Below, piece by piece: positions 1 to 64,000 of a DNA stretch of 64,000 nucleotides. Source of the stretch: Candidatus Aegiribacteria sp. MLS_C. Its GTDB lineage: Bacteria; Fermentibacterota; Fermentibacteria; Fermentibacterales; JCC-6. A model generated the notes under the pieces. That model worked only from the letters and a program-made list of their open reading frames with translations, was not told the origin of the DNA and did not search any database. A program made the position numbers and the translations under genes. Position 1 is the stretch's first letter. Each line of letters opens with the position of its first letter. The stretch is from positions 200,676 to 264,675 of the forward strand of contig LQBI01000002.1 of NCBI GenBank assembly GCA_002030045.1. Direction: 5' to 3'.

Positions 1-217
1 AATGGACCTTCATGTTGTCCTGCGCGCCTGATATCCACTGGTCCGGTATGGAGTAGATGTCCGTGCAGGTATGGTCGATGAGACCCGCGAACTCATATCC
101 TCCGCTTCCGCCGGAGGGACCGGCGGGGTCGCTCCCGGCACAGGCGGAGAACACCAGAAGGAACAGCATGCCGGCGGTCAGGCCGGGCACCCTGGAGCGG
201 CTTATCTGACCATTCAT
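1..217 (-). CDS. Lipoprotein, N-terminal part (runs off the left edge)
   Basis: The minus-strand frame opens with ATG at 217 and stays open to the window edge, so only the first 72 or so residues are visible. They begin with a basic n-region (MNGQISRSR), a hydrophobic stretch (MLFLLVFSA) and a lipobox-type Cys (FSAC), then a Gly/Ser/Pro-rich linker. This is a lipoprotein signal peptide, so the product is probably anchored in the envelope. An AAGGGG ribosome-binding site lies just upstream of the ATG. The mature part shows no recognisable domain before the edge. The function is unknown. Confidence 0.75.
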   Translation of the reverse strand, partial: MNGQISRSRVPGLTAGMLFLLVFSACAGSDPAGPSGGSGGYEFAGLIDHTCTDIYSIPDQWISGAQDNMKVH

Positions 218-330
218 AGAATACCCCTTTGCGATGGGTGGCGGAAGGAGCCGCCATTACGTGCATTACAATGCTCCAAAGATGTGTCGGAGTCAACGAG
301 AGGGGGGCGACTTTCCCTCACCGGGCCGCA

Positions 331-361
331 GAAAAGAAAGGGGGAGGGCGCGCCCTCCCCC
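331..361 (-). terminator. Rho-independent-type terminator of the C25 peptidase gene
   Basis: An 11-bp perfect GC-rich palindrome spans 340-361. On the minus strand it is followed by a pyrimidine-rich tract with runs of T (complement of 331-339). It lies 22 bases past the stop codon of the peptidase gene at 384, so it should end that transcript. The T tract is interrupted by C. Confidence 0.7.
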
Positions 362-383
362 CTGATCCGGAAGTAAGATGGTG

Positions 384-2327
384 CTACCTGATGACCATCA
401 CCCTGGACGTTGATACCTCGCCGCCGTTGTCCAGGCGGAAGAAGTACATGCCGGGGACAAGTCCTCCGGTATTCCAGCTCATGGTGGTGCCACCGCTGAG
501 GCTTCCACTGTAGGGAGTGGCTACCAGGCGGCCCGTGAGGTCGAACACGTGGAGTTCAGCAGGTCCGGTGCCGTTCATGGTTATGACGGCGGTGGACCTC
601 ACGGGATTGTTCACCGTCAGGTTGCCGGGTACCGGAGAGGTCTCTCCGCCTTCCAGCCCTGTGCTGCCCCAGATGGCCATTGCTGCCGAGGGATCGCCCA
701 TGAGGTTGTAGCCCTCGTAATAGTAGTGGGTACGGCCGCCTCCGCTGTAGTACTCGAATACGGAGAGCTTGCCGCCGTTTAGGAAGCCCATGGGCCAGTG
801 GATACCCTGACCCAGGAAGTAGTCGTACTCGCCCTTTTCCTGGATGTCGTCCTCGTCCCAGTACGAGGAGGGGACCGAGCCCCAGAACCAGAGGCCTCCC
901 CTGTCGGCGGTCCTGGTCCAGGTCTCGCACCAGGCGGTACCGGTCTCGTAGTCACCCGTCAGGCACGCATGGGAGAGGACGCCGGGCAGCATGTCCCCAT
1001 TGGTAAGCTGGTTGAAGTCGCTGGAGCCGAAGGACATGTCTCCCCAGCTCGTCTGGCTTCCGTGGCCGGAGAATGTGAGCATCGAGACACCGCCGTTTAT
1101 GGATGCTATGGCATCGGCGGCAGTTCCTCCCTCGTGGGGGTAGACCTTGTCCCATGTATAGCCCAGGGGGTCGAGGTAGGTGTCTATGCAATAGTTGTGC
1201 GTGCCCTGTGATACGCTGTAGTTATCGCTGCTTGCTATCCAGCAGGTGTTCTGCACCCAGGGCGTCGAACCGCTTACCGTCTGCTCGTAGTCGATGACCC
1301 TGTCGGCCATGAGTACCGTCTGGCCCACAGAGGTCACCGAGAACCTGCCTATGAAGGCGTCGGGCTGGTAGCCTCCGTCGTCGAGGGTAACGTAGTAGAG
1401 GTCGGTTACACCGCTGTACTCCGTGGCGCTGTTGCCGGGGAGATAGGGGGTGTCTCCCACCAGAAGAACATAGACGGGCGGGTTTGTCCAGTTCTCAATG
1501 GCGTCCAGTATATAGGCCTCTATCTCCGAGGAGGAGGACCCGGTAACGCTTAGGTCCACCATTGTCACCTCGAAGCCCTGGCTTTCCTTCCAGGTTACGA
1601 AATCGTTCATGCCTGTGGTGACGAAATCCTCATGACCGACGATCAGGTAGGGAGCCGGAGGCGTGTCCGTTCCACTCTCGAAGGTGCCGTAGTTCACCGC
1701 CAGACCGGACAGTATCTGTTCAAAGGGTGGAGCGTAGTAGCGGCTTGCGCTGGCGTAGGTTGCCGCAAGGTTGCTGCCGTGGAAGTCGAGCGATATGGTG
1801 GCTTCTGAGAGGAGCCGGCAGCTGTTGTCGGAGGGGTCCCAGCGAAACGGCAGCACCTCGACCAGCGCCAGGTTCCTTCCCCTCATCTGTCCGGCGTGAA
1901 CCACCCTCACCCACTCCTGCGGGAAGACAGTCCCCCGGGAATAGACCCCGGGATCCAGTTCCATGGTGAAAGCGTCACGGGGCCTGTTCTTGGGCGCCGA
2001 CATGATACCTGGCTGTATGGGCCAGGCGGGCCCGGCGAGTTCGGTCACCGTCTCCCCTGAGATGGAGACCTCTACGGTGGCTTCTAAGGGGATCTCGATC
2101 CAGGTGCGGTAGACCGGGACCCTCGGAAGGGAGAACTCGCTGAGACTTTCCGATCCCTCCATCCAGACCATGGTAAAGTTCTCTCCCCTTATCGGGAGTG
2201 TTCGGAACACCGGTTGTGATGCCGACAGGTCCAGTACGATACCCTCGGGTGAGGATTCGACGACTGTGAGGCCGGATGCCAGCAGACAGCCGGTTACCGC
2301 CATCAGGGTCAGTGCAAGGTACTTCAT
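384..2327 (-). CDS. Gingipain-like C25 cysteine peptidase with secretion tail
   Basis: This 647-residue protein has an N-terminal signal peptide (hydrophobic residues 3-19). The VTGC at 11-14 could also be read as a lipobox. A propeptide-like region is followed by a caspase-fold C25 peptidase domain at roughly 220-540. The catalytic pair is visible: His422 in the SGHGSQTSW motif and Cys455 in SHACLTGDY, matching the GHGSxTxW and ACxxGD motifs of gingipains. The last 85 residues form a FlgD/type IX-like tail (VNNPV, then VFDLTGRLV, then LVPGMYFF, ending MVIR). The protein is probably secreted and surface-attached, and degrades proteins outside the cell. The gene stands alone between a divergent patatin gene and its own terminator. 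Confidence 0.88.
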   Translation of the reverse strand: MKYLALTLMAVTGCLLASGLTVVESSPEGIVLDLSASQPVFRTLPIRGENFTMVWMEGSESLSEFSLPRVPVYRTWIEIPLEATVEVSISGETVTELAGPAWPIQPGIMSAPKNRPRDAFTMELDPGVYSRGTVFPQEWVRVVHAGQMRGRNLALVEVLPFRWDPSDNSCRLLSEATISLDFHGSNLAATYASASRYYAPPFEQILSGLAVNYGTFESGTDTPPAPYLIVGHEDFVTTGMNDFVTWKESQGFEVTMVDLSVTGSSSSEIEAYILDAIENWTNPPVYVLLVGDTPYLPGNSATEYSGVTDLYYVTLDDGGYQPDAFIGRFSVTSVGQTVLMADRVIDYEQTVSGSTPWVQNTCWIASSDNYSVSQGTHNYCIDTYLDPLGYTWDKVYPHEGGTAADAIASINGGVSMLTFSGHGSQTSWGDMSFGSSDFNQLTNGDMLPGVLSHACLTGDYETGTAWCETWTRTADRGGLWFWGSVPSSYWDEDDIQEKGEYDYFLGQGIHWPMGFLNGGKLSVFEYYSGGGRTHYYYEGYNLMGDPSAAMAIWGSTGLEGGETSPVPGNLTVNNPVRSTAVITMNGTGPAELHVFDLTGRLVATPYSGSLSGGTTMSWNTGGLVPGMYFFRLDNGGEVSTSRVMVIR

Positions 2328-2448
2328 GGTTTTCCTTTCGCGCTGGAGAAGGGAGTATTATGATAGTTCAGTTAAGGTATCTGAGGATGCTTCATCTACA
2401 CAATGATAGAATACAGACAATGGTTCCCGACGTAAAGGCTTCGGCATC

Positions 2449-4566
2449 ATGTTCTTTCAATGTATTTTAATAGCCGTTTCGGTAATGTCGTCAAGGCCTG
2501 GCGGTGATAATGGAGGCGTTTCCCTGGTCCTTTCGGGAGGCGGCGCCAGGGGTTTCGCGCACGTGGGAGTCCTTATGGCGCTGGAGGAGGAGGGGGTGCC
2601 GGTGCGGGCGGTGGCCGGAACCAGCATGGGGGCCCTTGTGGGAGGACTCTACAGCTGCGGCTATACTGCCGCAGAGATCGATTCAATAGTAAGAAACACC
2701 GACTGGGAGTGGCTGTTCTCTTCCAGACCGGACAGCAGGCTCACCATTCTTCCCCTCAGGCTATCCGAATCCCGGGACATCCTGACCCTCCAGGTTCGAG
2801 GCTTCAGTCCGTTCCTTCCCAGGAGCGCCATCTCAACCCAGAGGGTTGGATCCCTGCTGACCTCCCTAACAGCGCCAGTCCAGCTGGAGACCGGTCCTTC
2901 CTTCGATTCCCTGCCCGTACCTCTGCGAATAGTGGCATTCGACCTGGTGACAAGATGCAGGATTGTACACTGCAGCGGGACGCTGAGTACCTGCCAGCTG
3001 AGTTCCATGGCGGTGCCCGCGGTCTTCCCGGCGGTGAGGATGGGGACCATGCTGCTGGTGGACGGCGGGGTAGGCGATAACCTTCCTGTGGATGTAGCAC
3101 GGGACGCATGGGATTATCAGGTGCTTGCGGTGGACATCTCCTCCGACGAGCCAGGCATCCCCGAGAATCCCACCCTCGTTCAGGTGGGGAGCCTTACCTA
3201 CAGCGCTCTTTCCTCCAGGGTCAACGGCCTGTACGCCGCGAAGCCGGACTACTATTTCAGGCCCGATCTGGCGGGGGCGAGGAGCTGGGAGTTCTCCAGC
3301 AGGACCGCCGACTCCCTGATCGATATCGGTTACCGCCAGACCCTGGAGTACCTGAGACGCCATCCCGAGATACCGCGGGAAGCCCGTTCATCGTCCGACG
3401 ACTGCCTGCCGGGGGGAGCTGTGGAAATAACAGGTGTCGTCTTCACAGGCCTGGAAAGGGTCTCTCCAGATGCAGTCGAGGACTGGACTCTCATTCGGCC
3501 GGGAGACACGGCCAGCCAGGCTGACCTCCGCAGAGCGGCGGAACAGCTGTACGCCTCTGAACTCTTCGAACTTGTGGACTACACGCTGCAGAACGATGGT
3601 AAGGGGGGAGGGGCCCTGCTGGTCTACCGTTTCGTGGAGAGGGAGCCATCGTCTATCGGAGTGGGCATGACCTACTGCAGCAGTTTTGGACTGGACGGCA
3701 GGATAACCTACAGGCACAGAAACTTCCTCAACGAAGGCGACCATTTCGTGATGAACCTCGGCGGAGGAGACAGGTACGCCTTCGGGGAGCTGAGGCTCCT
3801 CGAACTCTCACCGGGTAGGAGGAAATGGTTCGGGGATTACTCGCTCACAGCATTTCAGACCAGGGTCCAGACCTATGAGAGGAACGGCTCCTCCTCGACT
3901 CCCGTCGAGACACGATACCTCTGCCGGGCGGCCGCCGGGTTCTCAAGCGGATGGTCCGGGCTAAGCGAGACTGGTCTGTCCGGTACTCTCCACAGGTACG
4001 GCTCCGAAGGACATCAGGGGTTCGGGTCCCTGTTCGTCTCACATCTCACGGAAACCGTCGACGACCTGCTTCAGCCGGCTTCAGGCATGCGGCTCGGCGC
4101 ATGGCTTTCCTGGACGCCCTTCACTCCAAGGAGCCACCTTTCGTTCAATTACGATGTGCTTGCTGCATTCCCGTTCCTCAGGAAGGGAACCCTGATGCTG
4201 GTCTCGTGGGGCCAGCTGCTCGCAGGCAACACCTGGGACTGGCAGCGGAGCAGGATGACCGCGAACAGGAGCATACCGGGAGTGCCACTGTACGCGCTGC
4301 CCACCAGACAGAGGGTCGCTCTCCTGGGAAGGTTCAGGAGACAGCTGAACGGGCCATTCTTCCTTTGCCTCGAGGCCGGTTCCACTTTCGACTGGGAATC
4401 CCCGCCGGACCTGGACGAAGGCGAATGGACCTTCGGAGCGGGGCTGTCCGCGGGACTGGCGACCCCGGTGGGACCTGCGGCCATAGGCTGGGGCTGGTCC
4501 GACAGGTTCCAGGGAAGATGGACCGTCTCCCTGGGATCCGGACCCACCTACGGACCCGGGAGGTAA
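2449..4566 (+). CDS. Patatin-like phospholipase with BamA-type outer-membrane barrel
   Basis: The product has 705 residues. A short hydrophobic N-terminus leads into a patatin domain. The oxyanion loop GGGARG is at 30-35, the nucleophile Ser59 sits in GTSMG, and the catalytic Asp205 is in VDGGVGDNLP. A POTRA-like segment (roughly 325-390, EITGVVFTGLERVSPDAV) follows, then a C-terminal beta-barrel of about 300 residues resembling the surface-antigen/BamA barrel. This is the type Vd (PlpD-like) layout, in which the barrel holds or exports the lipase at the outer membrane. The start at 2449 gives a signal peptide; ATG 2485 is an alternative but would lose it. The gene is divergent from the C25 peptidase and is followed after 2 nt by a cupin gene. 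Confidence 0.88.
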   Translation: MFFQCILIAVSVMSSRPGGDNGGVSLVLSGGGARGFAHVGVLMALEEEGVPVRAVAGTSMGALVGGLYSCGYTAAEIDSIVRNTDWEWLFSSRPDSRLTILPLRLSESRDILTLQVRGFSPFLPRSAISTQRVGSLLTSLTAPVQLETGPSFDSLPVPLRIVAFDLVTRCRIVHCSGTLSTCQLSSMAVPAVFPAVRMGTMLLVDGGVGDNLPVDVARDAWDYQVLAVDISSDEPGIPENPTLVQVGSLTYSALSSRVNGLYAAKPDYYFRPDLAGARSWEFSSRTADSLIDIGYRQTLEYLRRHPEIPREARSSSDDCLPGGAVEITGVVFTGLERVSPDAVEDWTLIRPGDTASQADLRRAAEQLYASELFELVDYTLQNDGKGGGALLVYRFVEREPSSIGVGMTYCSSFGLDGRITYRHRNFLNEGDHFVMNLGGGDRYAFGELRLLELSPGRRKWFGDYSLTAFQTRVQTYERNGSSSTPVETRYLCRAAAGFSSGWSGLSETGLSGTLHRYGSEGHQGFGSLFVSHLTETVDDLLQPASGMRLGAWLSWTPFTPRSHLSFNYDVLAAFPFLRKGTLMLVSWGQLLAGNTWDWQRSRMTANRSIPGVPLYALPTRQRVALLGRFRRQLNGPFFLCLEAGSTFDWESPPDLDEGEWTFGAGLSAGLATPVGPAAIGWGWSDRFQGRWTVSLGSGPTYGPGR

Positions 4567-4568
4567 GG

Positions 4569-4928
4569 ATGGCGCTGATCAGGAGGGCCGGAGAGATAAG
4601 GGGAGCGAGGGAAACCGCCGCCGGCTACAGGAAGGTGGTCTCAAGGGTACTGGCGGACCAGGCGCAGGGATGCGGCGACCTTACCGTCAGGATGCTCTCC
4701 ATCGGGCCCGACGGCAGGCTGCCGAGGGAGGAAAGGGGTCACCTGAGGGTGTTCGTGGTGATCCAGGGAGAGCTGCTGTTCATGGACGGAGACGGCGCCG
4801 TCCATCTCCTTGGGCAGGGGGACGTGGTCGTGGTGAGACCCCGCGAGAGGCACCACTTCCAGAACGAGTCCGGTTCCGCGGCCAGGCTCCTTGCCGCCGA
4901 GATCCAGGAGATCCAGGGACGGACCTAA
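4569..4928 (+). CDS. Small single-domain cupin protein
   Basis: The 119-residue protein has a cupin barrel. Motif-like segments are LPREERGHLRVFVVIQGELLFM and GQGDVVVVRPRERHHFQNES. It ends with a histidine-bearing strand that could bind metal. The ATG lies 2 nt after the upstream stop, and its ribosome-binding site (GGGAGG) overlaps the end of the patatin gene, so translation is probably coupled. The substrate cannot be told. The last four residues (QGRT) and the stop codon lie inside a repeat whose second copy gives the convergent metH the same four C-terminal residues, so the original C-terminus may have been replaced. The long open frame that covers this gene and begins inside the patatin gene is only partly in this frame; ATG 4569 is the sensible start. 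Confidence 0.75.
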   Translation: MALIRRAGEIRGARETAAGYRKVVSRVLADQAQGCGDLTVRMLSIGPDGRLPREERGHLRVFVVIQGELLFMDGDGAVHLLGQGDVVVVRPRERHHFQNESGSAARLLAAEIQEIQGRT

Positions 4929-5068
4929 ATTCATCAAGTTACGGCTGCATGAACACTTCTCAGTGCGGTAACTTGATGAATTTAGGTCCGTCCCTGGGCA
5001 CTGGGCAAGCCGGCTGCATGAACACTTCTCAGTGCGGTAACTTGATGAATTTAGGTCCGTCCCTGGGC
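4913..5068. repeat. REP-like inverted plus direct repeat between convergent genes
   Basis: A perfect 30-bp inverted repeat (4913-4942 against 4968-4997) surrounds a 25-nt loop. The loop and right arm are then repeated directly: 4942-4999 and 5011-5068 are identical over 58 bp, with period 69. The core carries CAGGGACGGACCTAAATTC followed by ATCAAGTTAC. The element forms the last codons and stops of the cupin gene on its left and of metH on its right. A diverged single copy lies at 55772-55800. This is the look of a REP/BIME-type dispersed palindromic repeat; such repeats are mobilised by RAYT (TnpA-REP) transposases, none of which is seen here. Confidence 0.85.
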
Positions 5069-7396
5069 CAGCCTCAGCGCTTCCCTGACAGCTCCCGGGG
5101 CATCCTTCGCATAACCGTCGGCCCCTATGGAAGCGGCGAACTCACCTGTGACCACTGCCCCTCCCACCAGGACACGGGTTTTCGATCCTTTCTCCCGCAG
5201 CAGCGCGATGACCTTTTCCATCTCGGGAGCGGTGGTGCTCATAAGTGCGGAGAGGGCCACTATGTCGGCGTTCGCCTCCTCCGCCCCGCGAACGATCTCC
5301 TCGCTGGCTACGTCCCTCCCGAGGTCCGTAACGCTGAACCCGGCGTTCCCGAGGAACATACCGACCAGGTTCTTGCCTATGTCGTGGATGTCGCCCTTTA
5401 CGGATGCCAGCAGGACCGTTCCGCTGCCGCCGGTGGCCTCTCCCGGTCCAAGATGCGGCGCCAGCAGGCCGGTCAGTATTCTCGAAGCCTCCGCCGATGC
5501 TATCAGGTGAGGAAGAAAGAGCTTCCTCCTGGAGTAGAGGTCGCCTACCTGGTCCATAGCCGGACCAAGTCCACGGTTCAGTATCTCGCGGGCGTCCGTC
5601 CCGGTCTCCAGCAGCTCCCTGGCCGAGGCCTCGGTCTGCCTGCAGTCGCCCGTCACGATGCTTTTCCTGAGTATTCCCATGAAATCCGGGTCGCTTGACC
5701 GGGGATCCAGTTCCGGCATCTTCATCTCCACCTTCTCCACCGCTCCTGTAAGCAGTCTTACGCCTCTGCGGGCCTCCAGGATCGCCTGGTCAAGCACATC
5801 GGCTATGGCGATGTCCAGACCCATGGTGCCCATTGCCGAAAGGAGTGCTGCGTTAAGCCCGCTCCTGCCGGGCATGCCGTGGGAGACGTTGGAAATGCCG
5901 GCCATGGTGAAGAGCCCCCTTCGCCTGTACAGGACCAGGGTCTCCAAGGTGATGGAGGCGTCGGCGCCGGTACCCACGGGTCTGACCACAGGGTCCGCAA
6001 GGACCCGTGCAGGAGGAAGACCGAATTCCTCCAGGATCTCCAGGCCCCTTTCCACCATGGCGAGTCTCTCTTCGGGGGTCTCCCCCAGGCGCCTTCCGTC
6101 CATCGACAGAAGAACGGCGTAACCTCCGTGGCGCATCAGAGTACCTATCCGCGCAGCTATGTGCGCCTCGTCGCAGGTGAGGGAATTCAGGACTGCTATG
6201 CCGCCCATCTGGCGGAAAGCCCTCTCTATCATCTCCGGGTCGGAGAGGTCCACGGAAAGGGGTGGGCCGATGGAGAGCCTGCTGAAGACATCTTCCAGCA
6301 ACCCATCGGGCACCATCCTCTCCAGTCCCAGGTTCACGTCTATCAGATCGGCCCTTCCCTGAGCCCTGGCAAGGGAGACCAGGGACAGTGAGTCCCCCTT
6401 CGCTATGGATCCCTGAAGGTTCCGCCTGCCCGTGGGGTTGATGGACTCCCCGGCGACCAGAAGTCCTTCTCCTATACGGACCGTCCTGTCCACGGAAGAG
6501 AGAAGCGGCAGCTTCTCCGGTCCCGGATCGGGAGCCGGTCTTATTCCAACGAGAGCGACGTATTCCCTAACGTGCTCCGGACCGGTGCCGCAGCAGCCGC
6601 CAAGGATCGAAGCGCCGCTCCAGGCGAAGTCCTCAAGCCACGCGGCGAACCTCTCGGGCCCCAGTTCCCACCTTCCTTCTGAAGGCAGGCCGGCGTTCGG
6701 TTCCGCAACGACCCTCCTTCGGGAGAACCGGAGCATCTCCTGGACCACCGGGAGCAGTTCCTCCGGCCCCTCGCCGCAGTTGGCCCCCACTGCATCCACC
6801 GGCAGCTGGTCCATCAGGACCGCCAGGGCGGTGGGGGATGTGCCGGCAAGTGTCATTCCGCTGGTCTCGAAGGTCATCTGAGCAGAGATGAACCCGTCGG
6901 GGCAGACGTCCCTCACCGCCAGTACCGCGGCCTTCAATTCCCTCGGGTCCGAGAAGGTCTCCAGGAAGAAGATGTCTATCCCTGCAGAGACCAGGGCTTC
7001 AGCCTGTGCAGCGAACTGACGGTAGGCATCGTCCCAGGTGAGTCTGCCGGAAGGGTGGAGCAGACTGCCCGTGGGCCCTATGCTGGCCCCTGTAAGCGTC
7101 CTTCCGCCGGAGGCCCGCAGGGCGCACTCCGCAAGCCTGCCGTTGATACTCGAAACGAGACCCGGGTCTCCCAGCTTGATGCCGGTCCCTCCGAATGTGC
7201 ATGTCAGCAGGATGTCGGCACCCGCTTCCCTGTAGTCCCTGTGCATGCAGAGCACCGTATCGGTGTTCTCCACCGCCCAGAGCTCCGTACTCACGCCGGC
7301 GGGCATGCCTCTCTTCATGAGTTCAGTGCCCGACGCCCCGTCCAGGAAAACAACCCTTTCTCGAAGGAGTTCTCTCAGTCGCTTCGCCTGATCCAT
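5051..7396 (-). CDS. metH: B12-dependent methionine synthase lacking the activation domain
   Basis: At 781 residues the protein is about two-thirds the length of classical MetH. Domains in order: homocysteine methyltransferase (about 1-285), with zinc ligands in GANCGEGP and GGCCGTGP; a pterin (methyl-THF) binding barrel (about 300-560, with AGESINPTGRR and a DVNLG-type motif); a cobalamin cap (about 575-650); and a B12-binding domain with DIHDIGKN (DxHxxG). It transfers methyl from methyl-THF through cobalamin to homocysteine in the cytoplasm. The C-terminal AdoMet-binding reactivation domain is missing and is encoded by the gene just upstream, as in Thermotoga. The start overlaps that gene by 22 nt. 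The last residues, QGRT, come from the adjoining repeat. Confidence 0.93.
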   Translation of the reverse strand: MDQAKRLRELLRERVVFLDGASGTELMKRGMPAGVSTELWAVENTDTVLCMHRDYREAGADILLTCTFGGTGIKLGDPGLVSSINGRLAECALRASGGRTLTGASIGPTGSLLHPSGRLTWDDAYRQFAAQAEALVSAGIDIFFLETFSDPRELKAAVLAVRDVCPDGFISAQMTFETSGMTLAGTSPTALAVLMDQLPVDAVGANCGEGPEELLPVVQEMLRFSRRRVVAEPNAGLPSEGRWELGPERFAAWLEDFAWSGASILGGCCGTGPEHVREYVALVGIRPAPDPGPEKLPLLSSVDRTVRIGEGLLVAGESINPTGRRNLQGSIAKGDSLSLVSLARAQGRADLIDVNLGLERMVPDGLLEDVFSRLSIGPPLSVDLSDPEMIERAFRQMGGIAVLNSLTCDEAHIAARIGTLMRHGGYAVLLSMDGRRLGETPEERLAMVERGLEILEEFGLPPARVLADPVVRPVGTGADASITLETLVLYRRRGLFTMAGISNVSHGMPGRSGLNAALLSAMGTMGLDIAIADVLDQAILEARRGVRLLTGAVEKVEMKMPELDPRSSDPDFMGILRKSIVTGDCRQTEASARELLETGTDAREILNRGLGPAMDQVGDLYSRRKLFLPHLIASAEASRILTGLLAPHLGPGEATGGSGTVLLASVKGDIHDIGKNLVGMFLGNAGFSVTDLGRDVASEEIVRGAEEANADIVALSALMSTTAPEMEKVIALLREKGSKTRVLVGGAVVTGEFAASIGADGYAKDAPGAVREALRLAQGRT

Positions 7397-8001
7397 CCGA
7401 TCACTCCCGTCCCGCTCTTGACCGGTCTGAGCATGTAGGAATCATTCTCCAGCCTTACTCCCGCACGCTGACCGTCAAGGAGCTTCATTATCCTGTTCTG
7501 CGATGATAGGGCAAAGTCACCGAAACCCGGTGCGAACCTTCCGGTGGCCGACAACCCGGGCAGCCTCTCGGCCAGCATCTTCTGCAATGCCCTGGAAACC
7601 TCCTCCACCATGCAGGACGCCGCCGAATCCAGGAAGAAGGCCCTGCTCATGAGACCTTTCTCCTGAAGGCCGCGGCACTCCTTCTCGGGAGCCGGCCCGA
7701 TGGTCACCAGGAATACCGAGACCTTCTCCGCCCGTTTCATGAACCTTGCCAGGGATGTGCTTTCAAGGACGATCCCCCGGGCTTTCAACCCGTCACCGGT
7801 GATTTCCACATCATCCCTGGTAACGTACAGGGCCTTTGGCAGCGCCAGCACTGAGAGCTGTTCCAGGGCTTCCCCCGCATCACGGCCGAACCCTCCCCTC
7901 CTCGACGGAGGACAACCGCTCCTCGCAAGGACCCTGTCCTCGGATGGAAGGACGGTCTTCGGGTCGAAACGGACAAGGTCGGGGTTACCGGGATCCATCA
8001 T
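7375..8001 (-). CDS. Stand-alone methionine synthase activation-domain protein
   Basis: The 208-residue protein matches the MetH reactivation domain. FAPGFGDFALSSQ and SYMLRPVKSGTGVIG correspond to the AdoMet-binding motifs (RxxPGYGDxPLxxQ and the S.m..P..S.sG.ig tail). It should supply AdoMet-dependent reductive methylation to rescue oxidised cob(II)alamin on the truncated MetH encoded next to it. The start used is the first of two tandem ATGs at 8001, which overlaps the upstream TGA by 4 nt and has AGGAAG in front. A longer frame extends upstream inside the neighbouring gene but is only a by-product of the overlap. The split resembles the Thermotoga TM0268/TM0269 pair. Confidence 0.88.
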   Translation of the reverse strand: MMDPGNPDLVRFDPKTVLPSEDRVLARSGCPPSRRGGFGRDAGEALEQLSVLALPKALYVTRDDVEITGDGLKARGIVLESTSLARFMKRAEKVSVFLVTIGPAPEKECRGLQEKGLMSRAFFLDSAASCMVEEVSRALQKMLAERLPGLSATGRFAPGFGDFALSSQNRIMKLLDGQRAGVRLENDSYMLRPVKSGTGVIGWIRRSD

Positions 8002-9794
8002 CTTCCTACCCGCCAGACCTCGGCCAGTCTGGATGTTCCTCTGGCGGGTCCAGCCAGATAGACCCCCGCCGCTGTTCCCCTCATCGATCCCATCAGTTCC
8101 GCGAGCATATCCAGTGAGCAGGAGAGGACATCTTCGTCGTCCATGTCCCTTATCTCCGCCAGCACTTCTTCCGGTATGGATATGCCGGGCACTTCCGCGG
8201 CCAGGTATTCCGCCGAATACCGGTTCCTGAAGGGCATCAGTGCAGGTATGACCGGAAACTCCTCCAGCAGGTCGGCGGACTCCTCCAGGGTCCGCGCCGA
8301 GTAGACCGGCTGGCTGATGAAGAACCTGCACCCGGCCTCCCACCGGCGCTCCATCTTCTCCCTGGCACCGGGATCACCCAGGGACACCGCGGTGCCCGGG
8401 AAGAAACCGGCACCCGAGCCAAGCTTCCTGCCGTTGAGGTCCACTCCCAGGGAAAGGTTGCGCAGAAGCTCCAGAGTCTGGTCCGTGGACAGGTCGTACA
8501 CCGCGGTGGACTCCGGGTAATCACCCAGGGTCGGAGGGTCCCCGGATATCAGGAACACCGACCCCAGGCCGAAGCCCGACATGGCCAGCAGGTCGGCCTG
8601 GACCCTGGTGAGGCTCCTGTCCCTGAGGGCGAAGTGCACAAGCGGTTCCATTCCCAGCTTCTCTCTCAGGTAGAGACCCGAGATGGCGGGTGACATCCTG
8701 ACCTTTCCCATGGGCGAGTCGGGAATGCTCACCGTCAGTGGCGAAAAGCTGCGGAGTTTCTCTGCCCTCGAGGCGAATGCAGAGAGATCGCCACCTCTGG
8801 GGGGAAGAAGCTCCATGACGAGGGCGTCCCCGGCCGCCATGCCCGCCGCCAGGCCCGGAGGCTCACAGAGGACGGGTTTCTCGAAGGGCTCATCCTGCTC
8901 CTCTCCCCGTATGAAGGAGATCCTTGCAGGGGATGGGGTCTCTGACATCCTGGATGCAAGCATGGAAATGAACTCCGGTGTAGTCCCGCAGCATCCGCCT
9001 ATCATGGCGGTGCCGTCACCGGCGCAGGACAGCATGCACCTGCAGAAATGGTCAGGGTTCCCGGGGAAGATGAATCGGCCTTCCGAGTACCTGGCGGTCC
9101 CTGAGTTCGGTTTCAGAATGACAGGGAATGGTGAACACGACCGCAGCCGGGAATGGATGTCCATGGCCTGAAGCGGTCCGGTCCCGTGGTTGGCTCCCAG
9201 CATCGCGATGTCCGTGTTCAGGAAGGCTTCTACCGAGTCCTCTATGGAGAAGCCGGCAGGGGTCAGCAGATCGTGGCCGTAGGTGAAACTTACGGCTACG
9301 GGAATCTCCCTCGAGAAGCTCCTGACGAGATCGTACAGCATCCTGGCCTGTCTCGGGTCCACCTGGGTCTCCAGGAGTATAAGATCCGCACCGCCTCGAA
9401 GAAGACCCGAGATCTGCGGACCGAAGATTCCCGAGGTCAGCTCCATGTCGCAGGGTTCCATGCTGAACGACCTCCCTCCGGCGGGAGGTCCGACGGACCC
9501 CATTATCATGCATTCCGTGTTCCTCGCCGCCAGCCTGACGGCACGGAAGTTGATCTCCTCGCACCTCTCCGCCAGTCCCCTGGCGTCCAGCTTTGCCACG
9601 TTGGCGTCGAAGGTGTCCGTGGTGAGAGCGGAGGCTCCGGCCCCCGCGTATTCCCTGTGAATGCTGGCAACTATCTCGGGAGACCTTACGATCGCCTCAG
9701 ACGCAAGGTACGAGGCGGGATATCCCAGCGAAAAGAGGTATTCGCCCATAGCCCCGTCAGCTATAAGAAAGCCATCCTCAGCCCGAACGTACAT
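7998..9794 (-). CDS. Bifunctional homocysteine S-methyltransferase / methylene-THF reductase
   Basis: The 598-residue protein has the YitJ layout: a homocysteine methyltransferase barrel (about 1-285), then a MetF-type reductase (about 300-598) with LVHFALRDRSLTRVQAD, FLISGDPP, AGFFPGTAV and RFFISQPVYS segments, the last two being typical MTHFR motifs. It probably makes methyl-THF for the MetH encoded downstream. The usual first zinc Cys in the GANC motif is His203 here (GANHGTGP), while the second pair, Cys268 and Cys269 in GGCCGT, is kept. Zinc could still bind through His, or the methyltransferase half may have lost or changed activity. The gene follows the epimerase gene by 60 nt and overlaps the next one by 4 nt. 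Confidence 0.87.
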   Translation of the reverse strand: MYVRAEDGFLIADGAMGEYLFSLGYPASYLASEAIVRSPEIVASIHREYAGAGASALTTDTFDANVAKLDARGLAERCEEINFRAVRLAARNTECMIMGSVGPPAGGRSFSMEPCDMELTSGIFGPQISGLLRGGADLILLETQVDPRQARMLYDLVRSFSREIPVAVSFTYGHDLLTPAGFSIEDSVEAFLNTDIAMLGANHGTGPLQAMDIHSRLRSCSPFPVILKPNSGTARYSEGRFIFPGNPDHFCRCMLSCAGDGTAMIGGCCGTTPEFISMLASRMSETPSPARISFIRGEEQDEPFEKPVLCEPPGLAAGMAAGDALVMELLPPRGGDLSAFASRAEKLRSFSPLTVSIPDSPMGKVRMSPAISGLYLREKLGMEPLVHFALRDRSLTRVQADLLAMSGFGLGSVFLISGDPPTLGDYPESTAVYDLSTDQTLELLRNLSLGVDLNGRKLGSGAGFFPGTAVSLGDPGAREKMERRWEAGCRFFISQPVYSARTLEESADLLEEFPVIPALMPFRNRYSAEYLAAEVPGISIPEEVLAEIRDMDDEDVLSCSLDMLAELMGSMRGTAAGVYLAGPARGTSRLAEVWRVGR

Positions 9795-9854
9795 GAATGC
9801 ACCTCCGCCCCGAGGGATTCCTTCCGGGTGGTGTTCTCAGGCTGCGCCGGAGCC

Positions 9855-10790
9855 TCAGGCCCGGCGCAGCTGCATGAAAGATACTGTTTTTTCCAGACCC
9901 CTGCTGAAGGAGGTCACGGGAGAGTACTCGAGGAGTTCCCGGGCGAGGGATATGTCCGCCCTGCTGTGCATGACGTCGCCGGGTCTGGATGGACCGTGCT
10001 CGGGTTCGATGCCGGTCCTTCCAGTGAGCTGCCCTATTTCCAGGGCAAGACCGTTCACCGTTATGCTGTCCCCGCATGCTATGTTCATTACGCTCCCGGC
10101 GGCTCTTGGAGCATCGGCCGCCAGCAGGTTGGCGTGGACGATGTTGTCTATGTAGGTGAAGTCCCTGGACTGAAGACCGTCACCGTTGACCACCGGCGGC
10201 CTCCCTTCGAGGTAGGAGCGGATGAACAGCGGTATCACAGCCGAATACGGACTGTCGGGATCCTGGTAGGGTCCGAACACGTTGAAGTACCTCAGGGAGA
10301 CCGTCTCCAGACCGTAGATATGGTGGAACACCTGCATGTACTTCTCCCCGGCCAGCTTGCTCACCGCGTAAGGCGACAGTGGCCTCGCGGGGAGGTCCTC
10401 GCTCTTCACCCGATGGGGGGAATCACCGTAGATGGAAGACGAGGATGCGAAGAGGACCCTCCTGCATCCCGTGTCGAGTGCTGCGTGAAGGATGTTCAGC
10501 GTTCCCTGGACGTTCACCTCGTTGGTGGTTATCGGGTCGGATATGGACCTGGGCACGCTCGGGAGGGCTCCCTGGTGGAAGACCACGCTGACGCCGTCCA
10601 TGGCCTTGCGGACGATATGGTAGCTCCTGAGGTCGCCCTCGATGACCCGGACGCGATGGCGTATATCGGCGATATTGGCCCAGTGACCAGTAGAGAAATT
10701 ATCGAGGATGGTCACTTCGAAGCCTCTGGCAAGGGCCTCCCTGGCTATGTTGCTGCCTATGAAACCCGCGCCCCCGGTTATCAGGTACAT
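9855..10790 (-). CDS. NAD-dependent sugar epimerase/dehydratase (extended SDR)
   Basis: The 311-residue protein starts with the NAD-binding loop TGGAGFIGSN (GxxGxxG). Ser/Tyr-Lys catalysis is indicated by SSSSIYGDSP and YAVSKLAGEKY (YxxxK). YFNVFGPYQDPDSPYSAVIP is typical of UDP-glucose 4-epimerase and UDP-glucuronate decarboxylase relatives. It probably interconverts nucleotide sugars for envelope glycans. The ATG directly abuts the larB stop codon, so it is translated from the same message. Which sugar it uses cannot be told from sequence alone. Confidence 0.88.
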   Translation of the reverse strand: MYLITGGAGFIGSNIAREALARGFEVTILDNFSTGHWANIADIRHRVRVIEGDLRSYHIVRKAMDGVSVVFHQGALPSVPRSISDPITTNEVNVQGTLNILHAALDTGCRRVLFASSSSIYGDSPHRVKSEDLPARPLSPYAVSKLAGEKYMQVFHHIYGLETVSLRYFNVFGPYQDPDSPYSAVIPLFIRSYLEGRPPVVNGDGLQSRDFTYIDNIVHANLLAADAPRAAGSVMNIACGDSITVNGLALEIGQLTGRTGIEPEHGPSRPGDVMHSRADISLARELLEYSPVTSFSRGLEKTVSFMQLRRA

Positions 10791-11549
10791 TCAGCCGTCT
10801 CTTCTAAGTATCCTGAGGGCCGCCGCGGCAGCCCCCAGACCGTTGTCTATGTTCATGACACATATCCCGGGACTGCACGAGTTGAGCATGGAAAGAAGCG
10901 CGGTGACACCCCCGAAAGCCGTACCATAGCCTGTTGAGGTCGGGACAGCAACCACCGGACCGCGGTACAGGCCTCCCAGAACCGAAGGAAGGGCGGCGTC
11001 CATACCTGCGAAGACAAGGCATACCGAAGCTTCCCTCACTGCGGGCAGGGTCTCCGACAGCCTGTGTATTCCCGCTACTCCGATATCGTACAGCCTGACG
11101 ACCCTGACCCGCATGGTCTCGAGGACCACCGCAGCTTCCTCCGCGGCATGGAGGTCCGATGTGCCGGCGGAGACGACTGCCACCGATCCCTCCGACGGGT
11201 CCGGCTCGATCTTCGGGAACCCGGCCACGAAGATGCCGGCCCTGCTGTTGTAGTTTCCGCGGGGATACCTTTCCAGTAGAAGGGCTCCCCGGCGCTGGTC
11301 CAGCCTGGAGACGATTGCCAGTCCGGTCCTCTCAAGCAGGCTTCCGGTAACCTCAAGAAGTTCGTCCTGGGTCTTGCCCGATGCAAGGACTATCTCCGGC
11401 AGCACGGCCCTTATTCCCCTTCCCGCATCCAGCCTTGCGAAACCAAGATTGCGGGTGAGGCTCGAGTTGAGTATCGCCAGCGCCTCCTCGGGGGTAAGTC
11501 CCGCCCTGCCTATAAGGTCCAGAAGCTGTCCGGTCCGGTCGCTATCCAT
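10791..11549 (-). CDS. larB: Nickel-pincer cofactor synthesis protein LarB (NaAD carboxylase/hydrolase)
   Basis: The 252-residue protein has an N-terminal helical region and a C-terminal PurE-like (AIR carboxylase) fold. Typical LarB segments are visible: FARLDAGRGIR, VSAGTSDLHAAEEAA, DIGVAGIHRL, VFAGMDAALPSVLGGL and PTSTGYGTAFGG. LarB carboxylates and hydrolyses nicotinic acid adenine dinucleotide, the first step to the nickel-pincer nucleotide of lactate racemase-type enzymes. larC lies in the same operon and larE is divergent next to it, so the full synthesis set is present. The start overlaps the end of hydE by 8 nt. No larA is in this window. Confidence 0.93.
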   Translation of the reverse strand: MDSDRTGQLLDLIGRAGLTPEEALAILNSSLTRNLGFARLDAGRGIRAVLPEIVLASGKTQDELLEVTGSLLERTGLAIVSRLDQRRGALLLERYPRGNYNSRAGIFVAGFPKIEPDPSEGSVAVVSAGTSDLHAAEEAAVVLETMRVRVVRLYDIGVAGIHRLSETLPAVREASVCLVFAGMDAALPSVLGGLYRGPVVAVPTSTGYGTAFGGVTALLSMLNSCSPGICVMNIDNGLGAAAAALRILRRDG

Positions 11550-12618
11550 GGTTCCGTTCCATCTCCATCATCCTCTCCCGGTAGTGCGGGGGATCCCCCG
11601 GGTCCTCGAGTATAAGCTCCCTTCCGATGGAACGGAATCTCCTCCCCAGCTCCCCTATTATCCGTTCCGGAGAGTCGTTCACCTCTGACTTGCCCGAGTA
11701 GAGGTCGTACCTTCCGCGGTAGACCGCAGGCGTCAGGTTGGGCATCACCACGTTGGCACCTGCCATCAGTCCTCTCTCCAGGCCGTCGGGAGAGAGGGTC
11801 TGGAGAGCGGTGGTGGCCGCGATGTTCACCCCTTCGGTCATCAGCCTAACAAGAGCTGTCATCCTCAGGGTAAGTACTGTCCGGGTCTCCGGATCAGGCG
11901 CGGGACCTGCGATCCCGGCCATGGGAGTGCCCGGGCTCTCCACGTAGGGACCCATTCCCACCATATCGATATCCATGTCCCTCATGAACAGCAGGTCGTC
12001 GGCCAGGTCCCCGCAGGTCTGGCCTGGAATGCCTATCAGGACTCCCGTACCCGTCTGCCAGCCTGATCTTCCGAGGTATTGGAGAGCCTCGACCCTCCTG
12101 TCATGGGAATGCAGGGCGTCGTCAGGATGAAAACGCCTGTAGAGAGAGGGAGAGGAGAATTCTATTCTGAGCAGGTAACGTTCGCCTCCGGAGGCCCTGA
12201 GCATGTCGTAGCCGTCCTCGGGCAGTTCGCCCAGCGAAAGCACCATCCTGGTCCCCGGAAGCTCCTCCCGGCACCATCGTAATACTGCGGCGACCCCTTC
12301 CAGATGGTCGATCCCCTGCATCTCGCCGGACTGGAGAAGGAAGGACCTGAGTCCCAGCCGGTATCCCCCGGCAAGGACGGAAAACACTTCCTCCGGCGCC
12401 ATGGAGTACCGGTCAAGTCCCTGCCTGTCCCTGCGCAGACCGCAGTAGAGACAGTTCTTCCCGCATCGGTTGGATATCTCGATCAGACCCCTCATGTAAA
12501 CGACGTCTCCGATGTCCCGGTGGAGATCATCCCGAGCCGCGGCGAAGAGGTCCTGATCGGACCCGCCGCCTTCCAGCAGAAAGGCGAGTTCATCCCTTGA
12601 AGGATCCCTCGGAAGCAT
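11542..12618 (-). CDS. hydE: [FeFe]-hydrogenase maturase HydE (radical SAM)
   Basis: The 358-residue protein carries a radical SAM cluster motif at Cys52, Cys56 and Cys59 (SNRCGKNCLYCGLRR). HydE-specific stretches follow: FLLQSGE, LSLGELPE, YLLRIEFSSP, GVLIGIPGQT, DIDMVGMGPY and NVVMPNLTP. HydE helps build the H-cluster of [FeFe]-hydrogenase. I considered PylB and BioB, but the CGLRRD context and the GIPGQT and MVGMGPY segments fit HydE. hydF and hydG are not here, and the gene is sandwiched between a thioredoxin-like gene and larB, overlapping larB by 8 nt. That is an unusual setting for a hydrogenase maturase. Confidence 0.88.
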   Translation of the reverse strand: MLPRDPSRDELAFLLEGGGSDQDLFAAARDDLHRDIGDVVYMRGLIEISNRCGKNCLYCGLRRDRQGLDRYSMAPEEVFSVLAGGYRLGLRSFLLQSGEMQGIDHLEGVAAVLRWCREELPGTRMVLSLGELPEDGYDMLRASGGERYLLRIEFSSPSLYRRFHPDDALHSHDRRVEALQYLGRSGWQTGTGVLIGIPGQTCGDLADDLLFMRDMDIDMVGMGPYVESPGTPMAGIAGPAPDPETRTVLTLRMTALVRLMTEGVNIAATTALQTLSPDGLERGLMAGANVVMPNLTPAVYRGRYDLYSGKSEVNDSPERIIGELGRRFRSIGRELILEDPGDPPHYRERMMEMERNHG

Positions 12619-12622
12619 CCTG

Positions 12623-13318
12623 TCAGCTGTTCCCGCCGAGGGAACCCTCCGATCGGTCGAGGGTCTCGGGAAGGTAGTGCCCGCCGTCGGGGCGGAATAC
12701 CCTTATATCGGTGTAGCGCATTGCCCTGAGCTGCTGCAGCAGGTCCTCAACGATGCCGCTCAGATCTGCCCTGTCCCAGCCCAGGAAGAACCTGGCGGAA
12801 ACCCTGGCCCTGGCGTCCAGTACCAGCAGAGCCGGAATCGTTCCGACGTTGAACCTCCTGGAGACCATTCCCCGGTCGTCCACCAATACCGGGAACTCGA
12901 TGCCCCAGTCATCCATGGTGTCAGTCAGCCTGTCGATATCGGTCTCCCCGGTCCTCACGGCTGCAATCACCGCCAGGGGCTGTTCCCTGAACTCCTCATG
13001 CACCTGTTCCAGGCGCTGGCAGTACTCGAGGTCCGAGAGGGTCTCGAGATTGCAGAAGTAGAGAACAACCACATGCCGGCTAAGCTGATCGTACAGGCTC
13101 AGTGGTTCCGATGTATTGATCCAGATATGGTCCGAGGGAAAATCGCCCACGTCGGAGAGCACGTCGCTGCCCTGCGGTTCGGGACCCAGGTCGAAGATGA
13201 AGCCGATGAGGAATGCGACCAGCAGCATCACGGTGAGGAAGAGAACGGTGGATCTCGTCCTTCTCCTGCTCAGGGCGGACCAGGGCAGTTCTTCCGAATA
13301 ATCCTCCGGTACGTTCAC
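12623..13318 (-). CDS. Membrane-anchored thioredoxin/peroxiredoxin-fold protein
   Basis: The gene is read from GTG 13318, which overlaps the larC stop (GTGA) and has GGAGG upstream. A longer upstream frame would run far into larC. The 231-residue protein has one N-terminal membrane helix (VLFLTVMLLVAFLIGFIF), then an extracytoplasmic TlpA/AhpC-like fold: VVVLYFCNLETLSDLEYC, PLAVIAAVRTGE, EFPVLVDDRGMVSRRFNVGTIPALLVLD. The cis-Pro loop (TIPA) is present, but the active-site CxxC is replaced by two Cys spaced 10 residues apart, so it may be a peroxiredoxin-like or atypical redox protein. Its partner is unknown. Confidence 0.75.
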   Translation of the reverse strand: MNVPEDYSEELPWSALSRRRTRSTVLFLTVMLLVAFLIGFIFDLGPEPQGSDVLSDVGDFPSDHIWINTSEPLSLYDQLSRHVVVLYFCNLETLSDLEYCQRLEQVHEEFREQPLAVIAAVRTGETDIDRLTDTMDDWGIEFPVLVDDRGMVSRRFNVGTIPALLVLDARARVSARFFLGWDRADLSGIVEDLLQQLRAMRYTDIRVFRPDGGHYLPETLDRSEGSLGGNS

Positions 13319-14496
13319 CGGGCATCCTCCGCTTCGGATGCGAGCCTTGCCGCGGTGAGGACCCTGCTGACGGGAACGCCGTGCCGCCGTGCCGCTGCTG
13401 AGCACTCGCCGTACTCGGGTTCGGCGTGCAGCAGCTCCCCCGCCAGGTATGACCTCTTGACGCCGATTTCTCCGTACTCAGTGGATACTGCGGCATGCTC
13501 CCTCTTCAGGACGGCCCTGCCGAATCGGCCTATCCGTGCTCCCAGGGTGGTGCTGTGCCTGAAGGCCGCGGACAGGACATCATCCAGCCGGTCTTCATGG
13601 CAGATGACCACCGCCTCCAGTGCCGGCCTGCCCTTCCTGCCGATGCACATAGAGGCGTAACAGTCTACTGCGCCGGCTTCGAGGACCTCCCTTGAGAGGT
13701 CGGGCCAGCGGCGGGGGTCCATATCGTCGATGACGGTTCTTACCTCGATGCAGCGGTCCTGGTCCCAGGGGGCTTCGGGGATGGTCTCCCCGACCGTGAC
13801 CCTGATGAGGTTTGGACGGGTAAGTTCCCTGTCTCCCGCTCCGTAACCCACCTGTCCGACCCTGAAGGGAGGCGGAGTGGTTTCCCAGGCAGTAACTGCC
13901 GAAGCGAGGATCGCAGCTCCGGTGGGAGTGGTGATCTCGAAGGGTATGCCGCTTGGAGAGACCGGAATTCCCGAGAGTATTCCCAGCGTGGCCGGCGCCG
14001 GGACCGGGAGTATCCCGTGAGCGGACTGCAGCGTACCGGTGCCGGTGGAGACAGGCGCCGAATGGACCTCCTCCACTCCGAGCAGGTGCAGTCCGCAGAA
14101 AGCTCCAGTTATGTCGATGATGGCGTCCATCGCACCCACTTCGTGGAAATGGACCTCCTCAACGCCAATGCCATGGACCTTCGCTTCCGCTGCGGCGAGT
14201 ATTTCGAAGGCCCCTGAGGCACGGACCTTCACATCTTCGGGAAGGTCCGACCCGGAAAGCAGGTCAAGTATGTCCGAAAGGTGTCTCGCAGGCTCCCCCT
14301 CAGGTGCCGTAACGTGCACCAGCTTCCCTCTCAGACAGCCGCGGACCACTTCGGTGCAGGAGATTTCCCAGCCGTCGAGGCCAAGGCCGCTCAGCATTTC
14401 CCGCAGGCTTTCCAGAGACACTCCGGCATCCAGCAGCGCACCGAGGACCATGTTGCCCGATACGCCGCACCATGGGTCGAATACCGCTATTCTCAA
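13315..14496 (-). CDS. larC: Nickel-pincer cofactor nickel-insertion protein LarC
   Basis: The protein has the LarC (former DUF111) pattern: IAVFDPWCGVSGNMVLGALLDAG near the start, EVHFHEVGAMDAIIDITG, ITTPTGAAIL, CIEVRTVIDDMDP and GRIGRFGRAVLKREH. LarC inserts nickel into the pyridinium dithiocarboxylate nucleotide made by LarB and LarE. I place the start at TTG 14496 because homologues begin right at this strand and an AAGGGCGG site lies upstream; ATG 14559 would add 21 unconserved residues. In Lactobacillus the two halves are joined by a programmed frameshift, while here they form one continuous frame. The gene heads the long minus-strand operon and is divergent from larE. Confidence 0.9.
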   Translation of the reverse strand: MRIAVFDPWCGVSGNMVLGALLDAGVSLESLREMLSGLGLDGWEISCTEVVRGCLRGKLVHVTAPEGEPARHLSDILDLLSGSDLPEDVKVRASGAFEILAAAEAKVHGIGVEEVHFHEVGAMDAIIDITGAFCGLHLLGVEEVHSAPVSTGTGTLQSAHGILPVPAPATLGILSGIPVSPSGIPFEITTPTGAAILASAVTAWETTPPPFRVGQVGYGAGDRELTRPNLIRVTVGETIPEAPWDQDRCIEVRTVIDDMDPRRWPDLSREVLEAGAVDCYASMCIGRKGRPALEAVVICHEDRLDDVLSAAFRHSTTLGARIGRFGRAVLKREHAAVSTEYGEIGVKRSYLAGELLHAEPEYGECSAAARRHGVPVSRVLTAARLASEAEDAR

Positions 14497-14617
14497 TTGA
14501 CCGCCCTTCTTCCCGTTCCTGTGGCGGGTCCACGGACGGGGAACGAACTCGACGAGCATTAATTACTTCATAATATAAGCCCTTCCCCGTTACCCCTGCT
14601 ATAGGAGGTGCCCCATT

Positions 14618-15415
14618 GTGAAAGGTAGTCGCCCCTCGTTGAAAAGCAGCCTCAACTCGATACTGGGCGAGTACCGGAGCCTCGCCGTGCTCTTCTCTGG
14701 CGGAAGGGACAGCGAGGTGCTTCTGCGGGCGGCGGTCTCATCGTCGGACCCTGGAAGCGTCCTCTCCATCACAGCGGATTCCCCGCTACTGGCGGACTTC
14801 TACCGCCGCCGCATTCGGCAGGTATGCGGTGAACTGGGTCTGGTGCCGGCCATGCTTCCCGTCTGGCGGAAGATGGAGCCTCTGCTGCGAAAGAACGGAA
14901 CGGAGCGCTGCTACGTGTGCAGGAAGACCGTCTATGGTGTCCTTTTCCCCGAGGCCCTCGCCAGGGGTGCAGGCACCGTTGCCGACGGGACCACGGTGGA
15001 CGACCTGGAGGAACGCAGACCGGGTCTGAGGGCTGCGGAGGAGGAGCACATCATGCATCCCTTCGTCCTGGCCGGCATGGGCAGGTCAGACGTGATTGAA
15101 CTCGGTCGCTCCATGGGTATGCGGGATGATGGCCCGCCTCCCGACTCCTGCCTGGCCACCAGGATACCGGAAGGTATGGAGCTGACACGGGAACTCCTGC
15201 GCCTGGTGGAGTCCGTGGAGGCCCCACTTAGACCCATTGTGAGAGGCAGGTTCAGGGTAAGGGTAATGCCCGGGATTCTCAGGGTAGAGTACCAGACCGT
15301 CGACGGCGAGAAAGTGCTGTCATGTCTTCGGGAGATGGAGACGACAGCGGGAAGGGCGGGAATGGGGATAGAGACTGTCCTGACCGACGGTCAGTCCTCC
15401 TCGAGGTACCGATAG
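14618..15415 (+). CDS. larE: LarE, sulfur transferase of nickel-pincer cofactor synthesis
   Basis: The 265-residue protein has a PP-loop ATPase motif SGGRDS (27-32) that adenylates the substrate. Three Cys sit where LarE active-site residues lie: Cys98 and Cys101 (RCYVCRK) and Cys178 (DSCLATRIPEG). LarE of Lactobacillus uses one sacrificial Cys, whereas three-Cys forms are known to hold a [4Fe-4S] cluster that can act as sulfur carrier; this protein looks like the latter type (inference). GTG 14618 has a strong AGGAGG at 14603-14608. The gene is divergent from larC, and an AT-rich stretch (14570-14577, TAATATAA) in the gap could be a -10 element. Confidence 0.9.
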   Translation: MKGSRPSLKSSLNSILGEYRSLAVLFSGGRDSEVLLRAAVSSSDPGSVLSITADSPLLADFYRRRIRQVCGELGLVPAMLPVWRKMEPLLRKNGTERCYVCRKTVYGVLFPEALARGAGTVADGTTVDDLEERRPGLRAAEEEHIMHPFVLAGMGRSDVIELGRSMGMRDDGPPPDSCLATRIPEGMELTRELLRLVESVEAPLRPIVRGRFRVRVMPGILRVEYQTVDGEKVLSCLREMETTAGRAGMGIETVLTDGQSSSRYR

Positions 15416-16071
15416 TAGCTGTGAAGCGTGTTGATGGCGGCCAGCGGGTTGTGTCCCGTAGGCCTGTCCTTCACCACCAGGACAGTGCACGGCGCTTTCG
15501 AATGCCCGAGGAAGAGGGAATCGTGACCGACGCAAAGACCCATGACTATATTGAACTGGGTACCGGCCCTGTTCAATGCCTCGGCCTGCAGAATGGGGTT
15601 GCACATGGCTTCCGGATGCCCCGGCCTTATCTTCATGTCGTCAGGCACTCCCAGCTCCTCCTTGGGTACCATTCCGGCCTTGCATACCACGGAGACCACC
15701 TCGAAGCCCCTGCCCTCGAGGAATGATGCGACCTTTCCCGCTTCCCTCTGAAGTCCTACGCAGAAGACGAGCCCCAGTCTTCTGTAGCCCATCTTAACGG
15801 CGAATTCGGCCACTTCCATCACCCTTGGCTTGCAGGGCCTCGGTGAATGCACGTCCTCACCCCTGCCGCAGTAACCCTCGCCCTCCTGTATCGAAGCCTG
15901 TTTAGCGAACTCACGCAGCGCCGGTTCGCCGTACCTCTGCCTGACCCACTCAACCAGGTCGCGATCCATCGTTGGGCATCCCTCGGGACCCGCACCTCCA
16001 TCTATCCTGCATGCCCGGCGGTCGACGGGCACAGGACACCGGGCACAGGAGGGGAGTGCCTTGACCTTCAT
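15391..16071 (-). CDS. DUF1847 metal-binding-like protein
   Basis: The 226-residue protein is rich in Cys: an N-terminal SCARCPVPVDRRAC and later GYCGRG, RPCKPR, FCVG, VVCKAG, MCNPI and GLCVGHD. The C-terminal half (NPILQAEALNRAGTQFN, GLCVGHDSLFLGHSKAP, VKDRPTGHNPLAA) is the DUF1847 signature. The family is thought to bind metal, perhaps an Fe-S cluster; its function is not known to me. The last 25 nt overlap the end of convergent larE, and the start overlaps the stop of the upstream PH-domain gene by 4 nt. Confidence 0.82.
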   Translation of the reverse strand: MKVKALPSCARCPVPVDRRACRIDGGAGPEGCPTMDRDLVEWVRQRYGEPALREFAKQASIQEGEGYCGRGEDVHSPRPCKPRVMEVAEFAVKMGYRRLGLVFCVGLQREAGKVASFLEGRGFEVVSVVCKAGMVPKEELGVPDDMKIRPGHPEAMCNPILQAEALNRAGTQFNIVMGLCVGHDSLFLGHSKAPCTVLVVKDRPTGHNPLAAINTLHSYYRYLEED

Positions 16072-16571
16072 CGCTCCCGGATCCCGTTTTCGAGCATCTC
16101 CACGAACAGCCCTGGATTCCCCGGGGAGACGACCAGGATCCCCGAGACGGATTCTATGAGCACGCAGTTGCGGTGGTAGGTGACGTAGGCCCTGAAGCTG
16201 CCCAGACGGCCGCTCCTGAACCTTCCGGAGAAGCTGAAGAGCCCTCCGTTGCCCCAGGTCCTGATGGCGCCGGTCATCGCTTTCGGGTCGTGCTCCACCC
16301 TTCGAAGGACTCCCAGCGCTATGTCAGTGTTCCACAGAAGGCGCTTCACGGATATTCCCTCTCCGGTGATCCGGTAGCCCCTGACCGTAAGAAGCAGGGC
16401 CGGGGCCAGCACGGCCGGCGGGACCACCAGGTAGAGCGCGGTCTGGAGAGGTGTCCGTACATCACCGAAGACTGCCATCCCTGCGAAGATACCTAACAGC
16501 AGCGCAGTAACCAGGAAGCTGATCACCTTCAGATGAGTGCCCCAGGGGGCGTCGAAGCAGGTCCCTTCCAT
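16068..16571 (-). CDS. Two-helix membrane protein with bacterial PH domain
   Basis: The 167-residue protein has two membrane helices near its start (VISFLVTALLLGIFAGMAVF and LYLVVPPAVLAPALLLTV). After them comes a PH-like beta domain (YRITGEGISVKRLLWNTDIALGVLRRVEHD, then a long beta region ending in SPGNPGLFVEML), as in PF10882/bPH families. Its role is unknown. It is the first gene of a two-gene unit with the DUF1847 gene (4-nt overlap). Confidence 0.7.
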   Translation of the reverse strand: MEGTCFDAPWGTHLKVISFLVTALLLGIFAGMAVFGDVRTPLQTALYLVVPPAVLAPALLLTVRGYRITGEGISVKRLLWNTDIALGVLRRVEHDPKAMTGAIRTWGNGGLFSFSGRFRSGRLGSFRAYVTYHRNCVLIESVSGILVVSPGNPGLFVEMLENGIRER

Positions 16572-16710
16572 TATGCACCTTCCGTCACGAACAACTGATT
16601 ACGGGTAATCTAAGACCTGAGACCCTCCTCTCCAAGGAGCGGGCTTTTCCCGGGCCTGCGGGGAAGCTATCTCTTTCCCGAACGGCCGAACTGCACAAAG
16701 GGGTTTTCTC

Positions 16711-17597
16711 ATGTGGATCAGTAAGTATTTCGGTCTCGATGGGCGCGGGACTTCCGTGAGGAGGGAGGTCAGTGCGGGAGCCACTACTTTTCTGACCACG
16801 GCCTACATAATCGTGGTGAACCCGGCCATCCTCTCCGCGGCGGGGATTCCCAGGGGACCGTCCAAGGTTGCAGCGGTGCTGAGCGCCTTCTTCGGCACCA
16901 AGCTCATGGGGCTGTACGCCAGGAGGCCCTTCGCAGTGGACCCATACACGGGAGAGAACGCGTTCATTGCCTGCACCGTGACCGGCGTCCTCGGATACTA
17001 GCGGCAGACAGCACCGGGAGCTGTCTTTATCGGTGGTGTTCTCTTCACCGCACTGACACTGGCCGGAGCCGGGAGCTGGCTGGCTGAAGCCGTTCCCGCC
17101 GGGCTGAAGACAGCCTTCGCGGTGGGCATAGGCCTCTTCCTGTGCTTCATAGGCCTGAACGACACGGGGCTTGTGACCGCGGGAGTTACCGGAGCGCCTG
17201 CGGCCTTCGGTGACATAGGCAGCACGCCCGTACTCCCGGCCTTTCGTGTGGGTGTGGAGCCCTCATGATAGGCATAGCGGTCACCACCACCGCCGCCTTC
17301 CTGCCGGGAACGGTCCCCGTTCCTTCCTCCATCTTGAGCATGCCGTCCTCCATCTTCGGCATCCTCATGAAGTTCGATTTGGCAGGCGATCTGTCGTGGG
17401 GCTTCATCTCCGTACTGCTTACAGTATTCGTCATGGATTTCGTTGACACCATGGGAACACTGCTGGGTCTTTCCTGCAGGGCGTGTCTGCTGACCTGGCC
17501 GCTGTTCAAGACGGTAACCGGGAAGTACCGTCAGGTGCCGGCCGGACTCTGGGTGCTGGCCGCGCTGTCACTGCTCTACTACGCGTTCGGGGCGTGA
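16711..17597 (+). pseudogene. Decayed NCS2-family purine/xanthine permease
   Basis: The first 96 codons are a good NCS2 (AzgA/PbuG-type) N-terminus: SAGATTFLTTAYIIVVNPAIL, then DPYTGENAFIACTVTGVLGY. A TAG follows at 16999-17001. The same frame then goes on with recognisable permease sequence (AVFIGGVLFTALTL, GIGLFLCFIGLN) to a second stop at 17263-17265. A +2 frame from 17265 resumes at MIGIAVTTTAAF and SWGFISVLLTVFVMDFVDTMGTLLGL, then jumps to the C-terminal end. Compared with the usual 430-450 residues, about 10 residues are missing at the frameshift and over 100 near 17480. It therefore carries a nonsense codon, a frameshift and a large deletion and cannot work. Confidence 0.85.
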
Positions 17598-17663
17598 AGG
17601 GAGAAAAGGAGTTGACTTCGGTCCACGACCTGTAGATTCTCTGTCAGGTCTGGAGGTAGTGTG

Positions 17664-20411
17664 ATGTACACGACCGACGGGAAAGGCGAAGGGACTCCCG
17701 AGGAACGGAAGGGCGAGCGCCTCCTGGGCGAAGGCAGTTACGAGAAGGCCGGAGAGCATTTCCTCGAAGCCTCGACGGCCCGGCCTGAGGAAAGGGGCCG
17801 GCTTCTTCACAGGGCCGCGGTGTCCTTCTGGAAAGCCGGGCTCTATGACAGGGCGGTAGAGGTATTCAGGAACGCCATCAACGAGTTCCACCGCCTGGGA
17901 GACACATCGGGCGAGGCCCGCAACCTCCTGGGCCTGGGAGCAAGCTACCACGGTCTCAACAGGATGTCAGAAGCGTACAAGGTCGTCCATGACTCACTTG
18001 AACGGGCCGAGTCGGCAGGTGACCTGAAGACGGTCACCGCGGCAACCTCCTGGCTGGGAATAATATGCAAGGACCAGGGAGACTTCAATCTGGCCCTCGA
18101 GCATCACCTGAAGGCCCTGGAGCTGAGCCGTCAGACAGGCAGTGACAGTGAACTCTCCTCCGCCATGAACAGCCTGGGTCTGACCTACTACCACATGGGT
18201 GACTACAGCAGGGCCATGGAGCAGTTCCGGGAGGCCCTCGGAATACAGAGGGAGCAGGAAGACTCCTGGGGGCTCCCGGATACCCTTAACAGCATGGGAA
18301 TGGTCCTGAGGAGGATGGGCCGGCATCAGGAGGCGATGGATCATTACCGGCAGGCCCTGGAGGCCAGGAAGAGGGTCGGAGGAAGGGCCAGGACCGCCAA
18401 TGTGCTGAACAACATGGGCAACCTCTACGCCGAGATGGGGGATATCGACAGCGCCATCCATTGTCATGAGGAAGCCCTCTCCATCAGGAGGTCCATATCC
18501 AGCAGGAGCGGGACCGCCTCCTCCCTGCTTAACATGGGCGATGCCTACAGGCAGGATGGAAGGCTCTCCATGGCCGCGGAATGCCTGGAGGCCAGCCTGG
18601 GCTGCCAGCAGAACAACAGGCCGGACGAGGTAATGCTGAGCACCCTGAGGATGCTGGCCCAGGTCAGGCACTCCATGGGGAACGACGAGGAAGCCTACAG
18701 GCTGGGCGAGAAGGCCCTTGAACTCTCCGCAGAACTCTACCGCGAACAGGTGGACAAGAGGCTCATGGAATCCAGGGAGATCCTCGAGACGGAGCACAGG
18801 GTGCGGGAGGCAAGGCTGCTGGTCTCGAAGAACAGGAAGCTCCAGGACCTCTCCCGAATGCTGTCCTCCCAGAAGGAGCAGCTCCAGCTGATACTTGACT
18901 ACGTGCCGGCGGCGATCCTCTTCACCGACGGGGAGGGAACGGTCATCCGCCTGAACCGCTACGCTGCGGCCCTGTGCGGCAGGGAACCAAGGGACGCCGT
19001 GGGCTGTAGCGCCACCGGGATCCTGGGATCCCTGGGAAGGACCATCCACCAGGTTTCGGGTGACCCCGAAGCACCCCCGGTTCCCATACTCGACCTGGAG
19101 GAGGATATCTTCCTTGAAGATGCGCCCCGAACCTTCCTCTGTCACAGGGTCCCGTACCGGGATGCCTCCGGCGAGATCACGGGGACAGTGCTCTTCGCGG
19201 TGGACATCACGGACAGGAAGAGGGCCGAGACGAGAAGGAAGGAGATCGAGGCCCTCTCCAGCAGGAACAAGAGGCTGGAGAGCCTGGGATACCTGGCAGG
19301 GAGCATCGCCCACGATTTCAACAACATTCTGCTGGGAATAATGGGCAACGTGGAACTGGTTCTGGGAAGGACCACCGACGCGTCGGACCGAAGCAATCTC
19401 GAGAAGGCCTCGGAAGGTTCCCGAAGGGCCGCGGCGCTCTGCGACCAGCTGCTGGCCTTCTCCGGGGGAGGCAATTTCACTCTCAAGCGGCTGGACCTGT
19501 CCTCCGAGGTATCATTCATTCTGAGATCGATGTCCTTCGACCCGGACATGGGCATGCAGTTTTCCATGGACCTTGCAGAAGACCTTCCCGAGATAGAGCT
19601 CTCGCCTTCTCAGCTGAGGCTTACGATCAGTAACCTCGTGGGCGTCATCGGTGAACGGATGGGAGATTCAAGGCAGCTCTCGGTGGCTACCGGAAGGGTC
19701 AGGGCCGACTCCGGATATCTTCGCTCCGTACTGCACGAAACCACTGCGGGGGAGGGGGAATACCTCTATCTTGATGTGGACGGCCCTTCCCCGGAACTCT
19801 CAACCGAGGAGTTCAGGGCGATGTTCGATCCTTTCACTACTTCCGACGTACTGAAGACCGACCTCAGGATGCCGGCGGTACACGGCATGCTGAGGTCCCT
19901 GGGAGGTTTCATCACCCCCGGTGAGCAGGGGGCGCCGGGATTCAGAGTCAGGGTGCATTTCCCCTGCGCACACGGCAGCGCTTCCGTGACCGAAGCGTAC
20001 GGTTCCGGCGGGGCGCCGGCGGAGGAGAAGCCGGCCGGGGTCCGTGCAGGCGGAGCGGTCCTGATCGTGGACGACGAGGATTCCGTGAGGGAAACGGCAG
20101 AGGAGATGCTCGCCTCGATGGGCTATGCGGTATCGACCTGCTCCGGAGGCCCGAGTGCGCTCAGAGTGCTGAAGGAAAGGGGCGGGGAGATAGGATGCAT
20201 GCTCCTTGACATCACCATGCCCGACATGAGCGGCCATGAGGTGATAAGGGAGGTTTCGGCACTGTACCCCGATGTCAGGGTGATACTGACCAGCGGTTTC
20301 GCGGAGAGGATGGTCATTGAATCCAGGGACAATCCCTGCTACAGGGGATTCCTCAAGAAACCCTACTCCATGGACGAACTCAGGGAGGCCGTGGAGAAAG
20401 CCATTCGCTGA
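17664..20411 (+). CDS. TPR-PAS hybrid histidine kinase with receiver
   Basis: The cytoplasmic protein has about 915 residues. About eight tetratricopeptide repeats (roughly 10-350, with recurring LNxMGxxY segments) lead into a short coiled coil and a PAS domain (about 400-515). A HisKA segment follows with the phospho-acceptor in SIAHDFNNILLG. The ATPase-like domain (about 620-770) lacks a clear G1/G2 signature, so kinase activity may be weak. A C-terminal receiver (about 798-916) has acidic DDE, phospho-Asp in LLDITMPDMSGHE, and the KKPYS Lys. ATG 17664 has GGAGGT at 17652-17657; GTG 17661 is too close to that site. The TPRs probably sense a partner protein. It is not in an operon. Confidence 0.87.
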   Translation: MYTTDGKGEGTPEERKGERLLGEGSYEKAGEHFLEASTARPEERGRLLHRAAVSFWKAGLYDRAVEVFRNAINEFHRLGDTSGEARNLLGLGASYHGLNRMSEAYKVVHDSLERAESAGDLKTVTAATSWLGIICKDQGDFNLALEHHLKALELSRQTGSDSELSSAMNSLGLTYYHMGDYSRAMEQFREALGIQREQEDSWGLPDTLNSMGMVLRRMGRHQEAMDHYRQALEARKRVGGRARTANVLNNMGNLYAEMGDIDSAIHCHEEALSIRRSISSRSGTASSLLNMGDAYRQDGRLSMAAECLEASLGCQQNNRPDEVMLSTLRMLAQVRHSMGNDEEAYRLGEKALELSAELYREQVDKRLMESREILETEHRVREARLLVSKNRKLQDLSRMLSSQKEQLQLILDYVPAAILFTDGEGTVIRLNRYAAALCGREPRDAVGCSATGILGSLGRTIHQVSGDPEAPPVPILDLEEDIFLEDAPRTFLCHRVPYRDASGEITGTVLFAVDITDRKRAETRRKEIEALSSRNKRLESLGYLAGSIAHDFNNILLGIMGNVELVLGRTTDASDRSNLEKASEGSRRAAALCDQLLAFSGGGNFTLKRLDLSSEVSFILRSMSFDPDMGMQFSMDLAEDLPEIELSPSQLRLTISNLVGVIGERMGDSRQLSVATGRVRADSGYLRSVLHETTAGEGEYLYLDVDGPSPELSTEEFRAMFDPFTTSDVLKTDLRMPAVHGMLRSLGGFITPGEQGAPGFRVRVHFPCAHGSASVTEAYGSGGAPAEEKPAGVRAGGAVLIVDDEDSVRETAEEMLASMGYAVSTCSGGPSALRVLKERGGEIGCMLLDITMPDMSGHEVIREVSALYPDVRVILTSGFAERMVIESRDNPCYRGFLKKPYSMDELREAVEKAIR

Positions 20412-20438
20412 GACACCCGGGCGGAGGCCAAAGCCTTC

Positions 20439-22871
20439 TCAGATCTTCTTCCTCCTGAGCATGTTCGCGTTTGTCACCACGGTTATCGAACTCGTGGCCA
20501 TTGCGATCTCGGCCAGAACCGGGTGCATGTATCCGATCACTGCCAGGGGGATCATCACGATGTTGTAGAAAAACGCCCAGAACAGGTTCTGGCGTATCTT
20601 CCTGAAGGTTTCCCTGCTCAGCCTCACCGCTCTGGACACACCCTCGAGGTCCCCCCTTATGAGGGCGATGTCACTGGTCTCGATAGCAACGTCCGTCCCT
20701 GTTCCCAGGGCTATGCCCACGTCCGCTGCAGCCAGTGCTGGAGCGTCATTGATGCCGTCGCCGACGAAGACCACCTTCCCGTACCGTTCCCGCAGCTTTT
20801 CTATCTCCCGCACCTTGCCTTCGGGCAGCACTTCGGCAACCACGCTGCCTATTCCGGCTCCGTCCGCCACCGCCCGTGCGGTAACCGCATTGTCACCGCT
20901 TATCATCACCACTTCGAGCCCCATGTCCCTCAGTTCGGCCACCGTTCCTGAAGCACCCTCCTTCAGCGTATCGGCGACGCCCAGCATTCCCGCAGGTCTT
21001 CCGTCCAGGCTGACTATCATCGCTGTCCTGCCCTGTTCCTCGATCCCTCTGACCTCGCTCTCCAGTCCGGACAGATCCAGGCCTCTCTCCCTCATGAGAC
21101 CGATGGAGCCGACGATCAGCCTTCTGCCGTCAAGAAGGGCCTCAACGCCTCTTCCCCTCACCGCCCTGAAACCCTCGACCTCGCGAAGCGTCAGATCCCG
21201 CTCCTCCGCTTTCCTGACCACGGCACCGGCCAGAGGATGTTCGCTTCCCCTCTCGATGGAAGCGGTTATTCCGAGCAGTTCATTCTCGCCGAAACCTTCA
21301 CGGGGAACGATGTCCGTGACCACTGGGGATCCCCTTGTCAGCGTTCCGGTCTTGTCGAAGGCTATGACCCCTGCCTCCCTCATGGTCTGTATGGCGGCGC
21401 CCGTCCTGATCAGGATTCCCTTCTCGGCGCCCATTCCGCTGCCCACCATTATGGCCGTGGGAGTGGCCAGGCCGAGGGCGCAGGGACACGCGATGACGAA
21501 CACCGAGACCATGGCCACCAGCGCCAGGGTAAGGTTACCCAGACCCGGTTGCACCCAGGGGAGGAATTCACCCGCCCGAAGGATGCCGCCCATGACTTCC
21601 GGCATCAGCATGTGAATAAGGAAGGTGAGCAGCGCGGTGAGCATGACCGCCGGGACGAACCAGCCGGTGATCCTGTCCGCAAGGGCCTGTATGGGAACCC
21701 TGGAGGCCTGGGCCTCCTCCACCATTCTTATAACCTGCGCCAGGAAGGTCTCCTTTCCTATCCTGGTGGCCCTGACCCTTATGAGACCGTCACCGTTGAC
21801 AGTGGCCCCGATGACCTGGTCACCCGGCCCCTTTCTGACCGGCATGGATTCGCCGGTGGCCATCGATTCGTCGATGTGGGACTCGCCGGAAACCACCTCT
21901 CCGTCGGTGGGCACCTTGCCGCCCGGCCGTACTACCATGATGTCGCCCCTCTGCAGCTCGTCCACCGGAACCTCCACCTGACGTCCCTCCCTCTCGACGG
22001 TGGCGGCGAAGGCTCCCAGTTCCATCAGCTTCCTGATGGCCCTGGAGGCCTTTCCCTGGGCATTCTGCTCCACGTATCGGCCGGTGAGATGGAAGGCCAT
22101 TATCATGGCGGACACTCCGGCATAGCTGGTTATTGGGAAGACCAGGGAGGCCGGTCCCGTCAGGAAGGAGATACCGCTCCCCAGCATTATCAGGGTATCC
22201 ATGTTGGGATGCATGCCTGCGGCCGCCCTGAAACCGCTGAAGAAAGTGCTGCCCCCCGCCCATGCCAGGACCGGTAGGGCCAGTGCCATCATTCCCCACC
22301 TGTAGACATCCATGGAAGGCCATGCGACACCGAAAAGCATTTCGGGCACCATCCATACGACTGCCAGGGAGGTGAAGACCCATGCGGCGAGCATCCTCCT
22401 CCTGGATTCCCCGAGCTTCCTCTCCATACGGTCTTCCGTGAGATCGCCGGCGGTCCCGGCGACATGGTAGCCCGCCTTCTCCACCATACCCGCTATCTCC
22501 CCGGGGGTAACCACCGTATCCACGAACGTGACCGATGCCCTGTCGGTGGCGAGATTGACCGATGCCTGAAGAACGCCCTCCATGTTTTCCAGGGTCGATG
22601 CTATCGTCGCGGCGCAGGACGCGCAGGACATTCCCTCTATGTCCAGGGATATGGTCTCTGCGTGGACATCATATCCCGCTCCCCTCACCGCCTCTACCAG
22701 TGACAGAAGGTCGACCGGTCCATCAGTTGTGACCGTTGCCTTCTCCGAAGCCAGGCTGACAACGGCTTCCCTAACCCCTTCCACCTTCTGCAGCGCCCCG
22801 GTCACGTGCCTTACGCATGCCGCTCAGGTCATGCCCTCTATCGGCAGTACCAGCTTCCTTACGTCCTTCAT
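20439..22871 (-). CDS. copA: CopA-type copper P1B-ATPase with in-frame TGA at the first HMA Cys
   Basis: Read from ATG 22871 (GGAG site upstream), codon 16 is TGA (22826-22824), after which the frame stays open for 795 codons. The TGA sits in the first heavy-metal domain as GMT-TGA-AAC, exactly where GMTCAAC is expected. The second domain has an intact GMSCASC. Eight membrane helices, the CPC motif ([10 protein letters not shown]), the DKTGTLTRG phosphorylation site and [11 protein letters not shown] follow, so this is a Cu+/Ag+ export ATPase. Either selenocysteine is inserted at codon 16 or the first metal domain is lost to a nonsense codon. Restarting at GTG 22805 would give 788 residues but has only a weak ribosome-binding site. 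Confidence 0.85.
22790..22809 (-). promoter_or_regulatory. Candidate SECIS-like stem-loop downstream of the copA TGA
   Basis: On the minus strand, starting 14 nt after the TGA, six pairs with a single bulged C close a 7-nt loop that begins with G. The loop opens about 20 nt past the TGA, within the range reported for bacterial SECIS elements. An alternative fold nearer the TGA pairs 22821-22800. GC-rich sequence makes such hairpins easily, so this is weak support only. Confidence 0.2.
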
Positions 22872-23001
22872 TCGACTCTCCAGTGTCAGATGGCTCTGCG
22901 TTCAGCTTTGAAGACAGGATATGTCATGAAGACCGCCGGGTCAAATACCGCTGCGTGGATCGTGGAGGTCGCCTAAGGTGCCGGACCCCGGCGGGAAGCA
23001 A

Positions 23002-26000
23002 TCATCGGGTCAGGAGAGGTACCGTGAACCGGCGGTCCCCGGAGGGCATTCCGCGGACGAGGACTCCGTATATCCCGGAGGGAAGATGTCCGGTGTCCAG
23101 TGGTATGATGCTGTGTCCCGCCTCCAGTCCGCCGGTCTCCAGAGCCGCAGTGAGCCTCCCGTCCATGGAGTAGACCAGTGCTTCCAGTCCGCCGGGAACA
23201 CGCGAGGGGAGTTCCAGTGACAGGAATATGCATCCGGAGACGCTCCTGACGCTGCATGCCCCCTCTGCGGGGACTGTGACCGCCTGTCCTGCGACCGTCC
23301 GGTTGCCGGACTCGTCCAGCTCACCGTAGCGGTCATCGGGGTCCAGGACCACGGTCAGCGGCTCGTCGAAGGGTATTCCCCGGTCCAGGGGAATGGCCAC
23401 CGTGAACAGTCCGTCCCTGAGATCCAGGAATGCGGACCCGCAGGGCGTACCGTCAGACTCGAGAACCCTTACCTCAACGGGCCGGGAGACCCTTTCCTCC
23501 CCTGCGGAACGGATGCCGCCGGAACCGGTGATCTCCACTTCGGCTATCATTAACGGGCAGCCGTCCCCGAAGGTTGAGGTGTCTTCCGCGCGCCGGACCG
23601 ATCCCAGGTGCAGTTCCAGCCCCGGATCGAATGGTATGGAGTTGTAGAAGCCGCTCCTGAGTGCATTGTCCTGGTACATGTGCCACCCCCTGTCGTCGTA
23701 GAGGAATTCATCGAGGCTGTACAGGGTGGCTAACCCCGAGTAGTCCACATGAAGTACCTCGGGAACGCCGTTCCCGTCCAGGTCGCACAACGCGGGAGCG
23801 CTCCATCCGGCATCCCTTGACCAGGCGGGGAACCCGTCTATCATGGAGCTTCCCGTGGAGGGGCTGAATCCGCACAAGAGGGAAGAGTAGCACGAGAAGA
23901 CCGGCATTCCCGGCGCGCCTGAAGCGGAGAGGAGCCCCGAAACCGGCTGCGACCTTACGTAGTGCCCTCCCTCCTCCAGTATCGGGTTGAACTGGATGGT
24001 GTCGCTCACGAAGGAGGTCTCGCCGGTGGCGAGGTCCCATGCGTAAAGCAGTCCCTCTTTCAGGAACAGGCCGTCGTTGAGCATGTAAAGGAGGTCGAGG
24101 TCGGAGTCTCCGTCGGGGTCGCCAAGGGCCGGCCCGGGGATGTTGCCCCAGAAGTCGCTGCCTGGAAGCCAGTCCGTGGACCATGCGAGGGTCATCCGGC
24201 CGGGTCCTCCGTCCAGCTGGTAGACGAAGGCTTTCTTTTCCGTACCGCAGGGATCCACTGTGGAGGCGATGCCGGCCAGGTAGAACTCCCCGTCCTGCTC
24301 GGCAGAAGCGATGGTCCCGAAGACACGGGCGTATTCGCCGCCTGTGTCAAGCTCGTACAGGTTCCTGCGGGCGATCACCGCCGGCTCGTCATGTTCGAAA
24401 TCCACCACCGTGAGAGCGGTGCCCGCCCCTGTGCCGATGCTGGTGACGATGAGCTCCTCCAGCCCGTCGCAGTCGAAATCCACCGCCGTCGGCGAGTTGT
24501 AGAAGCAACTGAACAGGTCCAGCGGGAACTCCGGACCGAAGTCGGTCCACTGCCCGTCGGGGGTCATGCGCCAGACACAGAGCTGCGCATCAGTTCCGAA
24601 ATGGCCCCTCGTCCTGAGCGCAATCTCCAGGGACTCCCCGCCGTCGGCCTGGAAGAGGACGGGAGTCCCGGCCACCACTGGGGATGCCGCCTGCTGGTTC
24701 ACTCCGGTCTGTGCTATCTCGTCGCAGCTCCAGCAGCCTTCAAGCCGGCGGTATAGAAGGACGCCGACCCTCTCCTGTCCCTCTACCTCTATGCTCTTCT
24801 GGCAGGTGACCACGATCTCGTTGCCGGGGGTTCCGTCAACGTTTCCCACCGCGCAGCCGAGGGACCTGTCGAAATCGTATCCCGGAGGAGGTTCCAGTAC
24901 CGTGAAGGACGCGTCCCTCTCTATCAGGTATACACTGCCGAAGGATGTCGCCACCACCAGCTCAGGGTATCCGTCCATGTCAATATCGGCCACGGCGGGT
25001 CCGCCTCCGGGCGACCCCGAAAGCTGCAGAGGCCACCCGGGCACTGCCGGTCTGGAGGTGTTGGCAGTCACTTCCGCGGGCTCGGATTCCCTGCCTATCT
25101 CATCGATGGCGGTCACGAGCACCAGGTATTCGCGGCCGGGCTCCAGTCCCTCCACGGTGGCCTGGTTGACCGGTAGAGGGAGGGGAAAGACCCTGCTGAC
25201 GCTCCCGCCGTCCACCAGGTAGAGGTAGTAGGCCGTCGCCTCGGGGCATCCCTGGTGGTCCCAGACCAGGCTGACGGTCTCCTGGCCGGTCTCGTATATC
25301 CCTGCCCCAACCGGCGGCTGGATTGTGTCGGACTGCATGCCGCTGACCAGATCCACCTCCACCGTCCTTACCACAGAAGAACCCGCCTTTGAGAGCGCTA
25401 CGATGTCGAAAGTACACCTCGGGAATCCCTGCCGCAGCCAGCTGGACCGGGGTTCCACCGGCAGAACGGTCAGCCGGAGCTCTTCCTCGAGATCGATCAC
25501 GCCCCCGGGTTCAAGCTGCGGGATGAACAGGGTATCCGCCCTGAAAGGTTCCGGAGGACTCAGGTTGCCCACCGTAAGCCTGATATCCCTTCCCTCCCCC
25601 AGGCCGCTGTTCACCAGCAGAATATCGGAGATCCGCACCACGGCGCGGCCCCCGGTCGAGTTTTCCGCAAGGGGATCCATGCAGGTCACCTGGTACTGGT
25701 CGGAACATACCGTCAGCTTCAGATCGGAGACCCAGCGGCGGGGTCCGCCTCCTTCCATGGTGGAAAGGACCAGCCTGAACCCGATGTCCGAGTACTCAGG
25801 GACCCCCTTCTCTATCTCCACCACGAGGGGATCCAGCGACTCAACGGAGGAATCCGCCTCCACATCCGGGAAGAGGCAGGACCAGTCGTGAAGGGCCTTA
25901 ACGTACTGGCCGCCTGATACGATCTCTACGGTGGCGGATACTCCGGCCGCTTCCCTCCCGCCGCTGTTCAGGACCGCGGGGTAGATTTCCACGGTCTCCC

Positions 26001-28221
26001 CGGGATTGGCCCGGCCGTCGCCTCCGTCCGGGATCGTGTAGCCGGACAGCGAGAGCACCGGTGCGGACGAGGGCAGCACGTCCACCTGGACGGACACGGG
26101 TACGTAATTGCATACCGTAGAACCGCCCACGCCGGAAACCGACCTGGGCTTGGAAGCCGTGACCCACAGGTCCCCGTCACTGCAGTCGAAGACGGTGACG
26201 TCCTCGAAGAGGGTCGTCCCCCCTGGACCCGTATACTGGACGCAGAACACCTCGCTTTCCTTGTAGAGGCAGACGGTGGCTCCCGGAACGGGATCGGAGC
26301 CGTCGGTAACGGTCACCAGAAGGTCCGACGGCGCTCCCTCCACCATGACCATCGGCGGGAGGGTTACCTCAAGCTGAGTCGGTGTGTCCCTCCAGACGCG
26401 CATCAGGGGAGATCCCAGGAGGTTCAGGAGAACGAAGGATATCCCGTCAACGTTCTTCGATATCCTGTGGGCCTCCCCGAGGTAGCTGACCGGCCAGTGG
26501 GCGGTTTCTATCCCGTGGAGACCGGAGGTGTAACCGGTGTTGAAGAGTGCGTCAGCAAAGACGAAATAGGTGACCTTCTGGCTGAAAAGTCCGTACCTGG
26601 CGTTGGCGATCACGGCAGCCAGACCAGTGCCAGGGGATGTGAGCATACCGGCTTCCGCGAAACAGTCGGCGCCGTCGAAATGGCCGGGGCCGCAGCCCAG
26701 GGTCCACAGTATGGAGGGAACCGAGGCGTTCGACATGGTGGCGAAGTCCGAGTCCCACATGTACTGTCCCAGGCTGTTCTTGCCCGCAGTGGCCAGCTTG
26801 TGGGTCTCGGAATGGTCAGCGTGGAGAATGAGGTTGAAACCCCTGTCGAAGGCCTCCAGTGCGTTTGCCCTGCAGAGGTCTCCAGCCGGGAGCGAATGAG
26901 GGTAGTAGAGCTCCTCCGGCTCGTCAAGGTAGAGGGGCACGGCCCCTGAGGATTCGAAGAGCGCCCTGAGCTCCATCATGTCATCGGCGGCGGTTCCGCA
27001 TACATCGTTGGAGCCCATCATGAGGATACTCCTGCCGAATCCTTCCGGAGGGTCCTCCGGCCTTTCGTATAGAAGGGTCTTGGCAAGCATTGTGTTGACG
27101 TCTACCGGGTCGTTAACCGGCCATCGGCCGACGCACAGGTCGAGGTATCCGTTCTGGTAGCCGGTGCTCCACAACCCGTCACCGCTGACCCAGTCCCCGT
27201 CTATGTCCCCGTAGTAGTCGTCAGAAGGCATCTGGAAGGTAGGGAACGGGTATGTAACGTATGCCCAGCCGTTGCACTGCCGCACGGGGACGACGCCGTC
27301 GTCGCCTCCCAGAAGAACCGCCTGGGTCCCCCAGTACTGGTGCGCGTCGCGGATGAAGTTCCTTATTCTCTCAGGCGTGTCGCAGCCCGAATAGTTCTCC
27401 TGTATCCACTGGACGGTCCGGACCGCGGTGGCGATTCCCTCCCTGTTCCTGATGCTCGCCAGTTCGGTGAAGGATTCCTCGAGGCTGGAGTCGGTTATTA
27501 TCAGGAGGTCCACGCAGTCGCCCGTCGATGAGGGCCCGGCGGTGATCTCGAGGGGACGGCTCCGTCCGGCGAATGACACGGGCTGGGGGGACGAGTACAG
27601 GACCGTGTCCCCGGGATTGCATACCAGGGCCAGTATGCCTCTCTCACGCATCTCTCCGCTCCAGCGGTTCTCCCTGAGCGGGTGGAGCCTCTCCCTCGAA
27701 CAAACGGAGGGGTGAATGGACACATCCACTGAGGTGAGTACCTCCACGCAGCCGTCGGAAGGCCGGTACCGGACCGGGCTGGCGGTGAGGGTGGCCACCG
27801 AGAAGCCCATCGCCGATCCCTGGCGGGAAACGGATACCGGAGATGCCGGGAAGACGGAGTCCTCCCCGTAGATCCCCTGATCCGGCGGAATGAAGACGGA
27901 ATCGTCGGTCAGGCCCCTCTGCCTTGGCATGAGCAGGTAGCTGCCGGGAAGGGGAACCCATGTCTCCCCGAATATCTCGAGGTGGTCCACCTCGGTGTCC
28001 GGAGGAAGCAGGTAGGTCCGGGAGACCGCCGGCAGTAGCGGCTCACCCGGCATCCAGAGGCCGTCACCCCAGCCCCCGTAGCCATCAACGGAGAGCACGT
28101 GGTACTGAACGCCCTCCACTGACACCGTGTCAACAGTGACTTCAGATGGATCGGCGCAGGGCTGGAGGTCGACCTCGATGGGCAACATGGCCAGCAGCAT
28201 CGCCAGTGAAGCTGTATACAT
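23002..28221 (-). CDS. Giant secreted gingipain-like C25 peptidase with beta-propeller region
   Basis: The exported protein has 1739 residues, with a signal peptide (MYTASLAMLLAMLPIEV) and a C25 domain at about 235-560. The conserved lead-in VLLGGDDGVVPV and SDDYYGDIDG is present. Catalytic His470 is in LHADHSE and Cys510 in TLGCGPGHFD. Ig-like and fibronectin-like modules (about 620-1070) follow, then FG-GAP/VCBS-type calcium repeats (DIDMDGYPELVV, NVDGTPGNEIVV, DFDCDGLEELIV, GDPDGDSDLDLLY, DLDGNGVPEVLH) at about 1085-1500. A C-terminal FlgD-like tail (YSMDGRLTA, LPSGIYGVLV) ends the protein. It probably sits on or leaves the cell surface and cuts proteins. The gene is divergent from a serpin gene. 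Confidence 0.88.
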   Translation of the reverse strand: MYTASLAMLLAMLPIEVDLQPCADPSEVTVDTVSVEGVQYHVLSVDGYGGWGDGLWMPGEPLLPAVSRTYLLPPDTEVDHLEIFGETWVPLPGSYLLMPRQRGLTDDSVFIPPDQGIYGEDSVFPASPVSVSRQGSAMGFSVATLTASPVRYRPSDGCVEVLTSVDVSIHPSVCSRERLHPLRENRWSGEMRERGILALVCNPGDTVLYSSPQPVSFAGRSRPLEITAGPSSTGDCVDLLIITDSSLEESFTELASIRNREGIATAVRTVQWIQENYSGCDTPERIRNFIRDAHQYWGTQAVLLGGDDGVVPVRQCNGWAYVTYPFPTFQMPSDDYYGDIDGDWVSGDGLWSTGYQNGYLDLCVGRWPVNDPVDVNTMLAKTLLYERPEDPPEGFGRSILMMGSNDVCGTAADDMMELRALFESSGAVPLYLDEPEELYYPHSLPAGDLCRANALEAFDRGFNLILHADHSETHKLATAGKNSLGQYMWDSDFATMSNASVPSILWTLGCGPGHFDGADCFAEAGMLTSPGTGLAAVIANARYGLFSQKVTYFVFADALFNTGYTSGLHGIETAHWPVSYLGEAHRISKNVDGISFVLLNLLGSPLMRVWRDTPTQLEVTLPPMVMVEGAPSDLLVTVTDGSDPVPGATVCLYKESEVFCVQYTGPGGTTLFEDVTVFDCSDGDLWVTASKPRSVSGVGGSTVCNYVPVSVQVDVLPSSAPVLSLSGYTIPDGGDGRANPGETVEIYPAVLNSGGREAAGVSATVEIVSGGQYVKALHDWSCLFPDVEADSSVESLDPLVVEIEKGVPEYSDIGFRLVLSTMEGGGPRRWVSDLKLTVCSDQYQVTCMDPLAENSTGGRAVVRISDILLVNSGLGEGRDIRLTVGNLSPPEPFRADTLFIPQLEPGGVIDLEEELRLTVLPVEPRSSWLRQGFPRCTFDIVALSKAGSSVVRTVEVDLVSGMQSDTIQPPVGAGIYETGQETVSLVWDHQGCPEATAYYLYLVDGGSVSRVFPLPLPVNQATVEGLEPGREYLVLVTAIDEIGRESEPAEVTANTSRPAVPGWPLQLSGSPGGGPAVADIDMDGYPELVVATSFGSVYLIERDASFTVLEPPPGYDFDRSLGCAVGNVDGTPGNEIVVTCQKSIEVEGQERVGVLLYRRLEGCWSCDEIAQTGVNQQAASPVVAGTPVLFQADGGESLEIALRTRGHFGTDAQLCVWRMTPDGQWTDFGPEFPLDLFSCFYNSPTAVDFDCDGLEELIVTSIGTGAGTALTVVDFEHDEPAVIARRNLYELDTGGEYARVFGTIASAEQDGEFYLAGIASTVDPCGTEKKAFVYQLDGGPGRMTLAWSTDWLPGSDFWGNIPGPALGDPDGDSDLDLLYMLNDGLFLKEGLLYAWDLATGETSFVSDTIQFNPILEEGGHYVRSQPVSGLLSASGAPGMPVFSCYSSLLCGFSPSTGSSMIDGFPAWSRDAGWSAPALCDLDGNGVPEVLHVDYSGLATLYSLDEFLYDDRGWHMYQDNALRSGFYNSIPFDPGLELHLGSVRRAEDTSTFGDGCPLMIAEVEITGSGGIRSAGEERVSRPVEVRVLESDGTPCGSAFLDLRDGLFTVAIPLDRGIPFDEPLTVVLDPDDRYGELDESGNRTVAGQAVTVPAEGACSVRSVSGCIFLSLELPSRVPGGLEALVYSMDGRLTAALETGGLEAGHSIIPLDTGHLPSGIYGVLVRGMPSGDRRFTVPLLTR

Positions 28222-28449
28222 CGCCCGTCCGCCCGTTCAGTTGGCTGTCCCGGCTTCCGCGCCGCGGACCCTGTGAGCCCTACCGCCTTCAGCCATAACA
28301 ATAAGGGGCGGCGGTTCCCGGTGTCAAAACCCGCGGAGGAAAAACTCGGGGGAGTCCGGAGATTCCCCGAGGGTGGCGGCGGAGGGCCCGGACGGGAATA
28401 TTCCAGACTGTGTCCAGTACAAAGGAATGACTTGAAGACGGGAGTTGTC

Positions 28450-29709
28450 ATGAGAAACTCAGCTGTCCTTTGTTCGCTTGTGATACTGCTGCTGGCTGCG
28501 TCCGCCGGCTGTTCCACCAACGGGAGCACTCCCCCCGACGGGTCCGGGACCATTGCTGGGTCCCCTTCCACGGAGGACCTTGTCCGAGGAGGCAACATCT
28601 TCGCAGTGGAACTGTACGGAATGGTCTCCTCGGATGAGGCCCCCGGGAACGTGTTCTTCTCGCCGATCAGCATATCCTCCGCACTGGCGATGACCTATGC
28701 CGGAGCCAGGGGCGAGACCGCACTGCAGATGGACCGCGTAATGCACTACGGCACGCCTCCGGAGGGAATAGCGGAAGTCTACGGTACCTTCATGTCCTCT
28801 CTCGGGTCGGGCCGGGCCGCCGCCGCGGGTGATGGAGAACCGCTGACCCTCTCCGTGGCCAACGGCCTGTGGGTGCAGGAAGGCTTCGATCTTCTCGGGG
28901 ATTTCACCCGGGAGATGGAGGACTCCTTCGATGCCGCCGTCGAGAACCTTGATTTCGAGGACGACGAAGAGGGAGCAAGACGGAGGATCAACGGATGGGT
29001 TGCCGAGAAGACCATGGACAGGATAACCGATCTTATCCCTCCGGGCCTTCTTGCGCCGGAGACCAGGGTGGTCCTCACCAATGCGGTTTATTTCAAGGCT
29101 TCATGGGACAAGCCATTCGAGGAGTCCCTCACCGGCGACGGCAGGTTCCTCCTGAGGGACGGAGGGGCGGTCGAGGTACCCATGATGCGCCAGACAGACT
29201 ACTTCGACTTCGCGGCCACAGAAGGCTGCAGGGCGGTGGAGCTGCCCTACGCCGGCGGGAGCGCGTCGATGCTCATAATCCTTCCCGACGATGACATCCT
29301 GGAATTCCAGGAAGGACTTGATGCTGACCTGGTCCGGACGATCAGGGACAGGATGTCGATGGTCAACCTTGCCCTGACCATGCCCCGGTTCGAGTACTCG
29401 GCCACGATACAGCTGGGGCCGGTGCTCAGGTCCATGGGCATGGAGGCTCCGTTCACCGGCGGCGCGGACTTCAGCGGTTTCACGGGAGGGCCGGACCTTT
29501 ACATCTCAGAGGTGATCCACAAGGCATTCGTGAAGGTGGACGAATCCGGCACGGAGGCCGCTGCGGCCACAGCCGTCGTCATGAACTTTACCGCCATGCC
29601 TGTCCAGCCCGAGGAGATGAACATCAACAGGCCCTTCATATTCCTGATAATGGATTCAGAGACGGAAGCGGTACTGTTCATGGGAAGGGTGATGGATCCC
29701 TCCGTCTGA
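28450..29709 (+). CDS. Lipoprotein serpin (serine/cysteine protease inhibitor)
   Basis: ATG 28450 has GGGAG upstream and gives a lipoprotein signal peptide (VILLLAASAGC); an upstream extension of the frame is unlikely. The 419-residue protein is a full-length serpin: NVFFSPISISSALAMTYAGA, NAVYFKASWDKPF, VELPYAGG-type core strands, and the C-terminal RPFIFLIMDSETEAVLFMGRV. The hinge of the reactive loop, ESGTEAAAAT, has small residues at P12-P9, the mark of an inhibitory serpin. By the usual count P1-P1' falls near Thr-Ala in NFTAMP. It would guard the envelope against proteases. It is divergent from the giant C25 peptidase gene, which suggests self-protection, though its target is unproven. 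Confidence 0.92.
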   Translation: MRNSAVLCSLVILLLAASAGCSTNGSTPPDGSGTIAGSPSTEDLVRGGNIFAVELYGMVSSDEAPGNVFFSPISISSALAMTYAGARGETALQMDRVMHYGTPPEGIAEVYGTFMSSLGSGRAAAAGDGEPLTLSVANGLWVQEGFDLLGDFTREMEDSFDAAVENLDFEDDEEGARRRINGWVAEKTMDRITDLIPPGLLAPETRVVLTNAVYFKASWDKPFEESLTGDGRFLLRDGGAVEVPMMRQTDYFDFAATEGCRAVELPYAGGSASMLIILPDDDILEFQEGLDADLVRTIRDRMSMVNLALTMPRFEYSATIQLGPVLRSMGMEAPFTGGADFSGFTGGPDLYISEVIHKAFVKVDESGTEAAAATAVVMNFTAMPVQPEEMNINRPFIFLIMDSETEAVLFMGRVMDPSV

Positions 29710-29731
29710 GCAGGTTCACGAGGATCAGCGG

Positions 29732-30511
29732 TTATGAGGGGGTGGAAAGCTCAAGAACCACCGGGGCGTGGTCCGAAGGACGGTCCCATCCCCTGGGTCC
29801 GGTGTCTATCCTGCATCCGGCAGCCATTCCGGCCGCTGCCCCGTTGAGAAGGACCAGGTCCAGCCTCATTCCCATACCCCTCCTGAACGCGGCGGCTCTG
29901 TAGTCCCACCAGCTGAAAGCCCTGCCCTCCGGGTTGAAACGTCTGAAAGCATCAAGCATGCCGTCTGAGACGAGGTCCCTTATCCTGGACCTCTCCTCCG
30001 GATGGAAGCATACGGTGCCGTCGAGTGCTGCGGGATCGTACACGTCGTCGTCCCCGGGGGCGACGTTGAAGTCCCCCATGACTACGAGCGGTCCTGATCC
30101 CGAGAGTTCCCGGAGGTATTCCCTGAGACGGTCCAGGAACTTTAGCTTGTCGCGGAACCTGTCCAGGCCGACTTCCCCTCCGTTGGGCACGTAGACGTTG
30201 ACCACCGTCAGGTCTCCGAAGCGGACCATGATCAGCCTCCTCTGTTCGGACAGGAATCCGTCCGGAAGGCCCGTGCTCACCGATCCCGGTTCCTCCCGCG
30301 AGAGGACGGCCACGCCGTTCCATGTCTTCTGGCCGTGAAGGCTGAGGCTGTACCCCATCTCGAGGAACGCGCCGGCCGGGAAGAGGTCGTCCTGCACCTT
30401 GGTCTCCTGCATGCAGAGGACATCCGGAGCTTCCATCTCCAGCCACCTGAGCACGGTCTCCTCCCGAGCCCTTATTGAGTTCACGTTCCAGGTGGCCAGC
30501 TTGCGGACCAT
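29732..30511 (-). CDS. xthA: Exodeoxyribonuclease III (AP endonuclease)
   Basis: The 259-residue protein reads MVRKLATWNVNSIRARE at its start, with AAGGAG 7 nt before ATG 30511. Endonuclease/exonuclease/phosphatase-fold motifs are all there: WNVNSIRA, LCMQETKVQ (metal Glu), VVNVYVPNG, VVMGDFNVAP (catalytic Asp/Asn), MRLDLVLLN and the final RPSDHAPV (general base His). It repairs abasic sites and 3' damage in the cytoplasm. The frame is open further upstream, but this extension lacks a start signal and lies across the divergent promoter region. Confidence 0.92.
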   Translation of the reverse strand: MVRKLATWNVNSIRAREETVLRWLEMEAPDVLCMQETKVQDDLFPAGAFLEMGYSLSLHGQKTWNGVAVLSREEPGSVSTGLPDGFLSEQRRLIMVRFGDLTVVNVYVPNGGEVGLDRFRDKLKFLDRLREYLRELSGSGPLVVMGDFNVAPGDDDVYDPAALDGTVCFHPEERSRIRDLVSDGMLDAFRRFNPEGRAFSWWDYRAAAFRRGMGMRLDLVLLNGAAAGMAAGCRIDTGPRGWDRPSDHAPVVLELSTPS

Positions 30512-30579
30512 GCACGGGCTCCTTTCGGCAAGCACCGCCGGGCAGGGCGGATCATGGTTCAAGGAGATTTGCAGGATAA

Positions 30580-30597
30580 CGTTTATACATATAAACG
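30580..30597. promoter_or_regulatory. Operator-like palindrome between xthA and a broken gene
   Basis: An 18-bp site has perfect 8-bp arms (CGTTTATA and TATAAACG) around CA. It stands in an AT-rich gap with a TTGACA on each strand: minus-strand TTGACA at 30613-30608 pointing to xthA, plus-strand TTGACA at 30621-30626 pointing to the DUF4097-like remnant. The palindrome would cover the -10 area of the xthA promoter, so a repressor could act there. No clear -10 box is seen on either strand. Confidence 0.4.
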
Positions 30598-30686
30598 AAT
30601 GGAAATTTGTCAAGGTATGTTTGACATATTGTAAAACCCGGCAATGTATCTGAATGGGAGAGACGATTTGTTGCAAGCAGATCGGT

Positions 30687-31205
30687 ATGAGAAATGTCCT
30701 TGCCGTCTTCGCTGCCTTTGTTGTGTTTGCAGGATAGGCCTCAGGTGATGAGACGTCCAGGCGGGAGACGCAGGCCTTCACCGTCGGGCCCGGCGATCTC
30801 GTAGAGCTTTACAGTATCAACGGTGACCTGAGCGTACAGACATGGGGATCACCCGGGATCGAACTCTCCTACGTCATCACCGTATCCGATCCGTCCTTCC
30901 TTGAGCTGGTATCCGTCGTTCGCGAGACCGTTGGAGGCCTGGACTTCAGCGTTGAGTACGACGAGGAATGGAACGATATCGGTTGCAGGGTGGATTCCAC
31001 CCTGAAGATGCCGGAGGGCACCGACCTTGATCTCGAAGTAGCCTTCGTTAGCGGTAACGTGGACCTGCAGGGCGGGATCGAGATCGCCGAAGGGTTCGTC
31101 GCCACCGTCAGCGAGAACTACATCGGCAGGTCCTCGGAGTTCGGTTCCGGGGAACACTTTATAGACATAGGCACTGTATCTGGGAACGTCACCGTTATCG
31201 ACTGA
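30687..31205 (+). pseudogene. DUF4097-like exported protein with an in-frame TAG
   Basis: ATG 30687 begins a 172-residue reading frame interrupted by one TAG (30735-30737) at codon 17, at the end of a signal peptide (MRNVLAVFAAFVVFAG, TAG, ASGDE). After the stop the frame runs cleanly to TGA 31203-31205. It has strand-turn sequence typical of DUF4097 adhesin-like solenoids (SINGDLSVQTWG, VSGNVDLQGG, VSGNVTVID). The TAG sits where a lipobox Cys would be expected. No good internal start exists before 30990. It is most simply a recently killed gene; sequencing error is possible. Confidence 0.65.
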
Positions 31206-31371
31206 CAGATGGGCAGGCATCCGCGAGGGAGTGGCCCGGGGAAGGTCATGAACCTCTTCGGGTCATACTCATCGAACGGCTTCGTCCGTTCCCGAACGCG
31301 TTCTTCCTCCGGTCTGTTATGTTCGGTGTCCGGATGTCGTCGTTTACCATTATTCTCTCGGGAGCTGAATC

Positions 31372-32757
31372 ATGTCCAGGCGTTCCCCGGATTCCTACAG
31401 GGAGATAATCTCCGTCTCACTTCCGATCATCGCCGCCATGGCCGGCAGGACGATAATGATGTTCTGCGACAGGCTGTTCCTGGCCCAGCACAGCCAGCTC
31501 GAGCTACAGGCGGCGCTGCCGGCGGGCATACTCAGCTTCACCCTGATGAGCATCTTCTATGGTACTGTATCATACTCCGGAACCTTTGTGGCGCAATTCT
31601 ACGGTGCCGAGGACAGGGAAGGATGCTCGCGTTCACTGGCCCAGGGTCTGTTCCTGACTATGTTCTCGGCTCCGGTCCTGGCCGCCATGGCCGTGCCCGG
31701 CAGCATCCTCCTCGAGATGGCGGGCCATGCCCCTGAGGTACTGGAACTGGAGAAGGTCTACTTCAGAATAATGATGTTCTCGGCGGCGGGTCCGATCTTC
31801 ACGGCCGCCGCATCCTCTTTCTGGAACGGCCGGGGAAGGACGGTCCACACGATGATGGCCGTAATGGCGGGTGCGGCTCTGAACATCGTGCTGGACTACC
31901 TGATGATATTCGGCAGGCTGGGTTTCCCCGAGATGGGCATAGAGGGGGCTGCGCTGGCTACCGCCGTCTCCTCCTTCGTTCCCGGAACCATACTCACGGT
32001 GGCCGCCTATACCGGCAGTACGGCGGCGGAGTACCGCACCAGGGAGCACTTCAGGTTCTCGGGTGCTCTCACGGCGAGGATACTGCGGTTCGGGTTCCCC
32101 GCCGGCCTTCAGATATTCATGGACGTGGCGAGCTTCACGGTGTTCGTGTTCGTCGCCGGAAGGCTGGGAACGGTTGACTTTACGGCAAACAACCTGGTGT
32201 TCAGCGTCAACAACCTTGCCTTCAATCCGCTGATGGGTTTCGGTCTGGCCACGACGGTCATAGCGGGCCGATGCATAGGGATGGGCAGGAGCGACATGGC
32301 GGTGAGGGCAACGAGAAGGACTCTCTTCCTGGCCCTGCTTTACTTCGTCCCCCTGGCCGTCACCTTCGTGCTCTTCCCCGGGTTCTACACAAGGATGTTC
32401 TTCAGTCCCGATTCCGCCTGCACCCTGGAGGAGCTGGCTTCCACCGCGGGACGGCTGCTGGCGATCGTGGCGGCCTGGGGCATCTTCGACACCGTGAGCC
32501 TGATCTACAGCGGAGCCCTCAGGGGCGCGGGCGACACCAGGTTCGTCGTGATGGTCTCGGGATTCCTTTCATGGTTCTTCTGGATTCCCGGTGTCCTATT
32601 CCTCTACGCCGTGCACAACGCCGGGATCGTCGCCCTCTGGCTATTCACAAGCGTTTACGTAGCCATCTTCGGACTGGTCTTCCTGCTTCGGTTCAGGACC
32701 GGGATCTGGAAGCACATAGACCTGCTGGGAAGGAACGGGACGGAAGCCGTACACTGA
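31372..32757 (+). CDS. MATE-family multidrug/metabolite efflux protein
   Basis: The 461-residue membrane protein has about 12 helices in two homologous halves. Family features include the N-terminal VSLPIIAAMAGRTIMMFCDRLFLA, FVAQFYGAEDREGCSRSLAQG, LDYLMIFGRLGFPEMGIEGAALAT and the mid-protein FGFPAGLQIFMDVASFTVFV. It should export cationic or other small molecules with Na+ or H+ exchange at the inner membrane. The 166-nt gap before it (31206-31371) shows no clear feature other than a probable promoter area. It ends one base before the convergent ABC permease gene. Confidence 0.9.
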   Translation: MSRRSPDSYREIISVSLPIIAAMAGRTIMMFCDRLFLAQHSQLELQAALPAGILSFTLMSIFYGTVSYSGTFVAQFYGAEDREGCSRSLAQGLFLTMFSAPVLAAMAVPGSILLEMAGHAPEVLELEKVYFRIMMFSAAGPIFTAAASSFWNGRGRTVHTMMAVMAGAALNIVLDYLMIFGRLGFPEMGIEGAALATAVSSFVPGTILTVAAYTGSTAAEYRTREHFRFSGALTARILRFGFPAGLQIFMDVASFTVFVFVAGRLGTVDFTANNLVFSVNNLAFNPLMGFGLATTVIAGRCIGMGRSDMAVRATRRTLFLALLYFVPLAVTFVLFPGFYTRMFFSPDSACTLEELASTAGRLLAIVAAWGIFDTVSLIYSGALRGAGDTRFVVMVSGFLSWFFWIPGVLFLYAVHNAGIVALWLFTSVYVAIFGLVFLLRFRTGIWKHIDLLGRNGTEAVH

Positions 32758-33507
32758 TCAGTCCCACCTGAACATGCGCGATGCGAAGAACGCCCCGGCA
32801 AGGAGGGTCCCCGCCAGCACCGCGATCTCCACCGGGTATTCCGCCAGGCGGCCACCCAGCCATATCCCCCGCAGGAGTCGAATGGAGTGGGTGAGGGGGA
32901 AGGCCTCCGCGACGGTCCTCAGGGCATCCGGAAGAATGTCCTGCGGAAGGGCCGCCCCGGAGAGGAAGAGCATCGGGAAGTACATGATGTTGGCTATCAC
33001 CGCACCGCTCCTCGCACTTGGGGCCAGGCTGGCGGGAATGAAGCCCAGTCCGGCCATGGCCCCGCAGCCGAGGAGGAATGCGACGGCCGCCTCCAGCGGG
33101 CTTCCCCAGAAGTGCATGCCGAAGATAACCAGTCCGGCGAGCAGCAGTAGCGCGACCCCCATGGAGGTTATGACCAGTATCGAACCCATCTCCGCCATAA
33201 GGAAGGAGACCGGAGTTAGAGGAGTGGCCATGAACCGGCGGAGTATTCCCTTCTCCCTGTAGGAGGCGATGTTTACCGTGAGGTTCATTATACCGGTGGT
33301 CAGTATGACTATTCCTATGAATGCGGCGGCGGAGTAGTCGATATAGCCGAAGAACTGCTCCGGGAAGGGCTGGTTGCCCCAGATGCTGCCGAAAAGCAGC
33401 ATCAGCAGGAGGGGGAATACCAGCGTGAAGAAGAAGGCCGAAGGTTCCCTCAGGTAGAGTTTCAGCTCGACTGAACCCAGTTTCCATGCTCGGAAGACGT
33501 TATTCAT
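32758..33507 (-). CDS. ABC-2 type transporter permease
   Basis: The 249-residue protein has six predicted helices, including FFFTLVFPLLLMLLFGSIWG and FLLGCGAMAGLGFIPASL, and the ABC-2 signature area YFPMLFLSGAALPQDILPDAL with PLTHSIRLLRGIWLGG. ATG 33507 overlaps the ATPase gene stop by 8 nt. The frame extends 16 codons further but that part is inside the ATPase gene. It forms an exporter with the ATPase encoded just upstream; DrrAB/natAB-like drug or lipid export is likely but the substrate is unknown. Confidence 0.87.
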   Translation of the reverse strand: MNNVFRAWKLGSVELKLYLREPSAFFFTLVFPLLLMLLFGSIWGNQPFPEQFFGYIDYSAAAFIGIVILTTGIMNLTVNIASYREKGILRRFMATPLTPVSFLMAEMGSILVITSMGVALLLLAGLVIFGMHFWGSPLEAAVAFLLGCGAMAGLGFIPASLAPSARSGAVIANIMYFPMLFLSGAALPQDILPDALRTVAEAFPLTHSIRLLRGIWLGGRLAEYPVEIAVLAGTLLAGAFFASRMFRWD

Positions 33508-34426
33508 CGGTCTCACCGTACTCCCTGCCGGTGACGACCATGAAGACGTCCTCAAGGGTAGGTACCTCTGTATGCAGGTCCCCCAGACTGGCCCCCGCCC
33601 CGGAGAGGGCCTGAATGACCGGGACCACCACGCCTGCGTCCCTTAGGTCCATGACGCAGGTATCACCCTGCATGCAGGCGCCCAGGACGCCTTCCACCTC
33701 AAGGGCATCCCCCGGTTCGAACCCCTGACCGCAGCCGAGTATCAGCCTCATTCCAGGACAGTGTTCCCTGACCAGCGCGTCGGGAGTGTCAAGGGCCACC
33801 ACCCTTCCCCCGTGGACGATTGCCACCCTGTCGCAGAGCTTCTGCGCCTCGTCCATGTAATGCGTGGAGAGCACCACAGTCCTTCCGCTGCCTCTGATAC
33901 CGTCCACCAGGCTCCACAGGTCGCGGCGGCCCCTCGGATCAAGACCGCTGGTCAGCTCGTCCAGCATCACCAGCTCCGGGTCATGGACCATGGCGAGGGC
34001 TACGAAAAGCCTTCTCTTCTGTCCTCCCGACAGATCGGAGAAACATGCGTCCAGCTTTTTTCCGAGACCCACCTTCTCCAGGAGTCCCATCCCGGGTTCC
34101 TCGACTCCGAAGAGGGAGCTGAACAGCCGAAGGGACTCCCCAACCTTCATCCTCTCCGGCAGCTCCGATTCCTGCTGCTGGAGCCCGACCCGGGTGTGGA
34201 GTTCCCGGGAATCACCGACAGGATCCAGCCCCAGAGTGGAGAGACTGCCCGAGTCCGGTCTCCTCATGCCCGCTATGCAGTCTATGGTGGTGGTCTTTCC
34301 CGCGCCGTTGGGGCCCACCAGGCCGAACACCTCCCCGCGGTGGACCGAAAGGTCCAGTCCGTCCAGGGCGACTGTGTCCCCGTAGCTCTTGCGCAAGTCG
34401 ACTGCGGAGATGACGATATCTTCCAT
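33500..34426 (-). CDS. ABC transporter ATP-binding protein
   Basis: The 308-residue ATPase has Walker A GPNGAGKTTT, Q-loop region LQQQESELPERM, signature LSGGQKRRL, Walker B LVMLDELTSGLDP and the H-loop His in LSTHYMDEAQ. A C-terminal extension of about 80 residues is as in DrrA/CcmA-type exporters. The Walker B end reads DELTSGLD, with Leu after the catalytic Glu where Pro is common. ATG 34426 has AAAGGGG upstream. A promoter (34451-34479) stands in front. It powers the ABC-2 permease encoded downstream. Confidence 0.92.
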   Translation of the reverse strand: MEDIVISAVDLRKSYGDTVALDGLDLSVHRGEVFGLVGPNGAGKTTTIDCIAGMRRPDSGSLSTLGLDPVGDSRELHTRVGLQQQESELPERMKVGESLRLFSSLFGVEEPGMGLLEKVGLGKKLDACFSDLSGGQKRRLFVALAMVHDPELVMLDELTSGLDPRGRRDLWSLVDGIRGSGRTVVLSTHYMDEAQKLCDRVAIVHGGRVVALDTPDALVREHCPGMRLILGCGQGFEPGDALEVEGVLGACMQGDTCVMDLRDAGVVVPVIQALSGAGASLGDLHTEVPTLEDVFMVVTGREYGETDE

Positions 34427-34450
34427 TGGTCCCCTTTGCGTAGCAGACGT

Positions 34451-34479
34451 AAAATACATACAGAATCCCTGACTGACAA
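34451..34479 (-). promoter_or_regulatory. Sigma70-type promoter of the ABC exporter genes
   Basis: On the minus strand TTGTCA (34479-34474) and TATTTT (34456-34451) are 17 nt apart. The expected start near 34444 leaves a short leader before ATG 34426. Confidence 0.5.
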
Positions 34480-34596
34480 ATCAGCCTCCCTGTAAGGCCG
34501 CGGGCATGCACCTGTGAGCCGCTGGGACTATATTCAGGCCCTGTGGTTACCGTGGCCTGAAGTATGTTCGACATGGAAACTGGGAGGCGCATTACG

Positions 34597-35499
34597 ATGC
34601 ACAATGATGGATGGTCTCCGGCGTTCCTGGTCATCGGGGCCATGAAGGCCGCCTCCAGCTGGCTGCACGGCTGCCTCATTCGACATCCTGAACTGGCGGG
34701 TCCCATCGGCGAGAAGGAACTGCATTTCTTTGACGAGCCGGCGAACTACCGCAGGGGCCTGGAGTACTACAGGTCGCTGTTCCCCGATCTTCCCGGCAGG
34801 GGTATGGGGGAGTCCACCCCCGCCTACCTCCATGCACCGGATGTCCACAGCAGGGTCCACCGGGCTTTCCCTGACGTACGGATACTCGCCTCCCTGCGTG
34901 ATCCGGCGGACAGGGCCTTCTCCCACTACCGGTACTCACTCTTCGCCGCAGGCAGACTCTCGGTATTCCCCACCTTCGAGGATGCCCTGGACGGTACCGA
35001 CGAACTGCTGGACTTCGGCAGGTACGGGGCCCATATCTCCAGGTGGCTGACCCTCTTTTCCGGGGAAAGCATTCACCTGGTCCTGTACGAGGACATCAAG
35101 GAGGATCCCCTGGGTATCATGGAGGAAGCCTACCGTTTCCTCCGGTTGAAGGACACCGGTTTCAGGACGGACCATGCCACGGAGAAGTTCCACGTGACCG
35201 GCTCATGGAGACTGAAGGTCGCTAATCCGGGCCTTTACAGGCAGGCTCTGAAGGTGAGCATGGCCCTGCGTAAGCTCCCTCTTCTCGACCGGATGCTAAG
35301 GAGGACAGGCATGATACGCTCGATCAGGAACATGCTGAGGAAGGGTTCCGAGAGAGTGAGGGACTTGAATTTCCGGGAACCCGTATACCTGCCAGAGACC
35401 AGGGCGAGGATCATCGAGGAGATGAGGGAGGACATCGGAGTTCTTGAGGGGATCCTTCGAAGGGACCTGAGTTCATGGAAGACCGTGGAGAGGGTTTGA
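34597..35499 (+). CDS. PAPS-dependent sulfotransferase
   Basis: The 300-residue protein opens with FLVIGAMKAASSWLHGCLIRHP, the 5'-phosphosulfate loop of sulfotransferases (usually KxGTTxL; here KAASSWL). It carries EKELHFFDE and the 3'-phosphate motif LRDPADRAFSHYRYS. It probably sulfates a glycan or lipid using PAPS. ATG 34597 has GGGAGG 9 nt upstream; ATG 34564 is possible but lacks such a site. It faces away from the ABC exporter genes across a 170-nt gap, and lies near sugar-related genes. Confidence 0.85.
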   Translation: MHNDGWSPAFLVIGAMKAASSWLHGCLIRHPELAGPIGEKELHFFDEPANYRRGLEYYRSLFPDLPGRGMGESTPAYLHAPDVHSRVHRAFPDVRILASLRDPADRAFSHYRYSLFAAGRLSVFPTFEDALDGTDELLDFGRYGAHISRWLTLFSGESIHLVLYEDIKEDPLGIMEEAYRFLRLKDTGFRTDHATEKFHVTGSWRLKVANPGLYRQALKVSMALRKLPLLDRMLRRTGMIRSIRNMLRKGSERVRDLNFREPVYLPETRARIIEEMREDIGVLEGILRRDLSSWKTVERV

Positions 35500-35545
35500 C
35501 GCTGGCAGGGATTCGATAGTGCAAGGGGTCCTACCCCGGGATACC

Positions 35546-36097
35546 TCAGATTTCCAGTGGCTTCCAGTTCAGGGTCAGCGTTCCCCACATATGTTCCATG
35601 TCAGGAAAATGCATCGTGAAACGTACATCGATCAGGTCGGCGGGGTTCACACCAAGTGCCAGGCTGTACCCCAGTCCCTGCTTCTCCAGGTCCATCCTTT
35701 CGACACTCTCTCCCGTGAGGTTCTCAGTCCATTCCATGTACACGTAGTAGTAGCCGATACCGGCGGAGACGCTGAAAGCGGCCAGGTCCGCGACCAGGGC
35801 GGCGGTCCCGGCAACCAGGTCGCCGTCCAGGACATCGTATTCGGGGAAGCCCTGCGAGTCCTCGCCCGGCGGATGGCCCATGTCAAGCGCCAAACCGAAG
35901 CCAACTTCGGCCGAAAGGATGCTTCCGAAACGATGTTCGCCTGTTCCGCCGTAGTATATCCCCGGTCCCGGAGAAACCGGCGCACCATCGATGTCGCCGG
36001 GCAGGAGCACACCCAGACTGGGTCCGACCTTCAGTTCCACTCCGGCCGAAGCGGACATGATGAGGATAGGAATTAAGACAATCCCGTACTTTTTCAT
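35546..36097 (-). CDS. Small exported protein, probable outer-membrane barrel
   Basis: The 183-residue protein has a clear signal peptide (MKKYGIVLIPILIMSASAG) and then alternating strands with aromatic girdles (LKVGPSLGVLLPG, GSILSAEVGFGLALDMG, FSVSAGIGYYYVYMEW, YSLALGVNPADLIDVRFTMHF, MWGTLTLNWKPLEI). This is the pattern of an 8-stranded outer-membrane barrel. No family is recognised. It stands alone. Confidence 0.65.
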   Translation of the reverse strand: MKKYGIVLIPILIMSASAGVELKVGPSLGVLLPGDIDGAPVSPGPGIYYGGTGEHRFGSILSAEVGFGLALDMGHPPGEDSQGFPEYDVLDGDLVAGTAALVADLAAFSVSAGIGYYYVYMEWTENLTGESVERMDLEKQGLGYSLALGVNPADLIDVRFTMHFPDMEHMWGTLTLNWKPLEI

Positions 36098-36200
36098 GCC
36101 GGAAGAATAATCAAGATGAAATGCTCAGGAAACTCCATCTCCAGTTGATTCGGCTCCGGCTTTTTCATATCTTGAAAGGCATCCGGAAGGAGGGAATGCC

Positions 36201-37319
36201 ATGGCCGTAGAGGAAAGGCATTTGAAGGGAGCGCTGGGTGGCCTGGCCGCGCTGACGGTTCTGACCCTTTTGACGGTCTCCTGCGGCGACGGGTCGACTT
36301 CCCCGGAGACCGGCTACCAGGTCATACCCGCCGAATCTCCGCAGCCGGCGGGCGGAAGGCTGCTGGGCATCGGCATCACCGAGAGCGAGGAGGGTTTCGA
36401 GACGTCGTTCAACAGGGCCATGGAGGCCGGACTGCAGGTTACCGAGATACTCCTGCCCTGGGACTCCATCGAAGTGTCAGAGGGAGTGTACCAGGACCCC
36501 ATGGGCGGCGTGCTCCAGGCCATAGCATGGTTCGGCTTGTTCGACGTGGATGTCATGTTCAACATGGCCGTGCTGAACACCGTTCAGAACACGGTACCGG
36601 AGCACCTGTCGGGCTATGAGTGGGATTCGCCGGAGATGGTCACGGCCTTCAACAGCATGGTGGACTGGGTGATGTCCCGGGTACCCTCGAACGTCACCGT
36701 TCTCTGCATCAACATAGGCAACGAGGTGGACCTGTGCCTTCCCGACGGGGAATGGGACGCCTACTGCGGTTTCGTCGATGCCACCGCTGAACACATAAGA
36801 TCGAACTATCCCGCCGTGACCGTGGGAGTGAAGAACACCTTCACCAACGGGGTGATGGGTCCGGACCTCCAGCATGTTCAGCAGGTGAACCAGTATACTG
36901 ACGTGGTGATGCTCACCTACTATCCTCAGGATGCCTCTTTCCAGGTACTCGACCCCGGGGATGTGCACGCCCACATGGACCTCATCGAGGATGCGTTCCC
37001 GGGAAGGGAGATATGGCTGAACGAGGCCGGCTACCAGTCGGGTTCGGAGTACTGCGGGAGTTCGCTCACGAAGCAGGCCGAGTTCTACCACGAGTTCTTC
37101 ACCGCGTGGGACGGCCATTCGGACAGTATCAGGCTGGCTCTCTTCATATGGCTCCACGACATATCCGATGAACAGCTCCAGGAGTTCGAAGACTACTACG
37201 GGTTGTCCGACCCCGGCTTCCTGGAGTACCTGGCCACCCTTGGCCTTTGCTACCACGATGGCAGCACCAAGTACGCCTGGCTCCAGCTCCTGGAGGAGAC
37301 GGGGGCGCGGGGCTGGTGA
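36201..37319 (+). CDS. Lipoprotein with glycoside hydrolase-like TIM barrel
   Basis: The 372-residue protein has a lipoprotein signal (LTVLTLLTVSC). The rest reads like a clan GH-A barrel: EILLPWDSIEVSEGVYQDP, NIGNEVDLCLP with the Glu of an acid/base motif (NE), VTVGVKNTF, VVMLTYYP, and EIWLNEAGYQSG with a candidate nucleophile Glu. It may cut a polysaccharide at the cell surface. Alternatively it may be a non-catalytic relative, since I cannot place it in one GH family. GGAGGG precedes ATG 36201. Confidence 0.65.
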   Translation: MAVEERHLKGALGGLAALTVLTLLTVSCGDGSTSPETGYQVIPAESPQPAGGRLLGIGITESEEGFETSFNRAMEAGLQVTEILLPWDSIEVSEGVYQDPMGGVLQAIAWFGLFDVDVMFNMAVLNTVQNTVPEHLSGYEWDSPEMVTAFNSMVDWVMSRVPSNVTVLCINIGNEVDLCLPDGEWDAYCGFVDATAEHIRSNYPAVTVGVKNTFTNGVMGPDLQHVQQVNQYTDVVMLTYYPQDASFQVLDPGDVHAHMDLIEDAFPGREIWLNEAGYQSGSEYCGSSLTKQAEFYHEFFTAWDGHSDSIRLALFIWLHDISDEQLQEFEDYYGLSDPGFLEYLATLGLCYHDGSTKYAWLQLLEETGARGW

Positions 37320-37441
37320 AGGGACCGGTTGCAGGCTAAGGTCCGACTGACAAATTCCATCCCCTGGTTCGAGGACCTTCGCGGGGCCCCGTCCAGGAAC
37401 GGGAGTGGATCGCATCCATTCGCCACGGGCTGGACCGGGAT

Positions 37442-38939
37442 TCAGTCGATCCTGTCCAGCCACTGCTCCATGTCGAAATCCGCCGAGTTCCTGGAATAGA
37501 ACTCGAGTTTCTCGGGTGAGATCAGCAGGATGTCTGGCCCGATCTCCTCTATGTAACGGTCCAGGGTGCCGTTCCTTATGGCTTCGAAAGCCCTCTGGTT
37601 GACCACCCCGTCGAGATTCACGACGCTGTGCCGCGGAGGGCTGAAATACGAGAGGTAGCCGGCGTCGGTTGCTCCTATCACCAGCGGGTCCTCGGAACCG
37701 GTGCCCAGCTCCAAGGCCGATCCCATCAGGTCGTCCGACTGCTGTGGGTAGTAGAACCCGTTTCCCAGCGTATAGAGGTTAAGTGCCAGCGCAGCCAGGA
37801 GAACTGCCGACATGCCCGCGGTCCCGGGGCGGCGGTCCCTGACCAGGTTGAGAAGCAGGAGAAGGAGGATGAACGGGAACACGGACATGTGCCAGACGGC
37901 GGATGCGATCCTGACGAACGTGTAGAAAGCAAGCAGCAGAACGGCGGGCAGCCACACGAAGACGGGGAACGCCCACCTCCTCCTGTTCCTGAACGAAAGC
38001 CATGCTGCTGCGGCTGCTGCGGCGAAGACCAGGAAGTCGCACCACAGGGGCACTATGGTCTCGAAATCCCCGGTCCTGTGGACCAGCGGCGAAACGAAGA
38101 CCACCGCCAGCTTGTGGAACAGCCTTCCGGCATTGTAGAACCAGAACTTCGCCGACAGGGGAGAGACCATCGTGTGCCACCTGAAGTACGAGAGTGCGGT
38201 GCCGGACGACTGCACCGGCGACCCGAACCGTGTCCAGCACCAGATCAACCAGGGCGATGCCATCAGAAGGCTGACCAGTCCGGCGAGAAGGGTCCTGACG
38301 GCAGCCTTCACCGACCTTCGCCTCCAGAGGGACGAGGCCAAGGCCTGCGGCTATGAAGAACACCGAGTCCGTCCTGGTCAGGAAGAGGAGGCCGGAGACG
38401 ATGCCCAGGTGCACGTAGGGAACGATTCCGGGCCTGTGGTCATATGCGGTCCTGTGCAAACTGATGAAGAAGAGCACGAGACATAGGAGGAACAGCGGGG
38501 TCTCCAGGCCGCTGAGGTTCAGAAGGACCAGCCAAGGCAGGATCAGGTACAGGGCCATGCCCAGGTCCTGCAGTTCCTCCCGGAATCCGAGCCGCCGCAG
38601 GAAGCGCCTCAATAGAAGGGAAGCGGAGGCATTGATGACTGCGGATACCAGTAGCACCAGCAGTATGAGTCCCCCGAGGCCCGGTCGGAAGAGGACGTTC
38701 AGCCCTACGAGCAGCGCCATCCAGAGGGGATGGTACCCGTTGGTGGGCTCGCCGGCGCTCAGGACACTGCCGTTGCCTTCGGCGATGTTCCGGGAGATCT
38801 GGAGGTAGTAGAAGACATCGTCGGGCATCAGGCGCTGGATGTCCGGATAGAGGTTGAAGAAGAAATACAGGGCCACCGCCAGCTGGAAGACGGTCCCGGC
38901 CGCGAAGAAGAGCCTGCCCCTGCCGGTTCCCGGGATCAC
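37442..38939 (-). pseudogene. ArnT/GT39-like membrane glycosyltransferase split by a frameshift
   Basis: The N-terminal part (start 38939) has the DD motif of these enzymes, PDDVFYYLQISRNIAEGNGS, followed by PTNGYHPLW and several helices up to TDSVFFIAAGLGLV. Near 38340 the reading jumps by one base to a second frame that carries the remaining helices (LLAGLVSLLMASPWLIW onward) and the C-terminal VVNLDGVVN domain, ending at 37442. Joined, the halves make one protein of about 500 residues, a normal length. No other damage is visible, so this may be a sequencing indel, a programmed shift or recent loss. It would transfer sugar from a polyprenyl phosphate donor. Confidence 0.7.
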
Positions 38940-39261
38940 TCCGGCCCTCCCTGAAGGAAACCCGTTACTTTCATGCGTTCAATTTCCCCGGGCAGGCAGC
39001 CATGGCCATTCCAGATGCTCCGTCGGCATGAATTCATCAGTTACCGCCATCCTCTGACGCGCATCCGTGATTTGGGTTCTTGCCGGATCCGTCATCCCGG
39101 GACATTGCCCCGCGGTCGGCGGAGTATCGCCTGTCCGGTCCGGACTTGCCCGCCCAGTATAAGACAAAGGCGGTGAGCCGTAAAGAAAACCAGCCAGGTC
39201 CCGGACGCCCCGGGGACCAACATCCCGATCCCTCTCGGCCCTGCAGCTGGATCGACTCAGC
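38940..39261. other. Intergenic stretch with a possible diverged repeat copy
   Basis: No gene is supported here. At 39031-39045 the sequence AATTCATCAGTTACC matches the core of the 4.9-kb repeat with one base missing. No terminator or promoter is obvious. Confidence 0.35.
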
Positions 39262-40671
39262 TCAGCGCAGGATGGTCAGGCGGGCGATGTCCCGGTCCGT
39301 TCCGTCAAATGCAAGGACACTGTAGACTCCCGGGGGAAGGTCCGAGACATCCTCCTCGAACAGCGTGGACCAGCCTTCCCGGGACTCCGGAAGGCATTCT
39401 CTCACCAGCCGTCCGGCAACATCGAAGAAGTACAGTCCCACGGGCATGCCGGAAGCGGATGCCACCGTCAGGCTGATGCTCCGGTCCGCCGGGTTGGGAG
39501 ATACGCCGGTAATGGTGAGCGGCCCCGGGCTTTCCGGTCCCTGACCTCCCGTCCCGGTGGAGTCCCCGTACCACGCAAGCCTGAGCTGGCCTATGGTCTC
39601 CTCGTTGTAGACTATGAACGGATTCCCGTTGCCGTCCAGGGCGATGTCCGGCTGAGTCCCCACCACGCCCAGGGAGTCCAGTGTCATGGTGTTCCAGGAG
39701 GAGCCCGATCCCCAGGCATATCTGAGGTCGTCGTTCTGGGAATCGTGGTAGGCCACATGATTGACACCTGCGGCGTCCACGGCCAGGGCGCAGTAGTATC
39801 TGGCCTCATGGGCCGGATCGATCTGATCTGACTCCCATGTGGAACCGTTGTAGGTCTGTATCATGAGGTCGTTCAGCGACTGGTACACGATCCGTGGAAG
39901 ACCGCTGCCGTCCAGGGCTATGTCGGTGTCGTCGCCGTCGGAGTCTCCCAGGTTCGTTCCGGTCCATGATGATCCGGTGTAAGTCGTGTGGTAGAGCCTT
40001 ATGTAGGGATCCTGGTTCCCCTCCCAGCCGGTCCAGATGTTGTACTGCGCGAGATGGGGCACGCCGGAGGAACTGAGAGCAAGTGAAACAGCCGTGCACA
40101 GTGCCCCGTCGCCGAACCACCATACTATCTCGTTCTCCCAGTATGAACCGTTCTGGTAGATATGGTGGAGATCCTTTTCCGCCATGGCGTTCCCTTTGTA
40201 GTAGATGACGTGAGCGTTGCCGTAACTGTCCGTCTCGAGATCGTAGAGCTTTCCCCAGTCGGTGTCCGTAAGGAAATCCTCTATCTGCCAGCCGCCGCCT
40301 CCATCCGGGGTCGCAAGGCTCAGCGTGTACGGATGCGAACCGGTCTGGTAGACGATAAGCGGATCGTTCCCGTCAAGGGCGAGGAAGCAGTACTCGAAGT
40401 CATCGTAGGATTCAATGGTACTGTATCGCCAGCAGAAGCCGTCGAAGTTGGCGTACTCGACGCTCCTGATCTGGGTTGAGGCATCGGTCCGCATCCAGGC
40501 CACATGCGGATAGCCCTGTAGATCGATCCTGATGGTGGGGTCCGTCTGGAGTATCCCGGTGTCTATGGTGTCGATGTTCCAGCAGTCCCTGGAGCCGTTC
40601 ATGTACCATCCGGCTCCCTGTGAGAGCACCGGACCGGCCGTCAGAAGAATGATCGCTATCGTTCTCGCCAT
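39262..40671 (-). CDS. Exported beta-propeller-like protein with secretion tail
   Basis: The 469-residue protein has a signal peptide (MARTIAIILLTAGPVLSQG). Repeated blade-like segments alternate a question of value with an IALDGNGNPFIVYN-type motif: IDLQGYPHVAWM, ALDGNDPLIVYQTG, ALDGSGLPRIVYQS, AVDAAGVNHVAYHD, ALDGNGNPFIVYNE. The tail (GVSPNPADRSISL, FFDVAGRLVREC, LPPGVYSVLAFDG) is FlgD/type IX-like. It is probably a surface or secreted protein; its ligand is unknown. Confidence 0.75.
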   Translation of the reverse strand: MARTIAIILLTAGPVLSQGAGWYMNGSRDCWNIDTIDTGILQTDPTIRIDLQGYPHVAWMRTDASTQIRSVEYANFDGFCWRYSTIESYDDFEYCFLALDGNDPLIVYQTGSHPYTLSLATPDGGGGWQIEDFLTDTDWGKLYDLETDSYGNAHVIYYKGNAMAEKDLHHIYQNGSYWENEIVWWFGDGALCTAVSLALSSSGVPHLAQYNIWTGWEGNQDPYIRLYHTTYTGSSWTGTNLGDSDGDDTDIALDGSGLPRIVYQSLNDLMIQTYNGSTWESDQIDPAHEARYYCALAVDAAGVNHVAYHDSQNDDLRYAWGSGSSWNTMTLDSLGVVGTQPDIALDGNGNPFIVYNEETIGQLRLAWYGDSTGTGGQGPESPGPLTITGVSPNPADRSISLTVASASGMPVGLYFFDVAGRLVRECLPESREGWSTLFEEDVSDLPPGVYSVLAFDGTDRDIARLTILR

Positions 40672-41260
40672 TGTATCCCCCCAGTCACATTAAACGATGC
40701 TGCATTTCAAGATAACCTCACGGCAGGAATTCGGCAAGACACGGCGGGAACAGACAGATGACGGCTTCTTCCGGATTATCGGGTATAACACCTTCCATGG
40801 GGGGACCGTAAGGGAGAGATATTCGTCTCGGATAAGAGGTAGCAAACTAGCCTTCATACCCCCGACTCCATATCTTACATGCTTTTATCGACAACTTCAG
40901 GGAAGTTCGAAGGCACCTCTGCGGGCACATCTCCTGATCCTTCGATCGTTGCTGAAACAGCCTTGAAATCCCGGGAACAGCATCAGTAATGGCAGGGAAA
41001 CTTGCCGGGTGGCGGTGAAGCATCCCACCCCCAGATCGAGTCAAGATCAAGCACGAATATCCCTCCGGAGGCTGGTTAGGTGAGGGACCATGCCTATAGA
41101 CTCCGCCTCATTGATGCAGGCTGCTGCATCCTTCCGGCATAAGAGTTCCAACCAAGTAAGGATGACTGGCCGTCTGTCCGGGGGTTGGGACACCTTCATA
41201 TGCTGGATGCAAGTGCTATCCCGGAAGGATCCATACTAGCCCGCAAAACTCACCAGCATA
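40672..41260. other. Long intergenic stretch, nothing recognised
   Basis: About 590 bp lie between the propeller-like gene and the IS1380 promoter. Several frames are open for a short way but none has a ribosome-binding site, a family motif or the codon pattern of neighbouring genes. Part may belong to the left end of the IS element; I could not find its inverted repeat. Confidence 0.4.
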
Positions 41261-41289
41261 TTGAGAGAGGCCCTTCAAAGTAGTATAAT
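41261..41289 (+). promoter_or_regulatory. Promoter of the IS1380-type transposase
   Basis: TTGAGA (41261-41266) and a perfect TATAAT (41284-41289) are 17 nt apart, followed by AGGAGGG at 41321-41327 and ATG 41332. Confidence 0.6.
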
Positions 41290-41331
41290 AGTCTCTGTAA
41301 GAAGAACTTACCAACTACCAAGGAGGGCCCC

Positions 41332-41978
41332 ATGTCTAAACAGTCTGTTTCAAATAATACACAACTTTCATTCGAATTCCAAGGGCTGGATAAACGGAGA
41401 TTCGTTACTGATTTCGAAGGAGGCAACATTACCTCCGACGGAGGTGCCGTTCTCCTTCGTGAAGTTGACCAGAGGCTTGGTATATGTGAGAGACTTGCCG
41501 ACTGCTTCATGGATTACCGGGAAAAGCATCGCATTGATCATTCCATTGTTGAACTGCTTCGCCAGAGGATATTCGGGATAGCACTGGGCTACGAAGATCT
41601 GAACGATCACGATGAGTTACGTACTGATCCCGGCTATGCGGCGATAGTCGGGAAGTCTGACCCCACCGGTTCGGACCGTTCCAGGGATCGCGACCGCGGT
41701 TATGCGCTTGCTGGCAGCAGTACGTTGAACCGCTTCGAGTTGGGTTCGGAGGACGGGAGTGCTTCTAATCGCTACAGGAAGATCGTTGGGGAGTTCTCTG
41801 AGATCGAGGATCTCGTAACGGAACTGTCCCTTGAGCAGATGGCTCTTGAGGGAGCGCCACCGGTGCTCTTCATAGACGCGGATGCCACTGATGATCCTCT
41901 CCATGGGAGACAGGAGGGCCGCTTCTTCCATGGATACTACGATTCTTACTGTTACCTTCCCCTTTACATCTTCGCAGG
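41332..41978 (+). pseudogene. IS1380-family transposase, truncated after about 215 residues
   Basis: The N-terminal half of an IS1380-type DDE transposase is plain: FEFQGLDKRRFVTDFEGGNITSDGGAVLLREVDQRL, then FGIALGYEDLNDHDELRTDP, the pre-DDE SSTLNRFE and the first catalytic Asp in VLFIDADATDDPLHG. Homology stops at YCYLPLYIF. From about 41979 the same DNA is the antisense of an unrelated exported-protein gene, so the element was cut there. The 3' half and right end of the IS are gone. The intact promoter and ribosome-binding site suggest a fairly young loss. Confidence 0.85.
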
Positions 41979-42216
41979 AGGTCGAAGTGTCCCAACCGTA
42001 GCTGATATAGTAGTCACGAAGCTGGATCGCGCCAGTTCTGATATCCCAAATAACAGGCATGTATGTAAGAGTATCGAACTCCGTACTAGAAATATTGTCT
42101 AGGTAGATGAAGTTGTTGCCGTGTCTTTCATAGAAGTTCGTTGCATGAGACGGTAGAGTTACGAGGACAGCAAGGATAAAGATGTACTTGAAATACGCAG
42201 TTTTGTAAACAGTCAT
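41979..42216 (-). pseudogene. Exported protein, N-terminal fragment cut by the IS1380 remnant
   Basis: From ATG 42216 (GGGGGG upstream) the minus strand encodes a signal peptide (FKYIFILAVLVTLPSHA) and about 60 mature residues (FYERHGNNFIYLDNISSTEF, VIWDIRTGAIQLRDYYI). After about SYGWDTST the frame enters the reverse of the transposase, so the C-terminus is lost. The fragment is AT-rich like its right-hand neighbours. The family is unknown. Confidence 0.65.
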
Positions 42217-42318
42217 AATACCCCCCCTATTTAATTAAACTGTCGCTATTCAAGAATACCTCATTGCCAACCCTGCTGCAAGTGGTTAACTTCAATATAG
42301 AAATGGAGCGTTACTTGT

Positions 42319-43947
42319 ATGAGGCATTCTATTCCACATCTGGTAATGATAACAGCTCTAGTCACTGCAGATACCCTTAACGTCCCTTCGGAATACTCAA
42401 GTATATTCTCTGCAATTGGCGCGGCTCAGAACGGTGACACTGTTTTAGTTGCACCGGGTAATTACAATGGCGGCTTTGGCTTCCAGGGCAAGAACATTGT
42501 TGTGAGAAGTAGTCTGGGCATGTGGCACACCTATCTAGAGTCACCCTTTGCTGATTGGCACTGCGTGATGTTCACAGAGGGAGAGGACAGCACTGCAGTT
42601 CTTGAGGGTTTCAGCATCACCAACGGTAACTTCGATGGAGATGGTTCCTTCACAAAGGATCCTCCGGATCATGGCGGTGGGATATACATCACAAACTCTT
42701 CGCCAACAATCAGGGACTGTAGAATTATCAACTGTTTTGCCCGAAGCGGAGCGGGAATATACGTTTCAAATTCCAGCTCATTGATTGAGAATTGCACACT
42801 GAGCGGCAATCATGCTTACGATGGATCAGGTGGTGGCATGTCTGCTGGAGGTATTAGGATTACGGATAGCCCTTTCCGTGTTTATTCCTGTACTATCAAT
42901 GGCAATGAGAGTGATGTCAGCGGTGGTCTGTCTATTACACATCAAAATACCGAAATCATCAATAACACGATCGTTGAAAACATTGGAGGAACAGGACAGG
43001 GGGCAGGGGGAATCGGGATAAACAGTCCTAGCACTCTACTATATGGGAACTATATCGCATTCAATGACGGTGCAACTGGTGGAGGGGTAAGTATATCGGG
43101 TGGATCTCCTGTCCTGATGGGGAACGTTATCGTTGAGAATACTGCTGGCCATGGTGGAGGGATACATGAAACCTCAATCGGAACTGTAGTCCTTAACAAC
43201 AATACTATTGCTTTCAATAAAGCGAATACTACAGATGGTTGGGGTGGTGGTTTGTTATCATGGAAAGATTCAATCAACATTAGTAATTGTGTATTCTATG
43301 GGAATACAGGCGCTTATGGTTCTCAATTATGTGTTGCCGGGGGATGGATAATCACAATTACTGATATCAGCTACAGTAATGTTCAATATGGCCAGAATAT
43401 GATATATACTGATTCCTTCAGTGTTCTCAACTGGGGTTCCGGCAACATCGACACCGATCCCCTGTTCGAGACAGGACCTCTGTGTGATTATCACCTGTCA
43501 TTGAGCTCCCCTTGCATCGATGCGGGTAATCCTGCTTCCGAGTACAACGATCCAGAAGATCCCTTCAATCCGGGCAATGCCTTGTGGCCCGCGATGGGTA
43601 ATCTTCGGAATGACATGGGAGCCTTCGGAGGTGGAGGAGTCAACTACTGGTTGTCTTTGGAAGAGGAAGAAACATCATTCGAAGTGGGAACTTTGCCTTT
43701 GCATACTTTTCCCAATCCTTTCAAATCATCGTGTACAGTGTCCTATCAGTTGAGTGAACCTTCAAGGGTGAGTTTATCTGTTTTCGATATATCGGGAAGA
43801 CTGGTCAAGACTCTGGCTGATGAGTATGTTCTTTCAGGACAGCACACTGAGTGTTTTGATGCGTCTGATCTCTGTCCGGGAGTGTATCTGATAAGGATCG
43901 TTGCTGGTGGTGCCTCGGCTTCGCAGAGATGTGTGGTCGTGAGATAG
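42319..43947 (+). CDS. Secreted right-handed beta-helix protein with sorting tail
   Basis: The 542-residue protein has a short signal sequence, then SSIFSAIGAAQNGDTVLVAPGNY, the usual cap of parallel beta-helix proteins. Many NxxxxN-rich coils follow (GGGIYITNSSPTIRDCRI, GAGIYVSNSSSLIENC, GGLSITHQNTEIINNTIVE, GGGVSISGGSPVLMGNV, HGGGIHETSIGTVVLNNNT). The tail (FPNPFKSSCTVSYQL, VFDISGRLVKTL, LCPGVYLIRI) is type IX-like. It is probably a surface polysaccharide-binding or polysaccharide-cutting protein, though catalytic residues cannot be named. Its GC content is clearly lower than that of the flanking core genes, which suggests transfer. Confidence 0.85.
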   Translation: MRHSIPHLVMITALVTADTLNVPSEYSSIFSAIGAAQNGDTVLVAPGNYNGGFGFQGKNIVVRSSLGMWHTYLESPFADWHCVMFTEGEDSTAVLEGFSITNGNFDGDGSFTKDPPDHGGGIYITNSSPTIRDCRIINCFARSGAGIYVSNSSSLIENCTLSGNHAYDGSGGGMSAGGIRITDSPFRVYSCTINGNESDVSGGLSITHQNTEIINNTIVENIGGTGQGAGGIGINSPSTLLYGNYIAFNDGATGGGVSISGGSPVLMGNVIVENTAGHGGGIHETSIGTVVLNNNTIAFNKANTTDGWGGGLLSWKDSINISNCVFYGNTGAYGSQLCVAGGWIITITDISYSNVQYGQNMIYTDSFSVLNWGSGNIDTDPLFETGPLCDYHLSLSSPCIDAGNPASEYNDPEDPFNPGNALWPAMGNLRNDMGAFGGGGVNYWLSLEEEETSFEVGTLPLHTFPNPFKSSCTVSYQLSEPSRVSLSVFDISGRLVKTLADEYVLSGQHTECFDASDLCPGVYLIRIVAGGASASQRCVVVR

Positions 43948-43989
43948 GGCTTTTATAGTGTGACCAGCCCCCATGTTTCCCTCCACTTT

Positions 43990-44298
43990 CTAAGAAAGCT
44001 TCGGGACGGTTTCACGTGTGCATATTGCATGGTTCCATGCCCTTGGGTCAAGGGCACTCTTCGTCTCAGGAGCAGGAGGTCTGTACTCCAGTGAGCTATG
44101 CGGCCTGAAGCGGTTGTACTCCTGCCTCCACATCTCAACAAGCACCTTCGCCTCAGTCAGCGTATCGAAGATCTCGCAGTTCAGCAGCTCATCCCTGAGC
44201 TTGCCATTGAAGGATTCGATGTACCCGTTCTCCCGGGGTGATCCAGGTTCAATGAACAATGTCTTGACTCCAAGATCTCTAAGCCTGCCAGCGCATGG
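43990..44298 (-). pseudogene. IS3-family transposase (orfB) C-terminal remnant
   Basis: The minus frame shows the end of an integrase core: LRDLGVKTLFIEPGSPRENGYIESFNGKLRDELLN, with the catalytic Glu in ENGYIESF, then RQEYNRFRPHSSLEYRPPAPE. Upstream of about 44298 the homology stops abruptly and recombinase-like sequence appears on the other strand. Only about 100 of some 280 residues remain. Confidence 0.8.
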
Positions 44299-44327
44299 GT
44301 GCTTTCGAACTCTTCGAACTCGTGGGT

Positions 44328-44480
44328 AATCGCCGATCTGGAGGGCAAACAGAGGTTACAGCAGGCCCTGTTCCCGGAGGGTTTGAGGTACATTCCGGAG
44401 AAGGATTATTGGAACCCATGTAATGCAAAAGCCTTCAACGTTATGGAGACGCTGAAGGCCGATTCATCAAAGGTGGCTGG
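44328..44480 (+). pseudogene. Possible large serine recombinase C-terminal remnant
   Basis: About 50 codons (ADLEGKQRLQQALFPEGLRYIPEKDYWNP, then FNVMETLKADSSKVAG) resemble the last residues of large serine recombinases, where a FPEGL-type motif is common. The frame runs straight into the tRNA-Gln-derived repeat at 44474. If correct, it is the remains of the integrase of the island at this tRNA. The identification rests on a short match and is tentative. Confidence 0.35.
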
Positions 44481-44608
44481 CGGGCAGGGATTCCCTTCGA
44501 CAAGCTCAGGGTAAACTCACCATTTCGGTCTTCGACCGAAGGTTCTCATCCTTAAGCAAACCATATACAAAAACGACCCTCAAGGGGCCGTTTCAGTTTA
44601 TGGCTGGC
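44474..44608. repeat. Left copy of tRNA-Gln 3'-end/terminator direct repeat
   Basis: Positions 44474-44493 match the last bases of tRNA-Gln (TGGCTGGCGGGCAGGGATTC). 44512-44608 match 47108-47204 over 97 bp with only four differences that I count, including the terminator hairpin (44573-44591) and the tRNA CCA end. The copies bracket the ATPase and exported-protein genes, as attachment-site duplications do. Confidence 0.8.
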
Positions 44609-44666
44609 CACCTGTCTGAGAGTTGGAACACTTTTGCCCTGTGGATCTCAAGACTAGGTTACGGAA

Positions 44667-45812
44667 TCAGGCGAGGCTACTTACTTCAGATAAAAGATCA
44701 TCCATAGACAAAGCGGAAATATTCCTATCGATAGCAAACGACCTTGGACCAGGATGGACGATATAGAGATGACGGAGTCCAAGGTCCTCGATCGCTACTC
44801 TCATAGATTTTGATGTTGTTACATTCTTGGTGAATTTGATTTCGAAGCCTACCGGATTGTGCTGAGGAGAGATCAGGAGATCCAGTTCCGCGCCACCATG
44901 AGTAGCCCAGAAATAAACCCGCCTTCTATTTGTAATGGATAGAATCTGTTCGATTACAAATCCTTCCCAGGATGCGCCTGCCTTGATATGAGACAGAAGC
45001 TGCCTTCTGGTTTCCAAATTCAATAGATAATGGAGCATGCCTGAATCGCGAACGTAAACCTTGGGTGATTTCACCTGTCTTTTCTTGATGTTGATGTGCC
45101 ACGGCTGCAATTGACGCACAACGAAAGCGCCGGAGAGGATATCAAGATAGTTCCTGGCTGTTTTCTCGTCTTTACCCAATGACCTTGCGAATTCTGCAGC
45201 ATTCCAGACCTGACCGTGGTAATGTGCGACCATTGTCCAGAAACGTCTAAGACTCTCCGGATTCAGCCTGAACCCGAACTGCATTATATCACGCTGCAGA
45301 AAAGTCCTGGCAAAAGCCTCCCGCCAGCGATAGCTTGCCTCCGTGCTTTTAGCCAGGAATGAACGCGGAAACCCTCCTCGCAGCCAGAGAGTTTCCCAGT
45401 CTTCCTGAATTTCAGTCAGGTCAAAGCCGCTCATATCTACAAAAGCGGTCCTGCCGGCAAGCGTTTCCGAAACGTTGCGAATTATTCTGGGAGATGCGCT
45501 TCCCAGAATAAGGTATTTTGCTTTGTGTGATTCATCATCAACCAGTACTCTGAGGATCTCGAAGATCTCGGGCATCATCTGAATCTCATCGAGTATTACC
45601 AGTCCGTTCAATTCCTTGAGAGCAAGCTGCGGATTGGCTAGTCCCGCTCGATCGGCTGGGTTCTCCAGGTCGTAGTAGTTGACCGGAGTCGGAGAACCAA
45701 TAGTCCTGGCAATTGTAGTCTTGCCACACTGACGAGGCCCCAGGAGAGTGGTAATAGGATTCTCACCGATGCTTCTTTCGATACGTGATATCAGTTTATT
45801 TCTTTTTATCAT
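44667..45812 (-). CDS. AAA_14/DUF4143 ATP-binding protein
   Basis: The 381-residue protein has a P-loop GPRQCGKTT (24-32) and Walker B LVILDEIQMMPE. Next come the arginine-bearing LGSASPRIIRNVSETLAGR and the DUF4143 C-terminal nuclease-like fold (ELDLLISPQHNPVGFEIKFTKN, with the E, D and EIK residues in PD-(D/E)xK order). Such ATPases are common, mobile and of unclear role; defence or toxin-antitoxin functions have been suggested for some. It lies inside the tRNA-Gln-flanked segment and is AT-richer than core genes. Confidence 0.85.
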   Translation of the reverse strand: MIKRNKLISRIERSIGENPITTLLGPRQCGKTTIARTIGSPTPVNYYDLENPADRAGLANPQLALKELNGLVILDEIQMMPEIFEILRVLVDDESHKAKYLILGSASPRIIRNVSETLAGRTAFVDMSGFDLTEIQEDWETLWLRGGFPRSFLAKSTEASYRWREAFARTFLQRDIMQFGFRLNPESLRRFWTMVAHYHGQVWNAAEFARSLGKDEKTARNYLDILSGAFVVRQLQPWHINIKKRQVKSPKVYVRDSGMLHYLLNLETRRQLLSHIKAGASWEGFVIEQILSITNRRRVYFWATHGGAELDLLISPQHNPVGFEIKFTKNVTTSKSMRVAIEDLGLRHLYIVHPGPRSFAIDRNISALSMDDLLSEVSSLA

Positions 45813-45911
45813 AAAGCGAATATATCCTTGAAAATCCGGATGTCAATTCCTGTATTTCATGGATAAATATTCGATTCTCACTTCTTATGCCGAGTAGTAT
45901 TTCGAACCATT

Positions 45912-46964
45912 TTACAGTTTTAGCAACCTTACGCCAGATGATATATCACCAGAAGACAATTTAGCAGTATAGATACCATCAGGAAGCTCAACTCCTGAAT
46001 CTGATCTCCCATTCCAGGAATAGACCACTTCTCCATTATTGAAGAATGGCTCAAGTTCGATGATCAATCTTCCAGACAGGTCGAAGATTCGGAGATTTGA
46101 TGAATTGATTATTAAGCTTGGAACAGAGATTTTCACTGAAGTGGAAAACGGATTAGGGGAAACTCTAGGTATAAGATCAGAGACAGAGCCCGATGACTCT
46201 TCGATACCTAAACCATAGTATACAAGGAAAATCGAATCAGAATCAGCATCACTCAACCAGAAGAATTCATCTGTCGTACTAATCCAGTAATCTGCAATTC
46301 CGATAACATTGTTGATATCAGCGTAATGCCAATCGAAAGCTGAAGTGAAGCCGCTTAGATCGTAAGCTCGGACATGGTCGTAAATATCACCGCAAGCTAT
46401 CCAAAGAGAACCGTAGCCAATCGATATTGCAGCATCATAGAAAGGAAATGGAACCTCCGATAAGTCTGCAATCATTTCCATCTGATCAAACACAAGTGGA
46501 GGGTATACAGCATATGCTGCATCTACAACATCATCAGTAAGCAACAAGGCTTCTTGAAGATACGGATCAACATTGTTGTTAAAACCAAGTCCCCTGATCG
46601 AGATAATTCCTGAATCTGAGAAATCGAATGAAGTGAGATAGATACCATCGTCAGACATGGCATGAATTATTGCTGTTCCTTCGTCTGCATAGTACAAAAC
46701 ACTATCGCCCCAGGCCAGGCCAGTTGGTGTAGTAGTCCCTACAACCGGATATTGGCTCAGAATATTACCGCTATGATCCAGTTCGTATATCTGCAGCGTA
46801 CTATCATCGATCGCCCATACACTACTACCATTGCTGCTTCCAAGTCCTACTACATCATCGCCTGGTGCTGAAAAAGAATATACAATATCCTGCCCAAAGA
46901 TTACCCCTTTTACTGATAGCAATAAGAGGAATAAAAGTACGTATCCACATCTCATATCTACCAC
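45912..46964 (-). CDS. Exported protein with NHL/propeller-like repeats and sorting tail
   Basis: The 350-residue protein has a signal peptide (YVLLFLLLLSVKGVIFG). Repeats such as VVGLGSSNGSSVWAID and IGYGSLWIACGDIYDHVRAYDL suggest a small beta-propeller. The tail (VSPNPFSTSVKISV, IFDLSGRLIIEL, LPDGIYTAKL) is type IX-like. Base composition is the most AT-rich of any gene in the window, so it is probably foreign. It shares the tRNA-Gln-flanked island with the ATPase gene. Confidence 0.72.
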   Translation of the reverse strand: MVDMRCGYVLLFLLLLSVKGVIFGQDIVYSFSAPGDDVVGLGSSNGSSVWAIDDSTLQIYELDHSGNILSQYPVVGTTTPTGLAWGDSVLYYADEGTAIIHAMSDDGIYLTSFDFSDSGIISIRGLGFNNNVDPYLQEALLLTDDVVDAAYAVYPPLVFDQMEMIADLSEVPFPFYDAAISIGYGSLWIACGDIYDHVRAYDLSGFTSAFDWHYADINNVIGIADYWISTTDEFFWLSDADSDSIFLVYYGLGIEESSGSVSDLIPRVSPNPFSTSVKISVPSLIINSSNLRIFDLSGRLIIELEPFFNNGEVVYSWNGRSDSGVELPDGIYTAKLSSGDISSGVRLLKL

Positions 46965-47062
46965 ATCCTAGCAGTCTATAATTCTAATCTAATTCTACTA
47001 GAGTGTTTAGGACTCAGCAAGTTAGAATGATCGAAAACCATTGAAGGGTGCATTTTCTTGTA

Positions 47063-47204
47063 TGGCCAGGGCAGGGATTCACTTCGACTCGTTTCACTCG
47101 CTCAGTCTAAACTCACCATTTCGGTCTTCGATCGAAGGTTCTCATCCGTAAGCAAACCATAAACAAAAACGACCCTCAAGGGGTCGTTTCAGTTTATGGC
47201 TGGC
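47063..47204. repeat. Right copy of tRNA-Gln 3'-end/terminator direct repeat
   Basis: The segment begins with a mutated copy of the tRNA 3' end (47063-47080, TGGCCAGGGCAGGGATTC). It ends with the CCA and acceptor of the intact tRNA-Gln. Its core 47108-47204 pairs with 44512-44608. It includes an inner inverted repeat (TTCGGTCTTCGATCGAAGG). Confidence 0.8.
47165..47187 (-). terminator. Rho-independent terminator of tRNA-Gln
   Basis: A 7-bp stem (ACGACCC at 47169-47175 and its complement at 47181-47187) with a 5-nt loop is followed on the minus strand by TTTTTG, 10 nt past the tRNA CCA. Confidence 0.85.
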
Positions 47205-47270
47205 GGGCAGGGATTCGAACCCCAATAAACGGATCCAGAGTCCGTTGTCCTACCGTTGGACGACCCGCCA
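47197..47270 (-). tRNA. tRNA-Gln (CTG anticodon), CCA encoded
   Basis: The 74-nt minus-strand gene folds as a cloverleaf. The 7-bp acceptor is TGGCGGG with CCCGCCA, discriminator G, and an encoded CCA. The D-loop is CAACGGTAGGAC. The anticodon stem ACGGA/TCCGT has loop CTCTGGA (anticodon CTG), and the T-arm is GGGGTTCGAATCCC. A consensus promoter and a terminator flank it. Its 3' end is duplicated 2.6 kb away, which marks it as an integration site. Confidence 0.95.
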
Positions 47271-47281
47271 GCAGAGGCGAA

Positions 47282-47311
47282 ATTATAGGCGCTTGAGAAG
47301 GTTGCTGTCAA
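47282..47311 (-). promoter_or_regulatory. Consensus sigma70 promoter of tRNA-Gln
   Basis: Perfect TTGACA (47311-47306) and perfect TATAAT (47287-47282) are 18 nt apart on the minus strand, ending 11 nt before the tRNA. Confidence 0.9.
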
Positions 47312-47321
47312 GCACGGTCCA

Positions 47322-48836
47322 TTATTGGCCGACCAGGATAATGCTCTTGGAGAGGATACTCCCTCCATCGCCTGTCAGTATGCGGTAGATGCCCGCAGGC
47401 AGTCCTTCCAGGCTCATAATTGCCCTGTCTTCTTCGTATTCTGCACTTACAGGTACGGACCTACCGGCCAGGTCGTACACACCTATTTCTCCGACAGCCG
47501 GGTCCGTGACGACGAACAGGATTCCTGTTGTCGGGTTGGGATAGGCGACAAGGTCTCCGGCCTGGACAGATCCGGTCTCGATGCCCTGAGGGGAATGGTT
47601 CGGGAAGATGTCTTCCCAGCTTATCATCTCCGGCTCCTGAAGGTATGACGGGGTCGCGGCTGTCGAGAAGGATATTCCCATCTCAAGGGTCTCCGGCATG
47701 AAGAGCATGGTCTGCAGGGTCCCTCCCTGTCCCGGCGTGGCCGGCCAGCCGACGGCGCCCATGAAGTTCCAGAAGCGCTGGAGATCGACGTCCGGGTTGG
47801 CGGTGAGTGAATCCATGAGGTAGGAGTACCGGAAGCAGCTGACCGGGGGGATGAGAACCCTGTGGTGATTGGTCACTATCATCCTGTCGGGCGAGATGGC
47901 CGGTTCGTCGTCGGAATGGCGGAAGGCGAAACCGTTCTTGTTGCTCACCTCCACGACCACCGCGTTCGAGTCCTGCCCCGCAAGGGCGCGGTCCCCGACT
48001 ACGTGGATATCGTAGGAGTTGCCCCTGTTCCAGCATGTGAGGGCCTCCTTCATGTCCTCGATGTCGCACTGGCCGCTGCCGTCGAAATCGGTATTGGAGA
48101 ATCCCAGGGCGAGGGCCATGCAGATGGGCACGAAGGGGGATGCGTACTGCGTGGTACCCTGGTTGTTGCCCATGTTCAGGCAGGCGCTGACCCCTGATGC
48201 GTTCATTCCAGATAGGCTTCCAGCGAAACCGGGGAACCCTATGGATACCCATTCCTGTCCATCATCGGGGTCGAAAGTCAGGAGGATGCTGTTGTCCAGC
48301 ACGGTCCCTTTTGTGTCCACGTAGTAGTCCAGGTTGCGGGAGATCGCGGGAGCGCCACCGAGGCAGGTGTCTTCAGCCGTAGCATCGTTCCATGCGCTGA
48401 CGCTGGAACACAGCAGCAGGTCACCTTTCTTGAGAGCGGCGATGTCGGGGATCGAGGAACATACGCAGATGTCTATGTAGTCAAGATCCCTGCCGAGCTG
48501 GACAGAGTAGAGACTGATGGTGTCGGCGATACCCGATATCATGCCCTGGGTGTAGTCGAGGAATTCCTGGGGAACCTGGAAGTAGGCCTGGAAGAAGACC
48601 CTGGCGCTCTCGAAGTTGCCTACCCCTCCGGCCATCTCGAGGAAGTAGTCGTGGAAGACGTCGGAGATGTCGGGACCTAGCAGATAGCCATGTGCCCTGC
48701 CCATGTCCTCCCAGCTGCCCCAGAGGTTCAGGATCCTTACGTCGCCGATGTACTCGATGGTGCCGCAGACATCCGAATAAGCGGCTGCGGCCAGGACGAT
48801 GCATATTCCCGTGAGTGTGCTGGACAGCTTCATCAA
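47322..48836 (-). CDS. C45-family acyltransferase/amidohydrolase-like exported protein
   Basis: The 504-residue protein has a signal peptide (LTGICIVLAAAAYSDVCG). Family features are WEDMGRAHGYLLG, the Ntn nucleophile region LLCSSVSAWNDA (Cys followed by S-x-x-A-W), SRNLDYY, GFPGFAGSLSGMNASGVSACLN and VVVEVSN. C45 proteins self-cleave before the Cys and then hydrolyse or form amide bonds (isopenicillin acyltransferase relatives). The tail (YPNPTTGILFV, VYDLAGRSV, LPAGIYRIL) is type IX-like. It is probably secreted; its substrate is unknown. It follows the transglutaminase-like gene by 16 nt, so the two are one operon. Confidence 0.8.
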   Translation of the reverse strand: MMKLSSTLTGICIVLAAAAYSDVCGTIEYIGDVRILNLWGSWEDMGRAHGYLLGPDISDVFHDYFLEMAGGVGNFESARVFFQAYFQVPQEFLDYTQGMISGIADTISLYSVQLGRDLDYIDICVCSSIPDIAALKKGDLLLCSSVSAWNDATAEDTCLGGAPAISRNLDYYVDTKGTVLDNSILLTFDPDDGQEWVSIGFPGFAGSLSGMNASGVSACLNMGNNQGTTQYASPFVPICMALALGFSNTDFDGSGQCDIEDMKEALTCWNRGNSYDIHVVGDRALAGQDSNAVVVEVSNKNGFAFRHSDDEPAISPDRMIVTNHHRVLIPPVSCFRYSYLMDSLTANPDVDLQRFWNFMGAVGWPATPGQGGTLQTMLFMPETLEMGISFSTAATPSYLQEPEMISWEDIFPNHSPQGIETGSVQAGDLVAYPNPTTGILFVVTDPAVGEIGVYDLAGRSVPVSAEYEEDRAIMSLEGLPAGIYRILTGDGGSILSKSIILVGQ

Positions 48837-48852
48837 TGAACCCCTTTGTTAT

Positions 48853-49848
48853 CTATGGAAGCGGCACTATGGCATACTGAGCCTCGGTGAGGTCGATAGT
48901 CACCGGTTCATCGGTGGTTATCAGGATGGTCTGCTGCCAGGTCCCGATGGTCTCTCCTCCCTGTTCGAAGCTTACTCGAAGGAGGAACTCCCCGGCTCCA
49001 AGCTCGACCTCGTTCCTCAGGAAAGGATCCAGAGGTATTCCACTTATCGAAACAGTGTCCTCCCCGGAGGGTATCATGAGTTCCACCGACCATCCCTGGA
49101 CCTGGTCCACCAGGGGCTGCAGTATGAGGATTCCCGTGCCCCGGTATTCGTAGGTGATGTTCATCATGTCGGGATAGACCACGGCGGCCTTTACGTACTG
49201 CAGGGGCGGCATGCTACTGGTCAGCGGTTCCCAGCCTGTCCCGGTCCATACCTCCATCCAGTAGTACAGGTTGCGGTCGGCGCCGGGGAACCAGCCCTTT
49301 ACCGGTCTTACCGGAATGCCCACGGAACGCATGCATGCGCAGGACAGCACCCATCTGCCCTCAGGGGATGCCTGACCCATCGGTATGATCTGGGTCGGGG
49401 CCGGAAGTTGTCCTGTAGAGCTTGTGAGGGCGATGTTGGAGGTGACCACGTCCAGTATCATCGAGGCTGTCTCGAAGATGTCAGGGCTTGCCTGCAGTCT
49501 CCTGTCCAGCCAGCCGGCAAGGGACGACCTGTAGGCTGAAAGCGGTTCGCTGGATATCCGGAATTCCAGGAGGTAGTCCAGGAAGACCGAATCCCGTAGG
49601 TCCGGGAACCAGCTGTACCTTGTCCCCAGTGCTCCCAGTACATGGTCCCTGAGCACCGGGACCGTCATGCTGTCCCTGTCCGTGTCGGACAGGACCAGGA
49701 GGAGGTAGTCCATGCAACGCAGCGTGTCCCCCGAGTACTGCTGGTACATTTCCTCCCATGCAACGGCGCCTGCCGGATGGGCTGTCAGGATGGAGTCCCT
49801 TTCCGAAGGTGAGAGTAGAAGAAGGACGAATACGAAAACACTGACCAT
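48853..49848 (-). CDS. Exported transglutaminase-like protein with degenerate active site
   Basis: The 331-residue protein has an N-terminal hydrophobic segment (VSVFVFVLLLLS), a helical region, and then a transglutaminase-like core: GRWVLSCACMRSVGIPVRPVKGW, with the nucleophile Cys in place. The expected HAWVEV is YYWMEV, so the catalytic His is gone, and the Asp after the tryptophan (W-x-x-x-D) is not visible (GWEPLTSS). It is probably a non-catalytic binding or structural relative. It lies directly upstream of the C45-like gene and may act with it. Confidence 0.6.
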   Translation of the reverse strand: MVSVFVFVLLLLSPSERDSILTAHPAGAVAWEEMYQQYSGDTLRCMDYLLLVLSDTDRDSMTVPVLRDHVLGALGTRYSWFPDLRDSVFLDYLLEFRISSEPLSAYRSSLAGWLDRRLQASPDIFETASMILDVVTSNIALTSSTGQLPAPTQIIPMGQASPEGRWVLSCACMRSVGIPVRPVKGWFPGADRNLYYWMEVWTGTGWEPLTSSMPPLQYVKAAVVYPDMMNITYEYRGTGILILQPLVDQVQGWSVELMIPSGEDTVSISGIPLDPFLRNEVELGAGEFLLRVSFEQGGETIGTWQQTILITTDEPVTIDLTEAQYAIVPLP

Positions 49849-49906
49849 TGCGTTCCTCCTTGTCTACATATTTATATACTATGACATTCGCCGGAAAGGG
49901 GGAAGG

Positions 49907-50254
49907 GTGAAAAAACTCATCGGCGCATGGATAATAGCGGGAGTGGTGCTCTGGCTCACATCGATGATACTGGGATCGCGAATGGTCCTCGACGGGTTCT
50001 GGCCCATAGTATGGACCGCGGCCGTGATCGGGCTCCTCAACTTCTTGCTGGCTCCGCTCCTCAACCTGCTGACATGTCCCATCCTTCTGTTGACACTCGG
50101 CCTGTCCCGCTTCCTGGTCAGCGGCCTGGTGCTCGTCATCGCGCACAAGTGGGTCCACGGTTTCTACATCGCCAGCTACTGGTGGGCTGTGCTGGCCGCT
50201 GTGATAATCTCGATACTCACGGGCGTGATAGACAGGATGGTGAAGGGGAAATAG
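49907..50254 (+). CDS. Four-helix membrane protein of the phage-holin-4 family (PF04020-like)
   Basis: GTG 49907 with AAAGGGGG upstream gives 115 residues (KKLIGAWIIAGVVLWLTSMIL, WTAAVIGLLNFLLAPLLNLLTCP, LLLTLGLSRFLVSGLVLVIA, WAVLAAVIISILTGVIDRM). Four helices in this order, with the LLNxLLxPxxxxLTxPxxxxTLG signature, match PF04020 (YvlD-like). The family is widespread in bacterial chromosomes, and the phage name is misleading. Its role is unknown. It is divergent from the transglutaminase-like gene. Confidence 0.8.
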   Translation: MKKLIGAWIIAGVVLWLTSMILGSRMVLDGFWPIVWTAAVIGLLNFLLAPLLNLLTCPILLLTLGLSRFLVSGLVLVIAHKWVHGFYIASYWWAVLAAVIISILTGVIDRMVKGK

Positions 50255-50273
50255 ACGGCCGACCGTTCCGATC

Positions 50274-50972
50274 CTAAAGGGATGGACCGGCCTTCCTGAT
50301 TATTCCTGCAGGTGTGCTCTCGGTGCCCTGGCCCAGAGGATTGTCCGCGAGGATGTCCACGATCAGTTCCCTGTCCAGTTCAGGGGGCCACGAACCCAGC
50401 ACGTTTCCGCCAAGGTCGTTCACGTCCACCACGGCGGCGGAGCAGCCGAACCTCTCCGTCAGCCTCATTGACACACCGTCGGGGTCCAGAGGGGCGAGGC
50501 TGACCGCCCTGTTGAACGGGGGAATGGTCCCGCTGGTGGGACCGTCGATGGACCTGGCCAGTGGGCCGGCTATCCTGTAGAAGTCTCCGCGCCTTCCCAC
50601 AAGCTTCCCCATGGCACCGATGATCGAGGCGAGCAGTATGCGGAAGGTGCCGCATTCCCTCAGGGCGCACTCCATGGTCTCAGGCATTCCCAGGCCTATG
50701 CCGGCCGGGGTCCTGGTCACGAAGTGACTTAGCAGGCGGGCGAGATACCTGGGTCTGAGCGATCCATCGTCCAGCAGGAAGTAACGTCCCTGGGTGGCGC
50801 CCACGGCCTTCTCGCTGACGAAGAGGATATCGTCCGGCTCCGGGTTGAGACCGGCCTCCCCAAGTCCATCCGAAATGGCTTGATAGAGGTCGTCACCCTT
50901 CAGCAACAGGCGCGTCCTGACAGGTATCCTCTCCCAGGTGATGCCCCTTGCGGTTATCGTTCCAGGCTTCAT
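50274..50972 (-). CDS. Coenzyme F420-0:L-glutamate ligase (CofE)-like protein
   Basis: From ATG 50972 the product has 232 residues. It begins ITARGITWERIPVRTRLLLKGDDL, the usual CofE start, then DDILFVSEKAVGATQGR (substrate/metal region), and further FRRAVSLAP-like and AAVVDVNDLGGNVLG segments matching PF01996. CofE adds glutamate to F420-0 with GTP. Relatives without F420 use are also found in bacteria, so a different amide-ligase role is possible. A 27-codon extension to 51053 would reach close to the divergent creatininase-like gene and is less likely. Confidence 0.72.
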   Translation of the reverse strand: MKPGTITARGITWERIPVRTRLLLKGDDLYQAISDGLGEAGLNPEPDDILFVSEKAVGATQGRYFLLDDGSLRPRYLARLLSHFVTRTPAGIGLGMPETMECALRECGTFRILLASIIGAMGKLVGRRGDFYRIAGPLARSIDGPTSGTIPPFNRAVSLAPLDPDGVSMRLTERFGCSAAVVDVNDLGGNVLGSWPPELDRELIVDILADNPLGQGTESTPAGIIRKAGPSL

Positions 50973-51066
50973 AATTGAACAGGTCCCTTCCGGGAACAGG
51001 TGAACGACCACTACCGTGCAGGCGAGTATGGTCAACCATCGGGACCGGGACAAGAGGAGGTCGCAT

Positions 51067-51786
51067 ATGCAGCTTGCTACAGCCCTTTCCGATGAAGTAG
51101 GACGCTATCTGGAGACAGGCGGGACCGTACTGATACCCATCGGCTCCCTGGAGCAGCACTGGAAGGCGGCTCCACTTGGCTGCGACACCATAATACCCGT
51201 GAGGCTCTGCGCAGAGGCAGGGAGACTCACCGGCGCGGCGGTGGCACCGGCCATATCCTACGGGATGTCGGAGCACCACATGTGTTTCCCGGGTACCGTG
51301 AGCCTGAGCCCGGATACTCTCTCCAGTGTCGTCAGGGACGTAGTCGTGTCGCTTTACCGCCACGGTTTCAGGAGGATGGTCTTCCTGAGCGGGCACGGAG
51401 GCAACAGGAAGCCCGTGGAGGCCGGTATTCGTGATTCGATGACAGGTTGCGCCGGGGCATCCATGGAGTACCTTCTATACAGGGACCTTCCGGGGGCGGT
51501 GAAGAAGCAGCGTGAGCTGTTCTGTCCAGACCCTGGCTACCATGTGACTGTCACGGAGGTATCCATGATCTGGCACCTCCTGGACAGGGAGCCGCCGGAT
51601 TTTCCCAGGATAGTCTTCCCGCCGGAACCTGCCGCGGGAGAAGTGCTTTCAGCGGAGGAATGGAAACGGCGCTACCCTGAAGGAGGAGCGGGTTCAGATC
51701 TGAGCTTCGTCTCAGTGGAGAAGGGGAGGGAGTTCTTCCTGTTCCTGGTGGAGAGCCTCTGTGGGTACATCAGCGGGACAGGATGA
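51067..51786 (+). CDS. Creatininase-family amidohydrolase
   Basis: The 239-residue protein has LIPIGSLEQHWKAAPLGCDT (metal-binding Glu, His and Asp), SEHHMCFPGTVSL and FLSGHGGNRKPV, all creatininase-family marks. The family includes creatininase, MftE of mycofactocin synthesis, and the archaeal FAPy deformylase of riboflavin/F420 synthesis. Next to a CofE-like gene the last of these is tempting, but that is inference. ATG 51067 has AGAGGAGG upstream; the frame also opens at 51016 without a good site. The cutA gene follows after 30 nt. Confidence 0.82.
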   Translation: MQLATALSDEVGRYLETGGTVLIPIGSLEQHWKAAPLGCDTIIPVRLCAEAGRLTGAAVAPAISYGMSEHHMCFPGTVSLSPDTLSSVVRDVVVSLYRHGFRRMVFLSGHGGNRKPVEAGIRDSMTGCAGASMEYLLYRDLPGAVKKQRELFCPDPGYHVTVTEVSMIWHLLDREPPDFPRIVFPPEPAAGEVLSAEEWKRRYPEGGAGSDLSFVSVEKGREFFLFLVESLCGYISGTG

Positions 51787-51816
51787 TGTACCGGTCCCGC
51801 AGATTCGGAGGATACC

Positions 51817-52146
51817 ATGAGAAACGATAGCATAATTCAGGTCGTTACTACCGTTGACTCGGAGCTTGAGGGGGACAGGATGGCTTCGGAAGCGGTGATC
51901 CGTAAACTGGCCGCCTGCGCTCAGGTACTCGGCCCCATCACCAGCCACTACAGATGGAAGGGTGAGATGCGCAGGGAGAAGGAGTGGATGGTGCTTTTCA
52001 AGACATCCTCGTCTCTGGAGAGCGAGCTGTACGGACTCATCGATGAAATGCATCCCTACGAGACACCGGAGCTGATATCACTTCCGATCTCTTCGGTTCA
52101 CCCTTCCTACCTGCAGTGGATCGGGTCCGGCCTTAGAGAGCAATGA
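51817..52146 (+). CDS. cutA: CutA divalent-cation tolerance protein
   Basis: The 109-residue protein matches CutA: VVTTVDSELEGDRMASEAVIRKLAACAQV, ITSHYRWKGEMRREKEWMVLFKT, MHPYETPELISLPI and YLQWI. CutA forms stable trimers and is linked to copper tolerance, though its mechanism is unsettled. It sits directly downstream of the creatininase-like gene and is likely co-transcribed. Confidence 0.93.
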   Translation: MRNDSIIQVVTTVDSELEGDRMASEAVIRKLAACAQVLGPITSHYRWKGEMRREKEWMVLFKTSSSLESELYGLIDEMHPYETPELISLPISSVHPSYLQWIGSGLREQ

Positions 52147-52158
52147 CATCGAAGAATT

Positions 52159-52186
52159 GATATACAATATATATTATATGATATAC
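52159..52186 (+). promoter_or_regulatory. AT-rich repeated site in front of a winged-helix gene
   Basis: GATATAC occurs twice (52159-52165 and 52180-52186), exactly 21 bp apart, flanking the palindrome AATATATATT (52166-52175). The block stands 14 bp before the regulator's ATG in otherwise GC-rich DNA, which suits an autoregulatory operator over a promoter. A TTGATA at 52157-52162 may be a -35 element. Confidence 0.45.
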
Positions 52187-52199
52187 TCTACAGGTCATA

Positions 52200-52535
52200 A
52201 TGCTTGAGTCGCTGTTCGGGTCACGTGTGCGTGAGCTGGTGCTGCTCCACATCCACGAGAACGGTTCCGGTTATTCGCGGGAGATCGCCCGGCTATCGGG
52301 TGTTCCGCAGGATTCCGTCCACAAGCAGCTGAGAAGACTGGAGTCGGCAGGTGTCCTTAGAAGCCGGGAAGTGGGAAGGACTGTTGTATACAGTTTCTCA
52401 GAGGGGTTTCCTCTGCTCCGGGAGCTGGGACTGCTCCTTGAGGGGGTCAGGAGGCACAAGAACAGGAAGATCGGGGAGTTCTCCGGCAAAACCCGACGGA
52501 GACGTTCAGGCAATGCGATCGTAAGAAAGTCATAA
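52200..52535 (+). CDS. Small winged-helix transcriptional regulator
   Basis: The 111-residue protein begins MLESLFGSRVRELVLLHIHENGSGYSREIAR and continues SGVPQDSVHKQLRRLESAGVLRSREVGRTVVYSF, an ArsR-like winged helix with recognition helix and wing. A basic tail (RRHKNRKIGEFSGKTRRRRSG) may add DNA contacts. This type often regulates its own promoter or an adjoining nucleotidyltransferase; here only the repeat block upstream suggests self-regulation. The upstream ribosome-binding site is weak. Confidence 0.82.
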   Translation: MLESLFGSRVRELVLLHIHENGSGYSREIARLSGVPQDSVHKQLRRLESAGVLRSREVGRTVVYSFSEGFPLLRELGLLLEGVRRHKNRKIGEFSGKTRRRRSGNAIVRKS

Positions 52536-52605
52536 AGTCATGACCGGGAATGTATCCAGATCGACGAACCGCGGTTATATTGGTCTCGCAACACGGGGGT
52601 TTCCT

Positions 52606-55143
52606 ATGAAGAGGGTCTTTCTCCTTCTGATGATCGCGGCTTCGGTGGCGGTGCTGGGACTCTCTTCCGTCTTCATGATAAGGGAGTTCTCCAAGGTCAT
52701 CAACCTGTCCGGCATGGGCGACATGTGGAGCTTCCTGGCGCTCTCGGAGGTATCTCCCTACGCAGAGTTCACGGAGGTTGACGAAAGGGATTTTCCTGCC
52801 CCTCCGATCCCTGCTGAAGGAGATCTTCTCGTGGAGGTAGACGGGCTTCCCTCCACTCAGAGCAACTATTTCAGCGTATTCAACGTGCATACGCCTGCAG
52901 GCGAAGAGATCGACATCAAGTTCCTGCATGACGGGGAAGTGCGGATGACATCGGTTGTCACCAGGTCCATACCCCTCACCATCCAGCTGCAGGTCTGGAT
53001 ACTGGTCATACTGAGGACACTGATCATAGCCGGCCTTATCATCGTGGGCCTGTGGGGGCTGGTCAAACGGCCCTGGTCGGCTTCCGTAAGAGCCCTCACC
53101 CTTTTCTGCTACTCACTCGCTCTTGGTATGAACATCTCAAGTCCGGCTATCGCCGACGCCTACGCGGAGTTCCAGCTCCCGTTGAGTTTCTTCACCGTGC
53201 TGAACGCGCTCCAGTTCTTCTACCCGGCCTTCTGGCTGAAACTGCAGATGCTCTTCCCCTCAAGGAAGGGATGGTACGACAGGCATGCCCTGTTCATAAA
53301 TATCCTTATTTTCGCGCCTGCTATCATATTCGGCGGTTCCATGTTCCTGTGGCATCGGAACCTCAACCTGGAGATAGCCATTCTCTGGACGGTCCAGCTC
53401 ATCCTCGGCTTCCTCCTTCTCACATGGAACTACAGGAAGGCCGAGACCTTCGTCGAGAGACGCCAGACCCGGCTCGTTCTTCTTGGGTCCGCCCCCGGGG
53501 TGGTGCTGATACTTGCCTTCAACTGGCTTCTTCTGATAACAGGGATCAGGTATTACACCATTTCCTTCATCACCAGGATGGTGATAACCAACGTAATTTT
53601 CTTCTTCATGCTGCTGATACCGGTCTCTCTGGCATATGCCTTCGGCAGGTACAAGCTGCTTTCGGTGGAGGCCCGGCTGAAGAGGGGAACGAGGTTCCTG
53701 GCCGTCAGCCTCCTCCTCCTTCTGGTCTTCATAGGCATACTCTACCTGTTCGGCAACCTGGTCCTCAGGCACCTGGATGTGGAGAGCAGGACTCCGACCC
53801 TGATACTGGGCCTGATGCTGGCATTCGTGTTCATGCCCGCCCAGAGGAAGCTTCACGGCAAGCTGGAAAGGCGCTTCTACCCGGAAAGAGTGAGGCTGAG
53901 GGAGCTGCTTCAGAACTTCCTGGCCTCCAACATCGTGAGAACCGAGAGTTCGTCTTTCTGGAAGGAACTCGAGAAGAAGCTGGCCGAGGGTCTGGCCGCC
54001 GAGAGCATCTATCCGGTCCTGAGGATGACAGGCAGGGAAGGCTTCGCCGTGGAGATGGAGGAGCCGGCCCCCTTCGACATCGGGGACCAGATCGTAAGGA
54101 GCCTGGAGACCACGGCGTATCCCATCCTATTCGATGAGCTCATGGCCAGCGGCAGGATAGTACTCTCGAAGGAGCAAGAGGAATGGTTCCTCAGAAGGCA
54201 CAGCGCGATACTCCTCCCTCTGTCCACGAACTCCGGACTTGTGGGTTTCCTCGTCATCAGTTCCAAGACAAACGGCGAGGATTTCACCCCTGAGGAACTG
54301 GAGATGCTTTCCAGCTTCTCGGCCCAGACCGCGCTGGTTGCAGAGAACTTCGAACTCCTGAACGAGAGACTGGTCAAGCAGAGGCTGGAGGAGCAGCTCA
54401 GGGTTGCCAGGGACATACAGAAGGGCCTGCTACCGGGTGAGATACCCTGCAGGCCGGGCCTCGAGGTGGAAGCCCTGATCAGGTTCTGCCTGGAAGTGGC
54501 CGGAGACTACTACGACGTGATACCGCTGGACGGGAACAGGACCGTGCTGTCCATAGGCGATGTGGCGGGCAAGGGGGTAGGCTCAGCGATGCTGATGGCC
54601 AACCTTCAGGCTTCCCTGCGGACCACCCAGGCCATGGGCGTCACGCTGAGCGAGGCATGCCGGCAGATCAACCGGATAGTGTACGAGAACACCCCCACGG
54701 AGATGTTCATCAGCCTGTTCATGGTGATGATCGACGTTGATCGGCGGGAGATGGTCTACGTCAACGCTGGGCACAATCCTCCGATGCTGGTGAACAGGGA
54801 CGGGGAGACCCGTCTCCTGACCAGGGGCGGAGTGCTCCTCGGGGTCTCGGAGGACACGGAATACGAGGAAGCGGTACTTTCACTGTCGGATGAGGACCTG
54901 ATACTCATGTATACCGACGGGGTTTGCGAAGCGATGGACGACTCCGAGGAGGAGTTCGGAGAAAGCAGGCTGGTCGGTATCGTAGTCGAGAACCGGCGGA
55001 AACCGCTGGCCGAGCTGCTCCAGCTGATACAGAAGGAGGTGGAGTCACACCACGGCTCCGACCGTTACGAAGACGACTTCACCCTGCTGGCTGCCCGTCT
55101 TTCGTGCCGGGAAGCGGGAGGGGTACTGGAAAAGGAGACGTGA
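52606..55143 (+). CDS. Membrane-bound SpoIIE/RsbU-type PP2C phosphatase
   Basis: The 845-residue protein begins MKRVFLLLMIAASVAVLGLS, and ATG 52606 has GGGGG upstream. A first helix is followed by a periplasmic PDZ-like segment (GDLLVEVDGLPS, EIDIKFLHDGEVR) and then about seven more helices to roughly residue 400. A GAF-like domain (about 425-600) and a short coiled coil (LLNERLVKQRLEEQLRVARDIQKGLLPGE) lead into the SpoIIE phosphatase domain (about 610-845). Its metal Asp residues are in AGDYYDV, SIGDVAGKG and YTDGVCEAMD, with VNAGHNPP in between. It probably controls a partner-switching sigma or anti-sigma system from an envelope signal. Confidence 0.88.
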   Translation: MKRVFLLLMIAASVAVLGLSSVFMIREFSKVINLSGMGDMWSFLALSEVSPYAEFTEVDERDFPAPPIPAEGDLLVEVDGLPSTQSNYFSVFNVHTPAGEEIDIKFLHDGEVRMTSVVTRSIPLTIQLQVWILVILRTLIIAGLIIVGLWGLVKRPWSASVRALTLFCYSLALGMNISSPAIADAYAEFQLPLSFFTVLNALQFFYPAFWLKLQMLFPSRKGWYDRHALFINILIFAPAIIFGGSMFLWHRNLNLEIAILWTVQLILGFLLLTWNYRKAETFVERRQTRLVLLGSAPGVVLILAFNWLLLITGIRYYTISFITRMVITNVIFFFMLLIPVSLAYAFGRYKLLSVEARLKRGTRFLAVSLLLLLVFIGILYLFGNLVLRHLDVESRTPTLILGLMLAFVFMPAQRKLHGKLERRFYPERVRLRELLQNFLASNIVRTESSSFWKELEKKLAEGLAAESIYPVLRMTGREGFAVEMEEPAPFDIGDQIVRSLETTAYPILFDELMASGRIVLSKEQEEWFLRRHSAILLPLSTNSGLVGFLVISSKTNGEDFTPEELEMLSSFSAQTALVAENFELLNERLVKQRLEEQLRVARDIQKGLLPGEIPCRPGLEVEALIRFCLEVAGDYYDVIPLDGNRTVLSIGDVAGKGVGSAMLMANLQASLRTTQAMGVTLSEACRQINRIVYENTPTEMFISLFMVMIDVDRREMVYVNAGHNPPMLVNRDGETRLLTRGGVLLGVSEDTEYEEAVLSLSDEDLILMYTDGVCEAMDDSEEEFGESRLVGIVVENRRKPLAELLQLIQKEVESHHGSDRYEDDFTLLAARLSCREAGGVLEKET

Positions 55144-55146
55144 CGA

Positions 55147-55767
55147 ATGCTCTGGACGATGATGGAGATAAGCATAGACTGTCCGCACTGTGATTCCCCG
55201 GTACATGTGGACGGACCCTACAGGAAACTCACCTGCAGCAGGTGCCACTCGGAGATCGATTTCCCCGGGGAGGTCTGGAAGGACACTCTCGAGGAGGTCA
55301 GGCAGGATGTGAGCGGCTACGAAAAGGGCGAGGGGACCGGAAGCAACATCTTCGGCCATTTCAACATGAGGATGACCTACGGCAGGCTGGACCCCTACTG
55401 CCTCAAGTGCAAGAGGGATTTCGATCTCGAGGCGGACTACCCGCAGCTCACCATGATCAGGTGCCCCGACTGCGGCACCGAATCCCCCGTGGCACCGGCT
55501 GCGGTGTGGTTCAGGGAAGCGGTCCCCGGCGCTGCGCTCATAGTGGGAGCATGGCCCGAGGGCGAGAATGCCCCGGATGAAGAGAGAGACAAACCGAAAC
55601 CGGTGGCCTACAGCTGTCCGCAGTGCGGGGGCTCCCTGATGATAGACGGAGAGAAGCGCATTGTCGAATGCAGTTACTGTTCCACAAGCATCTACCTGCC
55701 CGACGACCTCTGGCTGACGCTGCACCCCGCGAAGACCAAGACCAGGTGGTTCATCGGCTTCAAGTAG
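55147..55767 (+). CDS. Zinc-ribbon protein with four CxxC pairs
   Basis: The 206-residue protein has CPHC and CSRC, then CLKC and CPDC, then CPQC and CSYC: three zinc ribbons (IDCPHCDSPVHVDG, YCLKCKRDFDLEADY, YSCPQCGGSLMIDGEK). No enzymatic motif is seen. The ATG is 3 nt after the phosphatase stop codon, so the two are translated together, and it may bind a partner of that pathway. The function is unknown. Confidence 0.7.
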   Translation: MLWTMMEISIDCPHCDSPVHVDGPYRKLTCSRCHSEIDFPGEVWKDTLEEVRQDVSGYEKGEGTGSNIFGHFNMRMTYGRLDPYCLKCKRDFDLEADYPQLTMIRCPDCGTESPVAPAAVWFREAVPGAALIVGAWPEGENAPDEERDKPKPVAYSCPQCGGSLMIDGEKRIVECSYCSTSIYLPDDLWLTLHPAKTKTRWFIGFK

Positions 55768-55771
55768 GGTT

Positions 55772-55800
55772 CAGGGACGGACCTGAATTCGTCAAGTTAC
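55772..55800. repeat. Single diverged copy of the 4.9-kb REP-like repeat
   Basis: CAGGGACGGACCTGAATTC followed by GTCAAGTTAC matches the arm of the repeat at 4914-4942 with two A-to-G changes. It starts 4 nt after the zinc-ribbon stop and is again at the end of convergent genes. Confidence 0.75.
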
Positions 55801-55805
55801 CGCAG

Positions 55806-55841
55806 CCGGGCATCCGGACTATTGCTCAGGGGGATGCCCGG
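55806..55841. terminator. Hairpin between convergent genes
   Basis: Perfect 10-bp arms (CCGGGCATCC at 55806-55815 and its complement at 55832-55841) around a 16-nt loop lie just before the stop of the minus-strand regulator gene. There is no T run, so it is either a rho-assisted bidirectional terminator or the second half of the repeat unit. Confidence 0.45.
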
Positions 55842-58634
55842 TCAGTCCGCCGGGTTCCTCAACAGCTCGGAGAGGTCCCTTTCGACTTCGCGGAGCATTC
55901 CGTCCAGGGAGGGTGGTGAGTCATCGGAGGTCTCGCAGTGACCATCCTTCATGATCTCACCCATCCTCTCGGCCAGGCCGGGGGAGCACGAAACATGCCC
56001 GGCCACGTATTCCGCCACCGAGGAGGCCCTGTCGAACCTGCCGGAGGAATGGAGCAGTCCAGCGGCCCTTCCCAGGATGACCAGCGCGAGGGGGCTCCAG
56101 TCCCTGCAGTGGAGATGACCGATGGCAGCAAGCAGGGCCTCCGCAGCATCCCTGAAGTCCGAACGCCTGTAATGGACCTCTGCCAGGGAGCCGCAGCTCT
56201 CCGCCAGTCCCCAGGCGTTGCCCAGCTCCCCGTAGGTTGAGATGTTCTCCCTGCACAGTGCTTCCGCCTCATCCAGCTCGTCCCTGTCCAGGCAGAGGTC
56301 GCACATTATGCCCTGCACTATCGCCACGTTGAATCTGTCGTCTATCATCCTCTCGATCTCCAGCGCCTCCGTGAGAAGCTCCCGGGCATTCTCATGCTCT
56401 CCCAGGGCGATCGCGACTATGGCCAGGTTCGACAGGGTGGACGAGACGCCGTGCTGGTTGCCCGAACCCCTGTCCAGGACCAGCGATTCCCCGTAGAAGC
56501 GCCGGGCCTCATCGTACTCCTTCCTCTGGCAGGCAAGGTTGCCCAGGTTGTTGAGCACCGCCGCAACACCCGGCCCGTCACCCAGTTCGCGTCTCAGCTG
56601 AAGGCTCTCAAGGTAGGCTTCGCAGGCCCGGTCGAATACCCCCGAGACGAAGAGGACGTTGCCCAGCATGTTCAGCGTATTGGCCAGTGCTTCCGGTGCG
56701 TCGCAGGTAGATAGTATCTCCGCTGACCTCCTCAGGAGTTCCGTGCTGGCTGTTCCGGATTCGTAGTAGGAACTGAACCATCCCATGCCTGACAGCAGCC
56801 TCCCCCTGAGTTCCAGCGCCTGTTCCCCGGGCAGTCCCTCGAGGACCTCAACGCCCTTCCTGAACAGTTCCAGGCCCTGCCTGTACAGCCCCCTTATTCC
56901 CAGCAATGTCCTGAGTCCTTCACACGCATCGGCGGCCTCCCGGTGGAGACGGTTCCCGATGGCCCATTCCCAGGCGCCCAGTATGTCCTCCAGTGAACCT
57001 GCAAGGGTCCTTGCAGCCACGGTCCTGTTGCCCGAGACCAGGTCCCTGGAGTGGACGGAGACCAGACCGAGATAATACTCGCTGTGTCTCCTGAGCAGTT
57101 TTCCGGTTTCGTCGGATGACAGCGTTTCCCCCGACATTTCCAGCGCGAATTCCCTCAGGAGGGGGGGGATGGAGAAGGCGCCGTCCTCGTTCCTCTCCAG
57201 CAGCGACTTCCCGCTGAGACCCGCCAGCTGCGACAGGCCCAGATCGCAGATCTCCAGGGCCGCCTCCCTGATGAAGCCGCCGTGGAAGACGGTGAGCTTC
57301 GAAAGCGCCCGGTGTTCCTCGTCCCCAAGGATCCGCCAGGAGAACATGAATACGTCCCTCAGGCTCCTGTGCCTGTCCGGAAGGTCTTCCAGGTCGGACG
57401 ATACGGAGAGGGAGCCTCCCATCTCCTCGAGTATTTCGTGCGGAGTCAGCATGCCGGTCCAGGAAGCCGCCAGGATTATGGCAAGGGGATTGCCGGATAG
57501 GATCCTGCAGATATTCCTCACGGTCTCCCCTTCGTTGTCCGCCGGTGCCCGGCCGAGCCTGCGTGCGGTCTCGGCGAAGAGCAGCTCGCTGTCGCTGGTC
57601 CGGCCTGAAGCTCCGTCCGGAAGATCCAGGCCGCGGACCGGGTAGACATGTTCCCCGCTCAGACGGAGACGGTTCCTGCTGGTCACCATCATCTTCAGTT
57701 CCCCGCACCTGCCCAGGAGGGCCCTTATGAAATCCGTGTCCGGCGACAGGTGTTCGTAGTTGTCCAGGACCAGAAGCGCCCTTCGGCAGGAGAGGTGCGA
57801 TGTCACAACTGAGTCGATGTCGTCAGAACGGGCGATGTCCAGCTCCAGCGCATCCGCCACTGTTCCCGGTATCTGCTCGGGAACGCGCACTCCCTCGAGT
57901 TCCACGAAGTACACCCCGTCGGGGAAGGATACGGCCTCCATGGCGGCCGTGTGCAGGGCCAGACGGGTCTTTCCCGTACCTCCGGGACCGTGCAGGGTAA
58001 GAAGTCTGGTGTCCCCGTCCCTGAGCAGGAGACGAAGCTGCTGCATCTCCCGCTCCCTGCCTATGAAGGGTGTCAGGGGTCTCATAAGGTTGTTGGGAAT
58101 GCAGCTCAGGGTTCTCGGTGGCAGCGCCGCATCGGACGGCAATCCCGGGTGCGTCACCAGGAACAGTCTCGTCGGGTCCCCGAGGTCGCGGAGCCTGTGC
58201 ACCCCCAGGTCAATGAGCTTCACCGGCCCCGTCACCGCACCCATTTCCCGGGCTATGGCCTCGGAGACCACGATCTGTGCCCCCCCGGCGGCATCCATTA
58301 TCCTCTGGGCCATGTTTACCGAGGGACCGAAGTAGTCCTCCCCCCGCCTCTCCGATGGACCGGTATGGAGTCCCATTCGCACACGGTGGCCGAAATCCTC
58401 CAGAGCCGCCAGCTCTCCCTGGAGCGCTACCGCGCATTCCAAGCCCTCGACAGCACTGCGGAACACGGCGAAGACACCGTCCCCCGTGTGTTTCACCACC
58501 AGTCCGCCGCAGGTCTCGATATTCCGCCTCATCAGCTCGTCGTGCAGCATGAGGTAGCTGGACATGGAGCCCTGGTCCCGGCTCCAGGACCTGGTGGAGC
58601 CCTCTATGTCCGTGAAGAGGTACGTTGTGCCCAT
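55842..58634 (-). CDS. Class III cyclase-NTPase-TPR regulator
   Basis: The product has 930 residues from ATG 58634 (MGTTYLFTDIEGST). The N-terminal class III nucleotide cyclase has metal Asp9 and Asp52 (KHTGDGVFAVF) and FGPSVNMAQRI. An AAA/NB-ARC-like NTPase follows (about 225-560, P-loop GPGGTGKTRLAL, ALLVLDNYEHL). At least eight TPR-like repeats then cover about 600-900 (NTLNMLGNVLFVSG, VLNNLGNLACQRKEYDEARRFY, TLSNLAIVAIALGEHENAREL). No DNA-binding domain is seen at the end. It would couple a ligand or protein signal to cAMP/cGMP production. The frame extends 24 codons further upstream without family match. Confidence 0.87.
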   Translation of the reverse strand: MGTTYLFTDIEGSTRSWSRDQGSMSSYLMLHDELMRRNIETCGGLVVKHTGDGVFAVFRSAVEGLECAVALQGELAALEDFGHRVRMGLHTGPSERRGEDYFGPSVNMAQRIMDAAGGAQIVVSEAIAREMGAVTGPVKLIDLGVHRLRDLGDPTRLFLVTHPGLPSDAALPPRTLSCIPNNLMRPLTPFIGREREMQQLRLLLRDGDTRLLTLHGPGGTGKTRLALHTAAMEAVSFPDGVYFVELEGVRVPEQIPGTVADALELDIARSDDIDSVVTSHLSCRRALLVLDNYEHLSPDTDFIRALLGRCGELKMMVTSRNRLRLSGEHVYPVRGLDLPDGASGRTSDSELLFAETARRLGRAPADNEGETVRNICRILSGNPLAIILAASWTGMLTPHEILEEMGGSLSVSSDLEDLPDRHRSLRDVFMFSWRILGDEEHRALSKLTVFHGGFIREAALEICDLGLSQLAGLSGKSLLERNEDGAFSIPPLLREFALEMSGETLSSDETGKLLRRHSEYYLGLVSVHSRDLVSGNRTVAARTLAGSLEDILGAWEWAIGNRLHREAADACEGLRTLLGIRGLYRQGLELFRKGVEVLEGLPGEQALELRGRLLSGMGWFSSYYESGTASTELLRRSAEILSTCDAPEALANTLNMLGNVLFVSGVFDRACEAYLESLQLRRELGDGPGVAAVLNNLGNLACQRKEYDEARRFYGESLVLDRGSGNQHGVSSTLSNLAIVAIALGEHENARELLTEALEIERMIDDRFNVAIVQGIMCDLCLDRDELDEAEALCRENISTYGELGNAWGLAESCGSLAEVHYRRSDFRDAAEALLAAIGHLHCRDWSPLALVILGRAAGLLHSSGRFDRASSVAEYVAGHVSCSPGLAERMGEIMKDGHCETSDDSPPSLDGMLREVERDLSELLRNPAD

Positions 58635-58834
58635 GTCCGCCCGCCTGTTCCCTGTAGAAGAAATACACGGACTGGAAACTAACACCGGCAGGGCCGGGGT
58701 CAACATCCAGGAGGTTCAGGCACTTCCTGGCAGAGAAGGAACATCACCGGTAATACCCGATCGGTGCTGGCTTTACGGCAGGACCATGGGCGGCTTAGAA
58801 TACAATTGGACACAAACAAGACTGGAGGGTTATC

Positions 58835-59560
58835 ATGAGGTCTATCGCGTTTCTGCTCATAACAGTAACTTTCGCGGTAGGACAGGACTGCGTCTGGGGA
58901 AGCTTCGACGCCACCAGGATCAATTATGCGGAGGGTACGCTGGACGGTTCGGCGCATACCGTGCTGGTGGGCATAATACAGGCCAACGGGGGGACCATCG
59001 CATCTTCTACCTCCACGCTGAACGAAACCTATCTCGGGGGTGTGGACGTCTTCTACACCTCGCTCCTCAACACTTCCACAGGCACCCTCTCCCCGGCGGA
59101 GCAGACCGCTCTTCAGAGCTGGATCGCCTCCGGCGGTGTTCTGATAGTGACAGGCGACATATTCCCCCTCGCCGCCTACGAGAGCTTCACCTCCTTCTAC
59201 GGTGTGACGGGATATACAGCCATAAGCGGGTCGGGCATCGGCTACCCTGTGGGGAGCCATCCATTGACCGCGGGTGTGTCCTCCTATTACTTCATGACCG
59301 AATGCACCTTCTCCTACGGGTCCGATGCCCTTCTGATCGGTAACAACGGTTCCGGCAGCGATTTCCTCATCGTGATGGAGGAAGGGACCGGGTTCACCGC
59401 CGGAGGTCGCATACTGGTGTTAGGGGACCACAACATGTTCACCAACAGCTACATCAATAGTGAGGACAATGCCGTCCTGGCCGCCAACATCGCCCTGTGG
59501 ACCTCATCCACCACCTCCCTGGACCACGACACCTGGGGAGGCATCAAGGCAGTCTTCTAG
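58835..59560 (+). CDS. Exported protein with flavodoxin/GATase-like fold
   Basis: The 241-residue protein has a signal peptide (MRSIAFLLITVTFAVGQ). Segments such as TVLVGIIQANGGTI, VDVFYTSLLNTST, LQSWIASGGVLIVTGDIFPLA and GRILVLGDHNMFTN look like the Rossmann-like domain of DUF4350/GATase-type exported proteins. No catalytic residue is evident. GGAGG lies upstream of ATG 58835. It may be transcribed with the following lipoprotein gene after a 100-nt gap. Confidence 0.65.
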   Translation: MRSIAFLLITVTFAVGQDCVWGSFDATRINYAEGTLDGSAHTVLVGIIQANGGTIASSTSTLNETYLGGVDVFYTSLLNTSTGTLSPAEQTALQSWIASGGVLIVTGDIFPLAAYESFTSFYGVTGYTAISGSGIGYPVGSHPLTAGVSSYYFMTECTFSYGSDALLIGNNGSGSDFLIVMEEGTGFTAGGRILVLGDHNMFTNSYINSEDNAVLAANIALWTSSTTSLDHDTWGGIKAVF

Positions 59561-59660
59561 CCGGGGTGCCGAGGGACCGACCGTTATCCCATTGAGTTTC
59601 CTCATGCATGATATTACCTGCAAAGGTTACGGGTCGCACCATACAGCCATGGAGGGTGTC

Positions 59661-60365
59661 ATGAGGTTGTTTTCGGCAATAGCACTTGTGTGTCCTCTGC
59701 TCGCCTGCGGCGGCGGTACCGGAGGTTCGGAAGCGGAAGCCGTCCCCGAGGTCCCCGGCGATTCCTCGAATACTTCCGTGGTCGAACAGGAGATACCCGC
59801 TGCGGCGGTCACCTACAGCACCATCGAGGATTACGCCACCATCACGACGAAGGAACAGCTAATTTCCGAATTTGGTGAAGAAAACCTGGTTGACGGGGAA
59901 TCCTGGTACGCCGAAGGCACCGTCAGGTACGAACACACCGTGCTGACCGACCCGTGCAACGGACAGGTCATCAGGTACGTATGGCAGGAGGACGGGAACA
60001 CCCTGAGCCATGTTGAGGCCGGCTACTTCATCTTCGACGATGATTACTACGTAGTCGACACGCAGGAGGTCTTCAGCGTATGCGGCGTATTCACGGGAAT
60101 GTCCCTTCAGGACCTCAGGGAATGGAACGGCACCGACTTCGACTTCCTCGGCTTCGGCTGGGACTACGAGGGTCTCATCCTTGCAGGGGAAGGATCGCGG
60201 ATAGCGGAATGTCCGGTGAGGATGAAGCTCTCCTTCGATATGCAGAGGGAGATCCCGGAGGAGTACCTGGACATGTACGGGGATGTCACCTTCAATACCG
60301 CCGATGACATTGCCCGGGAGGCCCCGGTACTGGTGGACCTGCTGACTCTCTATCCTTCCGAATGA
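59661..60365 (+). CDS. Lipoprotein of unknown function
   Basis: ATG 59661 (GGAGGG at 59651-59656) starts a 234-residue product with lipobox LLAC (RLFSAIALVCPLLAC), an acidic low-complexity linker, and a compact domain (TITTKEQLISEFGEENLVDGESWYAEGTVRYEH, YVWQEDGNTLSHVEAGYFIFDDDYYV) that looks like a small beta-sandwich. No family is recognised. Earlier in-frame codons lie inside the preceding gene. Confidence 0.75.
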   Translation: MRLFSAIALVCPLLACGGGTGGSEAEAVPEVPGDSSNTSVVEQEIPAAAVTYSTIEDYATITTKEQLISEFGEENLVDGESWYAEGTVRYEHTVLTDPCNGQVIRYVWQEDGNTLSHVEAGYFIFDDDYYVVDTQEVFSVCGVFTGMSLQDLREWNGTDFDFLGFGWDYEGLILAGEGSRIAECPVRMKLSFDMQREIPEEYLDMYGDVTFNTADDIAREAPVLVDLLTLYPSE

Positions 60366-60541
60366 TGATCATGATGCGAGCCGTAAAGACAGCCCCGGAT
60401 CGAGAGCCTCCGTGCCGCTGGGAAAAGTGACCGGGGAAGAACCGTCCCTCACCTTCTCCGGGTACTGGTCTCCGTTGACATGTCTGTGTGCATGCTCCAT
60501 AATGAAATGCAATACATCGATACGGCGACCTAGGGGTTCAT

Positions 60542-61426
60542 ATGGAATGTGACGACTGCAAGACCATCGATTTTGAGTGTCATCTGAACAGGATCAGCAA
60601 GTGGCACGGCGCATTCGAGTCCTGCATCTCCCAGGTGATAGATACCCTGAACGGGCTCAAGCTCAGCTCCGTTGAAGCAACGGAGGAGTGCAGCAAGCAC
60701 TACAGGAAGACAATCGAGCTGACCAAGGCCAAGACGAACTTCACCTTCGAGGTCTCCCACGAGTTGAAGGCCCCTCTGGCTTCGGTGTACAACATACTGA
60801 ACGTAATTCTGGACGGCTATCTGGATGATGATGCCGACAAACAGAGGTACTACCTCGGCAAGGCAAAGTTGAAGATCAGGAGCATCATCGACCTGCTGAA
60901 CGACCTCCTGATGTTCTCCCGGCTGGAGGAGAGGGCGAGTGAGCTTGAGAAGAGGGAATTCTGCGTAGGTGAACTTTTCGGTTCGCTCACGGAGGAGATG
61001 AACGATTACGCAGAGAAATGCGGAATAGAGATGACCTGGGACCTGTGTGACGAGTGCCCCGGCATCTACGGCAACCCCGAACTCATCCGCAGAGTTTACG
61101 CGAACCTTGTACATAACGCCATCAAGTACAGCAGGAGGGGAGGACAGGTTGAGGTTACCAGCAGGAGAGAGGGGGATGATTTCCTCCTGAAAGTGGTTGA
61201 TCACGGCATCGGGATCAAGGAGGAGGAACTCGACCGGATCTTCGACATCTTTTTCAGGGGAGATTCCACGATGCGCGACGAAACCGTCGAGGGCATCGGT
61301 CTCGGGCTGTCCCTCGCAAAGCGCATAGTGGATGCCCACGGCGGGTGCATCAGGGTCCGGAGCAAACTGGATCAAGGAACCACTATGGAGGTCAGTTTTC
61401 CTGAACTCAGGAAGGAGAGCGGCTGA
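60542..61426 (+). CDS. Soluble sensor histidine kinase
   Basis: The 294-residue protein lacks membrane helices. A short coiled coil and a two-Cys N-terminus (MECDDCKT) come before the HisKA box (FTFEVSHELKAPLASV). The ATPase domain has N (NLVHNAIKYS), G1 (DHGIGI), F (IFDIFFRGD) and G2 (EGIGLGLSLAKRIV). Its stop overlaps the start of the receiver gene (TGATG), so the two form a pair. The input is unknown; it might be a redox signal at the N-terminal Cys pair or a partner protein. Confidence 0.9.
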   Translation: MECDDCKTIDFECHLNRISKWHGAFESCISQVIDTLNGLKLSSVEATEECSKHYRKTIELTKAKTNFTFEVSHELKAPLASVYNILNVILDGYLDDDADKQRYYLGKAKLKIRSIIDLLNDLLMFSRLEERASELEKREFCVGELFGSLTEEMNDYAEKCGIEMTWDLCDECPGIYGNPELIRRVYANLVHNAIKYSRRGGQVEVTSRREGDDFLLKVVDHGIGIKEEELDRIFDIFFRGDSTMRDETVEGIGLGLSLAKRIVDAHGGCIRVRSKLDQGTTMEVSFPELRKESG

Positions 61427-61830
61427 TGCCCAAGGAAGTGCTGATCGTAGATGATGACAGGGAATTCGTAGAAACCACCGAGATCGTCATCAGGAACAAA
61501 GGTTACGAGACCCGGACCGCCCACGACGGGGAAGAGGCATTGAAAAAAGTAGGTGAGAAGATCCCCGACATCATTCTGCTGGACGTTATGATGAAAACCA
61601 AGGGAGACGGCATCTGGGTCAGTGAACAGCTCAGGGCCAAGTACAGGGAGGAGAAGATACCCGTCATCATGATAACCGCAGTCAATCAGGACGCGGACAT
61701 GATCAAGTACCACTTCGAGAAGAACGCGGGATCGGATCTCGAGTACCTGCCAGTGGACGTCTTCATGGAAAAACCCATAGAGATAGACGAACTCCTCGAC
61801 AAGGTATCGGAACTGATTGGGGCTCCCTGA
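61426..61830 (+). CDS. Single-domain response regulator
   Basis: The 134-residue receiver has acidic DDD near the start (LIVDDDREF), the phospho-Asp in IILLDVMMKTKG, the Thr in VIMITAV and the Lys in MEKPIE. No output domain is attached, so it must act through a protein partner. It is translated with the kinase just upstream. An insert (FEKNAGSDLEYLPVD) before the Lys loop is longer than usual. Confidence 0.9.
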   Translation: MPKEVLIVDDDREFVETTEIVIRNKGYETRTAHDGEEALKKVGEKIPDIILLDVMMKTKGDGIWVSEQLRAKYREEKIPVIMITAVNQDADMIKYHFEKNAGSDLEYLPVDVFMEKPIEIDELLDKVSELIGAP

Positions 61831-62126
61831 ACCCTGCCCGGTGAAGTCAGGAATGACCTGTCCGCAATGGCGGACCGCAAGAGAGCAAACCTCCGCGGAT
61901 CCTGCCCGTTCAACCGGAACGACACAGCCGTTTCGGCCCGTTCATGATGCTAGCAGCTATGGATGGAACAGCAACCGCTGGCAAGCTTAAGATCATAGGG
62001 ACGTGAGGTGATTCCTCCGCCCCCGTTCTTTTCAGCCTGGGCCGAAGCATCGGATCCGGCTTCATTTGGACCGGGTTTCATTATGGATCAAGGAGTTCAA
62101 TAACTAAGTTACCAAATATGGAGTTA
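61831..62126. other. Intergenic stretch after the two-component genes
   Basis: A 6-bp hairpin with a 4-nt loop (61860-61875, GTCCGC/GCGGAC) may help end the two-component transcript, but no T run follows. I see no gene in the rest. The base composition falls toward the right, where the toxin-like genes begin. Confidence 0.35.
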
Positions 62127-62579
62127 TCAAGCAAACTCAGGGTGATTCGCTTTGATCCATTCCCGATACCGGTCCAGTAGCTTCTCGGCAGTGTCCAACG
62201 CACAATCGGCTTTGCTTTCGGATACTACGCTGGCGAAATCGTATATCGACTGATGTCTGGCCTGGCGATAGTTCTGGATCTCCCTCACTTCTTCTGGATC
62301 AAGACCTATGGTGTATTCCAGTGATGCAATGCTCTTGTAATGATGGCTTCTTGCTCCGCCTCTGATGCGGAAGCCACATACAGCAAGGGCCGATCTAGCG
62401 ATACTCAAGCATGCTGCGTATGCATGAGTCAGTTTGCCTTCGGAAGAAGCCACCGATTTTGCGTCAGCAATTTCACGCTCAGCGACAGATACCAGTTCCT
62501 TGATCGCAGATGGATTCGGTTTCTCAGAATTCAATTCATCCTGATTGTTCTGAACCCATTGTTCTAAGTTCATCCTCAT
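62127..62579 (-). CDS. HEPN-type small protein (putative toxin)
   Basis: The all-helical protein has 150 residues. The NYRQARHQSIYDF motif near 105-115 resembles the R-x(n)-H RNase motif of HEPN proteins, with a shorter spacing than the canonical RX4-6H. The C-terminal helix DTAEKLLDRYREWI is also typical. HEPN proteins are often paired with MNT-type nucleotidyltransferases, and the gene overlaps such a gene by 44 nt. Activity and identity are inferred; it may be a non-toxic relative. Confidence 0.65.
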   Translation of the reverse strand: MRMNLEQWVQNNQDELNSEKPNPSAIKELVSVAEREIADAKSVASSEGKLTHAYAACLSIARSALAVCGFRIRGGARSHHYKSIASLEYTIGLDPEEVREIQNYRQARHQSIYDFASVVSESKADCALDTAEKLLDRYREWIKANHPEFA

Positions 62580-63129
62580 CCCCGATCAGCATTATTATTG
62601 GCTTTTCTAGTACGGTCAAAATGAAGTGATTGTGCTGAAGTAACTTGGTAGAATACTCCTCCTCTGTGTAAACAACCGGAGAAATCTCTCGATTAAGAGT
62701 CTTCTCAGCTGACAGGAGAACTCTCGATACTTCAGTGAAATCAATATCTCCGATCACGAAAACATCAATATCACTCAATCCATCAAGATCCCCTTTCGCA
62801 GTACTTCCGAAAATGAATGCGTATGAAACATCTTCCAGGTCAGAGAGCGCAGCCAGTAGTACATCAGCTACCCCAGCAGTTTTCACGATCAAGCGATGAA
62901 TCTCATCATATACAGGGCAATCATGATTAGCACTGTAGATCACCAGATTAGCCTTCTCTTCCCTAACCAGAATGCCGACTTCTGCAAGAGCATTCAGCTC
63001 TCTTGCGACGGCACCCCTGCCACCCCGAATACTTCTGACGACTTCTCGGAGGTGGTATTCCGTATCGGGATGTGTGAAGAAAAGGACGAGTATCTTTTTC
63101 CGGATCTTCGAAAACAGTACGTCAAGCAT
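62536..63129 (-). CDS. Winged-helix/MNT nucleotidyltransferase (putative antitoxin)
   Basis: The 197-residue protein from ATG 63129 (GGGGA upstream) has an N-terminal winged helix (MLDVLFSKIRKKILVLFF, then REVVRSIRGGRGAVARELNALAEVGILVREE). A minimal nucleotidyltransferase domain follows with GSTAKGDLDGLSDIDVFVIG (GSxA..G..SDxDV). MNT proteins neutralise HEPN toxins by binding or by AMP transfer. The fused winged helix suggests self-repression, and a pair of repeated sites lies just upstream (63146-63178). The frame runs 17 codons further upstream through those sites, which makes 63180 a poorer start. Confidence 0.83.
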   Translation of the reverse strand: MLDVLFSKIRKKILVLFFTHPDTEYHLREVVRSIRGGRGAVARELNALAEVGILVREEKANLVIYSANHDCPVYDEIHRLIVKTAGVADVLLAALSDLEDVSYAFIFGSTAKGDLDGLSDIDVFVIGDIDFTEVSRVLLSAEKTLNREISPVVYTEEEYSTKLLQHNHFILTVLEKPIIMLIGDEDELRTMGSEQSG

Positions 63130-63145
63130 TTGTGTCCCCATTTCA

Positions 63146-63178
63146 GGGACAAATGTCCTAAATACTGGGACGATTGTC
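63146..63178 (-). promoter_or_regulatory. Two operator-like repeats upstream of the winged-helix/MNT gene
   Basis: GGGACAAATGTC (63146-63157) and GGGACGATTGTC (63167-63178) are 21 bp apart. The first contains the perfect inverted repeat GGACA-AA-TGTCC. A minus-strand TTGACA (63180-63175) overlaps the distal copy. The layout suits binding by the encoded winged-helix protein. Confidence 0.5.
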
Positions 63179-63404
63179 AAGTGCTACGGTCGAAGAGTTT
63201 TCACTGAGATTTTCTGCTGATAGTTAGTGCCCATCCGGAATTGCGGCTTTATGTAATGTGCCGCAGGATTGCATTCTCGTCAATGGGAATAGAGGGTCTT
63301 CCATATTCAGGATTTCAGGACTGTTTCACCGGAAGAGTCGCTTGAAGATGGACTTCACCATCTGAACATGATGTTCCGGCTGAACAAGCAGGTGTTTCTC
63401 GTAT

Positions 63405-63600
63405 TCAGGTTGTTAACTGAGCAATGGTAGCAAGGTTCGCGGCCACCACCGAACTCTTCACATAGCTCTTGAAGAATCCGAATGACCTCCAAAGACATCT
63501 GGCGAGACCGAAGCACCGCTTCAGCCAGGAGATGATGGATTCCACTCCCGCCCTGAATCGCCACAGACGCCTGTATACATAGCTGCTCCTGCACATATCC
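63405..63600 (-). pseudogene. DDE transposase C-terminal remnant (IS5/ISNCY-like)
   Basis: The minus frame reads YVYRRLWRFRAGVESIIS, then WLKRCFGLARCLWRS and FFKSYVKSSVVAANLATIAQL. This matches the catalytic Glu-helix end (RAGxEGxISxLKRxFGL) of several DDE transposases. Only some 65 residues remain. Just upstream, in another frame, the first 20 codons look like an ISL3-type start (MSTLTQSVMYAIFGRAGY), so at least two elements have been spliced together. Confidence 0.6.
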
Positions 63601-63639
63601 GGCTCTTCCGAAAATTGCGTACATGACTGATTGAGTAAG

Positions 63640-63707
63640 TGTGGACATGACACTATACTTCAATGGCAAACAACGACGTAAACCATTGAAGGAGCGCCAT
63701 GTCCACA
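63640..63707. repeat. Nested inverted repeat between divergent transposase starts
   Basis: TGTGGACATG (63640-63649) pairs with CATGTCCACA (63698-63707), and CTTCAATGG (63658-63666) pairs with CCATTGAAG (63683-63691). The outer arm contains the ATG and next codons of the ISL3 gene, so two copies of the same 5' end face away from each other. Confidence 0.7.
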
Positions 63708-64000
63708 AGCCTATTATACCACGATCAGAGCCTTATGGGAGTAACCTGCCGCAGGATGGAGTATAGAGAAGGGACAACAGTGTTCCACGCAGCAATCTGA
63801 GAGAGTTACTGCAAGTGCTCCAGATGCGGTTCGCGCAATGTGGTGAGATCCGGAGGAGTCCGCCGGGATATCAAGCTGTTGCCCACTGGAACCAGGCCCA
63901 ATGTACTCAGAATCTTCATTCCTCGTCTTGCATGCAGGAGGTGCGGAGCAGTCAGACAGGTGAAGCTTCCCTTTGCTGATCGGGGCAAGAGCTATACCCG
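63699..64000 (+). pseudogene. ISL3-family transposase N-terminus with an in-frame TGA (cut by the edge)
   Basis: ATG 63699 opens a frame with the usual ISL3 start (MSTSLLYHDQSLMGVTCRRMEYREG), then TGA at 63798-63800 (codon 34). The frame continues with the zinc-binding region YCKCSRCGSRNVVRSGGVRRD, LPTGTRP, LACRRCGAVRQVKLPFADRGKSYT to the window end. The two Cys pairs (CxxC and CxxC) match zf-ISL3. The stop makes this copy inactive unless it is misread. Confidence 0.7.

Follow-up and report, generated by a model that had tools for sequence, protein, structure and literature searches.

A CopA-type ATPase gene of Candidatus Aegiribacteria with an in-frame TGA at the first metal-binding cysteine, a probable selenoprotein copper pump

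Results and Discussion

Organization of the copA Gene

On the minus strand of the window, by which we mean the whole stretch of 64,000 nucleotides that was analysed, there is a gene for a P1B-type ATPase of the CopA type whose reading frame contains a single internal TGA (Table 1). An earlier note on this DNA had placed the start at ATG 22871, with a GGAG upstream, and the TGA at codon 16, exactly on the first metal-binding Cys of the first metal-binding domain (HMA1). Both placements were confirmed from the sequence, and the protein around this codon reads IEGMT-U-AACVRHV, where U stands for selenocysteine (Sec). The reading frame is intact on both sides of the TGA, as the note had stated, and it is open from codon 16 to the TGA stop at 20439-20441. 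HMA1, described there as otherwise well conserved, gave a full-length match to the Pfam HMA model, with no decay on either side of the TGA, and the translation of HMA2 retains the GMSCASC motif that had been reported for it. A mechanical gene call would put the start at GTG 22805, and the metal motif of HMA1 would then be lost.

Table 1. Features of the copA locus, in coordinates of the window.
Feature	Position	Strand	Remarks
P1B ATPase gene of the copA type, single in-frame TGA	20439..22871	-	811 codons including the stop
Codon 16, TGA, predicted to be read as selenocysteine	22824..22826	-	First Cys position of HMA1 (GMTUAAC)
HMA1 metal-binding domain, residues 9-69	22665..22847	-	Pfam PF00403, full-length match 9-68
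HMA2 metal-binding domain, normal GMSCASC	22458..22649	-	Translation and Pfam HMA
Shine-Dalgarno-like GGAG before ATG 22871	22878..22881	-	Sequence ACTGGAGAGTCGAATG
Codon 23, GTG, at which translation might restart if it stopped at the TGA	22803..22805	-	Putative use as start
Candidate SECIS hairpin GCACGU-GACCGGG-GCG-C-UGC, weak	22790..22809	-	Loop with G first, beginning 20 nt past the TGA

The encoded protein matched TIGR01525, the heavy-metal P-type ATPase core, with 613.6 bits (cut-off 346) and TIGR01511 with 534.5 bits (cut-off 397), and the Pfam families detected in it were E1-E2_ATPase, Hydrolase, and HMA. Among solved structures, the nearest ones belong to P-type ATPases that export copper (3j09, E 4e-160). 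The translation contains two N-terminal HMA domains and the membrane motifs CPC, YN, and MxxSS, which are those of Cu(I) pumps. Judged by its sequence, the gene product is a P1B ATPase of the CopA type, with Cu(I) export as its predicted function. The domain order and the CPC, YN, and MxxSS motifs are the same as in the CopA Cu(I)-exporting P1B-1 ATPases of known structure (3j09, 3rfu), which differ in having Cys at the position of the TGA.

The window was also scanned for other TGA read-through candidates adjoining a Cys, and none besides copA had a convincing frame. Upstream of copA, at 23002-28221, there is an ORF of 1739 aa that resembles a secreted protein, possibly a C25-type peptidase.

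Selenocysteine Machinery in the Same Genome

The genome that carries the window is a draft of 2.98 Mb in 35 contigs, 97.65% complete. It was searched for selA, selB, selC, and selD, a check which had been named beforehand as able to refute the selenocysteine reading, and all four were found. selA (511 bits) and selB adjoin each other on contig C32, and the tRNA-Sec was detected with 75 bits, above the Rfam cut-off, with the anticodon TCA. selD has an in-frame TGA of its own at the usual Sec site, GPCAGUAGK (G000:C32, L055 1200-2500), so that the genome holds at least one further selenoprotein gene.

The Same TGA in Other CopA Genes

Among the best 80 CopA homologues in the named genome collection, Candidatus Aquicultor primus (L072) was the only one to share the TGA; the remaining ones had Cys at this position, or the motif was absent from the stretch examined. 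Ten of 36 Aquicultoria genomes, that of L072 included, encode a CopA of about 820 residues whose frame contains exactly one TGA, located at the same codon as in the window. The ten proteins share 70-96% pairwise identity, and a Shine-Dalgarno-like sequence precedes the start in nearly all of their genes. A strong tRNA-Sec match was obtained in eight of these carriers, and in the six Aquicultoria tRNA-Sec rechecked by ARAGORN the anticodon was always TCA. tRNA-Sec was not found in the other two (G385 and G398), and selA was also missing in G385; perhaps these MAGs are incomplete. In Aquicultor, a gene for a CsoR-like repressor (L072 2365-2640) lies divergent to the CopA gene with the TGA, which fits copper regulation.

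A search in a sample of 399 genomes from the phylum of G389 (Syntrophomonadaceae, Bacillota) yielded, among the matches listed, at least one more CopA with TGA at the same codon (G504, L278; MANKLIKIEGMTUAACARAV). In this genome a copZ-like gene (MKKKVLIEGMSCGHC) directly follows the CopA stop. No further CopA with this TGA appeared among the matches listed for 385 genomes, most of them from different families. An HMA match of G019 that carried a TGA was rejected, the TGA being a true stop after the domain. The homologue check that the earlier note had proposed for codon 16 thus gave at least 11 other genes with TGA, which belong to two other branches. In the phylum of the window, no other genome had TGA at this codon (42 searched, its own included), so that conservation of the TGA is judged from the other branches and not from the window gene itself.

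We placed 121 CopA proteins on a tree built by a quick method, with SH-aLRT support and no bootstrap. The distribution of the U label on it needs three changes, all three forced by branches with support of at least 95, and the nearest relatives of the window CopA all have Cys. On this tree, the same putative Cys-to-Sec exchange is seen in three separate branches of the CopA family.

RNA Element Downstream of the TGA

Bacterial SECIS hairpins lie in the zone of about 13 to 33 nt past the UGA. A stem-loop with a G-start loop about 20 nt downstream had been noticed in the window, and it can indeed be drawn, with an energy of -3.9 kcal/mol, but it is statistically unremarkable when compared with random codons, of which a fraction of 0.55 equals it (z +1.1). 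The selD gene of this genome, taken as a control, was likewise not separated from random codons by the SECIS energy tests. As neither the window hairpin nor this control stands out, energy alone decides nothing on SECIS, and the energy tests were given no weight in the interpretation.

The synonymous diversity of the ten Aquicultoria copA genes was calculated at invariant residues and compared with the value expected from the other occurrences of those amino acids in the gene. In codons +4 to +10 after the TGA, about 13-33 nt past it when counted in codons, the diversity was 0.16 vs 0.56 expected (p ~5e-6), which is the lowest run of the whole gene, this stretch having been picked after the profile was seen. 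For the pre-set stretch, +1 to +14, the values were 0.30 vs 0.52 (p ~2.5e-4). An internal control is offered by the peptide VRRVE, which is also present in HMA2 of the Aquicultoria CopA and there varies normally at synonymous sites. A constraint at this place suggests that the Aquicultoria genes contain an element acting at the RNA level, for example a SECIS. A stem around a GUGGAA loop fits the Aquicultoria copA genes, where the hairpin is clearer than in the window, and G504 and the window contribute a few compensatory changes.

Interpretation of the In-Frame TGA

Taking together the alignment of the in-frame UGA with the metal-binding Cys of homologues, the full Sec machinery, the TGA at the same codon in two other branches, the RNA-level constraint that follows it in Aquicultoria, and the published precedent with UxxC, which support the Sec-for-Cys reading already put forward in the earlier note, we consider it very probable that the window copA encodes a selenoprotein Cu(I) pump in which the UGA at codon 16 is read as Sec, giving UxxC in HMA1. 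The main rival is a plain nonsense change of TGC to TGA, or an error of assembly or sequencing, with the pump being made from GTG 22805 or later and having one HMA. It would agree with the draft state of the genome (35 contigs, read support unknown) and with the ORF downstream from GTG 22805, which is intact; a single HMA is common in good pumps, the TGA is not common to any relative in the phylum (42 searched, own included), and the SECIS of the window is weak. Nevertheless, the TGA falls exactly on the Sec-prone Cys: if codon 16 is assumed to have been TGC, a single base change could create TGA at 52 codons of the gene, and a random nonsense change would land on codon 16 about once in 52 times, or less. 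Against this rival there are also the complete Sec machinery of the genome, at least 11 genes from two other branches that carry TGA at this very codon, and the undecayed state of HMA1 on both sides, with a GC3 of 0.80 in the codons before the TGA vs 0.75 in the rest of the gene. We judge it very unlikely.

Even less credible, and in our opinion extremely unlikely, is the readthrough of UGA by a near-cognate tRNA, with Trp or Cys as the inserted residue, or the reassignment of TGA in this organism. The frame open across the TGA agrees with it, but the window copA itself terminates in TGA (20439-20441), which excludes genetic code 4 (TGA = Trp), the TCA anticodon belongs to a genuine tRNA-Sec, and the homologues have Cys at the position, not Trp. 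It is also conceivable, though unlikely, that two pump forms are made from the gene depending on selenium: the full-length UxxC pump if Sec is inserted at the UGA and, if it is not, a form restarted at the GTG that would lack the metal site of HMA1. This GTG, seven codons after the TGA, is present in all three branches, G504 included, and its codon choice is invariant in the ten Aquicultoria genes; the SECIS loop alone would also fit this pattern.

Possible Role of Selenocysteine in HMA1

For the selenoprotein reading of the window CopA, we infer actual insertion of Sec at codon 16. The Sec machinery of the bacterium would decode the UGA as selenocysteine, directed by a SECIS hairpin located just past it, and the metal site of HMA1 would become UxxC in place of CxxC. 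By the known chemistry of Sec, such a site would be expected to lose its proton at neutral pH, to bind Cu(I), Ag(I), or Hg(II) with greater strength, and to form a reversible selenenylsulfide. In the regulatory N-terminal domain, Sec may serve as a softer and stronger-binding ligand for soft metals such as Cu(I); alternatively, it may function as a selenenylsulfide redox switch. HMA2 and the membrane CPC site would carry out the ordinary pump work. In pumps of this kind, the main tasks of the N-terminal HMA domains are to regulate turnover and to take up metal delivered by a chaperone, so the exchange would be expected to tune regulation or capture, and not transport itself.

Sec is chiefly known for its catalytic role in redox chemistry. 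In the CopA proteins described here, it appears to stand in for a metal ligand of a transporter, and to do so repeatedly, always at one codon. These pumps could offer a testable system for the role of selenium in the handling of copper (or mercury, silver), and they mark a class of genes for which standard annotation puts the start in the wrong place.

Comparison with Known Selenoproteins

The Sec-type heavy-metal ATPase is already known, as a prediction. A cation-transporting ATPase E1-E2 with Sec in UxxC has been listed from ABB15669.1 and one GOS ocean sequence (PMC9312934, PMC13188914, PMC2398784), and by its motif and its TIGR01525 match the window CopA fits the selenoprotein family of this name as listed (PMC13188914). 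Both are heavy-metal P-type ATPases (TIGR01525/COG2217) with Sec in UxxC, the comparison having been made on the motif as given in the tables. The listed cases are single sequences, whereas the window CopA belongs, so far as our searches show, to a different phylum, and its related cases are recurrent and conserved. ABB15669 is presumably from Carboxydothermus hydrogenoformans. As far as the literature searched shows, the occurrence in this phylum is new, as are the repeated appearance of the TGA at one codon in three branches, its conservation in ten species, and the RNA constraint downstream; our literature search found no paper mentioning Aquicultor together with selenocysteine.

The note had mentioned Sec forms of HMA-type proteins, and their existence is borne out by the published tables and by the family NF041115 (UxxU_metal_bind). 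This metal-binding (seleno)protein model matched the HMA domains of the window with 93.4 bits, just below its cut-off of 95. It shares with them the HMA fold and Sec in the metal motif, but describes a small stand-alone UxxU protein, whereas the window has UxxC in a pump domain. A MerP-like Sec protein is present in the GOS table (PMC2398784). We observed a similar case in L184 (G357:C11:87387-87590), a lipoprotein-like, MerP-type stand-alone HMA with the motif GLTUGGC. Both are HMA-type proteins with Sec, as in the window, and in L184 the TGA is also at the first Cys position; they differ from the window CopA in being secreted or lipid-anchored single HMA proteins with no ATPase. The genome of L184 has a tRNA-Sec, whose anticodon is likewise TCA.
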